A stretch of 64,000 nt of DNA. Origin: Agarivorans aestuarii. Its GTDB lineage: Bacteria > Pseudomonadota > Gammaproteobacteria > Enterobacterales > Celerinatantimonadaceae. Positions within the stretch are counted from its first letter, which is position 1. Every line of letters starts with the position of its first letter. The notes under the pieces were generated by a model, which saw only the letters and a program-made list of their open reading frames with translations, ran no database searches and was not told the origin of the DNA. The position numbers and the translations under genes are program-made. Of this stretch, positions 1 through 64,000 are shown piece by piece. The stretch spans positions 2,035,001 through 2,099,000 of the forward strand of contig NZ_AP023033.1 of the NCBI RefSeq assembly GCF_019670125.1, written 5' to 3'.

Positions 1-96
1 TAGCACATCATCTACGTCGGCAGCATCACTCAAGTTAGCGTGCAAAAAGGCTTTTAAACTATCACTGTATTGTTGCCATACTGATTCTAAGTTCAT
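1..96 (-). CDS. sigZ: SigZ-like ECF RNA polymerase sigma factor (5' part only)
   Basis: Only the first 32 codons lie in the window; the gene runs off the left edge. The translation begins MNLESVWQQYSDSLKAFL and continues with an Asp-rich stretch ending DVDDVL. This resembles the N-terminus of SigZ-type extracytoplasmic-function sigma factors, where region 2 begins with a Trp-Gln-x-Tyr and a DVDDLLQ-like helix. It would direct RNA polymerase core to a small regulon. The ATG is at the right end on the minus strand. The next gene upstream on the same strand is a glutathione transferase about 90 bases away, so the two could be co-transcribed. The fragment is short, so the family call is tentative. 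Confidence 0.55.
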   Translation of the reverse strand, partial: MNLESVWQQYSDSLKAFLHANLSDAADVDDVL

Positions 97-184
97 CGAT
101 TTTACTTAATGCTGGTAGAGGTTACAGACTTGCTATTGGCCTAGTATAAAAGCCAATAGCAAGCGTGAAGTTATAGCAAAGCAC

Positions 185-877
185 TTAGCAGCAAGAACTT
201 ACAACGCAGCTTGACGCAGGAGCGTTGCTGTTGCCCGCCAAGTAAGTATTGGTGAGATAAAAATCGCCAAATTTTTCTTCAAAGTCATCGGCAACTGTTT
301 TGCTCACTAAGTCTGTAGCCAGTAAGTTGTTTTTCCAAGCTTGCATTTTCGGTAGGCCACACAAAAAGTCAAAGCCAGTTTTTTGTTTAACAATATGCGC
401 TCGGTGCAACAAAGGCAACCAGGCAATGTCCACCTTACCTAGGTGATTGGTGCCAAAAAATAGGCTGGTGCCAGACAGCTTTTGTTCCGCTTTAGCGAAG
501 GCTTTTATCAAGTTTTCACTTCGTTGTTCAAAATCTTCTTTGGTTTTGCTACCCATGGTGCTGCATTGGCTTAAATAGTGTTTACTAGCCAAGTAACTCC
601 ACGCTCGGTCTAAGGCACGTTGCTCGTTACTAAGCTTATCGTTTAGAGCGCCATATTCATCTTCAATGTATTCAATAATGGCATCTGATTCAAACAGCGC
701 AGTGTTGTTTTCTGTCACTAAAACGGGAACCTGCCCATTAGGTGAAATATCCAAAAACCACTGAGGTTTGCCTTTTAAACTGATGTACTCAATTTGGTAG
801 GTAATACCTTTGGCCTCAAGCGCTGCGGTTACACGTTGTACAAATGGGCATATTTTAAAGCTAACAATTTTAATCAT
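185..877 (-). CDS. Glutathione S-transferase family protein with cysteine-type active site
   Basis: This is a 230-residue cytosolic-type glutathione transferase. The thioredoxin-fold N-terminal domain (about residues 1-80) carries a CPF motif at Cys10-Pro11-Phe12, followed by VQR, at the place where Omega, Lambda and DHAR-like classes have a catalytic cysteine. The cis-Pro loop NGQVPVLV and the glutathione-binding FESDAI (residues 62-67) are both present. The rest is the all-helical C-terminal domain. A thioltransferase or dehydroascorbate-reductase-like activity is more likely than classical conjugation, by family analogy. The last residues are unusual: Cys224, Cys229 and Cys230 form a small cysteine cluster after a Ser/Ala-rich linker. 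It lies just upstream of the sigZ-like gene, same strand. Confidence 0.85.
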   Translation of the reverse strand: MIKIVSFKICPFVQRVTAALEAKGITYQIEYISLKGKPQWFLDISPNGQVPVLVTENNTALFESDAIIEYIEDEYGALNDKLSNEQRALDRAWSYLASKHYLSQCSTMGSKTKEDFEQRSENLIKAFAKAEQKLSGTSLFFGTNHLGKVDIAWLPLLHRAHIVKQKTGFDFLCGLPKMQAWKNNLLATDLVSKTVADDFEEKFGDFYLTNTYLAGNSNAPASSCVVSSCC

Positions 878-973
878 TTTAATCTCGCTATCATGGTTAT
901 TTATCTATAAGACGAGCAACTAGATAAAAAGACGAAACTAATTTGCAGAAAACAGCTTTTTTTTGCGCTAGTT

Positions 974-1591
974 TTATCGCTCTACTTTAGCCAGGGCAAT
1001 GCCCATCATTACAAACAGCGAGCCAAATACACGATTTTGCAAGGCTACAAACTTCGCCTTTCCTAACCATGGTTTTACCGCTGAAGCCAAGGTGGCATAA
1101 CTAAACATAACGGCGCAATCAATCATTACCACTGTTATCCCTAAAAGCAAGTACTGGCCGGTCATATCTTGGGTTGGATTAACAAACTGCGGTAAAAATG
1201 CAGCAAGAAAAATAATTGATTTTGGGTTCATTAAGTTAACGATAAACCCTTGTTTGATAAGTTGTGAGCTGGATTTAACGGCTACATCTTTTCCAGTTAG
1301 TGCTACTGATTTCTCAAAGAATTTACTAATGCCTAAATAAAGGAGGTAGGCTGCGCCTAGATACTTTACTGCGGTGAACGCTATCGCCGAAGACGCTAAC
1401 AATGCGCCTAAACCAATAGACACAATAATTAGATGAGTGACAAGAGCTAGTTGTAAGCCAGCTATGTTTTTACATGCCTGTTTAAAACCACCACTTAATG
1501 AATGGCTAATAGTGGCTACTGTGCCAGCTCCCGGTGAAATACTAAATACAATACAAGCGGCTACAAAGGTGAGCCATACACTGAGCAACAT
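974..1591 (-). CDS. LysE/RhtB-family amino acid exporter
   Basis: This is a 205-residue inner-membrane protein with about six hydrophobic segments. It has the hallmark of the LysE/RhtB family: the first helix followed by SPGAGTVATISHSLSGG (about residues 19-35), then an AAYLLYLGISKF segment and an NPKSIIFLAAFLPQFV segment. Members export amino acids or homoserine-lactone-like compounds by proton antiport; the substrate cannot be read from sequence. The ATG is preceded by an AAGGA ribosome-binding site. It follows nnrS on the same strand after about 85 bases containing an inverted repeat (GCCCTTA/TAAGGGC) without a clear T-run, so read-through from the NO operon is possible but unproven. Confidence 0.88.
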   Translation of the reverse strand: MLLSVWLTFVAACIVFSISPGAGTVATISHSLSGGFKQACKNIAGLQLALVTHLIIVSIGLGALLASSAIAFTAVKYLGAAYLLYLGISKFFEKSVALTGKDVAVKSSSQLIKQGFIVNLMNPKSIIFLAAFLPQFVNPTQDMTGQYLLLGITVVMIDCAVMFSYATLASAVKPWLGKAKFVALQNRVFGSLFVMMGIALAKVER

Positions 1592-1676
1592 GGGGAAATC
1601 CTTGTAAAGAAGCCCTTAAACATTGCTGCAATATCGCAGAATAGCCTAAGGGCGTCTAGAGCTTGCCGTAAAATGT

Positions 1677-2876
1677 TTAGCTTTGGCGTTTAGAAGACAA
1701 TATTGGCAAATATACCGCCAAGAAAATCAAACTCGTGATTATCCAAAGTCCAGCACTTAAATTCCAAGCTAACAAAGCATCAGCAAGGGGTAAAAAAGTG
1801 CGTATTAAAGTAGCCGCTACTAAGAGGATAAACGCAATGCTAATAATCGGCTTGATGATCAATGTTCTGCCGGTATGGCCAAGCGATACACGGCTCATCA
1901 TGGCAAAAATCATCAAACCAATGGCTCCAATGGTAATAATATGCAGTGCATTGCTAAAGCTTAGTGAAGCAATGTAATAACTTGCGCCGAGCGCTATTAA
2001 ACCTAGAGCCATAAGCAAGTAAGAAATGTGCAAGGACCACAACAGCGGCACTTTTAGGGTATTGATACTGCGCCAGAATGCTAAGCGGAATAAATGTAAT
2101 AGCCCCAACAGCATTAAACTAAGCGGTACCAAGTGGTAAGTATTCACAAAGTGGCTAGCGATAAAAGTCGCGGTAGTAGCGATGGCCAATGGACCTACTA
2201 AGCGGTTGATCCACACCGGACACTCTATGGCTGCGGTTTGGGCGCCGCGAACAGTAAAGAAAGGGATTACTCTGCCACCCACCAAAGCCATCATAATAGT
2301 AAACAATAAAACCATGGCTCGAGTTAAATGTAGTGCTAGGGCAGTATTGGCGAGCAAGTCACTGGCTAAAATCGCCAGGTTTATCAAACCCATGACCGAC
2401 AATAGAGCGATAAATATGTAGTTACGTCGATTTTGCGCAGCAAATACCAACTTACTATAGATGATTACAACAGCTAGCCACCACAAACCTTGTAATACAC
2501 TTGCGAGTATTGCGCTCTCAGCGGTGTTTATATAAAAGGCTATACGAGCAAAACACCATAATAGCACCAAGCCCGCCAGCGCTTTTCCTTTAATGCTTGG
2601 TTGACCGGTCCAAGTTTGTACTGCGGTTAAAATGAAACCAACAGCGACGGTGGCGCCAAAGCCAACTAGCATTTCATGGGCGTGCCAAACCTGTGGACTT
2701 AAGCCGCTAAAGCCAATCAAGTTGTGTCCGTTTAACAGTAGTATCCAAAGCGCTATGCTAATCGCAGAACTAAGCGCCGCCGCCAAGAAGAATGGGCGAA
2801 AGGCTAATTCTAATATTGGATGTTGGTGCCAGTGTTGGGGAATATTGTTTGTATCGGGTTCAGCAATTTTAATCAC
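1677..2876 (-). CDS. nnrS: NnrS family heme/copper membrane protein of the nitric oxide response
   Basis: The 399-residue product is almost entirely transmembrane (about 12 helices) and matches NnrS. The family's N-terminal pattern P-I-L-E-L-A-F-R-P-F-F-L (residues 20-31) and a HAHEMLVGFGATVAVGFILTA stretch are present, as are conserved histidines and the GGRVIPFF motif. NnrS proteins bind heme and copper and protect cells against nitrosative stress, in part by limiting iron-nitrosyl complexes. The start is GTG, overlapping the TAG stop of the upstream small gene (TAGTG), with GAGG about 7 bases upstream; this indicates translational coupling. Regulation is probably by NorR and sigma-54 from the promoter upstream of the small gene. 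Confidence 0.93.
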   Translation of the reverse strand: MIKIAEPDTNNIPQHWHQHPILELAFRPFFLAAALSSAISIALWILLLNGHNLIGFSGLSPQVWHAHEMLVGFGATVAVGFILTAVQTWTGQPSIKGKALAGLVLLWCFARIAFYINTAESAILASVLQGLWWLAVVIIYSKLVFAAQNRRNYIFIALLSVMGLINLAILASDLLANTALALHLTRAMVLLFTIMMALVGGRVIPFFTVRGAQTAAIECPVWINRLVGPLAIATTATFIASHFVNTYHLVPLSLMLLGLLHLFRLAFWRSINTLKVPLLWSLHISYLLMALGLIALGASYYIASLSFSNALHIITIGAIGLMIFAMMSRVSLGHTGRTLIIKPIISIAFILLVAATLIRTFLPLADALLAWNLSAGLWIITSLIFLAVYLPILSSKRQS

Positions 2877-3145
2877 TATATAACCTCATGACCGAGTTCG
2901 TTGAATCCTACACAGCGTAACACGTAACCCACTTTTAAAATGCCAGCAAACACTATGGTAGATATGTGCGCGGTAATTTGCATTGGAATAGAAAAAGCCT
3001 GCGCTAAGGGGTAGGAGATGATAATGGATGAAATGATCACAACAAGTGAAACCAGCATTAACCAGTTTCCACCCACTATACAACGCATGTATTGGCGAAA
3101 AGCACTTGGTTTGTTTGAATCTACGAATAAAGGAAAGTGTTTCAT
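2876..3145 (-). CDS. Small membrane protein, first gene of the NorR-controlled nnrS operon
   Basis: The gene encodes 89 residues with two clear hydrophobic segments (about 28-50 and 57-78). It has no domain I can name. A Cys-rich or heme-binding motif is not evident. It is the first gene of the nnrS operon: its stop overlaps the nnrS GTG by one base, and its ATG has an AGGAG ribosome-binding site 7-8 bases upstream. A sigma-54 promoter lies about 55-70 bases upstream. Small membrane proteins of this kind accompany nnrS in related bacteria, so a role alongside NnrS in NO stress is a reasonable inference from position only. Confidence 0.8.
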   Translation of the reverse strand: MKHFPLFVDSNKPSAFRQYMRCIVGGNWLMLVSLVVIISSIIISYPLAQAFSIPMQITAHISTIVFAGILKVGYVLRCVGFNELGHEVI

Positions 3146-3200
3146 GGAGTTCTCCTGATACTAGCTATTTGATATTCATTTCTCGTTTACATAAGTACTT

Positions 3201-3216
3201 CGCAATCTTCATACCA
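3201..3216 (-). promoter_or_regulatory. Sigma-54 (-24/-12) promoter of the small-membrane-protein/nnrS operon
   Basis: Read on the minus strand, the sequence is TGGTATGAAGATTGCG. It matches the sigma-54 consensus TGGYAYR-N4-TTGCW at every fixed position except the last W, with the GG and GC doublets correctly spaced. Transcription would start about 12 bases downstream, near 3190, leaving a leader of about 45 bases before the ATG at 3145. Confidence 0.85.
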
Positions 3217-3268
3217 ACTATTTAAAGCCGCTAAGACCCGTAAATCGCGCTGTTCTTATACTTATTGT

Positions 3269-3305
3269 GTCATTATGACAGCTTGATGGCTGTAGTCATA
3301 AGGAC
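3269..3305. promoter_or_regulatory. Two NorR enhancer sites
   Basis: Two matches to the NorR operator GT-N7-AC lie between norR and the divergent operon: GTCATTATGAC at 3269-3279 (a perfect GTCA-N3-TGAC palindrome) and GTCATAAGGAC at 3295-3305 (half-site weaker). Centres are 26 bases apart and lie about 60-90 bases upstream of the sigma-54 promoter, the usual place for enhancer-bound hexamers. E. coli has three sites; I find only two convincing ones here. Confidence 0.75.
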
Positions 3306-3332
3306 TACTATGTGTAAAAATGAGGGGTTGCA

Positions 3333-4907
3333 ATGTCTGATATATCTTCAAAAGCCTTAATTGAGTTAGCCTTAGATTTAGCCCAAAACTTAAGTAGCAA
3401 AGACCGTTTCGACCGTTTATTGGACACAGTGCGTAAAACCATTGCTTGTGATGCAGTGGCTTTGCTAGCAGTGCGTGGAGAGTTGCTAACGCCACTCACC
3501 TTACAAGGCCTAAGTCGCGATACCTTAGGTAGACGTTTTTATTTGTCGGAGCATCCTCGTTTTCAACAAATTTGTGCCTCCAGCACCCCAGTGCGTTTTC
3601 CGGCCAACTGTGAGTTACCAGATCCCTATGATGGCTTGTTGATTGATCGAGAGGGTGATTTACCGGTGCATGCCTGTATGGGTTTACCCTTGTATTTTGA
3701 TCAAAGCTTAATTGGCGTGCTTACCTTAGATAGCTTTACTCCTGAAGTATTTGATGACATTCCCAATAGAACACTTGAAGTAATCTCCGCCATGGCGGCA
3801 GCTAGCCTGAATACGGGTTTAACCTTAGATTTACTGGAGCAGCAGGCTCACCATTCACAACAAGTATTAGAAGAGCTAAATCAAGCCGCATGGCACCACA
3901 ACAGTGATGAGATTGTGGGGGAAAGCCCAGTGATGAAGCGCTTAAAACAAGAAATTGCGCTGGTAGCTCCCTCTGACTTTACTATCTTGATCCAAGGGGA
4001 AACCGGTGTGGGTAAAGAGCTGGTAGCGCGCTCTTTGCACCTACAATCGTCTCGCTACAAAGCGCCAATCGTGCATGTCAATTGCGCGGCCTTGCCAGAT
4101 AACTTGATTGAAAGTGAGTTGTTTGGCCATGTAAAAGGTGCATTTACCGGAGCAGATAAAAACCGTGCAGGTAAGTTTAGCATTGCAGATGGCGGTACCA
4201 TTTTTCTTGATGAAATTGGTGAGCTGCCTTTAACTGCCCAAAGTAAGCTATTAAGGGTACTGCAAAACCAAGAAGTGCAGGCGCTTGGGCAAGACAAAAT
4301 TCAAAAAGTAGATGTGCGGGTGATTGCCGCCACGAACCGCGATTTAGCAAAGGAAGTTGAGCAAGGCCGGTTTCGCGCCGATTTGTATCATCGCTTATCG
4401 GTCTACCCTGTGTTGGTTCCACCTTTAAGAGAGAGAGTGGGGGATGTTCAATTATTAGCGGGCTTTTTTGTGGAGCTGGTTAAACGCAAATTGGGGATTC
4501 CACAAATAAAACTACAAAGTGATTTAGTGGCTTATCTAAATGCCTACGATTGGCCTGGCAATGTTAGGGAATTAGAACATCTAATTAGCCGCGCAGCGCT
4601 AAAAGCGCGAGCTCACCAAAATGGTAAAGCTATTGTACGAATTAGCGTTACCGATTGTGGTGAGCTTAAATCAGCAGATATTGCAGAAGCGTCCTCGTAT
4701 CAATCGACTGCACCCACAAGCATTGCTGCCGGCTTTAATTTACGTCAAGCCACAGATATGTATCAAAAAAGCTTGGTAGCAGCGAGTTTAGAAAAACACC
4801 AAGGAAGCTGGTCGGCGGCAGCTAAAGAGCTAGGGGTTGATAGAGCCAATCTAAGCCGCTTGGCAAAACGTTTGGGTTTAAGTGTGGACAAAGTGGTTAA
4901 ACGCTAA
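3333..4907 (+). CDS. norR: NorR, nitric-oxide-sensing sigma-54-dependent activator
   Basis: The 524-residue protein has the complete NorR layout. A GAF domain (about 20-165) holds the non-heme iron that binds NO. An AAA+ domain (about 195-430) has Walker A GETGVGKE at 222-229, the sigma-54-contacting GAFTGA loop at 269-274, a GGTIFLDEIG Walker B and an arginine finger region. A C-terminal Fis-type helix-turn-helix (about 480-515) follows. NO relieves GAF repression of the ATPase, which then opens sigma-54 promoters. It is divergent from the nnrS operon, with NorR sites in between, so it most likely regulates that operon and perhaps itself. Confidence 0.96.
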   Translation: MSDISSKALIELALDLAQNLSSKDRFDRLLDTVRKTIACDAVALLAVRGELLTPLTLQGLSRDTLGRRFYLSEHPRFQQICASSTPVRFPANCELPDPYDGLLIDREGDLPVHACMGLPLYFDQSLIGVLTLDSFTPEVFDDIPNRTLEVISAMAAASLNTGLTLDLLEQQAHHSQQVLEELNQAAWHHNSDEIVGESPVMKRLKQEIALVAPSDFTILIQGETGVGKELVARSLHLQSSRYKAPIVHVNCAALPDNLIESELFGHVKGAFTGADKNRAGKFSIADGGTIFLDEIGELPLTAQSKLLRVLQNQEVQALGQDKIQKVDVRVIAATNRDLAKEVEQGRFRADLYHRLSVYPVLVPPLRERVGDVQLLAGFFVELVKRKLGIPQIKLQSDLVAYLNAYDWPGNVRELEHLISRAALKARAHQNGKAIVRISVTDCGELKSADIAEASSYQSTAPTSIAAGFNLRQATDMYQKSLVAASLEKHQGSWSAAAKELGVDRANLSRLAKRLGLSVDKVVKR

Positions 4908-4963
4908 ACTATAGTTTGCTTGTGTACGTAGTTACTGAGACAACAAAACATCAAGGAAGAACT

Positions 4964-5773
4964 GTGAATTACATATTATCGACAGGCTTAGCGCTTTTAC
5001 TACTCTCAAGCCCAGCGACTGCTGAGCAAACCAGCCAGTTTGCGTTAATTGACCATGAAGGAGTAAAAACCTGGGTTAAACGCGATGGTGATAAGCTACT
5101 TCACTTAAATGCTTCTCCTTTAGATGAAGGCCAAGTTAATGGTCAAACTTCGGCTGAGGCATCAGCTAAGTACTTAATGCCGATAAAACCGGCCACAGTA
5201 TTTGCAGTGGGTTTAAACTATCGCAGCCATGCTGGAGATGCAGGTGCCAGCAAGCCAGAAATTTTTTACAAGTCATATAGCTCCATGAGTATTGGAGGCC
5301 CGTTGCAGCTCCCAAAGGATGCGCGAAATGTGCATTTTGAGGGAGAGCTGGTGGTTGTGATTGGTCAAAACTGCTCAAAGGTATCTAAGCAAAATGCTGG
5401 AGAATGTATATTTGGTTACACAGTAGGGAATGATCTCACCGAGCGTTCTTGGCAAGGTCGAGATTTGCAATGGTGGCGGGCTAAAGGCGCCGATGGTTTT
5501 GCTCCCATCTCACCTTGGATAACTCAAACTACAGCTCAAAACCAGTTCACTGTGACCACTAAGCTAAACGGCGATATCGTTCAACAAGAATCGTCTGCGA
5601 ACATGATTCACTCTGTAGAGGATATTGTTAGTTACATTAGCCAATATGTAAGCTTGCAAGCTTATGATGTGATCTTTACTGGTACACCGGGAAGAACTAA
5701 AGCACTAAAGAGTGGAGACCAAGTAGAAGTGAGTATTGAAGGCCTAGGTATGGTGTCTACTCAAATTGAGTAA
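4964..5773 (+). CDS. FAH-family hydrolase-like protein with signal peptide
   Basis: The product is a fumarylacetoacetate-hydrolase-fold protein of 269 residues. The family's core motifs are intact: GLNYRSH, an HFEGELVVVIG segment with the metal-binding acidic residues, GYTVGNDLTER, KGADGFAP and the VIFTGTPG loop. I chose the GTG at 4964 because AAGGAAGA precedes it and it begins a textbook signal peptide (MNYILSTGLALLLLSSPATA, cleavage after ATA). An upstream start at 4916 in the same frame lacks a good ribosome-binding site. FAH-family enzymes are normally cytoplasmic acylpyruvate or related C-C hydrolases, so export to the periplasm is odd. It follows norR by about 56 bases. The substrate is unknown. 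Confidence 0.85.
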   Translation: MNYILSTGLALLLLSSPATAEQTSQFALIDHEGVKTWVKRDGDKLLHLNASPLDEGQVNGQTSAEASAKYLMPIKPATVFAVGLNYRSHAGDAGASKPEIFYKSYSSMSIGGPLQLPKDARNVHFEGELVVVIGQNCSKVSKQNAGECIFGYTVGNDLTERSWQGRDLQWWRAKGADGFAPISPWITQTTAQNQFTVTTKLNGDIVQQESSANMIHSVEDIVSYISQYVSLQAYDVIFTGTPGRTKALKSGDQVEVSIEGLGMVSTQIE

Positions 5774-5792
5774 ACACCCATGTTATATGGCT

Positions 5793-6194
5793 TTATTTTA
5801 CAGGGGTTAAGCCCTTATTGCGATTGTCTACAGCGCCGTCTAGATCAAAGTCGGCAGACTTCCAAGCGCTGGCTTCTTGGTGAGTGAACTTTTTAGCGGC
5901 CCATGCAGTGGCTGAAGAAAGATCAAAGCCTGAATCTATCCAACCTCGGGCGTCAACAGCAGTGAAGGCTTGGGCCCAAGCTGTGATTTGGTTTGGGTCA
6001 CTAAAGTTTTGGTCTATAAATTCTTTAACTTGTGGTTGGCTCATACCTGCTCGTACATAAGTTTGTACTTGTTCAACATTTACCCCGATTTCTTTCCAAG
6101 ATGCAATTTCAGATTCTGACATACCATCCCAGGTGGGTTGGCTAGAACAAGCAACCAATAGCAGGATGCTAAAAGCAACACTAAGTAGACGCAT
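5793..6194 (-). CDS. Predicted lipoprotein with short Trp/Gly helical repeats
   Basis: The 133-residue product has an N-terminal hydrophobic stretch ending in a lipobox, LLVAC (Cys16), so it should be lipidated and anchored in the envelope. The mature part repeats a pattern of about 18-20 residues in which a Trp is followed by a Gly/Phe turn and a small helix: SWKEIGV, AWAQAF, GWIDSGFDL, AWAAKKF, AWKSADFDL. I recognise no named family. It converges on the FAH-family gene (19 bases between stops) and has no same-strand partner. The function is unknown. Confidence 0.72.
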   Translation of the reverse strand: MRLLSVAFSILLLVACSSQPTWDGMSESEIASWKEIGVNVEQVQTYVRAGMSQPQVKEFIDQNFSDPNQITAWAQAFTAVDARGWIDSGFDLSSATAWAAKKFTHQEASAWKSADFDLDGAVDNRNKGLTPVK

Positions 6195-6531
6195 GACATA
6201 TTCCCTTAATTATCAACAGTAACCATTAATCACTATAAACCATGACTACAAATTCGCCATTTCCTAAACAAACCATAAGTAAGAAAGGTGGGGGTGAATG
6301 ACTTTGATTCCAGTCTTATTGGTAGAAGTTGAAGCAAGGCGCTGGTTGAGGTTAGCCAAAAGGAACGCAAAAAAGTTAATCAATCTGAGCTGTTTAATGG
6401 CAAGGCGGGGATGCAGAACAGATGCATAAGGCGATCTTTTCATCGCTTGTTCGATGGTTGCTTGTACTAAGGCTAAGAATCAGGGATTATACGGCTTTAA
6501 TTAGCGTTTCATTATTTATAGGTAGGCTGGT
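6195..6531. other. Gene-free stretch between the lipoprotein gene and glnS
   Basis: About 340 bases hold the divergent promoters of the lipoprotein gene and glnS. I see no convincing ORF, tRNA or strong hairpin. A weak possible glnS promoter (TTGTAC at 6462, 17-base spacer, GATTAT at 6485) is the only signal worth noting. Confidence 0.4.
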
Positions 6532-8196
6532 ATGAGTGAGGCGGAAAATCGCCCTAGCAATTTCATTCGTCACATCATTGATGAAGATCTTAAATCCGGA
6601 AAGCATGACACAGTGCATACACGTTTCCCACCGGAGCCAAATGGTTATCTGCACATCGGCCATGCTAAGTCGATTTGTTTGAACTTTGGTATTGCTCAAG
6701 ACTACCAGGGCGCATGTAACTTGCGCTTCGATGATACCAACCCTGAAAAAGAAGATATCGACTACGTTAACTCAATTCAGCAAGACGTAAAGTGGCTTGG
6801 TTTCGATTGGGATGGTGAGGTATGTTACTCATCAAACTATTTTGATCAGTTATACGCTTATGCTGAAGAGTTGATTCAAAAGGGTTTGGCCTTCGTTTGT
6901 TTCTTAAATGCCGACGAAGCGCGTGAGTACCGTGGCACCTTAAGCCAACCAGGTAAAAACAGCCCTTACCGCGATACTCCTGTTGAAGAAAACTTGGCGT
7001 TATTTAGAAAAATGCGCGCGGGTGAATTTAAAGAAGGTGAGTGTTCGTTACGCGCCAAAATCGACATGAGCTCTTCGTTCATGTGTATGCGTGACCCGGT
7101 TATTTATCGAGTTCGATTTGCTCACCACCACCAAACCGGTGATAAGTGGTGCATTTACCCAATGTACGATTTTACGCATTGTATTTCGGATGCGATCGAA
7201 GGCATTACTCACTCTTTGTGTACGTTAGAATTCCAAGATAACCGTCGTTTATACGATTGGGTACTGGAGAACATTACCATCGAGACAGTACCGCATCAGT
7301 ACGAGTTCTCGCGTTTAAACCTTGAATACACGGTAATGTCTAAGCGTAAGCTAAATACTTTAGTTACCGATGGTCATGTAAACGGTTGGAATGATCCACG
7401 CATGTTAACCATTGCTGGTTTGCGCCGCCGTGGTTATACCGCAGGCTCTATTGTTGAGTTTTGTAAGCGTATCGGCGTGACCAAAATGGAAAACATGGTA
7501 GAAATGCCAATGTTGGAAGCCTGTATTCGCGAAGATCTTAATGCTAATGCACCACGTGCGATGGCAGTACTTGACCCGATTAAGGTAGTGATAGAAAACT
7601 ACCCGGAAGATAAGGTTGAGCAACTTTCTGCACCTCTTCACCCAAGTGAAGACATGGGCGAGCGTGAAGTGCCATTTAGTCGAGAACTTTATATTGAAGC
7701 AGAAGACTTTCGTGAAGAAGCCAATAAAAAGTTCAAGCGTTTAGTGATCGGCAAAGAAGTGCGCTTACGTAATGCTTATATGATTAAAGCTGAGCGTTGC
7801 GACAAAGATGAAAACGGTAATGTAACTACGGTTTATTGTAGCTATGACGAAACGACCTTAGGTAAAAACCCAGAAGATGGGCGTAAGCCAAAAGGCGTTA
7901 TTCATTGGGTTTCTGCCGAGCACGCAAAACCTGCTGAAATTCGTTTATACGACCGTTTGTTCTCGGTGGCAAACCCTGCGGCCGAAGAAGACTTTACTGC
8001 TGTGCTTAATCCAGAATCATTGGTGGTTAAACGAGGCTTTGTAGAGCCAAGCCTAGTGACTGCCAAAGCAGAACAAGCTTATCAGTTTGAACGCCAAGGT
8101 TACTTTTGTACTGACAGTGTAGATTCAAGCCCTGAAGCCTTAGTGTTTAACCGCACCGTGGGTTTACGTGATACTTGGGCCAAGATTAGTGGCTAA
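6532..8196 (+). CDS. glnS: Glutaminyl-tRNA synthetase
   Basis: This is a 554-residue class I aminoacyl-tRNA synthetase that charges tRNA-Gln with glutamine. The HIGH signature is at residues 41-44 within [12 protein letters not shown], and the KMSKS equivalent is VMSKR at 268-272. The [10 protein letters not shown] segment and the C-terminal anticodon-binding beta-barrels are of the bacterial GlnS type, and the length equals that of E. coli GlnS. The ATG at 6532 is preceded by a GGTAGG-like site. msrA follows on the same strand after 44 bases. Confidence 0.98.
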
Positions 8197-8240
8197 GTGC
8201 TAGTAATTAAACGTTTGCCAATAGAGATGGAGTTGTATCG

Positions 8241-8879
8241 ATGAGCAAAACGACTTTGGTTAGCCAAGCCGATGCCTTGCCTGGGCGTTTGGAAGCAATT
8301 GAATTAGATGGTATTCACGCTGTAAATGGTAGTAACTACCTAGAGAATGCTGGCACTAATCAAGCAACGGCTTATTTTGGCTTGGGTTGTTTTTGGGGCG
8401 CAGAGCGTCTGTTTTGGCAACAGCAAGGCGTAATAACTACAGCGGTAGGCTATGCTGGCGGTTTTACGCCTAACCCTAATTACGATGAAGTGTGTACCGG
8501 TTTAACTGGGCATACTGAAGTTGTAAAAGTGATTTACGACCCAAGTGTTGTTAGCTATCAGCAATTGTTGACCTGCTTTTTTGAGCAGCACGACCCTACT
8601 CAAGGCATGCGCCAGGGTGGGGATGTTGGAACTCAATATCGCTCGATGATATTTGCTACTAACAGTGAACAGCTGGAGCTTGCTAAGCAAGCTCAACAGG
8701 CTTATCAAAAAGCTTTGCAAGGAGAAGGTTTAGCGCATGCTATTAGTACCGAGTTAGTTAACTTTGATACTTTTTATTACGCAGAGCTATACCATCAGCA
8801 ATACCTGCACAAGAACCCCAACGGTTACTGTGGCTTGGGTGGACTAGGTGTATGTTTACCGCCTTGGCTTCAAGACTAA
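8241..8879 (+). CDS. msrA: Peptide methionine (S)-sulfoxide reductase MsrA
   Basis: The 212-residue protein reduces methionine-S-sulfoxide in proteins. The catalytic Cys50 lies in GLGCFWGAE, followed by TAVGYAGG, GHTEVVKVIYDP and the DPTQGMRQGGDVGTQYRS block typical of MsrA. The C-terminal GYCGLGG carries a likely resolving cysteine. The length matches the longer enterobacterial MsrA with its N-terminal extension. It is probably transcribed with or just after glnS and ends at a strong terminator. Confidence 0.97.
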   Translation: MSKTTLVSQADALPGRLEAIELDGIHAVNGSNYLENAGTNQATAYFGLGCFWGAERLFWQQQGVITTAVGYAGGFTPNPNYDEVCTGLTGHTEVVKVIYDPSVVSYQQLLTCFFEQHDPTQGMRQGGDVGTQYRSMIFATNSEQLELAKQAQQAYQKALQGEGLAHAISTELVNFDTFYYAELYHQQYLHKNPNGYCGLGGLGVCLPPWLQD

Positions 8880-8885
8880 ATTGAT

Positions 8886-8910
8886 AAAGCAGCCTAAGGG
8901 CTGCTTTTTT
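8886..8910 (+). terminator. Rho-independent terminator after msrA
   Basis: The stem AAAGCAGCC / GGCTGCTTT with a TAAG loop is followed by a T-run. The matching A-run on the left could let it also serve the convergent gene. Confidence 0.9.
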
Positions 8911-8940
8911 ATTTGCTAATTTATGACCATAGTTGATGCG

Positions 8941-9186
8941 TTACCAACGCAAAGGCATTTTCATTGGCTGGTTTGCGTTTTGTAAGCCACACATTTCATC
9001 GTAGGCCGAATGCTGAACCAGCCAAACCTTATCGATGGCCTGTTCTTGATAGTGTTGTTTTATGCTAGAAATACTGGAGAACCTGTGAGGGCGGTGATTG
9101 TTATCGCAAAGTACAGCTTCAGTATTGTGTTGTTTCTCGTTAACTAGGTAGATGTCGCCTTCATGAGAATTAATAATCAGATCCAT
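8941..9186 (-). CDS. Small DUF6482-like protein
   Basis: The 81-residue protein has no signal peptide or membrane segment. The pattern of a short beta stretch (HEGDIYLV), a PHRFSSIS turn and a C-terminal LVQHSAYDEMCG motif resembles the DUF6482 family seen in Pseudomonas and marine gammaproteobacteria; the assignment is from memory of the motif. A strong AGGAGG ribosome-binding site lies just upstream of the ATG. It converges on msrA. The function is unknown. Confidence 0.65.
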   Translation of the reverse strand: MDLIINSHEGDIYLVNEKQHNTEAVLCDNNHRPHRFSSISSIKQHYQEQAIDKVWLVQHSAYDEMCGLQNANQPMKMPLRW

Positions 9187-9300
9187 ATCAGCCTCCTTAG
9201 CTTGTGTATTAAATACGCAACAAACTAGCGAGAAGATGACTAAGTCTAAAAATTAATGAAAAGAGTTGGGGGAGGAGAACCACCCCCACTGTGTTATAAA

Positions 9301-9528
9301 CTAGCGGCGCAGTTTTAAGATACTAATAGGGCAGGTAATGCCTAGTTTCTCAGCGGCTTGTTTAAATCCAGCCTCTAAATTTTCGAAGCTCATATTTGAG
9401 GTGAACTCCATGCAGAGCATGTCACGTTCTTTCTCGATGTTCCATAATACGGCTTCATCGGCGGTGGCAGATTGGACTAGCGGAAGTGCTTGTGTAATTG
9501 CTGCGCTTATTTTTGCTTTATATCTCAT
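9301..9528 (-). CDS. Small uncharacterised protein
   Basis: The gene encodes 75 residues, soluble and mixed alpha/beta, with no cysteine pairs except a single Cys in MLCMEFTS and one near the C-terminus (ITCPIS). AGGTGA stands 5 bases before the ATG, which supports real translation. It lies upstream of the DUF6482-like gene on the same strand with 114 bases between them, in which a GGGGG/CCCCC inverted repeat (about 9268-9288) may act as a weak attenuator. I do not recognise the family. Confidence 0.6.
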   Translation of the reverse strand: MRYKAKISAAITQALPLVQSATADEAVLWNIEKERDMLCMEFTSNMSFENLEAGFKQAAEKLGITCPISILKLRR

Positions 9529-9824
9529 GAATCACCTTTGAGAGAGTAAGGGTCGCAGATCTCTCACTCTCTAACTACTAGATATTTATCGTTCCAAGGT
9601 TATTAGGGCAATAGCATATTGGATTCAGTTTCCAATGCGAAGCCATTACTTCTTCTCATCATCCATGACTCTGTTATCTTAAAGCACTTTTGATTACAAG
9701 ACTGTGTAAAAGTTCGCATATTGCGATAAATATGACAATTTTTAGATTAATATAAGTTTTAAATGCTAATTTATAAACGTCAAATAAGATAAATAGCTTA
9801 ATTGATAATCACTCATAATTTCAG

Positions 9825-10397
9825 CTACCTATGGCCTATTGTTATTTCTGATACTAGTTGGTGTACTAGGTTGTCTAAGGTTGAAAAGTCATCTTCATAA
9901 AGGATTTGATTTTTTGCTTTACTTGAGAAGGGTAATAGCTCTAACCAGCGTAAAACTACCCAATATTCATCATCATAAGCGAAAAAGTCTGGGTGTTGCT
10001 CGTACAGCTCATGCTGGGTTAAAACCTGTTGTAATTTTTCACTTAAGTCATCTTCAACTGTGGGAGGCTCTTCAAGTTGCCAATTGGGTTTAGCTTGAGC
10101 AAAAGCGCTATAAAGCTTATCGTCGGCCTGACTGGTATCACTTAAGTCTACGCGTTTGATGCCGCGAATGGTAATGCCAAGCATACCGTCTTCAAGTTGC
10201 TCAAAATCTTCTATTTGGCAATGAACACCTATGTTGAACTCAGTATGATCTTCCAATAGTGGTTGGCATAATACAAAGCCTTTCGCTTCTTCACTGGCTA
10301 TAGAGACCAAGCGCAAATAACGCGGTTCAAATACACGTAATTTGCTCAGCCCTCCCGGCAAAACAAAAAGCTCTAATGGAAACAAGGGTAAGCGCAT
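9825..10397 (-). CDS. LON-domain (Lon substrate-binding-like) protein
   Basis: The 190-residue protein consists of a single Lon N-terminal-type domain. It begins MRLPLFPLELFVLPGGLSKL and has FEPRYLRLV, the signature of this fold, followed by GVHCQIEDFEQLEDGMLGITIRGIKRV. There is no AAA+ or protease part. Such stand-alone LON-domain proteins are common and thought to bind unfolded peptides; their role is not established. It is 85 bases downstream of miaE on the same strand. Confidence 0.88.
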   Translation of the reverse strand: MRLPLFPLELFVLPGGLSKLRVFEPRYLRLVSIASEEAKGFVLCQPLLEDHTEFNIGVHCQIEDFEQLEDGMLGITIRGIKRVDLSDTSQADDKLYSAFAQAKPNWQLEEPPTVEDDLSEKLQQVLTQHELYEQHPDFFAYDDEYWVVLRWLELLPFSSKAKNQILYEDDFSTLDNLVHQLVSEITIGHR

Positions 10398-10482
10398 AGT
10401 TCACCTTATCCAATCTAATTAACTTCACAAATTACTACGTGGTTTAGTGCTAGGGTGATCAACCCTCTCTAGATTAATTATA

Positions 10483-11427
10483 TTAGCTCAAGGGTATTCC
10501 GCTGTGAAAACGAAAAACTTTATCTTGCTGAGAAATTAATTCTGCTTCTTGTTGGCCTATCGTGTTTACCCTAAGTTGCAGTTCTTCTTCATCAATGATC
10601 ATCTTCGCTAAGCTTAAATAATCTTGATAATGGCGGGCTTCTGAGCGCAATAAAGATATATAGAACTGAGCGATGGCCTCGGGTAAAAGTGGCGCAAGCA
10701 TGGCGAAACGCTCACAGGAGCGCGCTTCAATATAAGCACCAACAACCAGCTTATCGGCTAGGGCTTGTGGTTCAAAATGACGAACTTGCGACTTTAAACC
10801 TTTAGCATAGCTACCTGCAGGGAGGTTTTGGTAGCCAATACCAAACTGATGCATGATAGAAAACACCTGCTCGAAGTGATGTAGTTCTTCTTTAATTAGT
10901 AGCCGCATTTTCTCAATTAATGCTATTTGAAAATCAGATAGTTGCCCCTCTGATCTAGTTTCTGCTTTAGCACTTAATGTTGACGCTCTGTGGGCAGAGT
11001 TATCGCTATGACTGTCTATTAGATCATACAGCTGTGACAATAGCTGTTGGTCAAACTTGCATCGCTGCATTAAAGCTAAGGTTGTATGAGCTGCGTTTAG
11101 TTGCTCGTTATTGGCTTTGTCTAAGCCTAACGGAAAGAACCAATCAATAAAAACCTGAACAGACCAGCGACCCGCCCGAAAAATAATGAACTCATAGGGA
11201 GCTAGCAATGCTTTTATTTCATGTTGAATCAATGTCTGATTAGCGCCTGCATACTTGAGCATCAGTTTGCTTGCGGTGGCGGCTGCTTTCCACTCCGCAT
11301 TTGCATGATCGATCAATAAAACCTTTAAGCTACTGGGTTGTTTAGCTTTAGCCAGCCACTGTTTAGGCGTAGAGCAATACAAAAAATGGTTTATTGGTTC
11401 GAGCAGGGCGGAGTATGGCATTGGCAA
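10483..11427 (-). CDS. miaE: MiaE, tRNA 2-methylthio-N6-isopentenyladenosine hydroxylase
   Basis: The 314-residue non-heme diiron oxygenase hydroxylates the isopentenyl group of ms2i6A37 in tRNA. Diiron ligands are visible in the ferritin-like helices: LLIDHANAEWKAA, LLIKEELHHFEQVF, GAYIEARSCERFAML and LLRSEARHYQDYL. The characteristic AGSYAKGL loop is present. It is longer than Salmonella MiaE (270 residues) because of an extra stretch of roughly 50-60 residues between the first helix and the KMRLLIKEELHH helix (about residues 95-165), low in recognisable motifs. The ATG is at the right end. It is followed by the LON-domain gene. Confidence 0.92.
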   Translation of the reverse strand: MPMPYSALLEPINHFLYCSTPKQWLAKAKQPSSLKVLLIDHANAEWKAAATASKLMLKYAGANQTLIQHEIKALLAPYEFIIFRAGRWSVQVFIDWFFPLGLDKANNEQLNAAHTTLALMQRCKFDQQLLSQLYDLIDSHSDNSAHRASTLSAKAETRSEGQLSDFQIALIEKMRLLIKEELHHFEQVFSIMHQFGIGYQNLPAGSYAKGLKSQVRHFEPQALADKLVVGAYIEARSCERFAMLAPLLPEAIAQFYISLLRSEARHYQDYLSLAKMIIDEEELQLRVNTIGQQEAELISQQDKVFRFHSGIPLS

Positions 11428-11531
11428 ATTAATGTTTTCACTTCAAGTTAATGAAGTTTCACCCATTTGGAGTCTTGTTTTCAAGTACTTGATCAGTAGA
11501 CTTAATGGCGATTTTAACAGGGACAGTGAAA

Positions 11532-11708
11532 ATGGAACAGATTAACCAGCAATTCGATCAATTATTAGACCCTTTAGCGCGCCTAAACGAACTGTGTAAC
11601 AAGCTGCCTAGTGGCGACAAAAAGACTCGTTTGCTGGAACAAATTGCCGCTATTAAAGAACAAAACGAACAAGCAAAACATGAGTTAAAGGCTTTTTTAT
11701 CTACTTAG
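11532..11708 (+). CDS. Small uncharacterised coiled-coil protein
   Basis: The gene encodes 58 residues, beginning MEQINQQFDQLLDPLARL, rich in Gln/Glu/Lys/Leu and predicted helical (heptad-like leucines). I place the start at the second in-frame ATG because the first (11505) would add a hydrophobic MAILTGTVK and has no visible ribosome-binding site; the chosen site is itself weak. Its stop overlaps the end of the convergent J-domain gene by 8 bases. No family recognised, and translation is plausible rather than shown. Confidence 0.5.
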   Translation: MEQINQQFDQLLDPLARLNELCNKLPSGDKKTRLLEQIAAIKEQNEQAKHELKAFLST

Positions 11709-12576
11709 TTGTTTCTTTTACAGCGCTAGTATCAAGGCTTACAGCCTCTTTATCTCTCTGGTTTTCAAAAATCTCTGAATTGGATTCATTGTCTAGCGCT
11801 ATATCTTCGAGTACTGGCTCTTTCGTTAGTTCTTCAATGGCTTGTTCATCAGCCGTACTTTCATCAATCGCTACTTTCTCAATGATTGTTTCATTATTGA
11901 TTAGGGGCGGTACTTTTATTTGTTGCTGTACCAAAAACTGCTGTTGTATATGGTTTAGTGCTTTGGCTGAATCCTGATTAAGCAAGCTACGAATTAGCGA
12001 CAAACTCATATCAAAGTCTGACTCAAGATATTGCTGGCGAGCACTGCTTAAGCGCAGTTTTTGTTTTAGTTCCCATGTTTTAGCTAAGTTTTCTTGGCTT
12101 AGTGCTGGCACAGTCGGTTTAGCAGGTTTTTTGCTGTTATTAATGGCTACAGACAACTGTTTGGCTACTTTGTTTAATTGCTGGCTAGACTGATACCAGC
12201 CATTGCCCAGAACCACCACTATTACCGCTAACACGCCAGCGAGCGCTGGCATTACTATCTTTGTTAGTCGCTTGGTTTCTTTTATCTGCGCTTGTTTGGC
12301 AATTGCAACGCTGAGTTTTTGAATATAAAACTGTTGCTGATGAATGGTTTTCTTTAAGGCCAGCACTTGCTTATTGGAATCATCCAAAGACTGCTCTATG
12401 GCAATCGCGCCTTCGCCTAACAACAGTTTTTGATAACTGTTTTTAATTAAAATCATCAACTGGGCTGAACCACCTTTGTCGGGGTGGCAGCGGCTGGCAA
12501 GTTGTTTGTAGCGGGTTTTTATTTGCTCCTCAGTGGCATTTTCGGGGAGATCAAATAATTGAAAGTGCGTGGTCAT
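11701..12576 (-). CDS. Membrane-anchored J-domain protein
   Basis: The 291-residue protein has an N-terminal J domain (about 1-55) with the HPD tripeptide in RCHPDKGG, which would stimulate DnaK ATPase. A helical linker and one transmembrane segment (about 108-128, VMPALAGVLAVIVVVLGNGWY) follow, then a helical region (about 135-215) and an acidic Glu/Asp/Ile-rich tail. No zinc-finger or C-terminal substrate domain of DnaJ is present, and it is not DjlA, whose membrane segment precedes the J domain. It probably recruits DnaK to the inner membrane; the partner is unknown. The ATG is 146 bases from the divergent roxA. Confidence 0.82.
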   Translation of the reverse strand: MTTHFQLFDLPENATEEQIKTRYKQLASRCHPDKGGSAQLMILIKNSYQKLLLGEGAIAIEQSLDDSNKQVLALKKTIHQQQFYIQKLSVAIAKQAQIKETKRLTKIVMPALAGVLAVIVVVLGNGWYQSSQQLNKVAKQLSVAINNSKKPAKPTVPALSQENLAKTWELKQKLRLSSARQQYLESDFDMSLSLIRSLLNQDSAKALNHIQQQFLVQQQIKVPPLINNETIIEKVAIDESTADEQAIEELTKEPVLEDIALDNESNSEIFENQRDKEAVSLDTSAVKETTK

Positions 12577-12722
12577 GTTTTTGTGTTACGTTTACTGTCC
12601 CTGTTAGCTGGCTTAAGCATACAAAGTTTTTTGAGTTTTGTCCTTTGAATAAAGCGACTGTTTGGCTAAAAGCCTGATAGGAAATCAGTTACACTTTGCC
12701 GATACTACAAAAGGTGAGCTGT

Positions 12723-13871
12723 ATGACATATCAAACCGCATTTAACCAACAAGATTTTATGGCCAACTACTGGCAACAGCGTCCCTGTTTGTTAAAACAA
12801 GGCATGCTTGATTTTGTTGACCCACTAAGCCCCGAAGAGTTAGCTGGCTTAGCTATGGAGGCAGATATTCAGAGCCGCTTAGTGAGATCTGTTGATCAGC
12901 AATGGGAGGCTCACCTTGGCCCATTCGAAGATTTTGCCTTATTGGGCGAATCACACAGTTCTTTGCTAGTGCAAGGAGTAGACCACTGGCATAGCGAAGT
13001 GGCAAAGCTAGCCGAGGCTTTTCAGTTTATTCCAAACTGGCGATTTGACGATGTGATGATTTCTTACTCTACACCTAAAGGCGGTGTTGGTCCGCATATT
13101 GATCAGTATTGTGTATTTATTATTCAAGGCGAGGGCAAGCGACATTGGCGGGTGGGGCAAAAACAAATTCTTAAAGAGTTTGCCTCTCACGATAAGCTAA
13201 AACATTGCGAGGACTTTGTTGCTGAAATAGACGTAGTACTTGAAAACGGTGATGTATTGTACATTCCACCGGGTTGTCCGCATGAGGGCTATGCACTAGA
13301 GCCATCGATGAATTATTCTATAGGCTTTAGGGCACCAAACGCTAAAGACTTAGTCACTGGTTTTGCCGATTACTTATTACAACATGATACCGGTTCACCG
13401 CGTTTTGCAGACCCTCGCAGACAAGAAACCGCTGAGTTTGGCCGAGTAGCAGAAAATGACACTTTAGCGCTGAATAAACTAATGCAAACATTGCTTAACT
13501 CTCCTCAAGCCAGCGCTCATTTTTTGGGTGAGTACTTAAGTGATACATCACATAGTTCAGATATTGTGGTGTTAAGTGGCAGCGAAGATGAGTTAGTGAT
13601 GAATGATCTACGCCAATTGATGGAGCAGGGCACTGAGTTGAAACGTGCCGCTGGTATTAAAGCTTTGTATCTCGATGTATTGCCCTACGAGCTGTTTGTT
13701 GATGGGCAAAGCTATGCGGTGCCTAATTGTTCTTGGGCTTTGGCAAAAAACATGTGTGATAGTGCGGCCTTAGACTCACACTCGTTGCGAGCTTTTAATG
13801 AAGATAAACACCAGCTTGATTGGCTTTTAGAACTGCTCAATGCCGGTTATTGGTATTTTGACGAACAATAA
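12723..13871 (+). CDS. roxA: RoxA (YcfD), ribosomal protein uL16 arginine 3-hydroxylase
   Basis: The JmjC-type Fe(II)/2-oxoglutarate oxygenase has 382 residues from the ATG at 12723, which has AAGGTGA upstream; an in-frame ATG 27 bases earlier lacks one. The iron triad is His125 and Asp127 in GPHIDQYCVF and His187 in PPGCPHEGY, the same numbering as in E. coli YcfD. It hydroxylates Arg81 of uL16. The C-terminal half is the dimerisation and winged-helix part. It is divergent from the J-domain gene. Confidence 0.96.
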   Translation: MTYQTAFNQQDFMANYWQQRPCLLKQGMLDFVDPLSPEELAGLAMEADIQSRLVRSVDQQWEAHLGPFEDFALLGESHSSLLVQGVDHWHSEVAKLAEAFQFIPNWRFDDVMISYSTPKGGVGPHIDQYCVFIIQGEGKRHWRVGQKQILKEFASHDKLKHCEDFVAEIDVVLENGDVLYIPPGCPHEGYALEPSMNYSIGFRAPNAKDLVTGFADYLLQHDTGSPRFADPRRQETAEFGRVAENDTLALNKLMQTLLNSPQASAHFLGEYLSDTSHSSDIVVLSGSEDELVMNDLRQLMEQGTELKRAAGIKALYLDVLPYELFVDGQSYAVPNCSWALAKNMCDSAALDSHSLRAFNEDKHQLDWLLELLNAGYWYFDEQ

Positions 13872-13942
13872 CTACTAGGCAAATCCTATTCATTCTTTAG
13901 CTAAGTCTGGTAAAAGCTTATCTAAGAATGAAAGTGGTTTAG

Positions 13943-13972
13943 AGCTCGCGAATCGCTAGCAGTTAGCGAGCT
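13943..13972. other. Hairpin between roxA and purC
   Basis: AGCTCGC at 13943-13949 pairs perfectly with GCGAGCT at 13966-13972. A smaller nested CGCTA/TAGCG pair (13954-13968) offers an alternative fold. It is followed by CTTTCTGG rather than a clean T-run. It could be a weak roxA terminator or part of the purC leader. Confidence 0.35.
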
Positions 13973-14073
13973 TTCTGGTAAAATCCTTCAGCAAATTAAT
14001 GTTCCCCGTAAAAATCAGTGTGTAAGCCAGCTTGTTCGTTGATTTTTCGCTCTTAAATAGAGGACTGTTTACC

Positions 14074-15180
14074 ATGAGTCTTGCTGATAAAGTATTAGCA
14101 GTGAATAACGATTTACCCATTCGCACCGACGCGCCCGTTCACAGCGGTAAAGTACGTTCGGTATATTGGCTAACCGAAGCTGATAGTAAACGACTCATTA
14201 AAGAAAAAGCTTATGATGTTGCTGCTGACACACCACTAGCAATTATGGTAATCAGCGACCGAATTTCAGCCTTTGATTGTATATGGCACGGTGAAGAGGG
14301 GCTAAAAGGCGTTCCTGGTAAAGGCGCTGCACTTAACGCCATTTCCAACCACTGGTTTAAGTTATTCAAAGAACAAGGCTTAGCTGACAGTCACATCCTC
14401 GATATTCCTCATCCCTTCGTTTGGATTGTTCAGAAAGCACGCCCGGTAATGATTGAAGCGATTTGTCGACAGTATATTACTGGCTCTATGTGGCGCGCTT
14501 ATGAAAAAGGTGAGCGCAATTTCTGTGGTATTGATTTACCGGAAGGGCTACAACGGGATCAAAAACTGCCAGAGATTCTCATTACCCCGTCTACTAAAGG
14601 TATTCTTAAAGGGATCCCCGGCGTGCCAGAAGCAGACGATGTAAATGTTACTCGCAACAACATTGAAGACAACTACGCAGCATTTAACTTTAAATCTGCT
14701 AACGATATCGATGTTTACGAGAACCTACTTAAACAAGGTTTTGGTGTAATTAGTCAGGCATTAAGCGATATCGACCAAGTATTTGTTGATACCAAATTTG
14801 AATTTGGCTATGTAACTGATGCTCAAGGCCAGGACAAGTTGATATACATGGATGAAGTTGGCACACCTGATTCATCACGTATTTGGGATGGCCCAAGTTA
14901 TCGTGAAGGTAAGGTTGTCGAGAATTCTAAAGAAGACTTCCGCCAAACCCTACTTAGCTATTTCCCAGATCCTGATATTCTGTTAAACAAAAATCGCATG
15001 CCTGAACGTGAAGCCTTGGCAAGAGACAATAATTTGCCAGTTGAGGTCTTAATGAAGATCTCAGAGACTTATACGGGCATTGCAGAAAAAATTACCGGTG
15101 CACCTATCACCATTGGTGATAATCCTAAGCAAGAAGTGATTGATATTCTTCGTAAAGATTACGATTTAATCGTTGATTAG
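14074..15180 (+). CDS. purC: Phosphoribosylaminoimidazole-succinocarboxamide synthase (long form)
   Basis: The SAICAR synthetase has 368 residues, starting at the ATG at 14074 ([12 protein letters not shown]). It joins aspartate to CAIR in purine biosynthesis. Core motifs are [11 protein letters not shown], the [11 protein letters not shown] segment, [16 protein letters not shown] and [14 protein letters not shown]. It is the longer form found in Vibrio and Shewanella rather than the about 237-residue E. coli enzyme. An earlier in-frame start at 14032 is unlikely. No PurR box was found upstream. Confidence 0.97.
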
Positions 15181-15197
15181 AACGATAGTGCAAAGTT

Positions 15198-15228
15198 AAA
15201 GAGCAAGGCAATGCCTTGCTCTTTTATT
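15198..15228 (+). terminator. Terminator after purC
   Basis: The stem AAAGAGCAAGGCA / TGCCTTGCTCTTT is followed by TATT. It lies between convergent genes and could serve both. Confidence 0.85.
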
Positions 15229-15252
15229 ATTGCCTTCGCTTAGTTAAAACGC

Positions 15253-18129
15253 TCAACTAAGCTGTTCTAGAGCGCTAGCTAAGGCCGTTTCATCTTGCTT
15301 AAATACTGCTTCAGAAATCTCACTTACCTGCTGGTTTAGTTTATCCGATGCAAACTTTTCTGCTCCAAATGCCAGCTGTTGTACTTGCTCTTGTGCCTCT
15401 TTCCATCTTTGCTGCTTGGCAAACTCTACAATGAGAGAAGAGCGATTTTTGTTTTCGATACTGAATACATTTTTTAGCGCAAGTAAGTAGGGCTCATTAT
15501 CCGATTTTGTGGGCGAAGCCACAGCTTGGTTATCGGGTTTAGGCTTTGGTTCGCTAGGGCTTAAGCCGCTAAGGCTTTCAATTAAGCGAAGGTAGCTATA
15601 TTCCGATAGAGCATGAGATGATAATAGCTGCTCATCTGCACACAAGCCTTCTAATGCCTGTCCAAAGTGTTGATTTAATACCAATACATCGCGGATATCG
15701 CTTTCCGTATTGGATTCGCTTATCAAATAGTAATGTAAGCCTGCTAAATCAGTAACATCAAAATCCTTAGCGTTGTTCACTAATAGCAGCAAGCGAAGCT
15801 CGGGTTTGTACTGTTGTATTTGTTGAATACGGGTTGGGGTGAGTTCGCTGCTTTCCAGTAGCAAGTAATCAACTGTGCCGAGATTCTTTATCTGGTTATA
15901 AGCTTCTTGCCAAGCGCGATGCTGCCATTTTATGGCAATGTTACCTATGTGAGTACTTAAGTGTTCAAAGCGGTGTTTAGAGTGACTAAATGAAGCGATA
16001 GAGAAGCTGCTTGGTGTGTTTGGCTTATCTTCCGCTGATGCTGCAATGGCTACTTCAGCTAGGTCTTCGATAGTTTGCTGCTCTTCATTATCGGAATGTC
16101 GCCGGAAGAAGCTCGCCATTAAAAAGCTGCACAGTTGATGCTTGAAACAAAATAGTGGCTTAGGTGAAGAGTCGACTTGCGTTGGTGAAGGCAGTTGTTC
16201 TGCTACCAGCAATACCTTTAGCTTAATGCCTTGGTCTTCTAACTCAAGGCTTCGCTCAGGTTTGTCAGTTATCACTGTTACCTTGTGATTGGTGGCCACA
16301 TCTTCGATCTGTTTGAGCTCTACAAGCTCGGCAGATAAAAGTTGTAGTTGAATGCTGATACAACGCTGGAAAAACTCATCAGCAAAATCTACTGCGAAGT
16401 ATTGCACCTCATCACTAGGGCTTTCTACCAATTGGTCCGATGCTACCGCTTGATAGTTTAAGCAAATGCTTAAGGAGTCTTGGTTTTGTTGCTGACGGCC
16501 ATTGATTTGTTTTACTAAGGCTGCGCTAAGGGCAATGATTGATTGCTGTAAAGCACTTAATTGGCCGGCGTTTTCGCTATCTACAGAAAAGACCAATTGT
16601 TGATCTTCAACCTGCAACTGAATAAGCACCTGGCTGTTGGCTGGGTATAAAGAGATTAAATAGAGCTGCAGATCTAATATTGCGATTAAATGAGAGCGGT
16701 TAAGCATGTACTGCTGGCTAACCTCAGGGCTAACGACCAACGCCCAATGTAAAACTTTAGCTTGGTAAAGCGCCGAAAACTGACCGAGCCTCTGCTCAAG
16801 TACGTCTAGTACAGATTCCGATTTAAGCTTTATACTGGCTTCTTGTTGCTGCTGCCAAGGCAAGCTGCGTAATAAGGTGCTTAAGCGTAGCTGCGCGTCT
16901 AAGCGCTGTCTATCTGAATGCTCACTAGGCGCTAGCAGTGAGGTTTTGTTTAGTTGGTTTAAGGCATCTAAACACCCAGCTTTAAGTGGGGTGTATAAAT
17001 CGCTGGGTGTTAAGCTTTGTAAGATTGTCTTAGGTTTTGGTTTTTGCTGGCTAGCCTGATGTTTTTGGCTAATTGGGTTAATGCTCACTAAATACAAACT
17101 GTCTTCACTAAAGGGCAATGCAAGGTGAGTGGCGGCGTAGGTTTTACCCGTTTTGTTTGCTTTAACTAATAGGCAAAACTCCTCAGGGTAAGAGACCAAT
17201 AACTCCATAAACTCGCCATCTTGAGTATTATCTATGCTTGGTACTGAGTAGTGTTTGTTTAAGTTAATGTTGATGAGCTTGTCTTTGCTAATGTTTAAAT
17301 AGTTAAGGCCAATGGTGCTGGCTTCAATAACGTGGTTGTGTTCATCAACGATAAATGCGGCGTTATTGGCATGTTCTAGTAAAGCTATTTTCAAACTGTT
17401 GGCTCGGTTTGATAACTCAACCAGTTGTTTCACTTTTAGTTTGTCTTTTTTGTGTTGGGCTTTAGCCGTTTGTAACTCTTTGCTTAGCTTAGCATTAGTA
17501 ATTTCAACCGCTGTTGAGCTAGAGATAACAGGCTCTTGTTTAGGCTGGTTTGGTTTGCTAGCAGCCTTGGTGGGGGTTGGCTTTGGTTCTGCAGGGGCAG
17601 TGGTAAACATTCGGCTTACAAAGGCGCTGAGTAAAACTTGTAGCAACAAAATTCCGGCCAATAGTCGGAATACTACTAAGCGATGTGGCAGCAACCAATG
17701 GTAAACATTACTGGGGCTGGAAAACTCAATCTCTACCCAAGCTATAGGGTTAATTTGGGTAGAAGAACGCTGTTGATTATCAACTTTTGCCGCTAGTTTG
17801 TTGGTTTGCTTGCCGTCATTTGCTTGCTTTTTTCGTGGCGTTCCAGCTTCCACCATGACTGTGCGGCTGCTTTGGTCGGTAACTTTTACATAGTTAACGC
17901 TAGGTGACTTTAACAACTCATCAGCGAGCTCTTTTAGCACCGGTTTGTTTTGAATATTAACCGCGCGCCGGGCACTAATTTCAAACAAACTCAGCGCGGT
18001 TTTCACTTCTTTTTCGGTGTTGGCTTTTTGCTGCTGATAAAGAAAAGGCAGGGCTAAAGTGGTGACACTGGCCACCACCAATAAGCAAATTAGGTTAATT
18101 AGTAAAGCAGACTTTAAACGAGTACTCAC
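15253..18129 (-). CDS. Degenerate BarA-like hybrid sensor protein (catalytic residues lost)
   Basis: The 958-residue protein starts at a GTG preceded by AAGGA. The layout is that of a hybrid histidine kinase: transmembrane helix 1 (about 8-30), periplasmic domain (31-148), transmembrane helix 2 (149-171), Pro/Lys linker, coiled coil (about 205-245) and a PAS-like domain (248-350). A HisKA-like segment has SDLYTPL at 376-382 where HELRTPL is expected, placing Ser376 at the phospho-histidine. A HATPase-like fold (about 478-560) lacks the N-box Asn and glycine boxes. One or two receiver-like regions follow; in the second, Glu759 replaces the phospho-Asp. A C-terminal Hpt-like helix pair (about 885-957) has Gln917 at the histidine. 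This domain reading is inferred from pattern and order; no domain is canonical. Confidence 0.65.
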   Translation of the reverse strand: MSTRLKSALLINLICLLVVASVTTLALPFLYQQQKANTEKEVKTALSLFEISARRAVNIQNKPVLKELADELLKSPSVNYVKVTDQSSRTVMVEAGTPRKKQANDGKQTNKLAAKVDNQQRSSTQINPIAWVEIEFSSPSNVYHWLLPHRLVVFRLLAGILLLQVLLSAFVSRMFTTAPAEPKPTPTKAASKPNQPKQEPVISSSTAVEITNAKLSKELQTAKAQHKKDKLKVKQLVELSNRANSLKIALLEHANNAAFIVDEHNHVIEASTIGLNYLNISKDKLININLNKHYSVPSIDNTQDGEFMELLVSYPEEFCLLVKANKTGKTYAATHLALPFSEDSLYLVSINPISQKHQASQQKPKPKTILQSLTPSDLYTPLKAGCLDALNQLNKTSLLAPSEHSDRQRLDAQLRLSTLLRSLPWQQQQEASIKLKSESVLDVLEQRLGQFSALYQAKVLHWALVVSPEVSQQYMLNRSHLIAILDLQLYLISLYPANSQVLIQLQVEDQQLVFSVDSENAGQLSALQQSIIALSAALVKQINGRQQQNQDSLSICLNYQAVASDQLVESPSDEVQYFAVDFADEFFQRCISIQLQLLSAELVELKQIEDVATNHKVTVITDKPERSLELEDQGIKLKVLLVAEQLPSPTQVDSSPKPLFCFKHQLCSFLMASFFRRHSDNEEQQTIEDLAEVAIAASAEDKPNTPSSFSIASFSHSKHRFEHLSTHIGNIAIKWQHRAWQEAYNQIKNLGTVDYLLLESSELTPTRIQQIQQYKPELRLLLLVNNAKDFDVTDLAGLHYYLISESNTESDIRDVLVLNQHFGQALEGLCADEQLLSSHALSEYSYLRLIESLSGLSPSEPKPKPDNQAVASPTKSDNEPYLLALKNVFSIENKNRSSLIVEFAKQQRWKEAQEQVQQLAFGAEKFASDKLNQQVSEISEAVFKQDETALASALEQLS

Positions 18130-18153
18130 GGGCGTCCTTGCAAGTAAAAGGTA

Positions 18154-18177
18154 ATAAAAAGGCGCAATCCGCGCCTT
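18154..18177 (-). terminator. Terminator after the PAP2 gene
   Basis: On the minus strand AAGGCGC-GGATT-GCGCCTT is followed by TTTATTACC. It separates the PAP2 gene from the downstream BarA-like gene. Confidence 0.85.
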
Positions 18178-18182
18178 CAGTA

Positions 18183-19412
18183 TTAAAATGCATAACCTAA
18201 ACGTAGGTAAATACTGTCGAACTCAATTTTTCTAAAGGTCTTGGCATTGTCTTGATCACGCTTATAGTAGTTGTATCCGCCACCAATATCCCAACGCTTA
18301 TTAAACGCATAGTTGATGCCTAGGTCTGTCATAAGCACTTCACCGTCGCCATTATTACCGTATTCACCGGTAAATGCGAGGTTCATTTTAGGAGTGAAAT
18401 TGTAGCCAAAGGTAGCGTTTGCTAAAGGGTAAAATAACCACTCTTCTTCACCTTCTAACTCTTTGCTAAAGCTTGAGTCGGGGTAAAGTGAAGCTTGCGC
18501 ATATTGAATTAATAAACCTAAACCGGCTTTACCTATCCATTGCTTACCAAGCTGTAAATCGTACTGCCAATTAACTAAGTTATCCCAAACTTGGTATTGC
18601 GCATAAACATCACCGCCGCCTTCTACTTTGCCTTGATCACGGGCTTCATAGGGCTGGGTAAGGTAACTAAAGCTATGTTGGTCACTAGCAAACCACGTCC
18701 ATCTAGCAGCTGCAGTGGTCAAGGTATCTTCTTGGCCAAATTCTATATTCTGCTCAGAAGCAAAGCTGCCAATATCATTAGATTTTAAGCGAGTCGGTCC
18801 CAGTAAAAAATCAAATTTAAACTTAGGGTCAAACGTTGTTGGTGGCTTTTTAGATCGCGTACCACCTTCAAAAAAGCCATTTGATAAAGAGATTTGTAAA
18901 CCTTTGGCATCACCATCAACCATTGGGCTTACTTTAATGTCTTCGTCGATGGGGTTAACAAAAAACAGGTTGCTCAAAGTAGCGATACTGGCACCTGCAA
19001 TTACGTCATCCCAGTAGTGTTTATCACCGTGTACTCGGCTCCAACCGGTGTATGCAGCAAGTGCGTAAGCTGGCACGCCCCAAGCTGAGCCATAACGAGT
19101 TTGGAAGAAAGAGGCACCACTAAATGCAGCAGCGGTGTGACCAGAGGGAAACGAATTGTTAGTGGTAAAGTTAGGCCGGCGTTTGTCTACAGCAAACTTA
19201 ATACCATGGGTGAATATCATAGTAGTGGCGAACGACTTGGTTAATTGCCAGCTACCTGCGGTATCACCTTTGGCTAAACTCACACCTAGGCCACCAAGGG
19301 GCAGTAGAATTTGAGTGTAGTCACCAATTTGTACATAGGTGTCTTCGGCGAGTGCATTGGTACTAAATGCAGATAGAATAGCGGCCGAGATTAAGCTGGT
19401 TTTTAGCTTCAT
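18183..19412 (-). CDS. Exported PAP2 phosphatase with a beta-rich (barrel-like) C-terminal half
   Basis: The protein has 409 residues from the ATG at 19412, which has AAGGA 7 bases upstream; a TTG 18 bases earlier is less likely. A signal peptide is cleaved after ALA (about 22). The PAP2 domain carries the full triad motif: K72-x6-R79-P80, PSGH at 89-92, and S125-R126-x5-H132-x3-D136. From about 155 on, the sequence alternates aromatic/polar strands (ARWTWFASDQHSFSYL, YAQYQVWDNLVNWQYDLQLG, INYAFNKRWDIGGGYNYY) and ends YLRLGYAF with a terminal Phe, as outer-membrane barrels do. An outer-membrane or periplasmic lipid/pyrophosphate phosphatase is likely; the substrate is unknown. Confidence 0.85.
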   Translation of the reverse strand: MKLKTSLISAAILSAFSTNALAEDTYVQIGDYTQILLPLGGLGVSLAKGDTAGSWQLTKSFATTMIFTHGIKFAVDKRRPNFTTNNSFPSGHTAAAFSGASFFQTRYGSAWGVPAYALAAYTGWSRVHGDKHYWDDVIAGASIATLSNLFFVNPIDEDIKVSPMVDGDAKGLQISLSNGFFEGGTRSKKPPTTFDPKFKFDFLLGPTRLKSNDIGSFASEQNIEFGQEDTLTTAAARWTWFASDQHSFSYLTQPYEARDQGKVEGGGDVYAQYQVWDNLVNWQYDLQLGKQWIGKAGLGLLIQYAQASLYPDSSFSKELEGEEEWLFYPLANATFGYNFTPKMNLAFTGEYGNNGDGEVLMTDLGINYAFNKRWDIGGGYNYYKRDQDNAKTFRKIEFDSIYLRLGYAF

Positions 19413-19616
19413 TACTTTTTCCTTGTTCAAGTTAACGATAAATCCTTTATCGCTAATACATCTTCATCATTATCATACGCACAGGAGTGCAGTTTGGTCT
19501 ACTTGTAACAACAATTTGGCTACTAATATTGAGGGACAAAATCTGTCACTTTTAATGAATTTTGTTTATCACGCTGTTACATTAGCGTCGCGTAAATTGA
19601 GTTTAGTGGAAGTTTA

Positions 19617-20219
19617 ATGAAATACAGCCCCAGCATAGAACAATTGATTAAGTCGCTACAGGTGTTACCCGGTGTAGGCCCACGTAGTGCCCAGCGTATG
19701 GCTTTTCATTTGTTAGAGCGCAAACGTAAAGATGGCTTACAGCTTGCTGCTAGTATTAGCAATGCTATGGACGTAATAGGCCACTGCAAGGTGTGTCGCA
19801 ATTTTGCTGAGGAAGAACTGTGCCCCATATGCCAATCGCCCAAGCGGATGAGTAAAGGGGTCATCTGTGTGGTTGAAACCCCAGCAGATGTTGCTGCTAT
19901 TGAGCAGACCGCACAATTTTTTGGTAGTTACTTTGTTTTAATGGGCCATCTCTCTCCACTTGACGGCATTGGCCCTGGCGAGTTGCACTTAGATAAACTG
20001 GAACAGCGCTTCGCCCAAGAAGAGGTAGCAGAATTGATCCTCGCAACTAATCCCACCGTCGAAGGCGAGGCTACCGCTTATTACATCGCCGATATGGCCA
20101 AACGTTATCAAATTAAAGTATCAAGAATTGCTCATGGCGTGCCACTAGGCGGTGAGCTAGACAGCGTAGACGGCACTACACTTTCTCACTCCTTGATTGG
20201 TCGCCAACAACTCGATTAA
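19617..20219 (+). CDS. recR: Recombination protein RecR
   Basis: The 200-residue protein works with RecF and RecO to load RecA at gaps. A helix-hairpin-helix motif ([17 protein letters not shown]) is followed by a zinc finger with four Cys ([16 protein letters not shown]) and a Toprim domain (VCVVETPAD to [16 protein letters not shown]). The ATG has GGAAG upstream. In many gammaproteobacteria recR follows dnaX-ybaB; here its upstream neighbour is the divergent PAP2 gene. htpG follows. Confidence 0.97.
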
Positions 20220-20240
20220 TAAAAAATGTTCGGTATTGAT

Positions 20241-20267
20241 AAAGCTCACTTAAGGTGAGCTTTTTTG
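20241..20267 (+). terminator. Terminator after recR
   Basis: AAAGCTCAC pairs with GTGAGCTTT around TTAAG, followed by a T-run. It shows that recR and htpG are separate transcripts. Confidence 0.88.
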
Positions 20268-20297
20268 TTGTTCATTTATAATTTTTTGTCTCGCCTG

Positions 20298-20326
20298 CTT
20301 GAAATCAAAATTGGCTACCCCCATAT
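20298..20326 (+). promoter_or_regulatory. Sigma-32 heat-shock promoter of htpG
   Basis: CTTGAAA at 20298-20304, a 14-base spacer, and CCCCATAT at 20319-20326 match the RpoH consensus (CTTGAAA, 11-16 bases, CCCCATNT) completely. The start site would be near 20333, about 40 bases before the ATG. Confidence 0.9.
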
Positions 20327-20372
20327 CGTTTAGCAACTAACGAAGTATGTGTAAAAGCAAGGAAACAATAAG

Positions 20373-22283
20373 ATGACTGATGCAGCTCATGCAGAAACTC
20401 ATGGCTTTCAAACTGAAGTAAAACAATTACTCCAGTTGATGATCCATTCTCTTTATTCAAACAAAGAAATCTTCTTACGCGAGCTTGTCTCTAATGCGGC
20501 TGATGCGGCTGATAAGTTGCGTTTTAAAGCTTTGGAAGACAACGCTTTATTTGAAAACGATGGTGACTTACGTGTACGTGTAAGCTTCGATCAAGATGCT
20601 AAAACCATTACCTTGTCAGATAACGGCATTGGTATGACTCGCGATGAAGTGGTTGAGCATCTTGGTACTATTGCTAAGTCTGGAACTAAAGAATTCTTTG
20701 GTCAGTTAAGTGGCGATAGTGCAAAAGACTCACAATTAATTGGTCAATTTGGTGTAGGTTTCTACTCAGCATTTATTGTGGCCGACAAAGTCACCGTAGA
20801 AACGCGTGCTGCTGGTGCAGAAGCTAGCCAAGGTGTACGTTGGGAAAGTGCTGGTGAAGGTGATTACACCGTAGCTGACATTGCTAAAGAAGGCCGCGGC
20901 ACTGACATTATTCTTCACTTACGTGAAGACGAACATGAGTTCCTAGATAGCTGGAAAGTTCGCTCTATCATCACTAAGTACTCAGATCATATTTCAATTC
21001 CAGTTCAAATGTGGAAAGACGAAACCCCTGAATCTGAAGGTCCAGACGGTGAAAAAGTCGCAGCTGTTCCAGGTGAATGGGAAGCCATTAACAAAGCAAC
21101 TGCTTTGTGGACACGCGGTAAAAACGACATCTCTAAAGACGAGTACAACGAGTTTTACAAGCACATTTCTCATGACTTCGCTGATCCACTAACTTGGGCG
21201 CACAACAAAGTTGAAGGTAAGCAAGATTACACCAGCTTGCTTTACATCCCAAGCAAAGCCCCATTTGATATGTGGAACCGCGAGCGTCAACATGGCTTGA
21301 AGCTGTATGTTCAACGCGTGTTCATCATGGACGACGCTGATGAGTTTATGCCGGGTTACCTACGCTTTGTGAAGGGTGTGTTAGATTCAAACGATCTGCC
21401 ACTAAACGTATCACGTGAGATCCTTCAAGATACTAAAACAACCGCTAACTTACGTAGCGCTTGTACTAAGCGTGTTCTTACTATGCTTGAGCGCATGGCG
21501 AAGAACGATGCAGAGAAATACCAAACGTTCTGGGCTGAATTTGGCCAAGTGCTAAAAGAAGGTCCAGCTGAAGATTTCGCTAACAAAGATCAAATCGCTA
21601 AGCTACTGCGTTTTGCTTCTACTAATAGCGACAGTGCTGAGCAAAATGTTTCATTCGCCGATTACATCGAGCGCATGAAAGAAGGCCAAGACAAGATTTA
21701 CTATGTAACAGCCGATGGTTACGCAGCCGCTGCTAACAGCCCGCATTTAGAAATCTTCAAGCGTAAAGGCATTGAAGTATTGTTAATGCACGACCGTGTA
21801 GACGAGTGGTTAATTAGTCACTTGCCGGAAGCTGAAGGTAAAACCCTTGTTTCGGTAACTAAAGGTGATTTAGACCTTGGCGACTTAGATGACGAAGAAA
21901 CTAAGAAGCAGAAAGAGCAAGACGAAAGCGAATACGCAAGCTTTGTTGAGCGCATGAAAGAAAGCTTAGGTGATAAGGTTAAAGATGTTCGTTTAACTTA
22001 CCGCTTAACCGATACGCCTTCTTGTATCGTTGTTGATGACAACGACATGAGCACCCAAATGCAGAAGTTGATGCAAGCTGTTGGTCAAGATGTACCTGAT
22101 CAAAAATACATCTTTGAATTGAACCCTCAGCACGCTTTAGTTAAGCGCGTTGCCGATGAGCAAGACGAAGCTAAATTTGCAGAGTGGGCGAGCTTACTAT
22201 TGGATCAAGCAACCCTTGCTGAGCGTGGTAGCTTAGAAAATCCTTCTGAGTTTATTAAGCGAGTTAACCAACTTTTAGCTTAA
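20373..22283 (+). CDS. htpG: Chaperone HtpG (bacterial Hsp90)
   Basis: The 636-residue ATP-dependent chaperone has the GHKL ATPase N-domain: the [17 protein letters not shown] segment, the DNGIGM ATP-lid motif, and [14 protein letters not shown]. The middle domain contains NVSREILQ with the catalytic Arg region. A C-terminal dimerisation domain completes it, and the length is standard. The ATG has AAGGA upstream and a consensus sigma-32 promoter precedes it. Confidence 0.98.
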
Positions 22284-22300
22284 ACACGCTCTAAAGAATA

Positions 22301-22329
22301 AAAGGCAGCACTGGGTGCTGCCTTTTTTA
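22301..22329 (+). terminator. Terminator after htpG
   Basis: AAAGGCAGCAC / GTGCTGCCTTT with a TGG loop and a T-run. It separates htpG from the binding-protein/cyclase module. Confidence 0.92.
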
Positions 22330-22497
22330 TTGCTTGTAGATTTGGGCGTTTTACCAAAAATAAAACGATTATTCATAGACTTGATTGTGGATTTACAGGT
22401 CAGATGACTTATAAGCAATTGCAGAGGATGAGTTCACAGATAAAGCACTGAATCGTTGCTACACTAAACAAAAAATAATAACGGAAAGGTAGCTAAC

Positions 22498-23670
22498 ATG
22501 CGCAAAGTAGTGCTGATTTTAGGCTTAATGTGTACGCTTTCTCAAGCTAACGCAAAAATCACATTGTGGAATGCCCATAACCCATCTCAATACCTCGACA
22601 GTGCCATTGCTGAATTTGAAAAACAGTCCGGCGTAACCGTTGAAAAAAACAACTTCTTGTCAGAACGATTACGCGAAGAGGTGCTTAACCAAGCCCGCAC
22701 TAATACCTTGCCAGATATTCTTTACGTGCCTAGTGATTTTGTTGGCATGCATGATTTGATTTCTTTAGCACCGGTGCCTAAAGACTGGATTATTCCGCAA
22801 ACAGAACCGCGGGTGCTTAAAGCGGGTTTTACCGACAACGAACAATACGGTGTGCCGCTATTTCAAGGCAATCACTTGGTGCTTTACTATAACAAAGACT
22901 TAGTTAAACAACCCGTAAGCTCTTGGGCCGAGTTATTAGAGCAGCAATCAGCGCTTAGCCAAGGTGATCAACAAGCTATTGTTTGGAACTACTCCGAGAT
23001 GTATTGGTTCATTCCATTCTTAACCGCGTTTCAAGGTTGGCCACTTAACGATGGAAAAATAACCCTAGATACCAAAGAAATGCAGCAAGCCTTAACGTTC
23101 TATAAACAGCTCAAAGATATTGGCTTGGTTGACCCCAAATGTAATCACGATTGCAGTGTAGAACGATTTAAGAACGGTCAGTCCGCTTATATGATTAACG
23201 GCGATTGGATTTATAAGGAATTGAAACAAAGTATGGATGAGCGGCTAGGTGTAAGCACCTTACCAGATATTGAGGGAAGCCCAATGCTGCCGATGTTTTC
23301 TGGTTATGTGTTAGCTTTTCCTCGTCTCTCAACGTCAGATGACAATTACCAACAAATTAAGCAATTTAGTGCATTTATGCAGCAGCAAGAAGCACAAAGC
23401 ATCATTTATCATCAAGGTGGTTTAATCCCTGCTAATGTTGAATTGGTTTCGAAAATAATCAGTGACAACAACCCCAACGAACAAAACATGTTGAAGCAAA
23501 TGGAAGATACCAGAGCGATGCCCGGGGATGCCGAAATGACCGTGGTGTGGTTAGCCCTAGAGCGTGGCTTTAACCGATATATGGATCATAACTATTCAGT
23601 CGAACAAGCTACCCAGTTAATGCAAACCATTGCTGACAAAGAAACTCGCAAACGCGGACGCAAAAAATGA
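22498..23670 (+). CDS. Orphan periplasmic solute-binding protein (ABC sugar-type, family 1)
   Basis: The 390-residue product has a signal peptide cleaved after ANA (about residue 19), so it is periplasmic. The mature protein follows the MalE-like family 1 pattern: KITLWNAHNP, AIAEFEKQSGVTVE, LPDILYVPSDFVG, YGVPLFQGNHLVLYYNKDLV, FKNGQSAYMINGDWIY and a final helical lobe. Two close cysteines (DPKCNHDCSV) may form a disulfide. No permease or ATPase gene is adjacent. Its stop overlaps the start of a membrane diguanylate cyclase by four bases (ATGA), implying co-translation. It therefore probably acts as the ligand sensor for that cyclase rather than in transport; the ligand is unknown. Confidence 0.88.
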   Translation: MRKVVLILGLMCTLSQANAKITLWNAHNPSQYLDSAIAEFEKQSGVTVEKNNFLSERLREEVLNQARTNTLPDILYVPSDFVGMHDLISLAPVPKDWIIPQTEPRVLKAGFTDNEQYGVPLFQGNHLVLYYNKDLVKQPVSSWAELLEQQSALSQGDQQAIVWNYSEMYWFIPFLTAFQGWPLNDGKITLDTKEMQQALTFYKQLKDIGLVDPKCNHDCSVERFKNGQSAYMINGDWIYKELKQSMDERLGVSTLPDIEGSPMLPMFSGYVLAFPRLSTSDDNYQQIKQFSAFMQQQEAQSIIYHQGGLIPANVELVSKIISDNNPNEQNMLKQMEDTRAMPGDAEMTVVWLALERGFNRYMDHNYSVEQATQLMQTIADKETRKRGRKK

Positions 23671-25787
23671 CAATAAGACTTCGGTCTATCACATTTTTGT
23701 TATTGATCTTCGTAGCCATTATCCCGGTTTCGGTGCTCTCTTTTACCTTATATAAACAGATGTACAATTTTGTTTATCAGTCGGTTAATAGCCGTTTGGC
23801 GGCTTCGGCAAGCCAGATAACCGCAGAACTTCAGCATAGTAATGAGATTCTCACCAACGGCTTACGTTTGCTTTCTGAGCAAGAGAGTGTAGTAAACGGT
23901 ATTGATGACCTACTTTATTCGATTCACCTTCCCGATATACTGGGTAACTTTGTGCTCGATGCACCGCTCATTGAGTCCTTGTACTTGGTAGAAGCCGATG
24001 GTTTTGTAGTGGAATCTTATGGTGGAAACATATTGGCACTTGAGCAATCCAATATTCTGCAGCAACGTTTTACCAGTCCCTTCGAAATAAAAGATCTTGA
24101 ATCAAAAAGTAAGGTCTATTTGGTTGATAACTATTCCTTGGTTGGCAAAAGCGGGCAGCACCATAGTTTGGTTCATGTGGTGCCTATTTACTCTGACCGT
24201 GCCATCGACCGTATCGTTGTAAAAGGCTACTTAATTGCGGTTGTACCTATATATAAACTAGCGGAAGTTGCAGCCAACCGGCTTGACGATCAAGAGAGCC
24301 TAGCAGTGTTCTATCGCGAAGAGCAATTGCTTGGGAACCTGATCGGTGATGACGCCTACGATGTTACTCACGCCAGCCGCTTGATTATATCGGGGCGAAA
24401 CTATCAAAACTCTGTATGGATTAAAATTAAAGTTGGTCAGCGCTTAGAGAGCCTCGCGAATCAAGTTAAAGAAGCAATGGCGCCGGGCATGGCCAGTAGC
24501 ATTATTGTTATCGGTCTTATTATTGTGGTGGTGATGCTGTTTGCGCATTTAGTGGCAAAAGCATTTGGGCGTTTGTACGGCCTAATTCGAGATTTTGAAA
24601 AAGGCCGAAATGCCGAAGCGCTGAATAACGGAAAGCTCGTGATTCGAGAATTTGCCGATGTAGCAAATTTGCTCACCGAAATGAAAGGTACCATTGGTGA
24701 ACAGTTACGAACAGTAAATGAGAAGAATGTTGAGTTGGCACGTATCGATAAACTGCGGGCGGGCTACCTAGAAGAAGTTCAAAACTTGAACAGCCAACTT
24801 GAGTACAAAGTAGAAGAGCGCACCCGAGACTTAGAACTGTCGATGGATAACTTGGCGCAAAGTAACTTCTTTTTTCAACAGCTTGTGCAATTTAGGCGAG
24901 TATTGGAGGCCAGTGTGGGTAACCGCCAAATTGCTAACGATGCACTTCGTATATTGTCTATGTGTTTTCCAAATACAGGTTTAGTGATTCACCTGCCGCA
25001 ATCACGCGGTCATCGCATGGTGAACGACAGCTTGTCTGTCGAAGTAGAAAGCTTTGAACAGCTTTCTAATCGTGTGTCAGAAAAATCTCGACAGCGTTGG
25101 GACCGATTTAGTATCGAGTTTAAACAACAGTTGGTGAATGTTTTTGGTATTCGCTGCGGTGGCGGAAAAATGGGGTGGCTACTTATTAATGAACCTAAGT
25201 TAAGTGAAGAAAACAGTAACCGAATTCTACTGTTTATCACCGAACTCAGTGCATTTTTAGAAAATCGAACCCTGAACGAAGAGCTGGACCATGTTGCTAG
25301 AACCGATTCTTTAACTGGCATTAAAAATCGTCAAGCCTTTGATGAATTGCAATTTTCATTAGAAACTCAACTAGATGCCGAGGTGGGTTTATTTATTATT
25401 GATGTGAACGGCCTAAAACAAATGAACGATGAGAAAGGCCATGAGAAAGGTGACCAACTAATTATCTCTGTTGCCAGGGTATTAGCTGATTGCTGCCAAG
25501 GTTTAACCGGAGACTTCTACCGTATTGGCGGTGATGAATTCGCAGCAGTATTGTCTGGTGAGCAATTAGCATCAGCTAGCGAGCTAAACGCGCGTTTAGC
25601 GGCTAGGCAAAACAATCAAGTGGGAATTGACCTAAACAGCTTTGGCGGGGAGCCTTTGGTGAGCTTCTCTGTTGGCTACGCGTCAACCACCGACGTTGAC
25701 TTTAGTGGTTTGTACAAGCTAGCAGATCAGAACATGTATAGTAACAAACAGCGTTATTATGCAGAGCTTCGTCAAACTGAACTTTAG
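23667..25787 (+). CDS. Membrane-bound diguanylate cyclase (GGDEF)
   Basis: The protein has 706 residues. Transmembrane helix 1 (about 7-28), a periplasmic sensor domain (about 30-268, Cache-like length), and helix 2 (about 274-297) are followed by a HAMP-like linker, a coiled coil (about 340-395), a GAF-like region (about 400-535) and a C-terminal GGDEF domain. The active-site motif GGDEF is at 621-625; the metal-binding Asp579 lies in IDVNGLKQMND and GHEKGD follows, so it should make c-di-GMP. The inhibitory RxxD site is LTGD, so product inhibition is probably absent. No EAL domain. It overlaps the binding-protein gene by four bases. Confidence 0.93.
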   Translation: MTIRLRSITFLLLIFVAIIPVSVLSFTLYKQMYNFVYQSVNSRLAASASQITAELQHSNEILTNGLRLLSEQESVVNGIDDLLYSIHLPDILGNFVLDAPLIESLYLVEADGFVVESYGGNILALEQSNILQQRFTSPFEIKDLESKSKVYLVDNYSLVGKSGQHHSLVHVVPIYSDRAIDRIVVKGYLIAVVPIYKLAEVAANRLDDQESLAVFYREEQLLGNLIGDDAYDVTHASRLIISGRNYQNSVWIKIKVGQRLESLANQVKEAMAPGMASSIIVIGLIIVVVMLFAHLVAKAFGRLYGLIRDFEKGRNAEALNNGKLVIREFADVANLLTEMKGTIGEQLRTVNEKNVELARIDKLRAGYLEEVQNLNSQLEYKVEERTRDLELSMDNLAQSNFFFQQLVQFRRVLEASVGNRQIANDALRILSMCFPNTGLVIHLPQSRGHRMVNDSLSVEVESFEQLSNRVSEKSRQRWDRFSIEFKQQLVNVFGIRCGGGKMGWLLINEPKLSEENSNRILLFITELSAFLENRTLNEELDHVARTDSLTGIKNRQAFDELQFSLETQLDAEVGLFIIDVNGLKQMNDEKGHEKGDQLIISVARVLADCCQGLTGDFYRIGGDEFAAVLSGEQLASASELNARLAARQNNQVGIDLNSFGGEPLVSFSVGYASTTDVDFSGLYKLADQNMYSNKQRYYAELRQTEL

Positions 25788-25798
25788 TCGAGCTTCCC

Positions 25799-25827
25799 TT
25801 GTAGTTCTGGCCTCATCAGTGTAAATT
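25799..25827 (+). promoter_or_regulatory. Candidate sigma-70 promoter of adk
   Basis: TTGTAG at 25799-25804, 17-base spacer, TAAATT at 25822-25827. It lies between the cyclase gene and adk, about 50 bases before the ATG. Confidence 0.45.
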
Positions 25828-25857
25828 CACGTCTCTTGTAAAAGCACTAAAAACTAG

Positions 25858-26520
<663 letters not shown>

Positions 26521-26538
26521 TTGCTAATTACGATTTGC

Positions 26539-26568
26539 AAAAAAAAGCGGCAATTGCCGCTTTTTTTT
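26539..26568 (+). terminator. Terminator between adk and hemH
   Basis: A perfect palindrome AAAAAAGCGGCAATTGCCGC followed by eight T. Symmetric A and T runs would let it work in both directions. Confidence 0.92.
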
Positions 26569-26618
26569 ATGCCTAAGAATGCCGTACACTGTGTTGTCCA
26601 CTTTTAGGGAATAGTTGA

Positions 26619-27605
26619 ATGTCACAACATGACAACGAGTTAAAATGTGCCGTAGTATTGGTGAACCTAGGAACACCAGATGAAGCGACACCTAACGCCG
26701 TAGCGAAGTTTCTGGGGCGTTTTTTATCAGATAAGCGAGTGGTAAACCTGCCTAAGTTATTATGGTTACCACTGTTATATTGCGTTATTTTGCCCTTGCG
26801 CTCACGACGTGTTGCCAAGCTTTACCAACAAATTTGGCTAAAGAATGGCTCGCCCCTTAAAGTTATTAGCGAACAAATTCGCAATAAAGTGTCAGCCAAA
26901 CTTAGCGATAAGTACGAAGTACATTTAGCCATGACTTATAGCTCACCAGATATTAAAGAGGTGGTTAATCAGGTGCTAGATGCGGGGCATCAAAAAGTAC
27001 TGTTATTGCCAATGTATCCTCAGTATTCGGTATCAACTACTGCTCCGGTTTTTGATGCTTACGCCAAAGCACTTAAAAATACTTACAACTTGCCTGAATT
27101 ACGCATGGTTAAGGACTACTATGCCGAGCCAGCTTATATTCAAGCTTTAGCAAATTCGATTAAACAGCACTGGGAGTTAACCGCCCGTGGTGAAGTGTTG
27201 TTGTTTTCTTTTCATGGTATCCCAGAGCGCTATGCACGAAATGGCGACCCTTACCCGCAGCAGTGTGAAGATACGGCAGCCAAAGTGGCCGCAGTATTAG
27301 GGCTTAAGCAAAACCAGTGGCGCTTATGTTATCAGTCGCGCTTTGGTAAAGATCCATGGGTTAAACCCTATACCGACCAGTTACTACACCAACTTGCAGA
27401 GCAGGGCGTTAAATCGGTAGATGTAATTTCTCCGGCTTTTTCAGCCGATTGCTTAGAAACCATTGAAGAAGTGTCTTGTGAGTTACGTGATGAGTTTTTA
27501 GAAGCGGGCGGGGAGCAGTATCATTACATTTCAGCGTTAAATGACAATCCCGAACAAGTTGAGTTGTATTGCCAGTTAATTGAGAAACATACCCAAGGCT
27601 GGTAG
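26619..27605 (+). CDS. hemH: Ferrochelatase
   Basis: The 328-residue enzyme inserts Fe(II) into protoporphyrin IX, the last step of heme synthesis. Signatures: VVLVNLGTPD at the N-terminus, LLLPMYPQYS, the metal-site histidine in LFSFHGIPERY (His199) and the FSADCLETIEE segment with the catalytic Glu. It is positioned after adk as in E. coli. Confidence 0.97.
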   Translation: MSQHDNELKCAVVLVNLGTPDEATPNAVAKFLGRFLSDKRVVNLPKLLWLPLLYCVILPLRSRRVAKLYQQIWLKNGSPLKVISEQIRNKVSAKLSDKYEVHLAMTYSSPDIKEVVNQVLDAGHQKVLLLPMYPQYSVSTTAPVFDAYAKALKNTYNLPELRMVKDYYAEPAYIQALANSIKQHWELTARGEVLLFSFHGIPERYARNGDPYPQQCEDTAAKVAAVLGLKQNQWRLCYQSRFGKDPWVKPYTDQLLHQLAEQGVKSVDVISPAFSADCLETIEEVSCELRDEFLEAGGEQYHYISALNDNPEQVELYCQLIEKHTQGW

Positions 27606-27624
27606 TCACTCGTATAATCGTTTA

Positions 27625-27666
27625 AAAAGCCACGTTAGATTAAGGTCTTAATCTAACGTGGCTTTT
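27625..27666. terminator. Bidirectional terminator between hemH and the DUF2750 gene
   Basis: Twenty-base perfect arms (27625-27644 and 27647-27666) with a GT spacer, flanked by A and T runs, between convergent genes. Unusually long and perfect for a terminator. Confidence 0.9.
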
Positions 27667-27670
27667 ATTG

Positions 27671-28033
27671 TTATCGGCCTTTACCTAAGGCATCTTCAAA
27701 CTCGTAAGGCGACAAAATTACGCCTTCTTCTTGCTCGTTGGGAAATACCGCAACATATAATTCATCGCCGGTTAGTCCCTCAGTCCAGCGGCTACGCCAT
27801 TTATTTAGCGAAATAGCTTCGGCTTTACAGTGTTCCCAATCACCAGTTGCCCAAGCGTCGGCGGTATCTTTACTGGGCCACACAGGCACGCAGTTTTCAT
27901 CTTCCGAGTTAAGCATTACGCAACCATCATCGTCGATTAAAATCCACAATTGGTTTTGAGCCTTACTTTCTTTTATTAAGTATTGCATGCGCGAATGGCT
28001 ATCCGCTTTGGCAATGTTACTAGCGTCAGACAT
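27671..28033 (-). CDS. DUF2750 domain protein
   Basis: The 120-residue acidic, soluble protein matches DUF2750: a helix then LWILIDDDGCVMLNSED, VPVWPSKDTADAWATGDWEHC, SLNKWRSRWTEGLTGDELYVAVFPN and a SPYEFEDAL tail. No catalytic residues are assigned in the family and its function is unknown. An AGAGGAC ribosome-binding site precedes the ATG. Confidence 0.88.
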   Translation of the reverse strand: MSDASNIAKADSHSRMQYLIKESKAQNQLWILIDDDGCVMLNSEDENCVPVWPSKDTADAWATGDWEHCKAEAISLNKWRSRWTEGLTGDELYVAVFPNEQEEGVILSPYEFEDALGKGR

Positions 28034-28063
28034 GGTTTGTCCTCTTTACGATGATGTGTTGTT

Positions 28064-28225
28064 ATACCAATCGTACTAAGTAACTGTTCATTCTATCTGG
28101 TTAAAATACTCGATAACTGCGTTAGAATTTTTGATTGTAGAATAACTACTTATCGAAAAATTCTGCCTTATTCTCAAGTATTTTTCCTGCGTTTTTTCTG
28201 GTCACTTACTTAGTGTGATTGGTAT
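28064..28225. repeat. MITE-like palindromic element
   Basis: A 162-base non-coding element. The ends are inverted repeats: ATACCAATCGTACTAAGTAA on the left and the complement of ATACCAATCACACTAAGTAA on the right, differing at two positions. The interior also folds back (AAAATACT near 28104 with AGTATTTT near 28180, GAATTTTT near 28129 with AAAAATTC near 28158), so the whole forms one long imperfect hairpin. No target-site duplication is clear, and no other copy was seen in this window. Confidence 0.65.
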
Positions 28226-28447
28226 TAGAGTAATCCAAATAAACTAAGCCGTCATATAAAAGCGCTAGGCTGGCTGTTGAATGCTTAGTTTTCCGGCGGA
28301 TAGGCTCAAAGCAACTAAACTTATGTGATCTTTGTCCTAATATGTGCGTTGTTTAAGCAAGTTGTGGCATAATGCGCGACCAAACAATTTAGTCACCAGA
28401 TTACCCAGCAATAAGCTGGTGTAACGTAACCAATCGGAATATTTACA
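28226..28447. other. Non-coding leader between the palindromic element and ybiT
   Basis: No ORF of substance was seen. It holds the ybiT promoter region. A GGAA about 10 bases before the TTG start is the only recognisable signal. Confidence 0.35.
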
Positions 28448-30037
28448 TTGCTTACTTCTTCTAATATCACCATGCAATTTGGCGCCAAGCCTTTGTTCGA
28501 AAATGTCTCAGTTAAATTTGGCGAAGGTAACCGTTACGGTCTTATCGGTGCTAATGGTTGTGGTAAATCTACCTTTATGAAGATATTAGGTGGTGATTTA
28601 GAGCCAAGTGCGGGCAATGTTTCTAAAGATCCTAACGAGCGCATTGGTAAGCTAAAGCAGGACCAATTTGCTTACGAAGATAAAGCGGTAATCGACACCG
28701 TGATTATGGGTTATGAAGAGCTATGGGCAGTTAAGTCTGAGCGCGATGCGATTTATGACAACCCAGAAATGACAGAAGAAGACGGCATTCGTGCTGCTGA
28801 GCTAGAAGCCGAGTTTGCAGAAATGGATGGTTATACCGCCGAAGCGCGCGCAGGTGAGTTACTGCTAGGTGTTGGCATTCCTATCGAGCAACATTACGGT
28901 CCAATGAGCGAAGTAGCTCCCGGTTGGAAACTACGTGTATTACTAGCTCAAGTATTGTTTGGTGACCCTGATATCATGCTTTTAGATGAGCCTACCAACA
29001 ACTTGGATATTAATACCATTCGTTGGTTAGAAGGGGTGCTAAACGAGCGTAACTGCACCATGATCATCATCTCGCACGACCGCCATTTCTTGAACAGCGT
29101 ATGTACTCACATGGCTGATTTGGATTACGGTGAGCTGCGTACGTTCCCTGGTTCTTACGATGAATACATGACCGCTGCAACCCAAGCACGCGAGCAAATG
29201 TTGTCGGACAACGCTAAGAAAAAAGCCCAAATTGCCGAGCTTAAAACCTTTGTTAGCCGTTTCTCTGCTAATGCTTCTAAATCTAAGCAAGCTACTTCTC
29301 GTGCTAAGCAAATTGATAAAATTCAATTGGCCGAAGTTAAACCTTCGAGCCGCCAAAACCCTTATATTCGTTTTGAAGAAGAGAAAAAGCTGCACCGCTT
29401 AGCTTTACAAATTGAAGGTTTAGAAAAGAGCTACGAAGAATCCCTGTTCAAAGATTTAGACTTAATGGTTGAAGTAGGCGAGCGCATTGCGGTAATTGGC
29501 CCTAATGGTATTGGTAAAACTACTTTTCTTAAATGTTTAGTGGGTGATACTGATTTTGGTGGCAGCATTAAATGGTCTGAAAATGCTCAGCTTGGTTACT
29601 ACGCACAGGATCATGCAGCCGACTTTGAAGAAGATAAAAACCTGATTGACTGGATGTGGCAATGGGGCAAAGAGGGCGACGACGAGCAAGTGATTCGTGG
29701 CACCTTAGGCCGTTTATTGTTCTCACAGCAAGACATTAACAAATCCGTTAAGGTCATCTCTGGTGGTGAACAAGGTCGTATGCTGTTTGGCAAAATGATT
29801 TTGCAAAAACCAAATATTATGGTGATGGACGAGCCAACCAACCACTTGGATATGGAATCTATTGAGTCACTCAACTTAGCCTTAGAAAACTACCCCGGCA
29901 CCTTGGTATTTGTAAGCCATGACCGAGAGTTTGTATCAAGCCTTGCTACGCGTATCATCGAAATGACGCCAGAAGGTATTGTAGACTTCCACGGCACTTA
30001 CGAAGAGTACCTAAAAAGCCAAGGCTTAAACGCCTAG
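28448..30037 (+). CDS. ybiT: ABC-F ATPase YbiT
   Basis: The 529-residue protein has two ABC ATPase cassettes and no membrane part, so it is an ABC-F translation factor acting at the ribosome. Walker A motifs are GANGCGKST and GPNGIGKTT; Walker B motifs are [12 protein letters not shown] and [12 protein letters not shown]. The linker between them contains the [20 protein letters not shown]-site-tRNA-interaction segment. The N-terminus ([12 protein letters not shown]) lines up with that of E. coli YbiT if TTG is the start codon. It ends at a strong terminator beside the integron-like cassettes. Confidence 0.95.
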
Positions 30038-30056
30038 CAGCTTAAATCGTAAATAG

Positions 30057-30082
30057 AAAAAGCAGCCATGGGCTGCTTTTTT
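30057..30082 (+). terminator. Terminator after ybiT
   Basis: AAAAAGCAGCC / GGCTGCTTTTTT with an ATG loop. Its T-run abuts the end of the neighbouring attC-like site. Confidence 0.88.
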
Positions 30083-30133
30083 GTTGCCCAAAGCAAGGAC
30101 GCACGAAGGGCTAACTGCCTTTTATTGTTAAGT
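30076..30133 (-). repeat. attC-like site at the end of the 109-residue-protein cassette (R' degenerate)
   Basis: On the minus strand the R'' box ACTTAAC (30127-30133) contains the gene's stop codon. It is followed by L'' GTTAGCCC (30108-30115) and L' GGGCAAC (30083-30089), which pair with one unpaired A, the extrahelical base typical of attC. The expected R' (GTTRRRY) is missing; the sequence runs into the ybiT terminator, so this is probably the outer edge of the cluster. Confidence 0.6.
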
Positions 30134-30457
30134 GGATTTTCGCTGAACATAGATAAGTGTTCCTGTTACTAAGCTGGTTATGCTTGCCACAATAATAAAG
30201 GCCATAGGCATGAATAACAGGTTTTCACTAGCGTGAAGCCACCTTGGTAAATCAATGCTAAGTGCTAAAACTCCTATTGCAAAGGGTGCTATTAGAGTTA
30301 CTAAGAAGCCAAAAAAACAGGCAAACTTGTGACGATATAACGTACCGGTTTTCTTGAGAAGATAAACCTCTCCAAATATGGCCAGTATGATGGGAGGTAG
30401 ATACCATACAACCATCAGTATGGCTAATTCAACGGGTAGTATGTAGTTATCTTCCAT
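30128..30457 (-). CDS. Small membrane protein in an integron-like cassette
   Basis: The gene encodes 109 residues with three predicted transmembrane helices (about 8-29, 45-68, 80-103) and a basic C-terminus. No family recognised. The ATG sits 3 bases after an attC R' box and the stop codon lies in the next R'' box, so the gene fills its cassette from end to end. No Shine-Dalgarno is visible, as is common in cassettes. The cassette's leading TTAAGT is the complement of its trailing R'' ACTTAA, which fits excision as a circle. Function unknown. Confidence 0.65.
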   Translation of the reverse strand: MEDNYILPVELAILMVVWYLPPIILAIFGEVYLLKKTGTLYRHKFACFFGFLVTLIAPFAIGVLALSIDLPRWLHASENLLFMPMAFIIVASITSLVTGTLIYVQRKST

Positions 30458-30459
30458 AC

Positions 30460-30547
30460 ACTTAACGCTTTAGTTAATGGGCATCTTTACGTGTATTGAT
30501 GGGAAGCACCAGCGCAATAATGTCCTTCATTGAACTATTTGTTAGCT
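30460..30547 (-). repeat. Integron attC site between two cassettes
   Basis: The minus strand reads R'' AGCTAAC (30541-30547), L'' TTCAATG, a central loop, L' CATTAA, then TAAAGC and R' GTTAAGT (30460-30466), 88 bases in all. L'' and L' pair with a single bulged C, the extrahelical base needed for integrase recognition. The right arm TTAACTAAAGCGTTAAG closely resembles the aadA-type attC right arm TTAACTCAAGCGTTAGA. Confidence 0.78.
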
Positions 30548-31056
30548 TTTTCATAATACCGATTAAAAACTTGAACACCTTTTTGGCTTTTGAAGAAGTA
30601 AAAGTAAAAAGCAATTGGGAGAACACCAATCATAAAGGCTAGCCAATTAACAAGCTCACTATTGTTAGGAATTACAAAAACTCTAACGAGCATTAGTGAT
30701 GCATATGAACCTGAGAACATAAGAGCTGTGTTCCTTGCCCAGATATCGCTAAAAATGTGCATTAACAGCTTATAATTTTTCGTAAGAGAAACAGATACAA
30801 TTAAAATTAAAAAAACTAAAGATTCTAGCTTGCCACTAAGTACATAAATGATGCTTAGCATTGGTATGAAGAAATAGAAAAATAAGATATCCATATACTT
30901 CTTCTTTGCGATTTTCTTTTTGAATCCTTCAGGATCAATATGCTTTTCTATTTCTTCACTTCCCGCAGTTGCAGAACATCCACATGAACTGCAATTGCTT
31001 AAATGAGGTTCATTCCCCATACCGCATGCATTGCAAGTCCACCTATACCCAACCAT
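30535..31056 (-). CDS. Zinc-ribbon membrane protein in an integron-like cassette
   Basis: The protein has 173 residues from an ATG at 31056 with AAAGGA upstream; a longer form from 31086 would begin inside the recombination box. The N-terminus is a small zinc ribbon, CNACG and CSSCG with 14 residues between (both Cys-x2-Cys), then a basic stretch (KKKIAKKKYM) and four transmembrane helices (about 57-80, 85-100, 108-128, 132-152). Zinc-ribbon/membrane proteins of this sort have no fixed function. Its last codons (GCT AAC AAA TAG) overlap the attC R'' box. It is AT-richer than neighbouring core genes, consistent with acquisition. Confidence 0.65.
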   Translation of the reverse strand: MVGYRWTCNACGMGNEPHLSNCSSCGCSATAGSEEIEKHIDPEGFKKKIAKKKYMDILFFYFFIPMLSIIYVLSGKLESLVFLILIVSVSLTKNYKLLMHIFSDIWARNTALMFSGSYASLMLVRVFVIPNNSELVNWLAFMIGVLPIAFYFYFFKSQKGVQVFNRYYEKANK

Positions 31057-31077
31057 AAACTCGAATTCCTTTGAAAA

Positions 31078-31121
31078 AGCTAACATTTATATATTGCGCA
31101 TGCGCGTTTACCTTGTTAGAC
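31078..31121 (-). repeat. Possible attC remnant at the front of the zinc-ribbon cassette
   Basis: On the minus strand GTCTAAC (31115-31121, fits RYYYAAC) precedes an inner GCGCATGCGC palindrome and GTTAGCT (31078-31084). GTTAGCT is the exact complement of the zinc-ribbon cassette's own trailing AGCTAAC, as expected for a cassette boundary. At 44 bases it is shorter than a normal attC, so it may be truncated. Confidence 0.45.
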
Positions 31122-31433
31122 CAGTAAAAACGCGCATAGCTAATTATTTGAATTTAATGAAGAAACAAGAATAAGGCTCAATACGCTTTCTGGCAAAGCG
31201 CGCATGCACAGTTAATAAACCTATTATCTAATTCAACACTAAGCTAAGTGCTTGATACTACGCTTGTATTTTTTACAGCTCAAGGCTAAACGCGCACAAT
31301 CTATCTAATTTATTAGCTCTAAAACGCTAAAACTAAATAATGCTGTGTATAGCCAGTAAATGGCCGGTGTTACGTTGCTGGTGATTTTGCCTGTAACTGG
31401 GTCGGATAGAGAGATTTAGTTATGTGAGGCAAA
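31122..31433. other. Gene-free AT-rich stretch upstream of the cassette pair
   Basis: There are no convincing ORFs, and no intI gene. Several GCGC-containing words recur (CGCGCATAGC near 31131, GCGCGCATGCAC near 31199, AACGCGCAC near 31289), and TGCGCGTTTAC at 31101 is inverted relative to GTAAAAACGCGCA at 31124. It may be the decayed remains of another cassette or an insertion point. Confidence 0.35.
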
Positions 31434-31464
31434 TAAAAAAGCCACAACATCTGTTGTGGCTTTT
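31434..31464 (-). terminator. Terminator after purB
   Basis: AAAGCCACAACA / TGTTGTGGCTTT with a TC loop; the long A-run on the plus strand gives the T-run for the minus-strand purB transcript. Confidence 0.9.
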
Positions 31465-31507
31465 GGCATTAACTAGGCCTTAAGCGGGAGACTATAGGCA
31501 GCCGGTA

Positions 31508-32884
<1,377 letters not shown>

Positions 32885-32893
32885 CTAAATTAA

Positions 32894-33520
32894 CTAATCA
32901 ATGGTGTGTAAAAGTTGTGTTGTTTGCTGCAAGTAGTTTTTACGTGAAAACAGTAACTGGCGTCGTTGGCCGCCTAATTGGCGCCACAATACACTGGCGC
33001 GAATACCGGCTAGCAGTAGCGCGCGAACTTTATGTTGCACTACTGGTTGCTGTAAGTAACTCACGTTTCCGGCTACTTGAATGCGCGGACCAAGCGGGCT
33101 AATAATGTCGCTGTAAATGTCGGCAATTCCGCCCAGAACTTGTTGGTCGAGCAAATCAAAATGCTGTAGTTGTCTATCTAGTTGGCCAATACGTTCGCCC
33201 ATCATGTTCATTAAGTCTGGGCGTTTATTTAAACGGCGCTCTAGGGCTAACAAGCTAACCAGGTAACGCGTGATTTCGGCGTTTCGCTTTTCTTGTTGGT
33301 TGCTCAGTTGGCCGCTCATTACACCTAGGCCCAGCTTAAGTTGCTCTAGGGAACCAAATACCTCAACGGTTTCGTTGGGGTTGGTAATTAGAATACTACC
33401 TAAGCTGGTTTTTAAACCTGCTTCGTCGCAGTTGCTGGTTCTGGCTACGTCTTGCACCAGTTTAGCGGCTTGGCAGATCCCAGCAAAAGCGATAACGCGG
33501 TCGTTGATTGCATTGCTCAT
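32894..33520 (-). CDS. hflD: HflD family protein
   Basis: The 208-residue, helix-rich, membrane-associated protein begins with AFAGICQAAKLVQDVAR, typical of HflD. In E. coli it binds phage lambda CII and influences lysogeny; its cellular role is unclear. It lies 3 bases after the mnmA stop and 18 before purB, so all three should form one operon. Confidence 0.93.
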   Translation of the reverse strand: MSNAINDRVIAFAGICQAAKLVQDVARTSNCDEAGLKTSLGSILITNPNETVEVFGSLEQLKLGLGVMSGQLSNQQEKRNAEITRYLVSLLALERRLNKRPDLMNMMGERIGQLDRQLQHFDLLDQQVLGGIADIYSDIISPLGPRIQVAGNVSYLQQPVVQHKVRALLLAGIRASVLWRQLGGQRRQLLFSRKNYLQQTTQLLHTID

Positions 33521-33523
33521 AGG

Positions 33524-34627
33524 CTATAGGCCAATCTTTTGTTCAATGATACCGCCGCCTAAACATACTTCGTTTAGATAAAATACTGCTGATTGTCCTG
33601 GAGTAACCGCTATTTGCGGCTCATCGAATACCACTTCAATTTCGTCGTTTTCACGCGGGATAATGGTGCAGGCAACGTCTTGCTGGCGATAACGAATTTT
33701 AACGCTACAACGCAATTTTTCGGTGATGGTTTTGCGGTCTACCCAATGTAATTGGCCTGCGATAAGTGCACGTGATTTTAGGCGAGGGTGATCGTGCCCT
33801 TGGCCAACAATCAGCACGTTGCGCTCAATGTCTTTATCTACGGTGTACCAAGGCGTCTCGTCACCGTCTTTGGTGCCGCCAATGCCTAAACCTTTACGTT
33901 GGCCCAGAGTGTGGTACATCAATCCTTGGTGCTTACCAATTACTTTGCCTTCACAGGTTTCAATATCACCCGGTTGAGCTGGTAGGTATTGGGCTAGGAA
34001 GTCAGTAAACTTACGCTCGCCAATAAAGCAGATCCCGGTAGAGTCCTTTTTGTTGGCGGTGATAAGGCCTTGTTCTTCAGCAATGCGGCGCACTTCTGGC
34101 TTTTCTATTTCACCTACTGGGAAGAGTGTTTGGGCAATATGCTTTTCTTCTAGCGTATACAAGAAGTAGCTTTGATCTTTATTGCTGTCTAGGCCGCGTA
34201 GCATTTGCCAGTGTCCGTCTTGAAAACGGCGCTGCACATAGTGGCCAGTGGCGATGTAGTCGGCAGACAATTCTTCTGCGGCAAATTCCAAAAATGCCTT
34301 AAACTTAATTTCCTTGTTACACATAATGTCTGGATTAGGCGTGCGACCCGCTTTGTACTCTTCGAGGAAGTGTTCAAATACGTTATCCCAGTACTCGGCT
34401 GAGAAGTTAATGGTATGTAGCTTTATACCTAATTTGTCACACACAGCTTGAGCGTCGGCTAAATCTTCTGCCGCTGCACAATATTCGCTGTTGTCGTCTT
34501 CTTCCCAGTTCTTCATAAAAAGACCTTCAACCTGATAGCCTTGCTGAATAAGCAAGTAGGCTGAAACGGAAGAGTCAACGCCGCCGGACATACCGACAAT
34601 CACTTTTTTAGTGTTGTTTGAGTTCAT
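33524..34627 (-). CDS. mnmA: tRNA-specific 2-thiouridylase MnmA
   Basis: The 367-residue enzyme makes s2U34 in tRNA-Lys, -Glu and -Gln. The PP-loop is SGGVDSS at 14-20. The catalytic cysteines are in [12 protein letters not shown] and [11 protein letters not shown], and the C-terminal beta-barrel is complete. It receives sulfur from the Tus relay; a tusE gene lies at 50.7 kb in this window. First gene of the mnmA-hflD-purB operon. Confidence 0.98.
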
Positions 34628-34703
34628 GCTAACTTGTTGGGAAAAATTTGCGGCGAATTCTACCAGAAAAACTGTGACGAAAACAGCATTTCAGCACGTA
34701 GTT

Positions 34704-35336
34704 CTAGGAGAGGTCTTCGCCCACTAATTGTTGGTAACTGCCGTTGTCTATTCCATCTAAGGTATAGCGGCCAATTTGATAGCGAACCAAGCGCAGGGTG
34801 GGGAAGCCAATAGCTGCTGTCATGCGCCTAATCTGCCTATTTCGGCCTTCTTTAATGCTAATGCTTAACCAAGTTGTTGGAATGGATTTACGCTCTCGAA
34901 CTGGTGGATTGCGTGGCCATAAATTTGGTTCATCCATAAGCGCTACTTTGGCTGGTAAACAGGGGCCGTCTTTTAGCACTATGCCTTTACGCAAGGGCTC
35001 TAAATCAGCATCCTTAGGCGCACCTTCAACTTGCACCCAGTAGGTTTTTGCGGTTTTAGCTTTAGGGTTGGCAAGTTTATGTTGCAGTTTTCCGTCGTTT
35101 GTTAACAGCAATAAACCTTCACTATCTCTGTCTAACCGGCCGGCAGCATATACATCGGGAATGTCGACATAGTCTTTTAAGGTAGCTCTACCTTGCCCAT
35201 CGGTAAACTGGCTAAGTACGTCAAAGGGTTTGTTGAACAGAACTAAACGGCGCGGGCCATTAAGTGGTTTAACTGATTTGGCCTGAGGCTTTCGTTTAAA
35301 ACGTCGCGACTGTTGGGGTTTTGCAAACTTATTCAT
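34704..35336 (-). CDS. rluE: 23S rRNA pseudouridine synthase RluE
   Basis: The RsuA-family pseudouridine synthase has 210 residues from the ATG at 35336; an ATG 33 bases further upstream would add a stretch with no similarity to RluE. The catalytic Asp is in the [19 protein letters not shown] motif. The [19 protein letters not shown] and [13 protein letters not shown] segments fit RluE, which modifies U2457 of 23S rRNA. No S4 domain is present, as expected for RluE. It is divergent from icd, near mnmA, as in E. coli. Confidence 0.94.
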
Positions 35337-35505
35337 GGCGGCAATTGTAACATCTAATGGATGTACCACTAGTAAAACAATGTTAAAGCGTTTGTAAATG
35401 GTTTATTATTTTGGCCGAATTATTGGACGGTGAGTAGATAAGTAAACAAACTTTGTAGTTTTTTATTGCTTGCTAACCACCTCGCAGACTCGATCATTTG
35501 TATAA

Positions 35506-37773
<2,268 letters not shown>

Positions 37774-37792
37774 TTATTTACAAGATGTAAAC

Positions 37793-37824
37793 AAAAGCCG
37801 ATGCGTGAGCATCGGCTTTTTTGT
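37793..37824 (+). terminator. Terminator after icd
   Basis: AAAAGCCGATGC / GCATCGGCTTTT with a GTGA loop and a T-run. Confidence 0.92.
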
Positions 37825-37853
37825 TTTTAAGGCCTTGCTGAAAAGCGGCCAAT

Positions 37854-37881
37854 AAAAAACCAGTCACGTAGACTGGCTTTT
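37854..37881 (-). terminator. Terminator after cspD
   Basis: On the minus strand, GCCAGTC-TACGT-GACTGG is followed by a T-run. It faces the icd terminator. Confidence 0.85.
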
Positions 37882-37903
37882 TGTTTAGCTGCTGCAGCGA
37901 GCG

Positions 37904-38119
37904 CTAGTTTTGACTGTCATCGAAAACAATGCTTACTGCGTGGCTACCTTTGGGGCCTTGCTGTGTTTCAAATTGAACTGGCTGACCAGCTTTAAGGGTG
38001 CGATACCCTTCCATTTGAATCGTCGAATAGTGAGCGAAGATATCTTCTCCACCTGTATCCGGGCAAATAAAACCAAATCCTTTTGCGTTGTTAAACCACT
38101 TAACTGTTCCGCTTGGCAT
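37904..38119 (-). CDS. cspD: CspD-like cold-shock-domain protein
   Basis: The 71-residue protein is one cold-shock domain with RNP1 (GFGFI, residues 14-18, in the order KGFGFICP) and RNP2 (DIFAHYS). The C-terminal [13 protein letters not shown] fits CspD rather than the strongly cold-induced CspA type. CspD binds single-stranded DNA and inhibits replication in slow growth in E. coli. Divergent from clpS, as in E. coli. Confidence 0.9.
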
Positions 38120-38313
38120 ACGACATATCCCTATTAAATTTATCTACCAAACTGACCGAGTTGGTCACTTTTGACGCAACTTTGAGTCAGCTGTTTAACA
38201 ATTTAGTAAAATATTTACTACAGTCAAGTTTTCAAGGTACTTTTCTACTAGCCTTGTTAACTCAAAGCGGTTATGTTGAGAAACAGAGACGCGTTTTTAC
38301 TACTATAGTTTTT

Positions 38314-38631
38314 ATGAGCAAATTATCTGATTGGTTAGATGTTGAAGAAATAACCAAACAAGCAAAAAGTGAGACAGCACCGCCACCAATGTATAAGGTG
38401 GTTTTAAATAATGATGACTATACTCCTATGGAGTTCGTTATTGAGGTGTTGCAGTTGTATTTTAATATGGATTTGGACAAAGCAACCCAAATAATGCTTA
38501 CCATTCACTACAAAGGTAAAGGAGTTTGTGGGGTTTTCACGGCCGAAGTAGCTGAAACCAAAGCTGCACAAGTAAATAGTTATGCTAAACAAAATGACCA
38601 TCCCTTGATGTGCACTATGGAGAAAGCATAG
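38314..38631 (+). CDS. clpS: ClpS, N-degron adaptor
   Basis: The 105-residue adaptor binds proteins with N-terminal Leu, Phe, Trp or Tyr and hands them to ClpAP. The core is [22 protein letters not shown] with the Asn/Asp pocket residues, then the conserved [19 protein letters not shown] and [10 protein letters not shown] chose the ATG at 38314, which matches the length of E. coli ClpS; the frame is open upstream to 38113 but that part shows no homology. The ribosome-binding site is poor. clpA follows by 35 bases. Confidence 0.97.
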
Positions 38632-38666
38632 CTAAGTAGTATTGATTGTCTTTAGGGGGCCTATGC

Positions 38667-40916
38667 ATGCTAAATAAAGAGTTGGAACAAACTTTAAACC
38701 AGGCGTTTAAAGAAGCAAGACAGCAACAACACGAATTCATGACGGTAGAGCACTTGTTGTTGGGTTTATTAGAAAACTCTGCCGCCAAGGAAGCTCTAGT
38801 CGCTTGTGGGGCTAACCTCAACCAGCTTAACCAAGAGTTAAGCAGTTTCATTGAACAAACCACCCCTGTTATCCCAGAGGACGATGGAGAGCGCGAGACG
38901 CAACCTACTCTTGGTTTTCAACGGGTTCTCCAACGTGCAGTTTTCCATGTTCAATCTTCTGGCAATAGTGAAGTAAGTGGCGCCAATGTATTGGTAGCTA
39001 TATTTAGCGAACAAGAAAGCCAAGCCGTTTATTTCCTCAAAAAAGCAGATATTAGCCGTTTAGACGTGGTTAACTTCATCTCTCATGGCATTCGTAAAGA
39101 TGAAGAACCTAGTGCTGAGCAAGGCCCTGCTGAAACAGAAGCTCAATCTGAAGAGACTAAGCAGCTAGAAAGCTTTGCTAGCAACCTTAATCATTTGGTG
39201 CTTAAAGGCAAAATTGACCCGCTTATTGGCCGAGATAAAGAGTTGTCTCGCACCATTCAAGTATTGTGTCGTCGCCGCAAAAACAATCCATTGTTAGTAG
39301 GTGAAGCCGGCGTGGGTAAAACTGCAATAGCCGAAGGTTTGGCTTACCGTATTGTGCACGAAGATGTGCCAGATGTGATTAAAGACGCCACTATCTACTC
39401 TTTAGATATTGGCTCGTTGCTAGCGGGAACCAAATACCGTGGTGACTTTGAGAAACGTTTCAAATCTTTATTAAAGCAGCTTGAAAACGCCGAGAATGCG
39501 ATTTTGTTTATCGATGAAATCCACACCATTATTGGCGCAGGCGCGGCTTCTGGTGGTCAACTAGATGCGGCCAACCTAATTAAACCTTTACTAAGTAATG
39601 GTTTATTGCGCTGCGTAGGCTCTACAACCTATCAAGAATACAATCAAATATTCGAGAAAGACCGTGCTTTGGCTCGTCGTTTCCAAAAAATTGATGTAGT
39701 AGAGCCAACGGTTGAAGATACCACCAAGATTTTGTTGGGCTTGAAAAGCCGGTACGAAGCGCACCACGACGTTCGTTACACCAAACAAGCAATGCGCAGT
39801 GCGGCAGAGCTTGCAGCTAAGTACATTAACGAGCGCCACCTTCCCGATAAAGCGATTGATGTAATTGACGAAGCTGGCGCCAGTATGCGCATGTTGCCAG
39901 TGAGTCGTCGCAAAAAAACTATTGGGGCAGGGGATATTGAAGCGATTGTTGCAAAAATTGCTCGTATTCCAGAGGCGAAAGTATCTTCTTCAGACAGAGA
40001 AACACTGCGCAGCTTAAATGAAATATTGAAGATGGTGGTATTTGGCCAAGATCCAGCCATTGATGTATTGGTTGATGCCATTCGTTTAAACCGCTCTGGC
40101 TTGGGTGCAGAGGAAAAACCGGTTGGTTCATTCCTATTTGCTGGCCCTACGGGTGTAGGTAAAACCGAGGTAACCCAGCAGTTAGCTAAGGCCTTAGGTG
40201 TTGAACTTATTCGTTTTGACATGTCTGAATACATGGAGCGCCATGCCGTTTCACGCTTGATTGGTGCGCCTCCAGGCTATGTAGGTTTTGACCAAGGTGG
40301 CTTACTGACTGATGCAGTGCTTAAGCACCCGCATTGTGTGGTATTGCTCGATGAGATTGAAAAAGCCCATGAAGATGTATTTAACTTGTTATTGCAAGTG
40401 ATGGATCACGGCACGCTAACCGATAACAACGGTCGCCATGCTGATTTTCGTAATGTGATATTGGTTATGACTAGTAACGCAGGGGTTAAAGAGACCGAGC
40501 GCTCTGCCATTGGCTTTAAAGAGCAGGATATGAGCTTTGATGCAATGGATGAGATTAAGCGCATATTTGCCCCCGAATTTAGAAACCGCTTGGACAACAT
40601 CATTTGGTTTAACCATTTAGATGAAAACATTATTGAACAGGTGGTCGATAAATTTATTGTGGAGCTGCAAGCTCAGCTTGACGCTAATGGCGTGTCTATG
40701 GAGGTCAATACAGAAGCGCGCTTATGGTTGTCTGAACAGGGTTATGACAAAGCAATGGGCGCAAGGCCAATGTCTCGAGTCATTCGTGAGCAACTTCGTA
40801 AGCCACTGGCTAACGAAATTCTATTTGGCCGCCTAAATGATGGTGGGCACGTAGATGTTGGAATTAAAGACGGCAAGTTAGATTTTCAATACGAAGATGA
40901 AGTTGCTGAAGTGTAA
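38667..40916 (+). CDS. clpA: ClpA, ATPase subunit of ClpAP protease
   Basis: The protein has 749 residues from the ATG at 38667, with AGGGGG 7 bases upstream. The N-domain (about 1-145) docks ClpS. Two AAA+ modules carry Walker A GEAGVGKT and GPTGVGKT, and Walker B ILFIDEIH and CVVLLDEIEKAH. An IGF-type loop for ClpP binding is seen as IGFKEQD in the second module. It unfolds substrates for ClpP, including N-degron and SsrA-tagged proteins. Confidence 0.98.
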   Translation: MLNKELEQTLNQAFKEARQQQHEFMTVEHLLLGLLENSAAKEALVACGANLNQLNQELSSFIEQTTPVIPEDDGERETQPTLGFQRVLQRAVFHVQSSGNSEVSGANVLVAIFSEQESQAVYFLKKADISRLDVVNFISHGIRKDEEPSAEQGPAETEAQSEETKQLESFASNLNHLVLKGKIDPLIGRDKELSRTIQVLCRRRKNNPLLVGEAGVGKTAIAEGLAYRIVHEDVPDVIKDATIYSLDIGSLLAGTKYRGDFEKRFKSLLKQLENAENAILFIDEIHTIIGAGAASGGQLDAANLIKPLLSNGLLRCVGSTTYQEYNQIFEKDRALARRFQKIDVVEPTVEDTTKILLGLKSRYEAHHDVRYTKQAMRSAAELAAKYINERHLPDKAIDVIDEAGASMRMLPVSRRKKTIGAGDIEAIVAKIARIPEAKVSSSDRETLRSLNEILKMVVFGQDPAIDVLVDAIRLNRSGLGAEEKPVGSFLFAGPTGVGKTEVTQQLAKALGVELIRFDMSEYMERHAVSRLIGAPPGYVGFDQGGLLTDAVLKHPHCVVLLDEIEKAHEDVFNLLLQVMDHGTLTDNNGRHADFRNVILVMTSNAGVKETERSAIGFKEQDMSFDAMDEIKRIFAPEFRNRLDNIIWFNHLDENIIEQVVDKFIVELQAQLDANGVSMEVNTEARLWLSEQGYDKAMGARPMSRVIREQLRKPLANEILFGRLNDGGHVDVGIKDGKLDFQYEDEVAEV

Positions 40917-40937
40917 TTACTAATGCTAAATACGATC

Positions 40938-40967
40938 AAAAAAGCCAGCTACTAGCTGGCTTTTTTT
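40938..40967 (+). terminator. Terminator after clpA
   Basis: AAAAAAGCCAGC, TACTA loop, GCTGGCTTTTTT. It lies between clpA and the convergent infA. Confidence 0.9.
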
Positions 40968-40991
40968 AAATTGTTTTAAAACAATTGCGGA

Positions 40992-41261
<270 letters not shown>

Positions 41262-41293
41262 TTACTGCCTTGTGTAAAGTTTATCCTCTAAAT

Positions 41294-41977
41294 CTATTGC
41301 CATTTACTGTTAATAAATCGTTGATGTGGCAAATAGTTCCGTTTGTAGTTCATTTTTCTGCACTCATCCACCTGATAACCCAAATATAACCAGTCCTTGC
41401 CTTGCTGTTTGGCTTGGTTAATTTGCATTAACACTGCCAAATTTCCCAATGAAAATTTATCTAAGTCTGGGTCGAAGAATGTGTAAACAGCGCTAAATGA
41501 CTTTGAGAAAACGTCAGTAACGCACACCGCGACTAATTGTTCATCATCAAATAGCTTTAGGTATTGGGTGCTAGACCAATGACACTGCAAAAACTCAAAG
41601 AAAGCTTTTTCATTAGGAGGATACATGCTGCCATCTTTGTGTCGCGCTTCGATGTAGCGGGCATAAAGTAGATAGTCGTCTTGGTCTGGTTGATGATGCC
41701 AACGAAATTTAAGCTGCTTAGTTTTGTTAAGAATCCGTTTTTGCGATTTGCTAGGGCTAAAGTCTGCCACCTTAACTCTTAATGATTGGCATTGATTACA
41801 AGCGCTGCAAGCTGGGCGGTATATCTCACTGCCGCTGCGGCGAAAACCGAGCTCCAATAACTGTGAGTAGTAGGCTGACTTTTGTTCGTTATTACACAAT
41901 AAAAAACACAGTTGCTCTTGTTGGTCTTCTAAATATGGACAAGTATTTACTTGGCTTAAACCCAGCGGCAACTGCAT
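41294..41977 (-). CDS. bpt: Bpt, aspartate/glutamate leucyltransferase
   Basis: The ATE1-like aminoacyl-tRNA protein transferase has 227 residues. It adds Leu to proteins with N-terminal Asp or Glu, creating ClpS substrates. CPYLEDQQEQ at the N-terminus, CSACNQCQSLRV (conserved cysteines), YIEARHKDGSMYPP and the YLGYQVDECRKMNYKRNYLP block are diagnostic. I chose the ATG that overlaps the aat stop (TAATG at 41975-41979); an upstream TTG would add eight residues inside aat. Co-translated with aat. Confidence 0.93.
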   Translation of the reverse strand: MQLPLGLSQVNTCPYLEDQQEQLCFLLCNNEQKSAYYSQLLELGFRRSGSEIYRPACSACNQCQSLRVKVADFSPSKSQKRILNKTKQLKFRWHHQPDQDDYLLYARYIEARHKDGSMYPPNEKAFFEFLQCHWSSTQYLKLFDDEQLVAVCVTDVFSKSFSAVYTFFDPDLDKFSLGNLAVLMQINQAKQQGKDWLYLGYQVDECRKMNYKRNYLPHQRFINSKWQ

Positions 41978-42672
41978 TAAAAAATAACCTGCTGTTGCCA
42001 ACAGTTCGTATCGACTTTGTTGTCTTTGTGTTTGTTAAGCAGATTTAAAAAGCTCGTTCTTTCAATCGCTTCCATTCCTAAGCTCAACAAGTGAGGGTTC
42101 TCAACTTGCCCATCGATGTATACGCCACCATGTTGTTTAAAGTGCTGGCAAAAGCGGTGAAAAGCGAGCTTTGATGCGTTAGTTTCGGTATGAAACATCG
42201 ACTCACCACAAAAGATTTCCCCAACCAGAACACCGTAAAGCCCGCCTACTAATTCCTCGCTCTTCCATACCTCTACCGAGTGAGCTCGGCCTAGTTGATG
42301 TAAGGCCATATAGGCTTTAATCATGTCTTGATTTATCCATGTTTCATCGGTGCGCAAGGCTGCGCAACGTTTAATAACCTTTGAAAAATCATGATTCACC
42401 GTAACCTTTAAGGTGGTTTTACGCATAAATTTTTGCATGCTTTTGTTTACGGTATGCACGCTTAGGTCTAAGCCGATTCTAGGGTTGGGGCTCCACCATA
42501 AAACCGGTTGGTCATCACTAAACCAAGGAAAAATGCCATTGTCATAGGCTGCGATTAACCTTCGCGGACTAAGATCTGCGCCAATTGCTAACAAACCATT
42601 AGGCTCGTCTAAGGCATTATTTGGAGAGGGGAATGGGCGATTGAATTCTAAGAATACTGGATGCACTGGCAC
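41977..42672 (-). CDS. aat: Aat, leucyl/phenylalanyl-tRNA-protein transferase
   Basis: The 231-residue enzyme attaches Leu or Phe to proteins with N-terminal Arg or Lys. PNGLLAIGADLSPRRLIAAYDNGIFPWF and WWSPNPR are the family start; GLYGVLVGEIFCGESMFH and GGVYIDGQVENPHLLSLG complete the fold. It overlaps bpt by one base, forming an operon that feeds ClpS/ClpAP encoded 3 kb away. Confidence 0.97.
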   Translation of the reverse strand: MPVHPVFLEFNRPFPSPNNALDEPNGLLAIGADLSPRRLIAAYDNGIFPWFSDDQPVLWWSPNPRIGLDLSVHTVNKSMQKFMRKTTLKVTVNHDFSKVIKRCAALRTDETWINQDMIKAYMALHQLGRAHSVEVWKSEELVGGLYGVLVGEIFCGESMFHTETNASKLAFHRFCQHFKQHGGVYIDGQVENPHLLSLGMEAIERTSFLNLLNKHKDNKVDTNCWQQQVIF

Positions 42673-42724
42673 TTATAGCTTTTACAATATCTCTAACAAG
42701 TATATCAATAATAAACGAATTGTA

Positions 42725-42755
42725 GGCATAAAAAAGCCGGTTATTAAACCGGCTT
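42725..42755 (-). terminator. Terminator after trxB
   Basis: On the minus strand AAGCCGGTT-TAAT-AACCGGCTT followed by TTTATGCC. Confidence 0.85.
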
Positions 42756-42764
42756 ATAAGATGC

Positions 42765-44139
<1,375 letters not shown>

Positions 44140-44628
44140 ATGGAAGCAAAAGGTCGACCAATGAAGGAACTGGATCGTATTGATCGCAACATACTTAATG
44201 AGTTGCAAAAAGATGGCCGCATATCGAATGTGGAACTTTCAAAACGTGTAGGCCTTAGCCCTACACCTTGTCTAGAAAGGGTTAGACGTTTAGAGCGCCA
44301 AGGTTACATTACTGGTTACACTGCTATTCTAAACCCTCAATACTTAGACGCTTCGCTACTGGTTTTTGTTGAAATCACGTTGAATCGCGGTGCTCCTGAC
44401 GTATTCGAACAATTTAATCATGCTGTGCAACAGCTTGAAGAAATTCAAGAATGTCATTTAGTGTCAGGTGATTTTGATTATCTATTAAAGACTCGCGTAG
44501 CAGATATGTCTGCTTACCGTAAGTTATTAGGTGAAACCTTGTTACGCCTACCTGGTGTTAACGACACCCGTACTTACGTAGTGATGGAAGAAGTGAAGCA
44601 GAGTAATCGACTAGTTATCAAAAACTAA
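44140..44628 (+). CDS. lrp: Leucine-responsive regulatory protein Lrp
   Basis: The 162-residue global regulator has an N-terminal helix-turn-helix (DRIDRNILNELQKDGRISNVELSKRVGLSPTPCLERVRRLE) and a C-terminal RAM domain that binds leucine and forms octamers. Nearly every residue after the DLDRIDRNIL region equals E. coli Lrp. The start is uncertain: the ATG at 44140 gives the usual length, but the ATG at 44161 has a better AAAGG ribosome-binding site and still keeps the DNA-binding domain. A TTG at 44104 is less likely. Confidence 0.96.
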   Translation: MEAKGRPMKELDRIDRNILNELQKDGRISNVELSKRVGLSPTPCLERVRRLERQGYITGYTAILNPQYLDASLLVFVEITLNRGAPDVFEQFNHAVQQLEEIQECHLVSGDFDYLLKTRVADMSAYRKLLGETLLRLPGVNDTRTYVVMEEVKQSNRLVIKN

Positions 44629-44667
44629 CGGAGTCGTTTCCCCCTCCAATTCATTTTTGATAAAGTT

Positions 44668-44698
44668 AAACAAGCGGCTATAGCCGCTTGTTTTGTTT
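44668..44698 (+). terminator. Terminator after lrp
   Basis: AAACAAGCGGCTA and TAGCCGCTTGTTT form a perfect palindrome followed by TGTTTTT. It separates lrp from ftsK. Confidence 0.9.
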
Positions 44699-44747
44699 TT
44701 AGCCAAACAGAATAATTATTGGATATTTTTAGTTCAAGGGAACGCTT

Positions 44748-47276
44748 GTGACAGATACTACAGACAGCAAATTGTCTGGCTTTGCTCGAATTGCGGAAGT
44801 TGGTGCCATCGCAATGGGCGCTTTAGGTGTTTACCTAATGGTAGCCTTATTAAGTTTTAATCCGAGCGATCCTAGTTGGTCGCAAACTGCTGGCCAGCAA
44901 AGCATTGCTAACGCTGCGGGAAGCTCCGGTGCTTGGTTCGCTGACTTATTGTTGTTTAGCTTTGGCTTTATGGCTTATAGCATGCCGTTTATTTGTGGTT
45001 TGTTGGCTTGGGCCTTGTTTTGGCGACCCTGCCCAATTGCCCAAGTCAACTTCTTCACTTTAGGTCTTAGGCTTATTGGCTTTGTTTTCACCTTCGTTAG
45101 CTTAACCACGCTAGCGAGCATTCATATTGACGATTTCCATTTCTTTTCTTCAGGAGGCTTAGTGGGAGATATCTTCACTCAGCTAATGATTCCGGTGTTT
45201 GGATTACTCGGCACCAGCATTATTTTATTAGCCGTGTTTGCCGGCGGTATTACTTTGTTTACCGGCCAATCTTGGGTTCAATTTGTAGAGCAGCTCGGTG
45301 GTGGGCTTAATTCTACCTATCGCGCAGTTGTTGGTTTTCCAGAGCGTTTACGAAATAAAAAACAGCATGAGTTAGAGCAAGATGTATTAATGCGAGACTT
45401 TGCGGCAGAGCCCGCTCAGCAAGCATCGGAGCAAAGCCCGCTTAGTGAGGGAGACGCAGAGCTTCAAACTGATTTTGTTGAAGAGCAAAATACATATCAA
45501 GAGCCAACGCTCGATCAAATTGTTTACTCAGAGCCAGAAACCTCTGTTGCTGCTGAGCTTAGTTTCTCTATGGACAGTCACTTTGAGGCAGAGTTGTCAC
45601 AGGCAAAAGAAGATATTGAATTTGCTTACGAAGACGAAGCGATTGATCCACCGAGTGTGATTATCGATGATACCGCTCCTGAGCCCATGCCAGATATTCC
45701 CTTTGGCGGTGAAACTGTTGCAGTGGCTAAACCGCCTGCAGCTAAACCCGCAGCGCCGGTAAAACCCGCTCAACCAAGGTTAAGCCGTTTACCTGATATG
45801 AATTTGTTAGATAGGCCCGACAAAAAAGCTAACCCAATTTCACCAGAAGAATTAGAGCAAGTTTCTCGTTTGGTTGAAGCAAAGCTACTTGATTTTAATA
45901 TTCAAGCATCGGTAGTTGCCGTTCATCCAGGACCAGTAATTACCCGTTTTGAGCTCGATTTAGCGCCAGGGGTTAAAGTTAGCAAAATTACTAACTTGTC
46001 TAAAGATTTAGCACGCGCGCTGTCTGCTATTAGTGTGCGGGTAGTGGAAGTGATACCTGGTAAGTCTGTGATTGGATTAGAATTACCTAACCGTTATCGT
46101 GAGATTGTTTATCTTAGCGAAGTGATTGATAGCAGCGTCTTCCATCAATCTAAATCGCCTTTGGCGATGGTATTAGGTAAAGACATTGCTGGCCAGCCAG
46201 TGGTGGCTGATTTAGCTAAAATGCCTCACTTATTGGTTGCCGGTACTACGGGTTCGGGTAAGTCTGTTGGCGTAAACGTAATGATTGTCAGTCTTCTGTA
46301 TAAATCCACGCCAGAAGACGTTCGGATGATTATGATTGACCCCAAAATGTTGGAGCTGTCGGTCTACGAGGGCATTCCTCATCTATTGTCTGAAGTTGTT
46401 ACCGACATGAAGGAAGCCGCCAATGCACTTCGTTGGTGTGTTGGAGAAATGGAAAGGCGTTATAAGCTTATGTCTGCCATGGGCGTGAGAAACCTTAAAG
46501 GCTTCAATCAAAAAGTGGTCGATGCTATTGAGTCAGGCAACCCTATTGTTGACCCATTGTGGAAGCCTGAAGACAGCATGGCTGAAACAGCCCCTACCTT
46601 AGAAAAACTGCCTCACATTGTGGTTATCATCGACGAATTTGCCGACATGATGATGATTGTGGGTAAAAAGGTTGAAGAGTTAATTGCGCGTATCGCTCAG
46701 AAAGCTCGCGCCGCTGGTATTCATTTGGTGCTTGCTACACAGCGTCCATCGGTAGATGTTATTACCGGCTTGATTAAGGCGAATATTCCTACACGGATGG
46801 CCTTCCAAGTATCTAGCCGTATTGATTCACGTACTATTCTTGACCAGCAGGGTGCAGAAACCCTATTGGGCATGGGTGACATGCTTTACCTGCCAGCGGG
46901 AACGGGTGTACCAACACGTGTTCACGGAGCATTTGTTGATGACCACGAAGTACACGCTGTAGTATCGGCTTGGAAAGAACGTGGTGAACCAGATTACATT
47001 GATGAAATTCTAAATGGCGAAGCGGGGCCAGATGCGATGTTGCCGGGTGAAGTGGCAGAGTCTGATGAAGAGCTCGATGCTTTGTTCGATCAAGCTGTTA
47101 TGCATGTTACCGAAACCCGACGTGGTTCTGTATCTGGAGTACAACGTAAGTTTAAAATTGGTTATAACCGCGCCGCTCGTATTGTTGAGCAAATGGAAGC
47201 TCAGGGCATTGTTAGTGCACCAGGTCATAACGGTAACCGGGAAGTTATCGCTCCACCGCCGGTGAAAATTGATTAA
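44748..47276 (+). CDS. ftsK: DNA translocase FtsK
   Basis: The protein has 842 residues from a GTG start with AAGGGA upstream. The N-terminal membrane domain has four to five helices (about 15-185) that anchor FtsK at the septum. An acidic Gln/Glu/Pro linker (about 200-370) follows, then the RecA-type motor with Walker [10 protein letters not shown] and Walker [14 protein letters not shown] winged-helix gamma domain (about 775-842, [22 protein letters not shown]) reads KOPS sequences. The linker is much shorter than in E. coli FtsK (1329 residues). First gene of an ftsK-lolA-rarA operon. Confidence 0.98.
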
Positions 47277-47284
47277 GAGAAAAG

Positions 47285-47890
47285 ATGAAAAAATTACTGA
47301 GTATAAGTTTTGCTGCTTTGTTGTCTGCCCAAGCGTTTGCTAATGAGGCGGCCGACGAGTTACGCACCCATCTTGCAGATTTAAAGGGGTTTCAGGCACA
47401 GTTTAAGCAAACGGTGATAGATGCCGATGGTGTAAGCATTCACCAAGCCGAAGGAAAGCTAAGCTTAGCTAGGCCTGCAAAGTTAAACTGGCAACAGGTA
47501 ATACCCGAACAAGACATGATAGTGTCTGATGGGTCAACCATTTGGTACTACAGCCCGTTTGTTGAGCAAGTGACCATTATGGATGCGAGTGAGGCAATCA
47601 ACCAATCCCCCTTTATTTTGCTTGCCGATGATCGCAGCGAGAGCTGGCAAAATTATCAGGTTGAAAAACAACAGCAGGGCTTTTTAGTAAAGTCGAAAGA
47701 CGATCCTCTGCAAGCTGCCTTTTGGGTAAAGCTTAATTCAGATAACAGCATTTCTCGTTTTGATATCATCGAAAGCACTGGCCAACGTAGCCAGTTCGAC
47801 CTAGAGGGGTTTAAAGCTAACCCAAGCTTTAGCGATAAGTTGTTTAGCTTTGAAATCCCCAAAAACACCATGATTGATGACCAGCGCTAA
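47285..47890 (+). CDS. lolA: Outer-membrane lipoprotein carrier LolA
   Basis: The 201-residue protein has a signal peptide cleaved after AFA (residue 19). The mature protein shuttles lipoproteins across the periplasm to Lol[30 protein letters not shown] and [20 protein letters not shown] are the LolA hallmarks. It lies 8 bases after ftsK and overlaps rarA by one base (TAATG). Confidence 0.96.
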
Positions 47891-49206
47891 TGAGCCTTGA
47901 GCTAAACTTTGAGGCCGACTTTCGGCCTCTTGCTGCGAGAATGCGGCCCAGCAAACTAGAGCATTATGTCGGCCAGCAACATATTTTGGCCGCAGATAAA
48001 CCTCTGCATAAAGCCATTTCATCTGGGCAGTTGCACTCGATGATTCTTTGGGGGCCTCCTGGTACAGGAAAAACCACCATTGCAGAATTAGCCGCCTTGT
48101 ATGCCGATGCGGAAGTAGAAAAGATCTCAGCCGTAACCGGGGGGATAAAAGAAGTACGCGCCGCTATTGAGCGCGCTCTGCAAAACAAACAGGTTAGTCG
48201 TCGCACCATTTTGTTTGTTGATGAGGTTCATCGCTTTAACAAAAGCCAACAAGATGCGTTTTTACCGTATGTTGAGAACGGCACTGTTATCTTTATTGGC
48301 GCAACTACCGAAAATCCGTCTTTCGAACTTAATAACGCCTTATTATCACGGGCCAAAACTTATGTATTACGCGCTTTAGACTGCGAGGCTATTCAACAAC
48401 TGTTGAATCGGGCTATTAACGAAGATGAGTTGCTAAAGCAACACACACTAAATTTTGAAGAAGGTGTATTAGAAGCGCTTTCCACATTAGTGAGTGGGGA
48501 TGCACGCCGCGCCTTAAACTTGTTAGAGATGATGAGTGAATTGGCTGAGGGCGAAGGTCAGCAGAAACAGCTAAGTTTTGATCTTCTCAAGCAAGTTGCC
48601 GGAGAACGCTATAGTCATATAGATAAAGGCGGCGATAAGTTTTACGATTTGTTATCAGCCCTACATAAATCTATCCGTGGTTCATCGCCGGATGCGGCAT
48701 TGTTCTGGTACTGTCGAATTTTAGAAGCTAGTGGTGACCCTCTATCGGTTGCGCGACGATGTTTGGCTATTGCCTCTGAAGACGTGGGTAATGCCGATCC
48801 CCGCGCGATGCAAATTGCTGTAAGCGCCTGGGACTGCTTTACCCGAGTTGGCGCCGCCGAAGGGGAGCGGGCGATAGCTCAAGCTGTGGTTTATTTGGCC
48901 TGTGCGCCTAAAAGTAACGCGGTGTATACCGCTTTTAAAGCGGCTAGGCTTGCAGCAAAAGAGTTCGGCGATGCCGAGGTGCCGGTACACTTGAGAAATG
49001 CGCCAACTAAGTTAATGGCAGAACTAGGTTATGGTGCAGAATACCGCTATTCTCACGATGAACCTAATGCATACTCTGCTGGTCAGCAATACCTGCCAGA
49101 CCCTTTATTAGGCCATCAGTTCTATCATCCTGAGCCCCGTGGTTTAGAAAAGCAGATTGCTGAAAAGCTTGAATACTTGCGTAACTTAGACCAACAAGCG
49201 CAATAG
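47890..49206 (+). CDS. rarA: Replication-associated recombination protein RarA
   Basis: The 438-residue clamp-loader-like AAA+ ATPase (MgsA/WRNIP1 family) has Walker [10 protein letters not shown], Walker [20 protein letters not shown] and sensor 1 [12 protein letters not shown]. The C-terminal tetramerisation domain includes [24 protein letters not shown]. It acts at stalled forks. Its ATG overlaps the lolA stop. Confidence 0.97.
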
Positions 49207-49261
49207 CCAACAATAAACAACACTATTTTCAGTTTATTACTCAATCCAGCCTACAGCCCGA

Positions 49262-49289
49262 TTGTGTCTGTAAGTAGTTGCTTTATAAT
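49262..49289 (+). promoter_or_regulatory. Candidate sigma-70 promoter of serS
   Basis: A consensus TATAAT at 49284-49289 is preceded 16 bases upstream by TTGTGT (49262-49267). It is about 110 bases before the serS ATG, suggesting serS has its own promoter apart from the ftsK operon. Confidence 0.5.
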
Positions 49290-49401
49290 AAGCGAGTTTT
49301 GGAAACCAAATAATTAGCAAAGCTTATTTTGCCTTCACTACAGTAGGTTAAATTGGAGCTTTGCCTTTAATTAACGACAAGAATTGGAAGTAGGTTATTG
49401 A

Positions 49402-50691
<1,290 letters not shown>

Positions 50692-50705
50692 GTAATGCTT
50701 AAAAG

Positions 50706-50732
50706 AAAAAAGCGCCTTTAGGCGCTTTTTTT
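50706..50732 (+). terminator. Terminator after serS
   Basis: AAAAAAGCGCC-TTTA-GGCGCTTTTTTT, located between convergent serS and tusE. Confidence 0.92.
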
Positions 50733-50748
50733 ATATGTAAATCAAGTG

Positions 50749-51078
50749 CTAAATACACTTTACTGGTTTAGGCAACCCGGCTACTTTAGTGGCTTGTTTT
50801 GCTGGGCCTTGCGGAAATAGTTTATACAAGTAACGGCTATTACCTTTTTCTGGACCAAACTTTTTGGCCATCGCTTTAACTAAGGCTCGCATGGCCGGGG
50901 AAGTATTAAACTCTAAGTAGAAGTTGCGAACAAACCTTACAACCTCCCAATGAGCCTCACTCATTTCAATCTCTTCAAGTTTGGCGATATGGGCTGCCAA
51001 ATCTTCTGACCAACTGTCTATGTTGATCAAGTAGCCGTTTTTATCGGTTTCGTATTGCTGACCGTTAAATTCAATCAT
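50749..51078 (-). CDS. tusE: TusE, sulfur-relay protein for tRNA 2-thiolation
   Basis: The 109-residue DsrC-family protein carries the conserved penultimate cysteine (Cys108) in KPVKCI that receives persulfide from TusBCD and passes it to Mnm[33 protein letters not shown] and the [25 protein letters not shown] block are family hallmarks. MnmA is encoded at 33.5 kb in the same window. Confidence 0.95.
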
Positions 51079-51114
51079 TATATCTTTCGTATCTATCTTT
51101 AACTTGTGCCTAGT

Positions 51115-53184
51115 CTACCACTTACCATTTACTAGTAGTTGACGAATTTTCTTTAAGTCTTTGCCGATTAACTGCAGTTGGTAAGCAATCAATAGCTCGT
51201 TGCCGACTAACTGGGGAAGAAGTTGGTTAATTGCTCGGGTAAATGCATCATTGTTTGCTTGCACTATGGGTCGGTTTGGCCCTTTAAGTAATAAGTAATC
51301 GTGCATTAACTGCAATTCGTCTTGAATTAGCTCACCTAAACTAGCCAAGCGCTCAGCCGCTTGATTTGATTGCAGTTGGGTGCGGTGAGTTGACAGTGCG
51401 GAGAGATGCGATAACAAGTGATGGCTTAAGCCAACGAGCTGATATAAGTCTGGTGATAAGCGTTGCTTGCGGCTGGGCTCTGCAAGCATGTATTGCCAAT
51501 GTCGAACTAGTTCAGCCTCGCTTTGATAAGCGTGGTAGCGACTCAGCCTAAAATCAGTGGTCTCTTCAACATCAGCATTAAAATACTGGTTGAAAATAGC
51601 GGTTTGGTAGTTAGCTATATTAGCAAACAACTGACTGATAATTTTGCGGCTTTGCTTGTGTTGCCAATCTGGCCACAAATAGCGAAGCGCCGCCATTGCC
51701 ATTAGAGCACCTATCACTGTGACTAAGGCTCGAACTACCAAGGCTTCGTTAGCGGGGTACCCTTGAAGGTCGAGAGATATGGCAACAAACACCGTAATCA
51801 TCGCCACCGATATTGCGTAATTAAAGTGAAAGAACAAAAAGAATAGCATGACAAGGCCGGGTATCAGTGAGGTAAGAGCGATGTCGGGCAGTTGCAGGTA
51901 ACTTAGTGCGGCTGCAACACCAACCCCAGCAATAGTGCCATATACCCTTTTATCGACGCGCTTTTTGGTGTCGTGATAATTAGGTTTCACCACAAGCAAA
52001 CAACTTAACATTAGCCAATATGCATGTTCGTCGCCCGATAGTTGAATGAGGCCGTAGGCGAGCAGCATAAGCGTAGCCATTCGTAAGGCGTGGCGATTAA
52101 CGCTCATGCTGAGATCGACGGCTTGTGACAGGTATTGTTTAACTGATATTCGAGTAAAAGGTGAAAAGCTTTGTTCAGGCTCGGGGAAATGTTGTTCGTG
52201 AAAACACAGGGCTACTACCTTATGTAGGTTTTTTAGCATGTAGGCAAAACGTGGTGGTACATCTTTAAGGTTTGCACGCGCTGTTTCTAAACTATCTACC
52301 GCGGTAATTAACTCTTGTTCTGCACTTTGATCAAGATGTTTTGCGCCAATCATCCGCGCTATTCGAACTAAAACTGCGCGCGTGTCAGCGAGTAAAGTTC
52401 TTGGTAATACGCGTTGCAAACGTTGGTAGTCTAGGTGTGAAGAGCTTAAACGTTCATGCAGTAGTTGAGCTTTGAAGAATCGGTCCATTTGGCTGGACCC
52501 CACATGCTGTTTGTTGCGCTGTTGGTAAACATAAAGACCATGGCGAATCACACCTAATTGCTCAGCAATATCGGCGCTTTGAGCTGTTAACTTTACTTGT
52601 ATGTCAGTGATGTTGGCTTCACGTTGAAACAAGCGGGTTTTAGTTAATTGATAAAGACTAATTTGTTTAAATACTTGGTCTAGTTGTTTGTCTAGCCAAC
52701 GCGTTGGGTAAAGTGCATTGATTAACAGCGAGAGTAGGGCGTAGCTTAATGCGCCAACCACTAACCAAAACGGTTGTAACCAAGGGTTGTCGTAGGTGTT
52801 GTACCCCAGCATGGTGTAAATAGCGATGATTAACGAACAGAGGGAAATGGCACCGTACTTTTGCCCTAGTACCGGCATTCGCATAAACAAATAGGTAGAG
52901 CAAAATAAACCTATGGCGAACAGCCAAGGCCAGGGAAATAACAAGGTAACTGAGATACTGGCTAGGGAAAAGCTACCCATCATCAATAGCGTGCTTTGAA
53001 CGCGATGTTGATAAAAATCTGGGCTGTCGGCTAAGCCTGCAGCAACTACGCCAAGTGTTGCAGTTAAGGCAATATCTAAATTAAACACTAAGCCCAAGCT
53101 AAGAATAAACATAGCTAAGCCAGCTGCTTTGCAGGCTATGGTCCAATTAAGTTTGGAAGGGTCTAGTTTAAGATTAAGTACCAT
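51115..53184 (-). CDS. yccS: YccS/FUSC-family inner-membrane protein
   Basis: The 689-residue protein has two sets of membrane helices (about 10-160 and 375-500) each followed by a long helical cytoplasmic region. LLFPWPWLFAIGL and LIIAIYTMLGYNTYDNPW in the first half and QPNYHDTKKRV-like (VKPNYHDTKKRVDKRVYGTIAGV) in the second match E. coli YccS. FUSC proteins resemble aromatic-acid/fusaric-acid efflux components, but YccS itself has no proven substrate. The ATG lies 3 bases after a terminator T-run and lacks a Shine-Dalgarno. Confidence 0.9.
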   Translation of the reverse strand: MVLNLKLDPSKLNWTIACKAAGLAMFILSLGLVFNLDIALTATLGVVAAGLADSPDFYQHRVQSTLLMMGSFSLASISVTLLFPWPWLFAIGLFCSTYLFMRMPVLGQKYGAISLCSLIIAIYTMLGYNTYDNPWLQPFWLVVGALSYALLSLLINALYPTRWLDKQLDQVFKQISLYQLTKTRLFQREANITDIQVKLTAQSADIAEQLGVIRHGLYVYQQRNKQHVGSSQMDRFFKAQLLHERLSSSHLDYQRLQRVLPRTLLADTRAVLVRIARMIGAKHLDQSAEQELITAVDSLETARANLKDVPPRFAYMLKNLHKVVALCFHEQHFPEPEQSFSPFTRISVKQYLSQAVDLSMSVNRHALRMATLMLLAYGLIQLSGDEHAYWLMLSCLLVVKPNYHDTKKRVDKRVYGTIAGVGVAAALSYLQLPDIALTSLIPGLVMLFFLFFHFNYAISVAMITVFVAISLDLQGYPANEALVVRALVTVIGALMAMAALRYLWPDWQHKQSRKIISQLFANIANYQTAIFNQYFNADVEETTDFRLSRYHAYQSEAELVRHWQYMLAEPSRKQRLSPDLYQLVGLSHHLLSHLSALSTHRTQLQSNQAAERLASLGELIQDELQLMHDYLLLKGPNRPIVQANNDAFTRAINQLLPQLVGNELLIAYQLQLIGKDLKKIRQLLVNGKW

Positions 53185-53186
53185 AA

Positions 53187-53214
53187 ATAAAAACGCCCTG
53201 TAAGAACAGGGCGT
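53187..53214 (-). terminator. Terminator between yccA and yccS
   Basis: On the minus strand ACGCCCTGT-TCTT-ACAGGGCGT then TTTTATTT, ending 3 bases before the yccS ATG. Confidence 0.88.
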
Positions 53215-53236
53215 GATAGTCCTTTAGCAGTATCGC

Positions 53237-53902
53237 TTAGTCGTCGTTTAAGAAACCTAAGATATGTAATAAGTTTACGAAAATATTAAATACATTCAAG
53301 TACATAGAGATAGTTGCTCGAATATAGTTGGTTTCGGTACCGTTTAGGATATTGCTGGTATCATAAAGAATAAATCCAGAAAACAGCATTACTGCTGCAC
53401 CACTAATAGCTAGGCTAAACATTGGTATTTGTAAGAACAAGTTAAGTAACATGCTCACTACAACCACAATTAGACCTGCCATTAAAAAGCCGCTCATAAA
53501 AGAGAAGTCTTTTTTGGTGGTGAGTACATAGCCTGACAAACCGAAGAAAATAAGACCGGTCATGCCTAAGGCTTGCATTACAATTGCACCACCTTGAGGG
53601 AACTGCAGGTAATGGCTAAGGATAGGTCCTAGAGAGCCACCCATTAAGGTTGTAAATACAAAAGTCCAAACCAAACCCATTGATGAGTTAATGCTTTTAG
53701 GTAGAACGAAGAATACGATTACCATGGCGGCAACCATCATACCAATAGATGCTAAGTGGCCAATTCCGGCTACTACTGCAAAGAATGCTGCAATGGCACT
53801 GGTAAACAAGGTCATCGAAAGTAAGGCGTAGGTGTTACGCAATACCTTATTTGTTTCCAGTTTCGATGCAGCGCTATAGTTTATCGTGCTCGGCTGATTC
53901 AT
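53237..53902 (-). CDS. yccA: YccA, Bax-inhibitor-1-family membrane protein
   Basis: The 221-residue protein has seven transmembrane helices of the BI-1/TMBIM family. It begins with a polar segment (NKVLRNTYALLSMTLFTSAIAA) and ends with GFILYDTSNILNGTETNYIRATISMYLNVFNIFVNLLHILG, the most conserved part. E. coli YccA modulates and is degraded by FtsH. Associated with tusE and yccS here, as in the same broad neighbourhood of E. coli. Confidence 0.94.
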   Translation of the reverse strand: MNQPSTINYSAASKLETNKVLRNTYALLSMTLFTSAIAAFFAVVAGIGHLASIGMMVAAMVIVFFVLPKSINSSMGLVWTFVFTTLMGGSLGPILSHYLQFPQGGAIVMQALGMTGLIFFGLSGYVLTTKKDFSFMSGFLMAGLIVVVVSMLLNLFLQIPMFSLAISGAAVMLFSGFILYDTSNILNGTETNYIRATISMYLNVFNIFVNLLHILGFLNDD

Positions 53903-54205
53903 TATTTCACTCCGTTTTGACTGAGTTAATTCGTTAAGTTATGTAAAACGAAATTCTAGTATAACGAGTTTTTTAACAAATAAAATCAAATCTGCCATCT
54001 AAAAGTGCGTTTAGCCTCACCAAATCATCATCAAATAATTTCCTAAGACGCTCAACTACTTAACAAAATTGCCTTGGCTAAGTGAAAAAATCAATCGCCT
54101 TAAAACCTCGGTAGTATTGCACTCCGAATCACATATCCCTATGATCAGCGTATTAACAGGGCAGTTTGCCTAAACCATTCAGCGAATAAGAGAGACGGAT
54201 AACAG
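53903..54205. other. Divergent promoter region between yccA and ppaC
   Basis: About 300 bases, AT-rich, containing the two divergent promoters. I see no ORF, RNA gene or strong repeat. The AGAGAGACGG just before the ppaC ATG is its probable ribosome-binding site. Confidence 0.4.
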
Positions 54206-55126
54206 ATGTTAGTTTTAGGACATACTAATCCAGACTGCGACAGTATTGCGGGTGCAATATCGTTAGCAGAATTATTAACCAAGCAAGGCACACCAGCAAC
54301 AGCGATTGCTCAAGGTGAGCCTAACCCTGAAGCCAAATTTCTCTTAGACAAAATTGGTTTTGCTGCACCTGAAGTGCGTAACGAAATTGCCGGCGAAGAT
54401 GTATGGCTAATTGACTACTCTGATTGGGGGCAAGCGCCCAAAGACGCGAAAAAAGCTAACATTCGCGGAATTGTCGATCACCATAAGCTAGGTGATATCA
54501 CTACTGCTGAGCCTTTAGAGTGTTGGATCCGCCCAGTAGGATGTAGCTGTACAATTGTTTATAGCATGTACCAAGCGTCTAACATCACGCCAAGTAAAGA
54601 AGCTGCAACCTTAATGTTAGGTGCTATCTTAAGTGATACGGTCAAGTTTAATTCTCCTACATTTACTCCAGTAGATCGCGAAGCGGCAGAAGCGTTGGCC
54701 AAGTTAGCCGGTGTTGCTGACATCGAAGCATTTGCCGACGAGCAATTTGCGGCTAAATCAGACGTTGCGTCTGTACCCGCAGATGAGTTGGTACTTAGAG
54801 ACCAAAAAGTCTATGAGATTAACGGTAAGCAATTTGCTATTGCTCAACTAGAACTTACTTCAGTTAAGCCAGTGCTTGCGCGTTTGGATGAACTAGAAGC
54901 AGCCTTAGTGGCGCTTAAGCAAGCAAATAACTACCATACAGCTCTGGTACTGTTAACTGACATTACTAGCCTAAACTCTACGGGCTTAATCTGTAGTGAC
55001 GAAGCCGCTCTAGTTGCGTCTACCTTAGGTGGGACTATAGAAGGTTCGGTTATTGATTTACCTGGCGTAGTAAGCCGTAAGAAACAGGTTATGCCACCGC
55101 TTCAACGTGAGTTTGATGTAGTCTAA
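54206..55126 (+). CDS. ppaC: Manganese-dependent (family II) inorganic pyrophosphatase
   Basis: The 306-residue DHH-family enzyme splits pyrophosphate. The metal ligands are in GHTNPDCDS (His6, Asp10, Asp12), the DYSD segment and the DHH motif of GIVDHHKLG. The C-terminal SRKKQ substrate-binding motif is present. It is distinct from the hexameric family I Ppa of E. coli. It stands alone between two terminators/promoters. Confidence 0.97.
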   Translation: MLVLGHTNPDCDSIAGAISLAELLTKQGTPATAIAQGEPNPEAKFLLDKIGFAAPEVRNEIAGEDVWLIDYSDWGQAPKDAKKANIRGIVDHHKLGDITTAEPLECWIRPVGCSCTIVYSMYQASNITPSKEAATLMLGAILSDTVKFNSPTFTPVDREAAEALAKLAGVADIEAFADEQFAAKSDVASVPADELVLRDQKVYEINGKQFAIAQLELTSVKPVLARLDELEAALVALKQANNYHTALVLLTDITSLNSTGLICSDEAALVASTLGGTIEGSVIDLPGVVSRKKQVMPPLQREFDVV

Positions 55127-55143
55127 AAGCTATTTAACTCGCT

Positions 55144-55172
55144 AAAAGCCAGCGTCTATCGCTGGCTTTTTT
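55144..55172 (+). terminator. Terminator after ppaC
   Basis: AAAAGCCAGCG-TCTAT-CGCTGGCTTTT followed by TT. Confidence 0.92.
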
Positions 55173-55636
55173 GTAAGTAAATGTAGGTGGGCTTAATTTT
55201 GTAACTCTCGGTAGCGTTTTCAGTAACAAGACATCTCATTTTGGTTTACGAATTACGTTATTTTATTACACTTAGTTCTACTCAGCGAAAATTTATCAAG
55301 GGATAGTGAATTTTTCTGCACTATTTGTGAGAAAAAACGCGCTTTTTTAGTCTGTTACGCATTTTTGTAAAAAAAAATCGTGTTTAATTTCAAGTCAAGT
55401 CTGAAATTCAATTTATATCTGTGGTAGCATTTCCTTTACTTTCGTGACGAATGGACTAGCTCCTGCGTTATTGAATGCTGTTGTTTTGGAGGTTTAAAGA
55501 ATAATTATCTGTGAAAGGTAGTTGTTCACACATCATCGATAGATGATGGGGCTCCTCTTTAAATGAAAATACTATTGATGTCTAAGGTCCTGTCGGTCTG
55601 AATAACATTAATATAGCAGTAAATAGGAATTACTGG
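55173..55636. other. Long leader/control region of gltBD
   Basis: About 460 AT-rich bases with A/T runs (55330-55385) that could bind Lrp or IHF. A small perfect hairpin, CATCATC-GATA-GATGATG at 55531-55548, lies in the probable leader, followed by GGGGCTCCTCTTT. A TTTGGAGGTTTAA segment near 55485-55497 looks like a ribosome-binding site but opens no sizeable frame. Confidence 0.4.
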
Positions 55637-58600
55637 ATGACAAACATAACTCAACACAATAAGAGCCTTTATAGGCCAGAATTCGAACACGATAGCTGTG
55701 GTATCGGATTCGTTGCCCATTTAAAAGGGCGTAAAAGTCATGATGTGATCGAAAACGCATTAACCATGCTTACTTGCATGGAGCATCGTGGTGGTACTGG
55801 TTGTGACGTAGATAGTGGAGACGGCGCCGGTATTCTCATTCAGCTTCCTCATGAGTTTTTTAACGAAGAAGTAACAAAATTGGGCTTCAGCTTACCTAAA
55901 CCAGGTGAGTATGGCGTGGGTATGGTTTACTTCCCTGCTGGTGAAGCTATTCGTCGCGAATGTCGCGAGATACTAAACCGTAACATTGAAAAACTAGGCC
56001 TAACCTTATTAGGTTACCGCGTAGTTCCAAAAGACAACTCTAGTCTAGGTCAAGCATCTCTAGATAATGAGCCGCAAATTGAACAAGTTTTCATTGCGCG
56101 TCCAGCTGACTTAGACCAGCAAGTTTTCGAACGTAAGCTATTTGTTTTACGTAAATACACTCTGCACATCGCTGACGCGACTGTTGCCGGTGTAGACGAA
56201 GATTTCTATATGGCGTCTATGTCGTCACGTACCATTGTGTATAAGGGTCAGTTAACTACGGCTCAAGTTCGCAAGTATTACTTAGATCTTCAAGACTCTC
56301 GTGTGGTTTCGGCAATTGCCATGTTCCACTCGCGTTTCTCTACTAACACCTTCCCAGCATGGCGCTTAGCACAGCCGTTCCGTTACATTGCACATAATGG
56401 TGAAATTAACACTGTTAAAGGTAACGTAAACTGGATGCGCGCACGTGAGTCTTTGCTTGCGAGTGTAAACTTCAGCAAAGAAGAACTGGATATGATCAAT
56501 CCAGTTTGTGATATCTCTCGCTCAGACTCTGCAAACCTAGACATGTGTGTAGAGCTACTTGTATTAAGTGGTCGTCCGCTTGAACAAGTAATGATGATGG
56601 TTGTGCCAGAAGCATGGCAAACTCAAGATGACATGGACCCGGTGAAGCGTGCCTTCTACGAGTACTACTCTTGCATCATGGAACCATGGGATGGCCCAGC
56701 TTCAATTTCATTTACCGATGGTAAAGTAATTGGCGCAACACTTGACCGTAACGGCTTACGTCCTTCTCGTTACCTAGTAACCGATGATGGTTTAGTGGTA
56801 ATGGGCTCTGAAACCGGTGCATTGGTTGTAGATCAATCTAAAGTGGTTCAAAAAGGCCGCTTGCAACCAGGTAAAATCTTCATCGCCGATCTTGAACAAG
56901 GTCGCATTGTTGCTGATGATGAAGTTAAACACACAGTGTGTTCTAGCCAGCCTTATGGCAAATGGGTAGAAGAAAACAAGATTGTTTTAGATGATCTTCC
57001 TTTACCAGAAGGTTACGACCGTTTTGCTACGCAGCACAGCCTAGAGAAACGTCAAAAAGCATTTGGCTACAGCCAAGAAGATATTAACGCGGTATTAAAG
57101 CCGATGGTTGGTACTTCTAAAGAACCACTTGGTGCAATGGGAACAGATACGCCGCTAGCGATTTTATCTGATAAAAACCCACACTTATCGCATTACTTTA
57201 AGCAATTGTTTGCTCAGGTAACTAACCCGCCAATCGACCCAATTCGTGAAGAAATGGTAATGTCACTACGTACATACGTAGGTGCGGACTTAAACTTACT
57301 TGAAGAAACGCCGCTGCATTGTCGTAAAGTTGAGATTAAGCAACCAGTATTAACTAACGACCAGTTAGCTAAGCTACGTAGCATTGATCACAATCACTTC
57401 CAAGCTGCGACTATTCATACTACTTTCCACGCCTCTGGTGCAGAAAATGAGTTAGAAAAAGCGCTTGAGCGTATTTGTCGTCATGCTAAAGATGCGGTAG
57501 ATGATGGTTTCTCAATTCTAATCTTGAGTGACCGTAAAGTAGATAGTGACCACGCCGCAGTGCCGTCAGTACTTGCTACAGCAGCAGTTCACCACTACTT
57601 AATTCGTGAAGGCATTCGTGCTCACGCAGACCTCATTGTTGAGTCTGGCGATATTCGCGAAACCCACCATTTAGCAACTGTATTAGGTTATGGCGCAGCA
57701 GCGGTTAACCCATACCTAGCAATTGAAACGCTTCTTGATATGCGCGACCAAGCAATTATCGAAAGCAGCCTAAGTAACGATGAAGTTGTTGAGCGCTACA
57801 CTAAAGCAGTGAATAGCGGTTTGCTAAAAATCTTCTCGAAGATGGGTATTTCTACACTTCAGTCTTACCAAGGTGCGCAAATCTTTGAAGCGCTAGGTAT
57901 TAACTCTGAAGTAGTGAAAAAATACTTCACCGGTACAGTGACCCGTATCGAAGGTTTAAGCTTAGACGGCATCGCTACAGAAGCACTAAACCGTCACCGT
58001 GAAGGTTTCCCTGCAGACGACAACCCATTCAGTGATCTAATCCTGAAAACGGGTGGTGAGTACGCTTGGCGTAAAGAGGGTGAACGTCACCTATTTAACC
58101 CAACAACGATTCGTTTGCTACAAAATGCTTCGTCGACTAACGACTACAAGGTGTTTAAAGAATACGCTGCAAACGTAGATAACCAAGCTAAAGAAGCGTT
58201 CACGCTACGTGGTTTACTGAAGTTTAAATCAGACCGTGAAAGTGTACCGCTAAGCGAAGTTGAATCAGCAGAAACAATTCTTAAGCGTTTTGCTACTGGT
58301 GCAATGAGCTTTGGTTCTATTTCTTGGGAAGCACACACCACACTAGCAATTGCTATGAACCGCATTGGCGGTAAGAGTAACTCTGGTGAGGGCGGTGAAG
58401 ACCCAATTCGCTTTAAGCCTATGGAAAATGGCGACTCAATGATCTCTAAGATCAAACAGGTTGCTTCTGGTCGCTTTGGTGTAACTAGCCATTACTTGGC
58501 CAATGCTGAAGAGCTTCAGATCAAGATGGCGCAGGGTGCTAAACCAGGCGAGGGTGGTCAGTTACCAGGTGATAAAGTTGATGCTTGGATCGGTAAAACT

Positions 58601-60283
58601 CGTGGTTCAACGCCAGGTGTTGGTCTAATTTCACCACCTCCACACCACGATATTTACTCAATCGAAGATTTAGCCCAGCTAATCTACGATTTGAAAAATG
58701 CTAACCGCGATGCACGTATTAACGTTAAGTTAGTATCAGAAGCGGGTGTAGGTACAATTGCTTCTGGTGTATGTAAAGGCTACGCCGACGTAGTACTTAT
58801 CGCAGGTTATGACGGTGGTACTGGTGCTTCTCCACTTAGCTCAATTAAACACGCGGGTCTACCGTGGGAGTTAGGTCTAGCAGAAACGCATCAAACGCTA
58901 ATTCAAAATAAACTACGTAGCCGTATTACTGTACAGGCCGATGGTCAACTTAAAACACCACGCGATTTAGCTGTAGCAACTTTGCTAGGTGCTGAAGAGT
59001 GGGGCGTTGCAACTGCAGCTCTAGTAGTAGAAGGTTGTACCATGATGCGTAAGTGTCACTTGAACACTTGTCCGGTAGGTATTGCTACTCAGGACCGTCG
59101 TTTACGCGAGCGTTACGCAGGTCAAGTTGACCACGTTGTTAACTTCTTCAAGATGATGGTTGAAGGCTTACGTGAGATTATGGCTGAGCTAGGCTTCCGC
59201 TCAATTAATGAGATGGTAGGTCAAAGCCAATGTCTAACGCCACGTACCGATGTAGACCATTGGAAATACAAAGGTGTGGACTTATCGCCAATCCTTTATA
59301 AAGCTGATGATAGCGGTAACGAAACACTTTACTGCAGCCAAGAGCAGAAACACTTAATTCACGACATCGTGGATCGTCAATTGATTAAAGACGCTGCTAA
59401 GGCGCTTGAGAGTGGCGAAGAAGTATCTCTGAAATCAGAGATCATCAATACCAACCGTAGTGTTGGTACTATGTTGTCGAACGAAATATCTAAGCGTTAT
59501 GGCGCTGAAGGCCTACCAGAAGACACGATTAAAGTGAAATTCAACGGTAGTGCAGGTCAAAGCTTCGGTACTTTTGCCGCTAAAGGTATTAAGTTTGAAC
59601 TTGAAGGCGATGCCAACGATTACTTCGGTAAAGGTTTATCTGGCGCCAAATTAGTGGTTTATCCAGATGCAAGCGCACCGTTCGAAGCACGTAAAAACAT
59701 CATTGTTGGTAACGTAGCCTTCTTTGGTGGTACTTCTGGTGAAGCTTATATTCGCGGTATAGCTGGCGAGCGTTTCTGTGTTCGTAACTCTGGTGTAACA
59801 GCTATTGTTGAAGGCGTAGGTGACCACGGTTGTGAATACATGACCGGTGGTAAAGCGGTAATTCTTGGTGAAACGGGTCGTAACTTCGCAGCTGGTATGT
59901 CTGGCGGTGTAGCGTACGTATTAGACCGTAACAAGCAATTTGCCTCACGTTGTAACATGGAAATGGTTAAGCTAGGCGGCGTTGAAGACGGAGCTGAAGC
60001 AGCCGAGCTAAAAGCATTAATCGAGAATCACTTAGAGCAAACTGGCTCTGATGTAGCAAAAGAATTGCTAGGTGATTGGGATAACGCACTTAGCATGTTC
60101 GTTCGTGTAATGCCTACCGATTACGAGCGTATGCAGAACTACATGAAAGAAGCTAAAGCTACTGGTGAGCATGAAACGGATTACGATGTAGCTGTAGCTG
60201 CATTCGATATGCACCTTGATAGCGTAGCGCAAGCGAAAAAAGCCAAGGCTGAACAAGCCAAACAAAAAGCTGAAGCGGTTTAG
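55637..60283 (+). CDS. gltB: Glutamate synthase large subunit
   Basis: The 1548-residue enzyme makes glutamate from glutamine and 2-oxoglutarate. The class II glutamine amidotransferase domain starts at Cys21 (HDSCGIGFVAHL) after a 20-residue propeptide. The FMN/synthase domain (about 830-1230) contains GGKSNSGEGGEDP, KPGEGGQLPGDKV, and the [3Fe-4S] ligands in CTMMRKCHLNTC. A C-terminal GXGXG beta-helix (about 1280-1490) and an Ala/Lys-rich tail follow. The EHDSCGIGF start differs from the DNCGFG form of enterobacteria and Vibrio. gltD follows after 9 bases. Confidence 0.97.
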   Translation: MTNITQHNKSLYRPEFEHDSCGIGFVAHLKGRKSHDVIENALTMLTCMEHRGGTGCDVDSGDGAGILIQLPHEFFNEEVTKLGFSLPKPGEYGVGMVYFPAGEAIRRECREILNRNIEKLGLTLLGYRVVPKDNSSLGQASLDNEPQIEQVFIARPADLDQQVFERKLFVLRKYTLHIADATVAGVDEDFYMASMSSRTIVYKGQLTTAQVRKYYLDLQDSRVVSAIAMFHSRFSTNTFPAWRLAQPFRYIAHNGEINTVKGNVNWMRARESLLASVNFSKEELDMINPVCDISRSDSANLDMCVELLVLSGRPLEQVMMMVVPEAWQTQDDMDPVKRAFYEYYSCIMEPWDGPASISFTDGKVIGATLDRNGLRPSRYLVTDDGLVVMGSETGALVVDQSKVVQKGRLQPGKIFIADLEQGRIVADDEVKHTVCSSQPYGKWVEENKIVLDDLPLPEGYDRFATQHSLEKRQKAFGYSQEDINAVLKPMVGTSKEPLGAMGTDTPLAILSDKNPHLSHYFKQLFAQVTNPPIDPIREEMVMSLRTYVGADLNLLEETPLHCRKVEIKQPVLTNDQLAKLRSIDHNHFQAATIHTTFHASGAENELEKALERICRHAKDAVDDGFSILILSDRKVDSDHAAVPSVLATAAVHHYLIREGIRAHADLIVESGDIRETHHLATVLGYGAAAVNPYLAIETLLDMRDQAIIESSLSNDEVVERYTKAVNSGLLKIFSKMGISTLQSYQGAQIFEALGINSEVVKKYFTGTVTRIEGLSLDGIATEALNRHREGFPADDNPFSDLILKTGGEYAWRKEGERHLFNPTTIRLLQNASSTNDYKVFKEYAANVDNQAKEAFTLRGLLKFKSDRESVPLSEVESAETILKRFATGAMSFGSISWEAHTTLAIAMNRIGGKSNSGEGGEDPIRFKPMENGDSMISKIKQVASGRFGVTSHYLANAEELQIKMAQGAKPGEGGQLPGDKVDAWIGKTRGSTPGVGLISPPPHHDIYSIEDLAQLIYDLKNANRDARINVKLVSEAGVGTIASGVCKGYADVVLIAGYDGGTGASPLSSIKHAGLPWELGLAETHQTLIQNKLRSRITVQADGQLKTPRDLAVATLLGAEEWGVATAALVVEGCTMMRKCHLNTCPVGIATQDRRLRERYAGQVDHVVNFFKMMVEGLREIMAELGFRSINEMVGQSQCLTPRTDVDHWKYKGVDLSPILYKADDSGNETLYCSQEQKHLIHDIVDRQLIKDAAKALESGEEVSLKSEIINTNRSVGTMLSNEISKRYGAEGLPEDTIKVKFNGSAGQSFGTFAAKGIKFELEGDANDYFGKGLSGAKLVVYPDASAPFEARKNIIVGNVAFFGGTSGEAYIRGIAGERFCVRNSGVTAIVEGVGDHGCEYMTGGKAVILGETGRNFAAGMSGGVAYVLDRNKQFASRCNMEMVKLGGVEDGAEAAELKALIENHLEQTGSDVAKELLGDWDNALSMFVRVMPTDYERMQNYMKEAKATGEHETDYDVAVAAFDMHLDSVAQAKKAKAEQAKQKAEAV

Positions 60284-60292
60284 GAGAGAGAC

Positions 60293-61783
60293 ATGGCAAA
60301 TCCAACGGGATTTATGGAAATAGACAGGAAGCTATCGACAGACCGCGACCCAGCAGAGCGTTTGATAGATTGGCTAGAAGTTAAAACGCCTATGAGCGAA
60401 GAAGCGGTTAAAGACCAAGCTTCTCGCTGTATGGATTGTGGTATTCCTTTTTGTCATTCTGGTGACTCAGACTACGCACCACGCGTAGCTGGGTGTCCAA
60501 TTAACAACTTGATTCCAGAGTGGAATGACCTGGTATACCGTGGTCGCTGGAAGGATGCGATTGACCGTTTACACAAAACCAATAACTTCCCGGAGTTTAC
60601 TGGGCGAGTATGTCCAGCTCCATGTGAAGACTCTTGTGTACTAGGTATTAATGCTCCACCAGTAACCATTAAGAGCCAAGAAGTTAACATTATTGAGCGT
60701 GCATTTAAGGAAGGTTGGGTTAAACCTAACATTCCAGCTAAACGCAGCGGCAAAACAGTCGCCATTGTAGGCTCTGGCCCTGCTGGCTTAGCAGCGGCTG
60801 CTCAGTTAAATTCTGCTGGTCATAAAGTAACAGTGTTTGAACGTGCTGACCGAGTTGGTGGCTTATTAATGTACGGTATTCCGAACATGAAGCTGCAAAA
60901 AGAAATCGTTGAGCGTCGTATCGAAATCATGCGTGAAGAAGGCATCGTATTTAAAACCTCAGTAGAAGTGGGTAAAGACATTTCTATTAACCGTTTGAAC
61001 GAAGACTTCGATGCATTATTGCTAGCTACTGGCGCAACGGTTCCACGTGACCTGCCTGTAGAGGGTCGCCAGTTAAACGGCGTTCACTTTGCGATGGAGT
61101 TCTTAGGTAAAAATACTAAGAGCTTGCTAGATAGCAACCTAGAAGACGGCCGTTACATTAGCGCCAAAGATAAGCACGTTGTGGTTATTGGTGGTGGTGA
61201 TACAGGTACTGACTGTGTGGGTACTTCACTGCGTCACGGTTGTAAGAACGTCATGCAGCTTGAGATTATGCCTCAGCCTCCGCAAGAACGTGCTCAAGAC
61301 AACCCTTGGCCAGAATTTAAGCGCACCTTAAAGCGTGACTACGGTCAAGACGAAGCGATTGCCATTCAAGGTGAAGATCCGCGTCGTTACCTAGTTATGA
61401 CCCAGAAAATGGTGGGTGATGAGCAAGGTAACGTGACGGAAGTTCATACTACCAAGATCAACTGGACGAAAAACGCTAACGGCCAAATGATTCCTGAACC
61501 AGTGAAAGGCAGTGAAGAAGTCATTAAAGCAGACTTAGTGTTGCTAGCTATGGGCTTCATGGGACCAGAAGCAGGTATTATTGACGAACTAGGTGTTGAA
61601 AAAGACGCTCGTTCAAATGCTAAAGCAACCTACGGTGAATACGCCACAAATGTTAAAGGTGTGTTTGCAGCTGGTGATGCGCGTCGTGGTCAAAGTTTGA
61701 TTGTTTGGGCAATCAACGAAGGTCGTGGTGCAGCACAAGCCGTTGATACCTTCTTAATGGGTAAGAGCTACTTACCTAAGTAA
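60293..61783 (+). CDS. gltD: Glutamate synthase small subunit
   Basis: The 496-residue NADPH- and FAD-binding subunit passes electrons to GltB. N-terminal Cys clusters ([24 protein letters not shown]) bind [4Fe-4S]. Nucleotide sites are [17 protein letters not shown] and [17 protein letters not shown], with [20 protein letters not shown] at the end. The opening [13 protein letters not shown] and the long insert between domains resemble the Gram-positive/Bacteroidetes type rather than the E. coli GltD. GAGAGAGAC gives a ribosome-binding site. Confidence 0.97.
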
Positions 61784-61800
61784 GTTAGCGACAAACTGCT

Positions 61801-61829
61801 AAAAAGCCCGGCTTATGCTGGGCTTTTTT
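61801..61829 (+). terminator. Terminator after gltD
   Basis: AAAAAGCCCGGC-TTAT-GCTGGGCTTTTT (one G-T wobble) followed by T. Confidence 0.92.
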
Positions 61830-61894
61830 ATAGCCAAAATTTGCCTAGCATTTAGTCAATTGTTAGACATTTCCAAAAAATTCAAAGATGACGG

Positions 61895-61923
61895 TTTACA
61901 AGCTGAAAAATGCTAGGTAATAT
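61895..61923 (+). promoter_or_regulatory. Promoter of tRNA-Ser
   Basis: TTTACA at 61895-61900, 17-base spacer, TAATAT at 61918-61923. The following GCGCCCC is a GC-rich discriminator as found at stringently controlled stable-RNA promoters. Start near 61931. Confidence 0.8.
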
Positions 61924-61938
61924 GCGCCCCGTTGCTGC

Positions 61939-62029
61939 GGAGGGGTGGCAGAGTGGTCGAATGCACCGGTCTTGAAAACCGGCAAGGGTTAATAGCCCTT
62001 CGAGAGTTCAAATCTCTCCTCCTCCGCCA
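61939..62029 (+). tRNA. serT: tRNA-Ser (anticodon UGA)
   Basis: The 91-nt tRNA has an encoded CCA. Acceptor GGAGGGG pairs with CTCCTCC (one G-U), discriminator G73. The anticodon loop CTTGAAA gives TGA at 61973-61975, decoding UCA. The long variable arm (AAGGGTTAATAGCCCTT region) marks a class II serine tRNA. The T arm is GAGAGTTCAAATCTCTC. Confidence 0.97.
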
Positions 62030-62037
62030 TTATTTAG

Positions 62038-62066
62038 AAAAACGCCAGCATTACGCTGGCGTTTTT
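62038..62066 (+). terminator. Terminator after tRNA-Ser
   Basis: AAAAACGCCAGC-ATTAC-GCTGGCGTTTTT. Confidence 0.9.
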
Positions 62067-62274
62067 CGTTTCTGCATTCCCATAATTCTAATCTTGATAA
62101 ATTGCTAGTTTATTGCACAAACTGCCAATAATCTTAGTTCTACTCTAAACTTATATCGCTTAATCCTTTAAATTATTATCCTGATGGGATATAAAGTTTG
62201 CTGCGCAGACGATGCAAGGTCTGGCAACCCGCCCAATTAGTAGATTGATGTTTTAGTTACAGCGGAGAAAACGC

Positions 62275-62919
62275 TTGATAAACGTATTTCTGGTTGATGA
62301 TCATGAACTAGTGCGTACAGGGATCCGTCGCATTTTAGAAGACGTTCGAGGATTTAAAGTGGTTGGTGAAGCCGAGAGCGGAGAGAAAGCCGTTCAGTGG
62401 TGCAGAAACAACCAAGCCAACGTAATCTTAATGGATATGAATATGCCTGGAATCGGCGGCTTAGAGGCTACCCGCAAGATATTGCGCTACGATCCAGATG
62501 CTAAGATTATCGTATTAACCATTCATACCGAAAATCCATTTCCTACCAAGGTTATGCAGGCTGGTGCGTGTGGCTATTTAACGAAAAGCGCCGGCCCAGA
62601 CGAAATGCTACAAGCGATTCGTGCGGTGAATGTAGGCCAGCGTTACCTATCGCCAGAAATCGCCCAACAAATGGCCTTGAGTCAGTTTAATCCTGCTGAA
62701 GATAATCCGTTTCAAAGTCTCTCAGAGCGTGAGCTACAGATAATGTTAATGATTACCAAAGGCGAAAAGGTTACCGACATTTCTGATCAGTTAAGCTTAA
62801 GTCCTAAAACGGTTAACTCTTATCGTTACCGCTTGTTCAGCAAGCTTAATATTAGCGGTGATGTAGAGTTAACTCACTTAGCCATTCGCCACGGCATGAT
62901 TGATACCGACAAGCTGTAA
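62275..62919 (+). CDS. uvrY: Response regulator UvrY (GacA)
   Basis: The 214-residue NarL/FixJ-type regulator has its receiver phospho-acceptor at Asp54 in [10 protein letters not shown] and conserved Lys in GYLTKSAG. A LuxR-type helix-turn-helix (about 148-205, [16 protein letters not shown] to [11 protein letters not shown]) is nearly identical to E. coli UvrY. The start is TTG, which aligns with UvrY (MINV) and has GGAGA 8 bases upstream. It is activated by BarA and drives CsrB-type small RNAs. uvrC follows almost directly. Confidence 0.97.
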
Positions 62920-62921
62920 TT

Positions 62922-64000
62922 TTGCTCGACGATAGCGCTCCATTCGATAGTAAAAAATTCCTAAGCCAGGTTACTGAAGCTAGCGGCATATACATGATGT
63001 ATAACGCCGCTAATGAAGTGATCTATGTAGGCAAAGCTAAATCGCTAAAAAAGCGTTTAAGCAGCTATTTTCGTAAAAACGTAGATAGCAATAAAACCCG
63101 CGCCCTGGTTTCAAACATCGCCAATGTTGAGGTCACGGTTACTCACACCGAAACCGAAGCGCTGATTCTTGAACACAACCTGATCAAAAAACACCTGCCT
63201 AAATACAATGTGTTGCTGCGTGACGATAAGTCTTATCCCTACATTTTACTTAGTAAACACAAGCATCCGCGGATATCGATGCACCGCGGCGCTAAACGCA
63301 ATAAAGGTGATTACTTTGGCCCTTACCCTAATGGCAATGCGGTACGAGAAAGCCTGCATTTGATGCAGAAGTTATTTCCTATTCGCCAGTGTAGCGATAG
63401 TGAATACGCCAACCGTCAACGCCCTTGTTTGCAATATCAACTTAAGCGTTGTTCCGGCCCATGTGTGAATTTGATTAGTGATGAGGACTACCAGCAACAA
63501 GTAGACCTTGCCAGCATGTTCCTAAAAGGCAAAAGCCAACAGGTAATCAATCAACTAGCCGAAAAAATGACCAAGGCTAGCGATAGCTTAGATTTTGAAG
63601 CCGCCGCGGGTTTTAGAGACCAAATTCAAGCCTTACGTAAGGTTCAAGAGCAACAGTTTGTGAGTGGCAATACCGAGCATAGTGACGTATTGGGTTTTGC
63701 TTTTAGAAATGGCATTGCCGTTATTCATTTGTTGCTGATCCGTGATGGTCAAGTACTAGGTAGTCGTTCGTATTACCCTAAAGTGCCTAAACAGGCCGAT
63801 TTACCTGAAGTACTGCGCAGTTTTGTGATGCAGTATTACCTGTCTGAACAACGTAAGGGCAACCAACCTAATGAAGTGCTGTTGCCCGATATCGAAGGCG
63901 ATTGGCCAGAGATAGAAGCTGCAATCGAAAGTGAACTCGATTGCAAGGTGAAACTTTCCCAACCTAAACGTGGAGAGAAACTGCGGTTTGTGGCGCTAGC
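62922..64000 (+). CDS. uvrC: Excinuclease ABC subunit C (5' part)
   Basis: About 360 codons, running off the right edge. The GIY-YIG nuclease domain is clear: [44 protein letters not shown]. The four-Cys iron-sulfur region ([22 protein letters not shown]) and the UVR domain ([16 protein letters not shown]) follow. It makes the dual incisions of nucleotide excision repair. No ATG is available at the start; the TTG at 62922, two bases after the uvrY stop, is the best choice, giving [14 protein letters not shown]. Confidence 0.95.

Follow-up and report, generated by a model that had tools for sequence, protein, structure and literature searches.

A probable orphan integron platform between purB and ybiT of Agarivorans aestuarii: an attI without an integrase gene, carrying two cassettes

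Clusters of gene cassettes without an integrase gene are commonly regarded as degraded or stray integron fragments. A cluster of this kind, the CALIN, is defined by attC sites together with the absence of intI, which under the default setting of IntegronFinder 2 means at least two attC without intI, and attI sites outside class 1 go undetected by this program (PMC9024848). CALINs and single cassettes are reported to be frequent in Shewanella (PMC9229058). The site described here lies in a 64,000-nucleotide stretch of Agarivorans aestuarii DNA (the window), and it resembles the CALINs and single cassettes in having attC cassettes without intI nearby, but differs from them in that window-type sites are headed by a conserved attI with a control region. 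It shares with the sedentary chromosomal integrons the attI, a candidate cassette promoter (Pc), a LexA-type operator and the cassettes, whereas here no intI is present at the site and many sites occur per genome instead of one array. The integrons of Xanthomonas are alike in that their cassettes outlive the lost intI and CALINs recur beside the same genes, although their description, in the sections available, mentions no attI copy (PMC12444791). Insertion at attG likewise places cassettes outside an integron, but the target here is an attI and not a short non-canonical site.

While cassettes without an integrase are known as CALINs or from integrons, the dispersed attI copies heading them appear to be the new aspect; a literature search, with most subscription journals outside its coverage, returned no report of such copies. 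Based on the comparisons below, we propose, with a probability of roughly 0.8, that the site is an orphan integron platform, namely an integrase-less attI that was loaded in trans and holds two cassettes. If many cassette clusters are headed by a true attI and promoter, they would be capture and expression platforms, with one integrase serving many loci. In that case the origin of the CALINs and single cassettes of Shewanella and its relatives would become directly testable, and such platforms would escape integron software that does not consider attI beyond class 1.

The cassette site between purB and ybiT

The purB gene, on the minus strand, is followed downstream by two small genes and then by the convergent ybiT. 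The attC evidence relies on R2, a covariance model built from 22 attC sites of other arrays with the window site excluded; 4 of the 22 come from the 1.79-Mb array of the window's own genome, and 81.5% of the cells of the training alignment are paired vs 66.1% in shuffles. The features of the site are as follows.

30057-30081: inverted repeat behind ybiT, seen in the sequence
30088..30133, minus strand: terminal attC, incomplete, with its R'' side present, next to the inverted repeat behind ybiT; no R2 match
30127..30465, minus strand: gene cassette B as far as the trailing R'' box, from the GTTAAGT start to the ACTTAAC end; right end uncertain
30128..30457, minus strand: gene B, hydrophobic hypothetical protein of 109 aa
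30460..30547, minus strand: attC of cassette A, 88 bp; R2 covariance match, 21.1 bits, E 0.022
30466..31083, minus strand: gene cassette A, from the attI crossover to the G of the attC R' box, with 14-bp complementary ends
30535..31056, minus strand: gene A, hypothetical protein of 173 aa with an N-terminal zinc-ribbon-like motif and hydrophobic stretches
31084..31231, minus strand: orphan type 1 attI, with the crossover lying between 31084 and 31083
31255..31283, minus strand: candidate cassette promoter TTGAGC-N17-TAGTAT, conserved among the copies of the genus
31343..31356, minus strand: decayed motif resembling a LexA operator, at which the control region starts; it aligns with the LexA box of intI-linked copies

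Cassette A has the makeup of a gene cassette, a single ORF between complementary core sites with an attC, and cassette B lacks a complete attC. The two cassettes without an integrase that a first-pass annotation recognized from the sequence alone are supported, as both genes have cassette boundaries, and the terminal attC of the second is incomplete; with one complete and one incomplete attC, the site also falls outside the default CALIN definition of IntegronFinder 2. The trailing R'' box of each cassette is indeed the complement of its own leading core, and for cassette A the complementary stretch reaches 14 bp (30540-30553 and 31072-31085). The 88-bp attC-like site at 30460-30547, described earlier with its boxes and extrahelical C, is likewise present in the sequence, and R2 placed its best window match at the same coordinates (30547-30460 on the minus strand, full length, exact ends, E-value for 64 kb), the sole other window match at E<=10 being one of 33 bp and 15.7 bits. 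A covariance model therefore does find an attC, the lack of which was to have counted against the cassettes.

The terminal attC of cassette B gave no R2 match in the window scan, an Rfam search had no match at the cassette site, and the window attC is missing from the 19 whole-genome R2 matches at E<=1. When folded with RNA parameters the arms of the window attC pair (-16.2 kcal/mol, computed without shuffle comparison), and its fold as single-stranded DNA does not surpass that of shuffled sequences (z +0.69 on the minus and +1.00 on the plus strand). Owing to the modest R2 score and this DNA fold, the window attC is weak and may be inefficient as a site.

Relatives of gene A were found between attC sites in the own genome (at 1797470) and in G006, with 53% and 54% identity, and, with 36% identity, among attC-like sites in G005, and gene A is itself a cassette gene. 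The two closest relatives start at a methionine matching position 31056, 27 nt past the crossover, and since they align from there, 31056 is most likely the start of gene A, in place of the 31086 initially assigned. Both genes had also been thought to end inside an R'' box, which is correct for ORF B, while ORF A passes its R'' box and stops one codon later. Gene A showed a RanBP zinc-ribbon match below the cut-off and, in NCBIfam, only a sub-threshold TcaA match. Gene B belongs to no family in Pfam or NCBIfam and had no relative in the loci or plasmid sequences searched, and neither protein matched the plasmids. Within gene A lies a 15-bp perfect inverted repeat (window 30867-30958) with 62 nt between its arms.

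The interval between purB and ybiT was compared in 12 genomes of the family, four of which (the own genome G000 and G001, G003 and G006) have the same attI and flank. In all four, the sequence is conserved from purB as far as the G|TT in the first core box. Past this crossover each genome carries differing cassettes, with no nucleotide match to those of the others, and these extend to the inverted repeat that lies behind ybiT. The final 147 bp of conserved sequence share 88% identity with a stretch beside a complete, divergent intI in G006. The conserved stretch thus has its sequence in common with the site of a cognate IntI and ends at the crossover, and it is identified by this comparison as an attI with its crossover at G|TT. 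The other 8 genomes gave no ybiT match within the 3.2-3.4 kb fetched at purB, and 5 of them, outside the genus, say little, as the nucleotide search is insensitive there and missed purB in G011.

An empty purB-ybiT site, sought in the related genomes as first suggested, was not found, and three sister species carry other cassettes, instead of the same two genes occurring at the locus throughout the genus. Nor does the notion of a stray cassette cluster in a core region hold, because the cassettes begin at a conserved attI with a control region, and this attI is common to four species at the locus and repeated elsewhere in the genomes. The low attC score and the weak DNA fold would suit two ordinary genes with chance attC-like repeats, but the exact boundaries at a conserved attI, the relatives of gene A in other arrays and the replacement of the cassettes in sister species make such a coincidence scarcely credible.

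Dispersed attI copies and the cassettes behind them

A sequence model of the type 1 attI (R1, from 21 copies including that of the window) had matches in 6 of the 12 family genomes, with strong copies numbering 2 in G000, 3 in G001, 1 in G003 and 4 in G006, and none in G002, G004 and G005. Another genus of the order showed an R1 match in 51 of 60 genomes. This genus appears to be Shewanella: among 47 attI-core stretches from named genomes, 42 belong to Shewanella, four to Enterovibrio MAGs and one to Vibrio injensis. Per-genome R1 counts overstate the copies, as weak opposite-strand matches to an internal palindrome are included. From the strongest of the matches listed, 60 strong type-1 copies were picked, 54 of them from six Shewanella-type genomes and 6 from the window's genus, each with a left flank of about 2 kb and a right flank of at least 3 kb. 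An attC match accompanies 54 of these copies (the other 6 had none in the flank searched), and all 101 attC matches, one of which is an R2 training site, lie on the crossover side and in cassette orientation.

A second, unrelated attI sequence shows the same dispersal. Another conserved stretch is followed downstream by an orphan type-1 attI in G006 and by a different attI, type A, in G000, G001 and G003; the type A copy of G000 shares 95% identity with the attI that adjoins the IntI of G001. Type A matches occur in 7 of 7 genus genomes, and about 10 are distinct in the window's genome, two of which (928075 and 1148796) stop short of the crossover end. Among the 30 copies resolved as loci by the type A search and taken with equal 1.5-kb flanks, 23 have attC matches, all 34 of which lie on the crossover side (3 being R2 training sites), and 7 have none in the flank searched. 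Around the copies of both types, attC matches were therefore found solely on the crossover side of attI. Of the 12 attI copies in the own genome, 8 have attC matches at most 7 kb downstream, and these account for 15 of the 19 matches, vs a mean of 0.17 and a maximum of 4 in 20,000 random draws, although matches within one array are not independent and 3 of the 19 are R2 training sites; the remaining 4 are not behind any attI copy.

Cassette insertion outside integrons has been described (cited in PMC12444791), and the cassettes of the window could in principle have entered by chance at a non-canonical genomic site, an attG. However, such a site is neither attC nor attI, whereas the target here is an attI of the kind found beside integrases, and attC matches cluster behind attI copies, so that we regard an attG event as very improbable. 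The presence in related bacteria of many stray attI, each with different genes, suggests that one gene-capture system can span a whole genome.

Integrases, control regions and the origin of the platforms

In agreement with the first-pass annotation no intI is present beside the two cassettes, so that the window site lacks the intI that adjoins attI in a complete integron. The search for an intI elsewhere in the genome, which that annotation had advised, detected no IntI above the cut-off and only a C-terminal remnant, and the two full-length recombinase matches examined are XerD and XerC. This remnant covers 72 C-terminal residues and is about 1.16 Mb distant (G000:C1:3228584-3228799, in L001 and L031). 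It lies directly behind an IS110-family transposase fragment and adjoins the gene next to which sister species have intact integrases. With no intact integrase left in the strain, the window cassettes are probably frozen.

In a tree of 45 integrase loci, made by a quick method with long branches flagged, strong type-1 attI stand beside 8 integrases, all within one clade of 10 members (SH-aLRT 95), of which 2 have no attI match; five further loci outside the clade have weak matches. The second attI type stands beside a clade of 4 (SH-aLRT 100), and across these loci the attI type follows the IntI clade. A matching IntI adjoins 4 of the 60 strong copies, one per genome (G232, G305 with its start missing, G323 and G006). 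No IntI match at E<=1e-30 was obtained in nine Shewanella-type genomes that have at least 6 R1 matches, and therefore many of the attI platforms may be relics.

The candidate Pc agrees with the consensus at 8 of 12 positions and has a conserved hexamer pair, and it is absent, being below threshold, from the promoter-scan list. The right half of a LexA box, ATACAGT, lies 255-278 bp before the crossover in 48 of 60 attI copies. The full box, CTGT-N8-ACAG, is found in 6 of 7 intI-linked copies, in 2 of 56 orphans and in 0 of the 4 purB-locus copies, and the motif of the window is not intact, a pattern that would follow from decay of the operator once intI is lost. Two of the four purB-locus species have one altered operator half (CTGG) in common. 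While the attI core common to the copies measures about 145-148 bp, the upstream heads shared by orphan copies are longer with each other than with intI-linked copies, reaching to about -280 in the window's genus and often to -390 to -700 in Shewanella.

Based on these findings, the platform would comprise the decayed LexA operator, the candidate Pc and the attI, without intI. An IntI from the matching clade, with its gene elsewhere in the genome or in an ancestor, would recombine the hairpins of cassette attC sites with this attI at the G|TT; cassettes would thereby be captured in trans at many such attI sites, and could be expressed from Pc. Insertion by an IntI acting in trans is likely, because an intI-less control region is common to four species with differing cassettes, and because in G232 a 331-bp first cassette is found with 100% identity at three places, the intI-linked attI and two orphan ones. 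Since the attI parts at these G232 loci are also 99-100% identical, a copied block of attI plus cassette is the alternative for this case.

A complete integron between purB and ybiT could instead have lost its intI by deletion, leaving its cassettes frozen, with the other copies as remnants of separate integrons. Such a history agrees with the operator remnant at the expected place, with the lack of an intact IntI in the own genome and with the usual reading of CALINs as degraded integrons (PMC9024848), but it is doubtful in view of the four species that have an intI-less control region and dissimilar cassettes, two of them with the CTGG half. The common region, the dissimilar cassettes and the common operator half together indicate that intI was seemingly lost before the cassettes changed. 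Moreover, the paralogous orphans have common upstream heads that are absent from intI-linked copies, which points to copying of an intI-less unit.

The proposed platform could accordingly belong to a larger arrangement, for which we see about even chances, with the integron as a distributed system. Roughly a dozen attI platforms would then be scattered over the chromosome, each having a control region and cassettes of its own, and a single integrase would serve them in trans, the unit of attI and control region itself spreading to new loci as a small mobile or gene-converted element. Alternatively, a dispersed promoter or MITE-like repeat could have been adopted as attI by integrases, so that the dispersal would belong to the repeat and not to the integron. 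The many copies, the heads common to orphans and a block of attI plus first cassette that is 100% identical between G232 loci would fit a repeat, which we nevertheless consider rather unlikely, as the attI type tracks the IntI clade, intact LexA boxes occur chiefly in the company of intI, and the two attI sequences dispersed in this way are unrelated.

Empty sites were also sought across the genus with the left flanks of two other attI copies, and no clean one was found; one of these loci has the second attI type in three sister genomes, and the right flank of the other was unmatched. Because no empty site matched, neither an insertion boundary nor a target duplication was obtained.

Several further features were seen around the dispersed copies. 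The 331-bp first cassette, 96-100% identical to its L141 copy, occurs at seven attI copies in two Shewanella-type genomes, to the right of the attI junction (L141, L142, L144, L146, L171, L172 and L176), the intI-linked copy included. The left edge of the conserved attI bears a palindrome, TAGATAATAGG-AA-CCTATTATCTA (L068), and direct repeats about 190-400 bp in size lie upstream of attI in Shewanella-type orphan heads, for example in L162 and L145. To the right of attI in L171, L172 and L192 are tyrosine-recombinase-like ORFs, about 30% identical to IntI, which adjoin a transposase-like ORF and possibly belong to an insertion element near integron sites.
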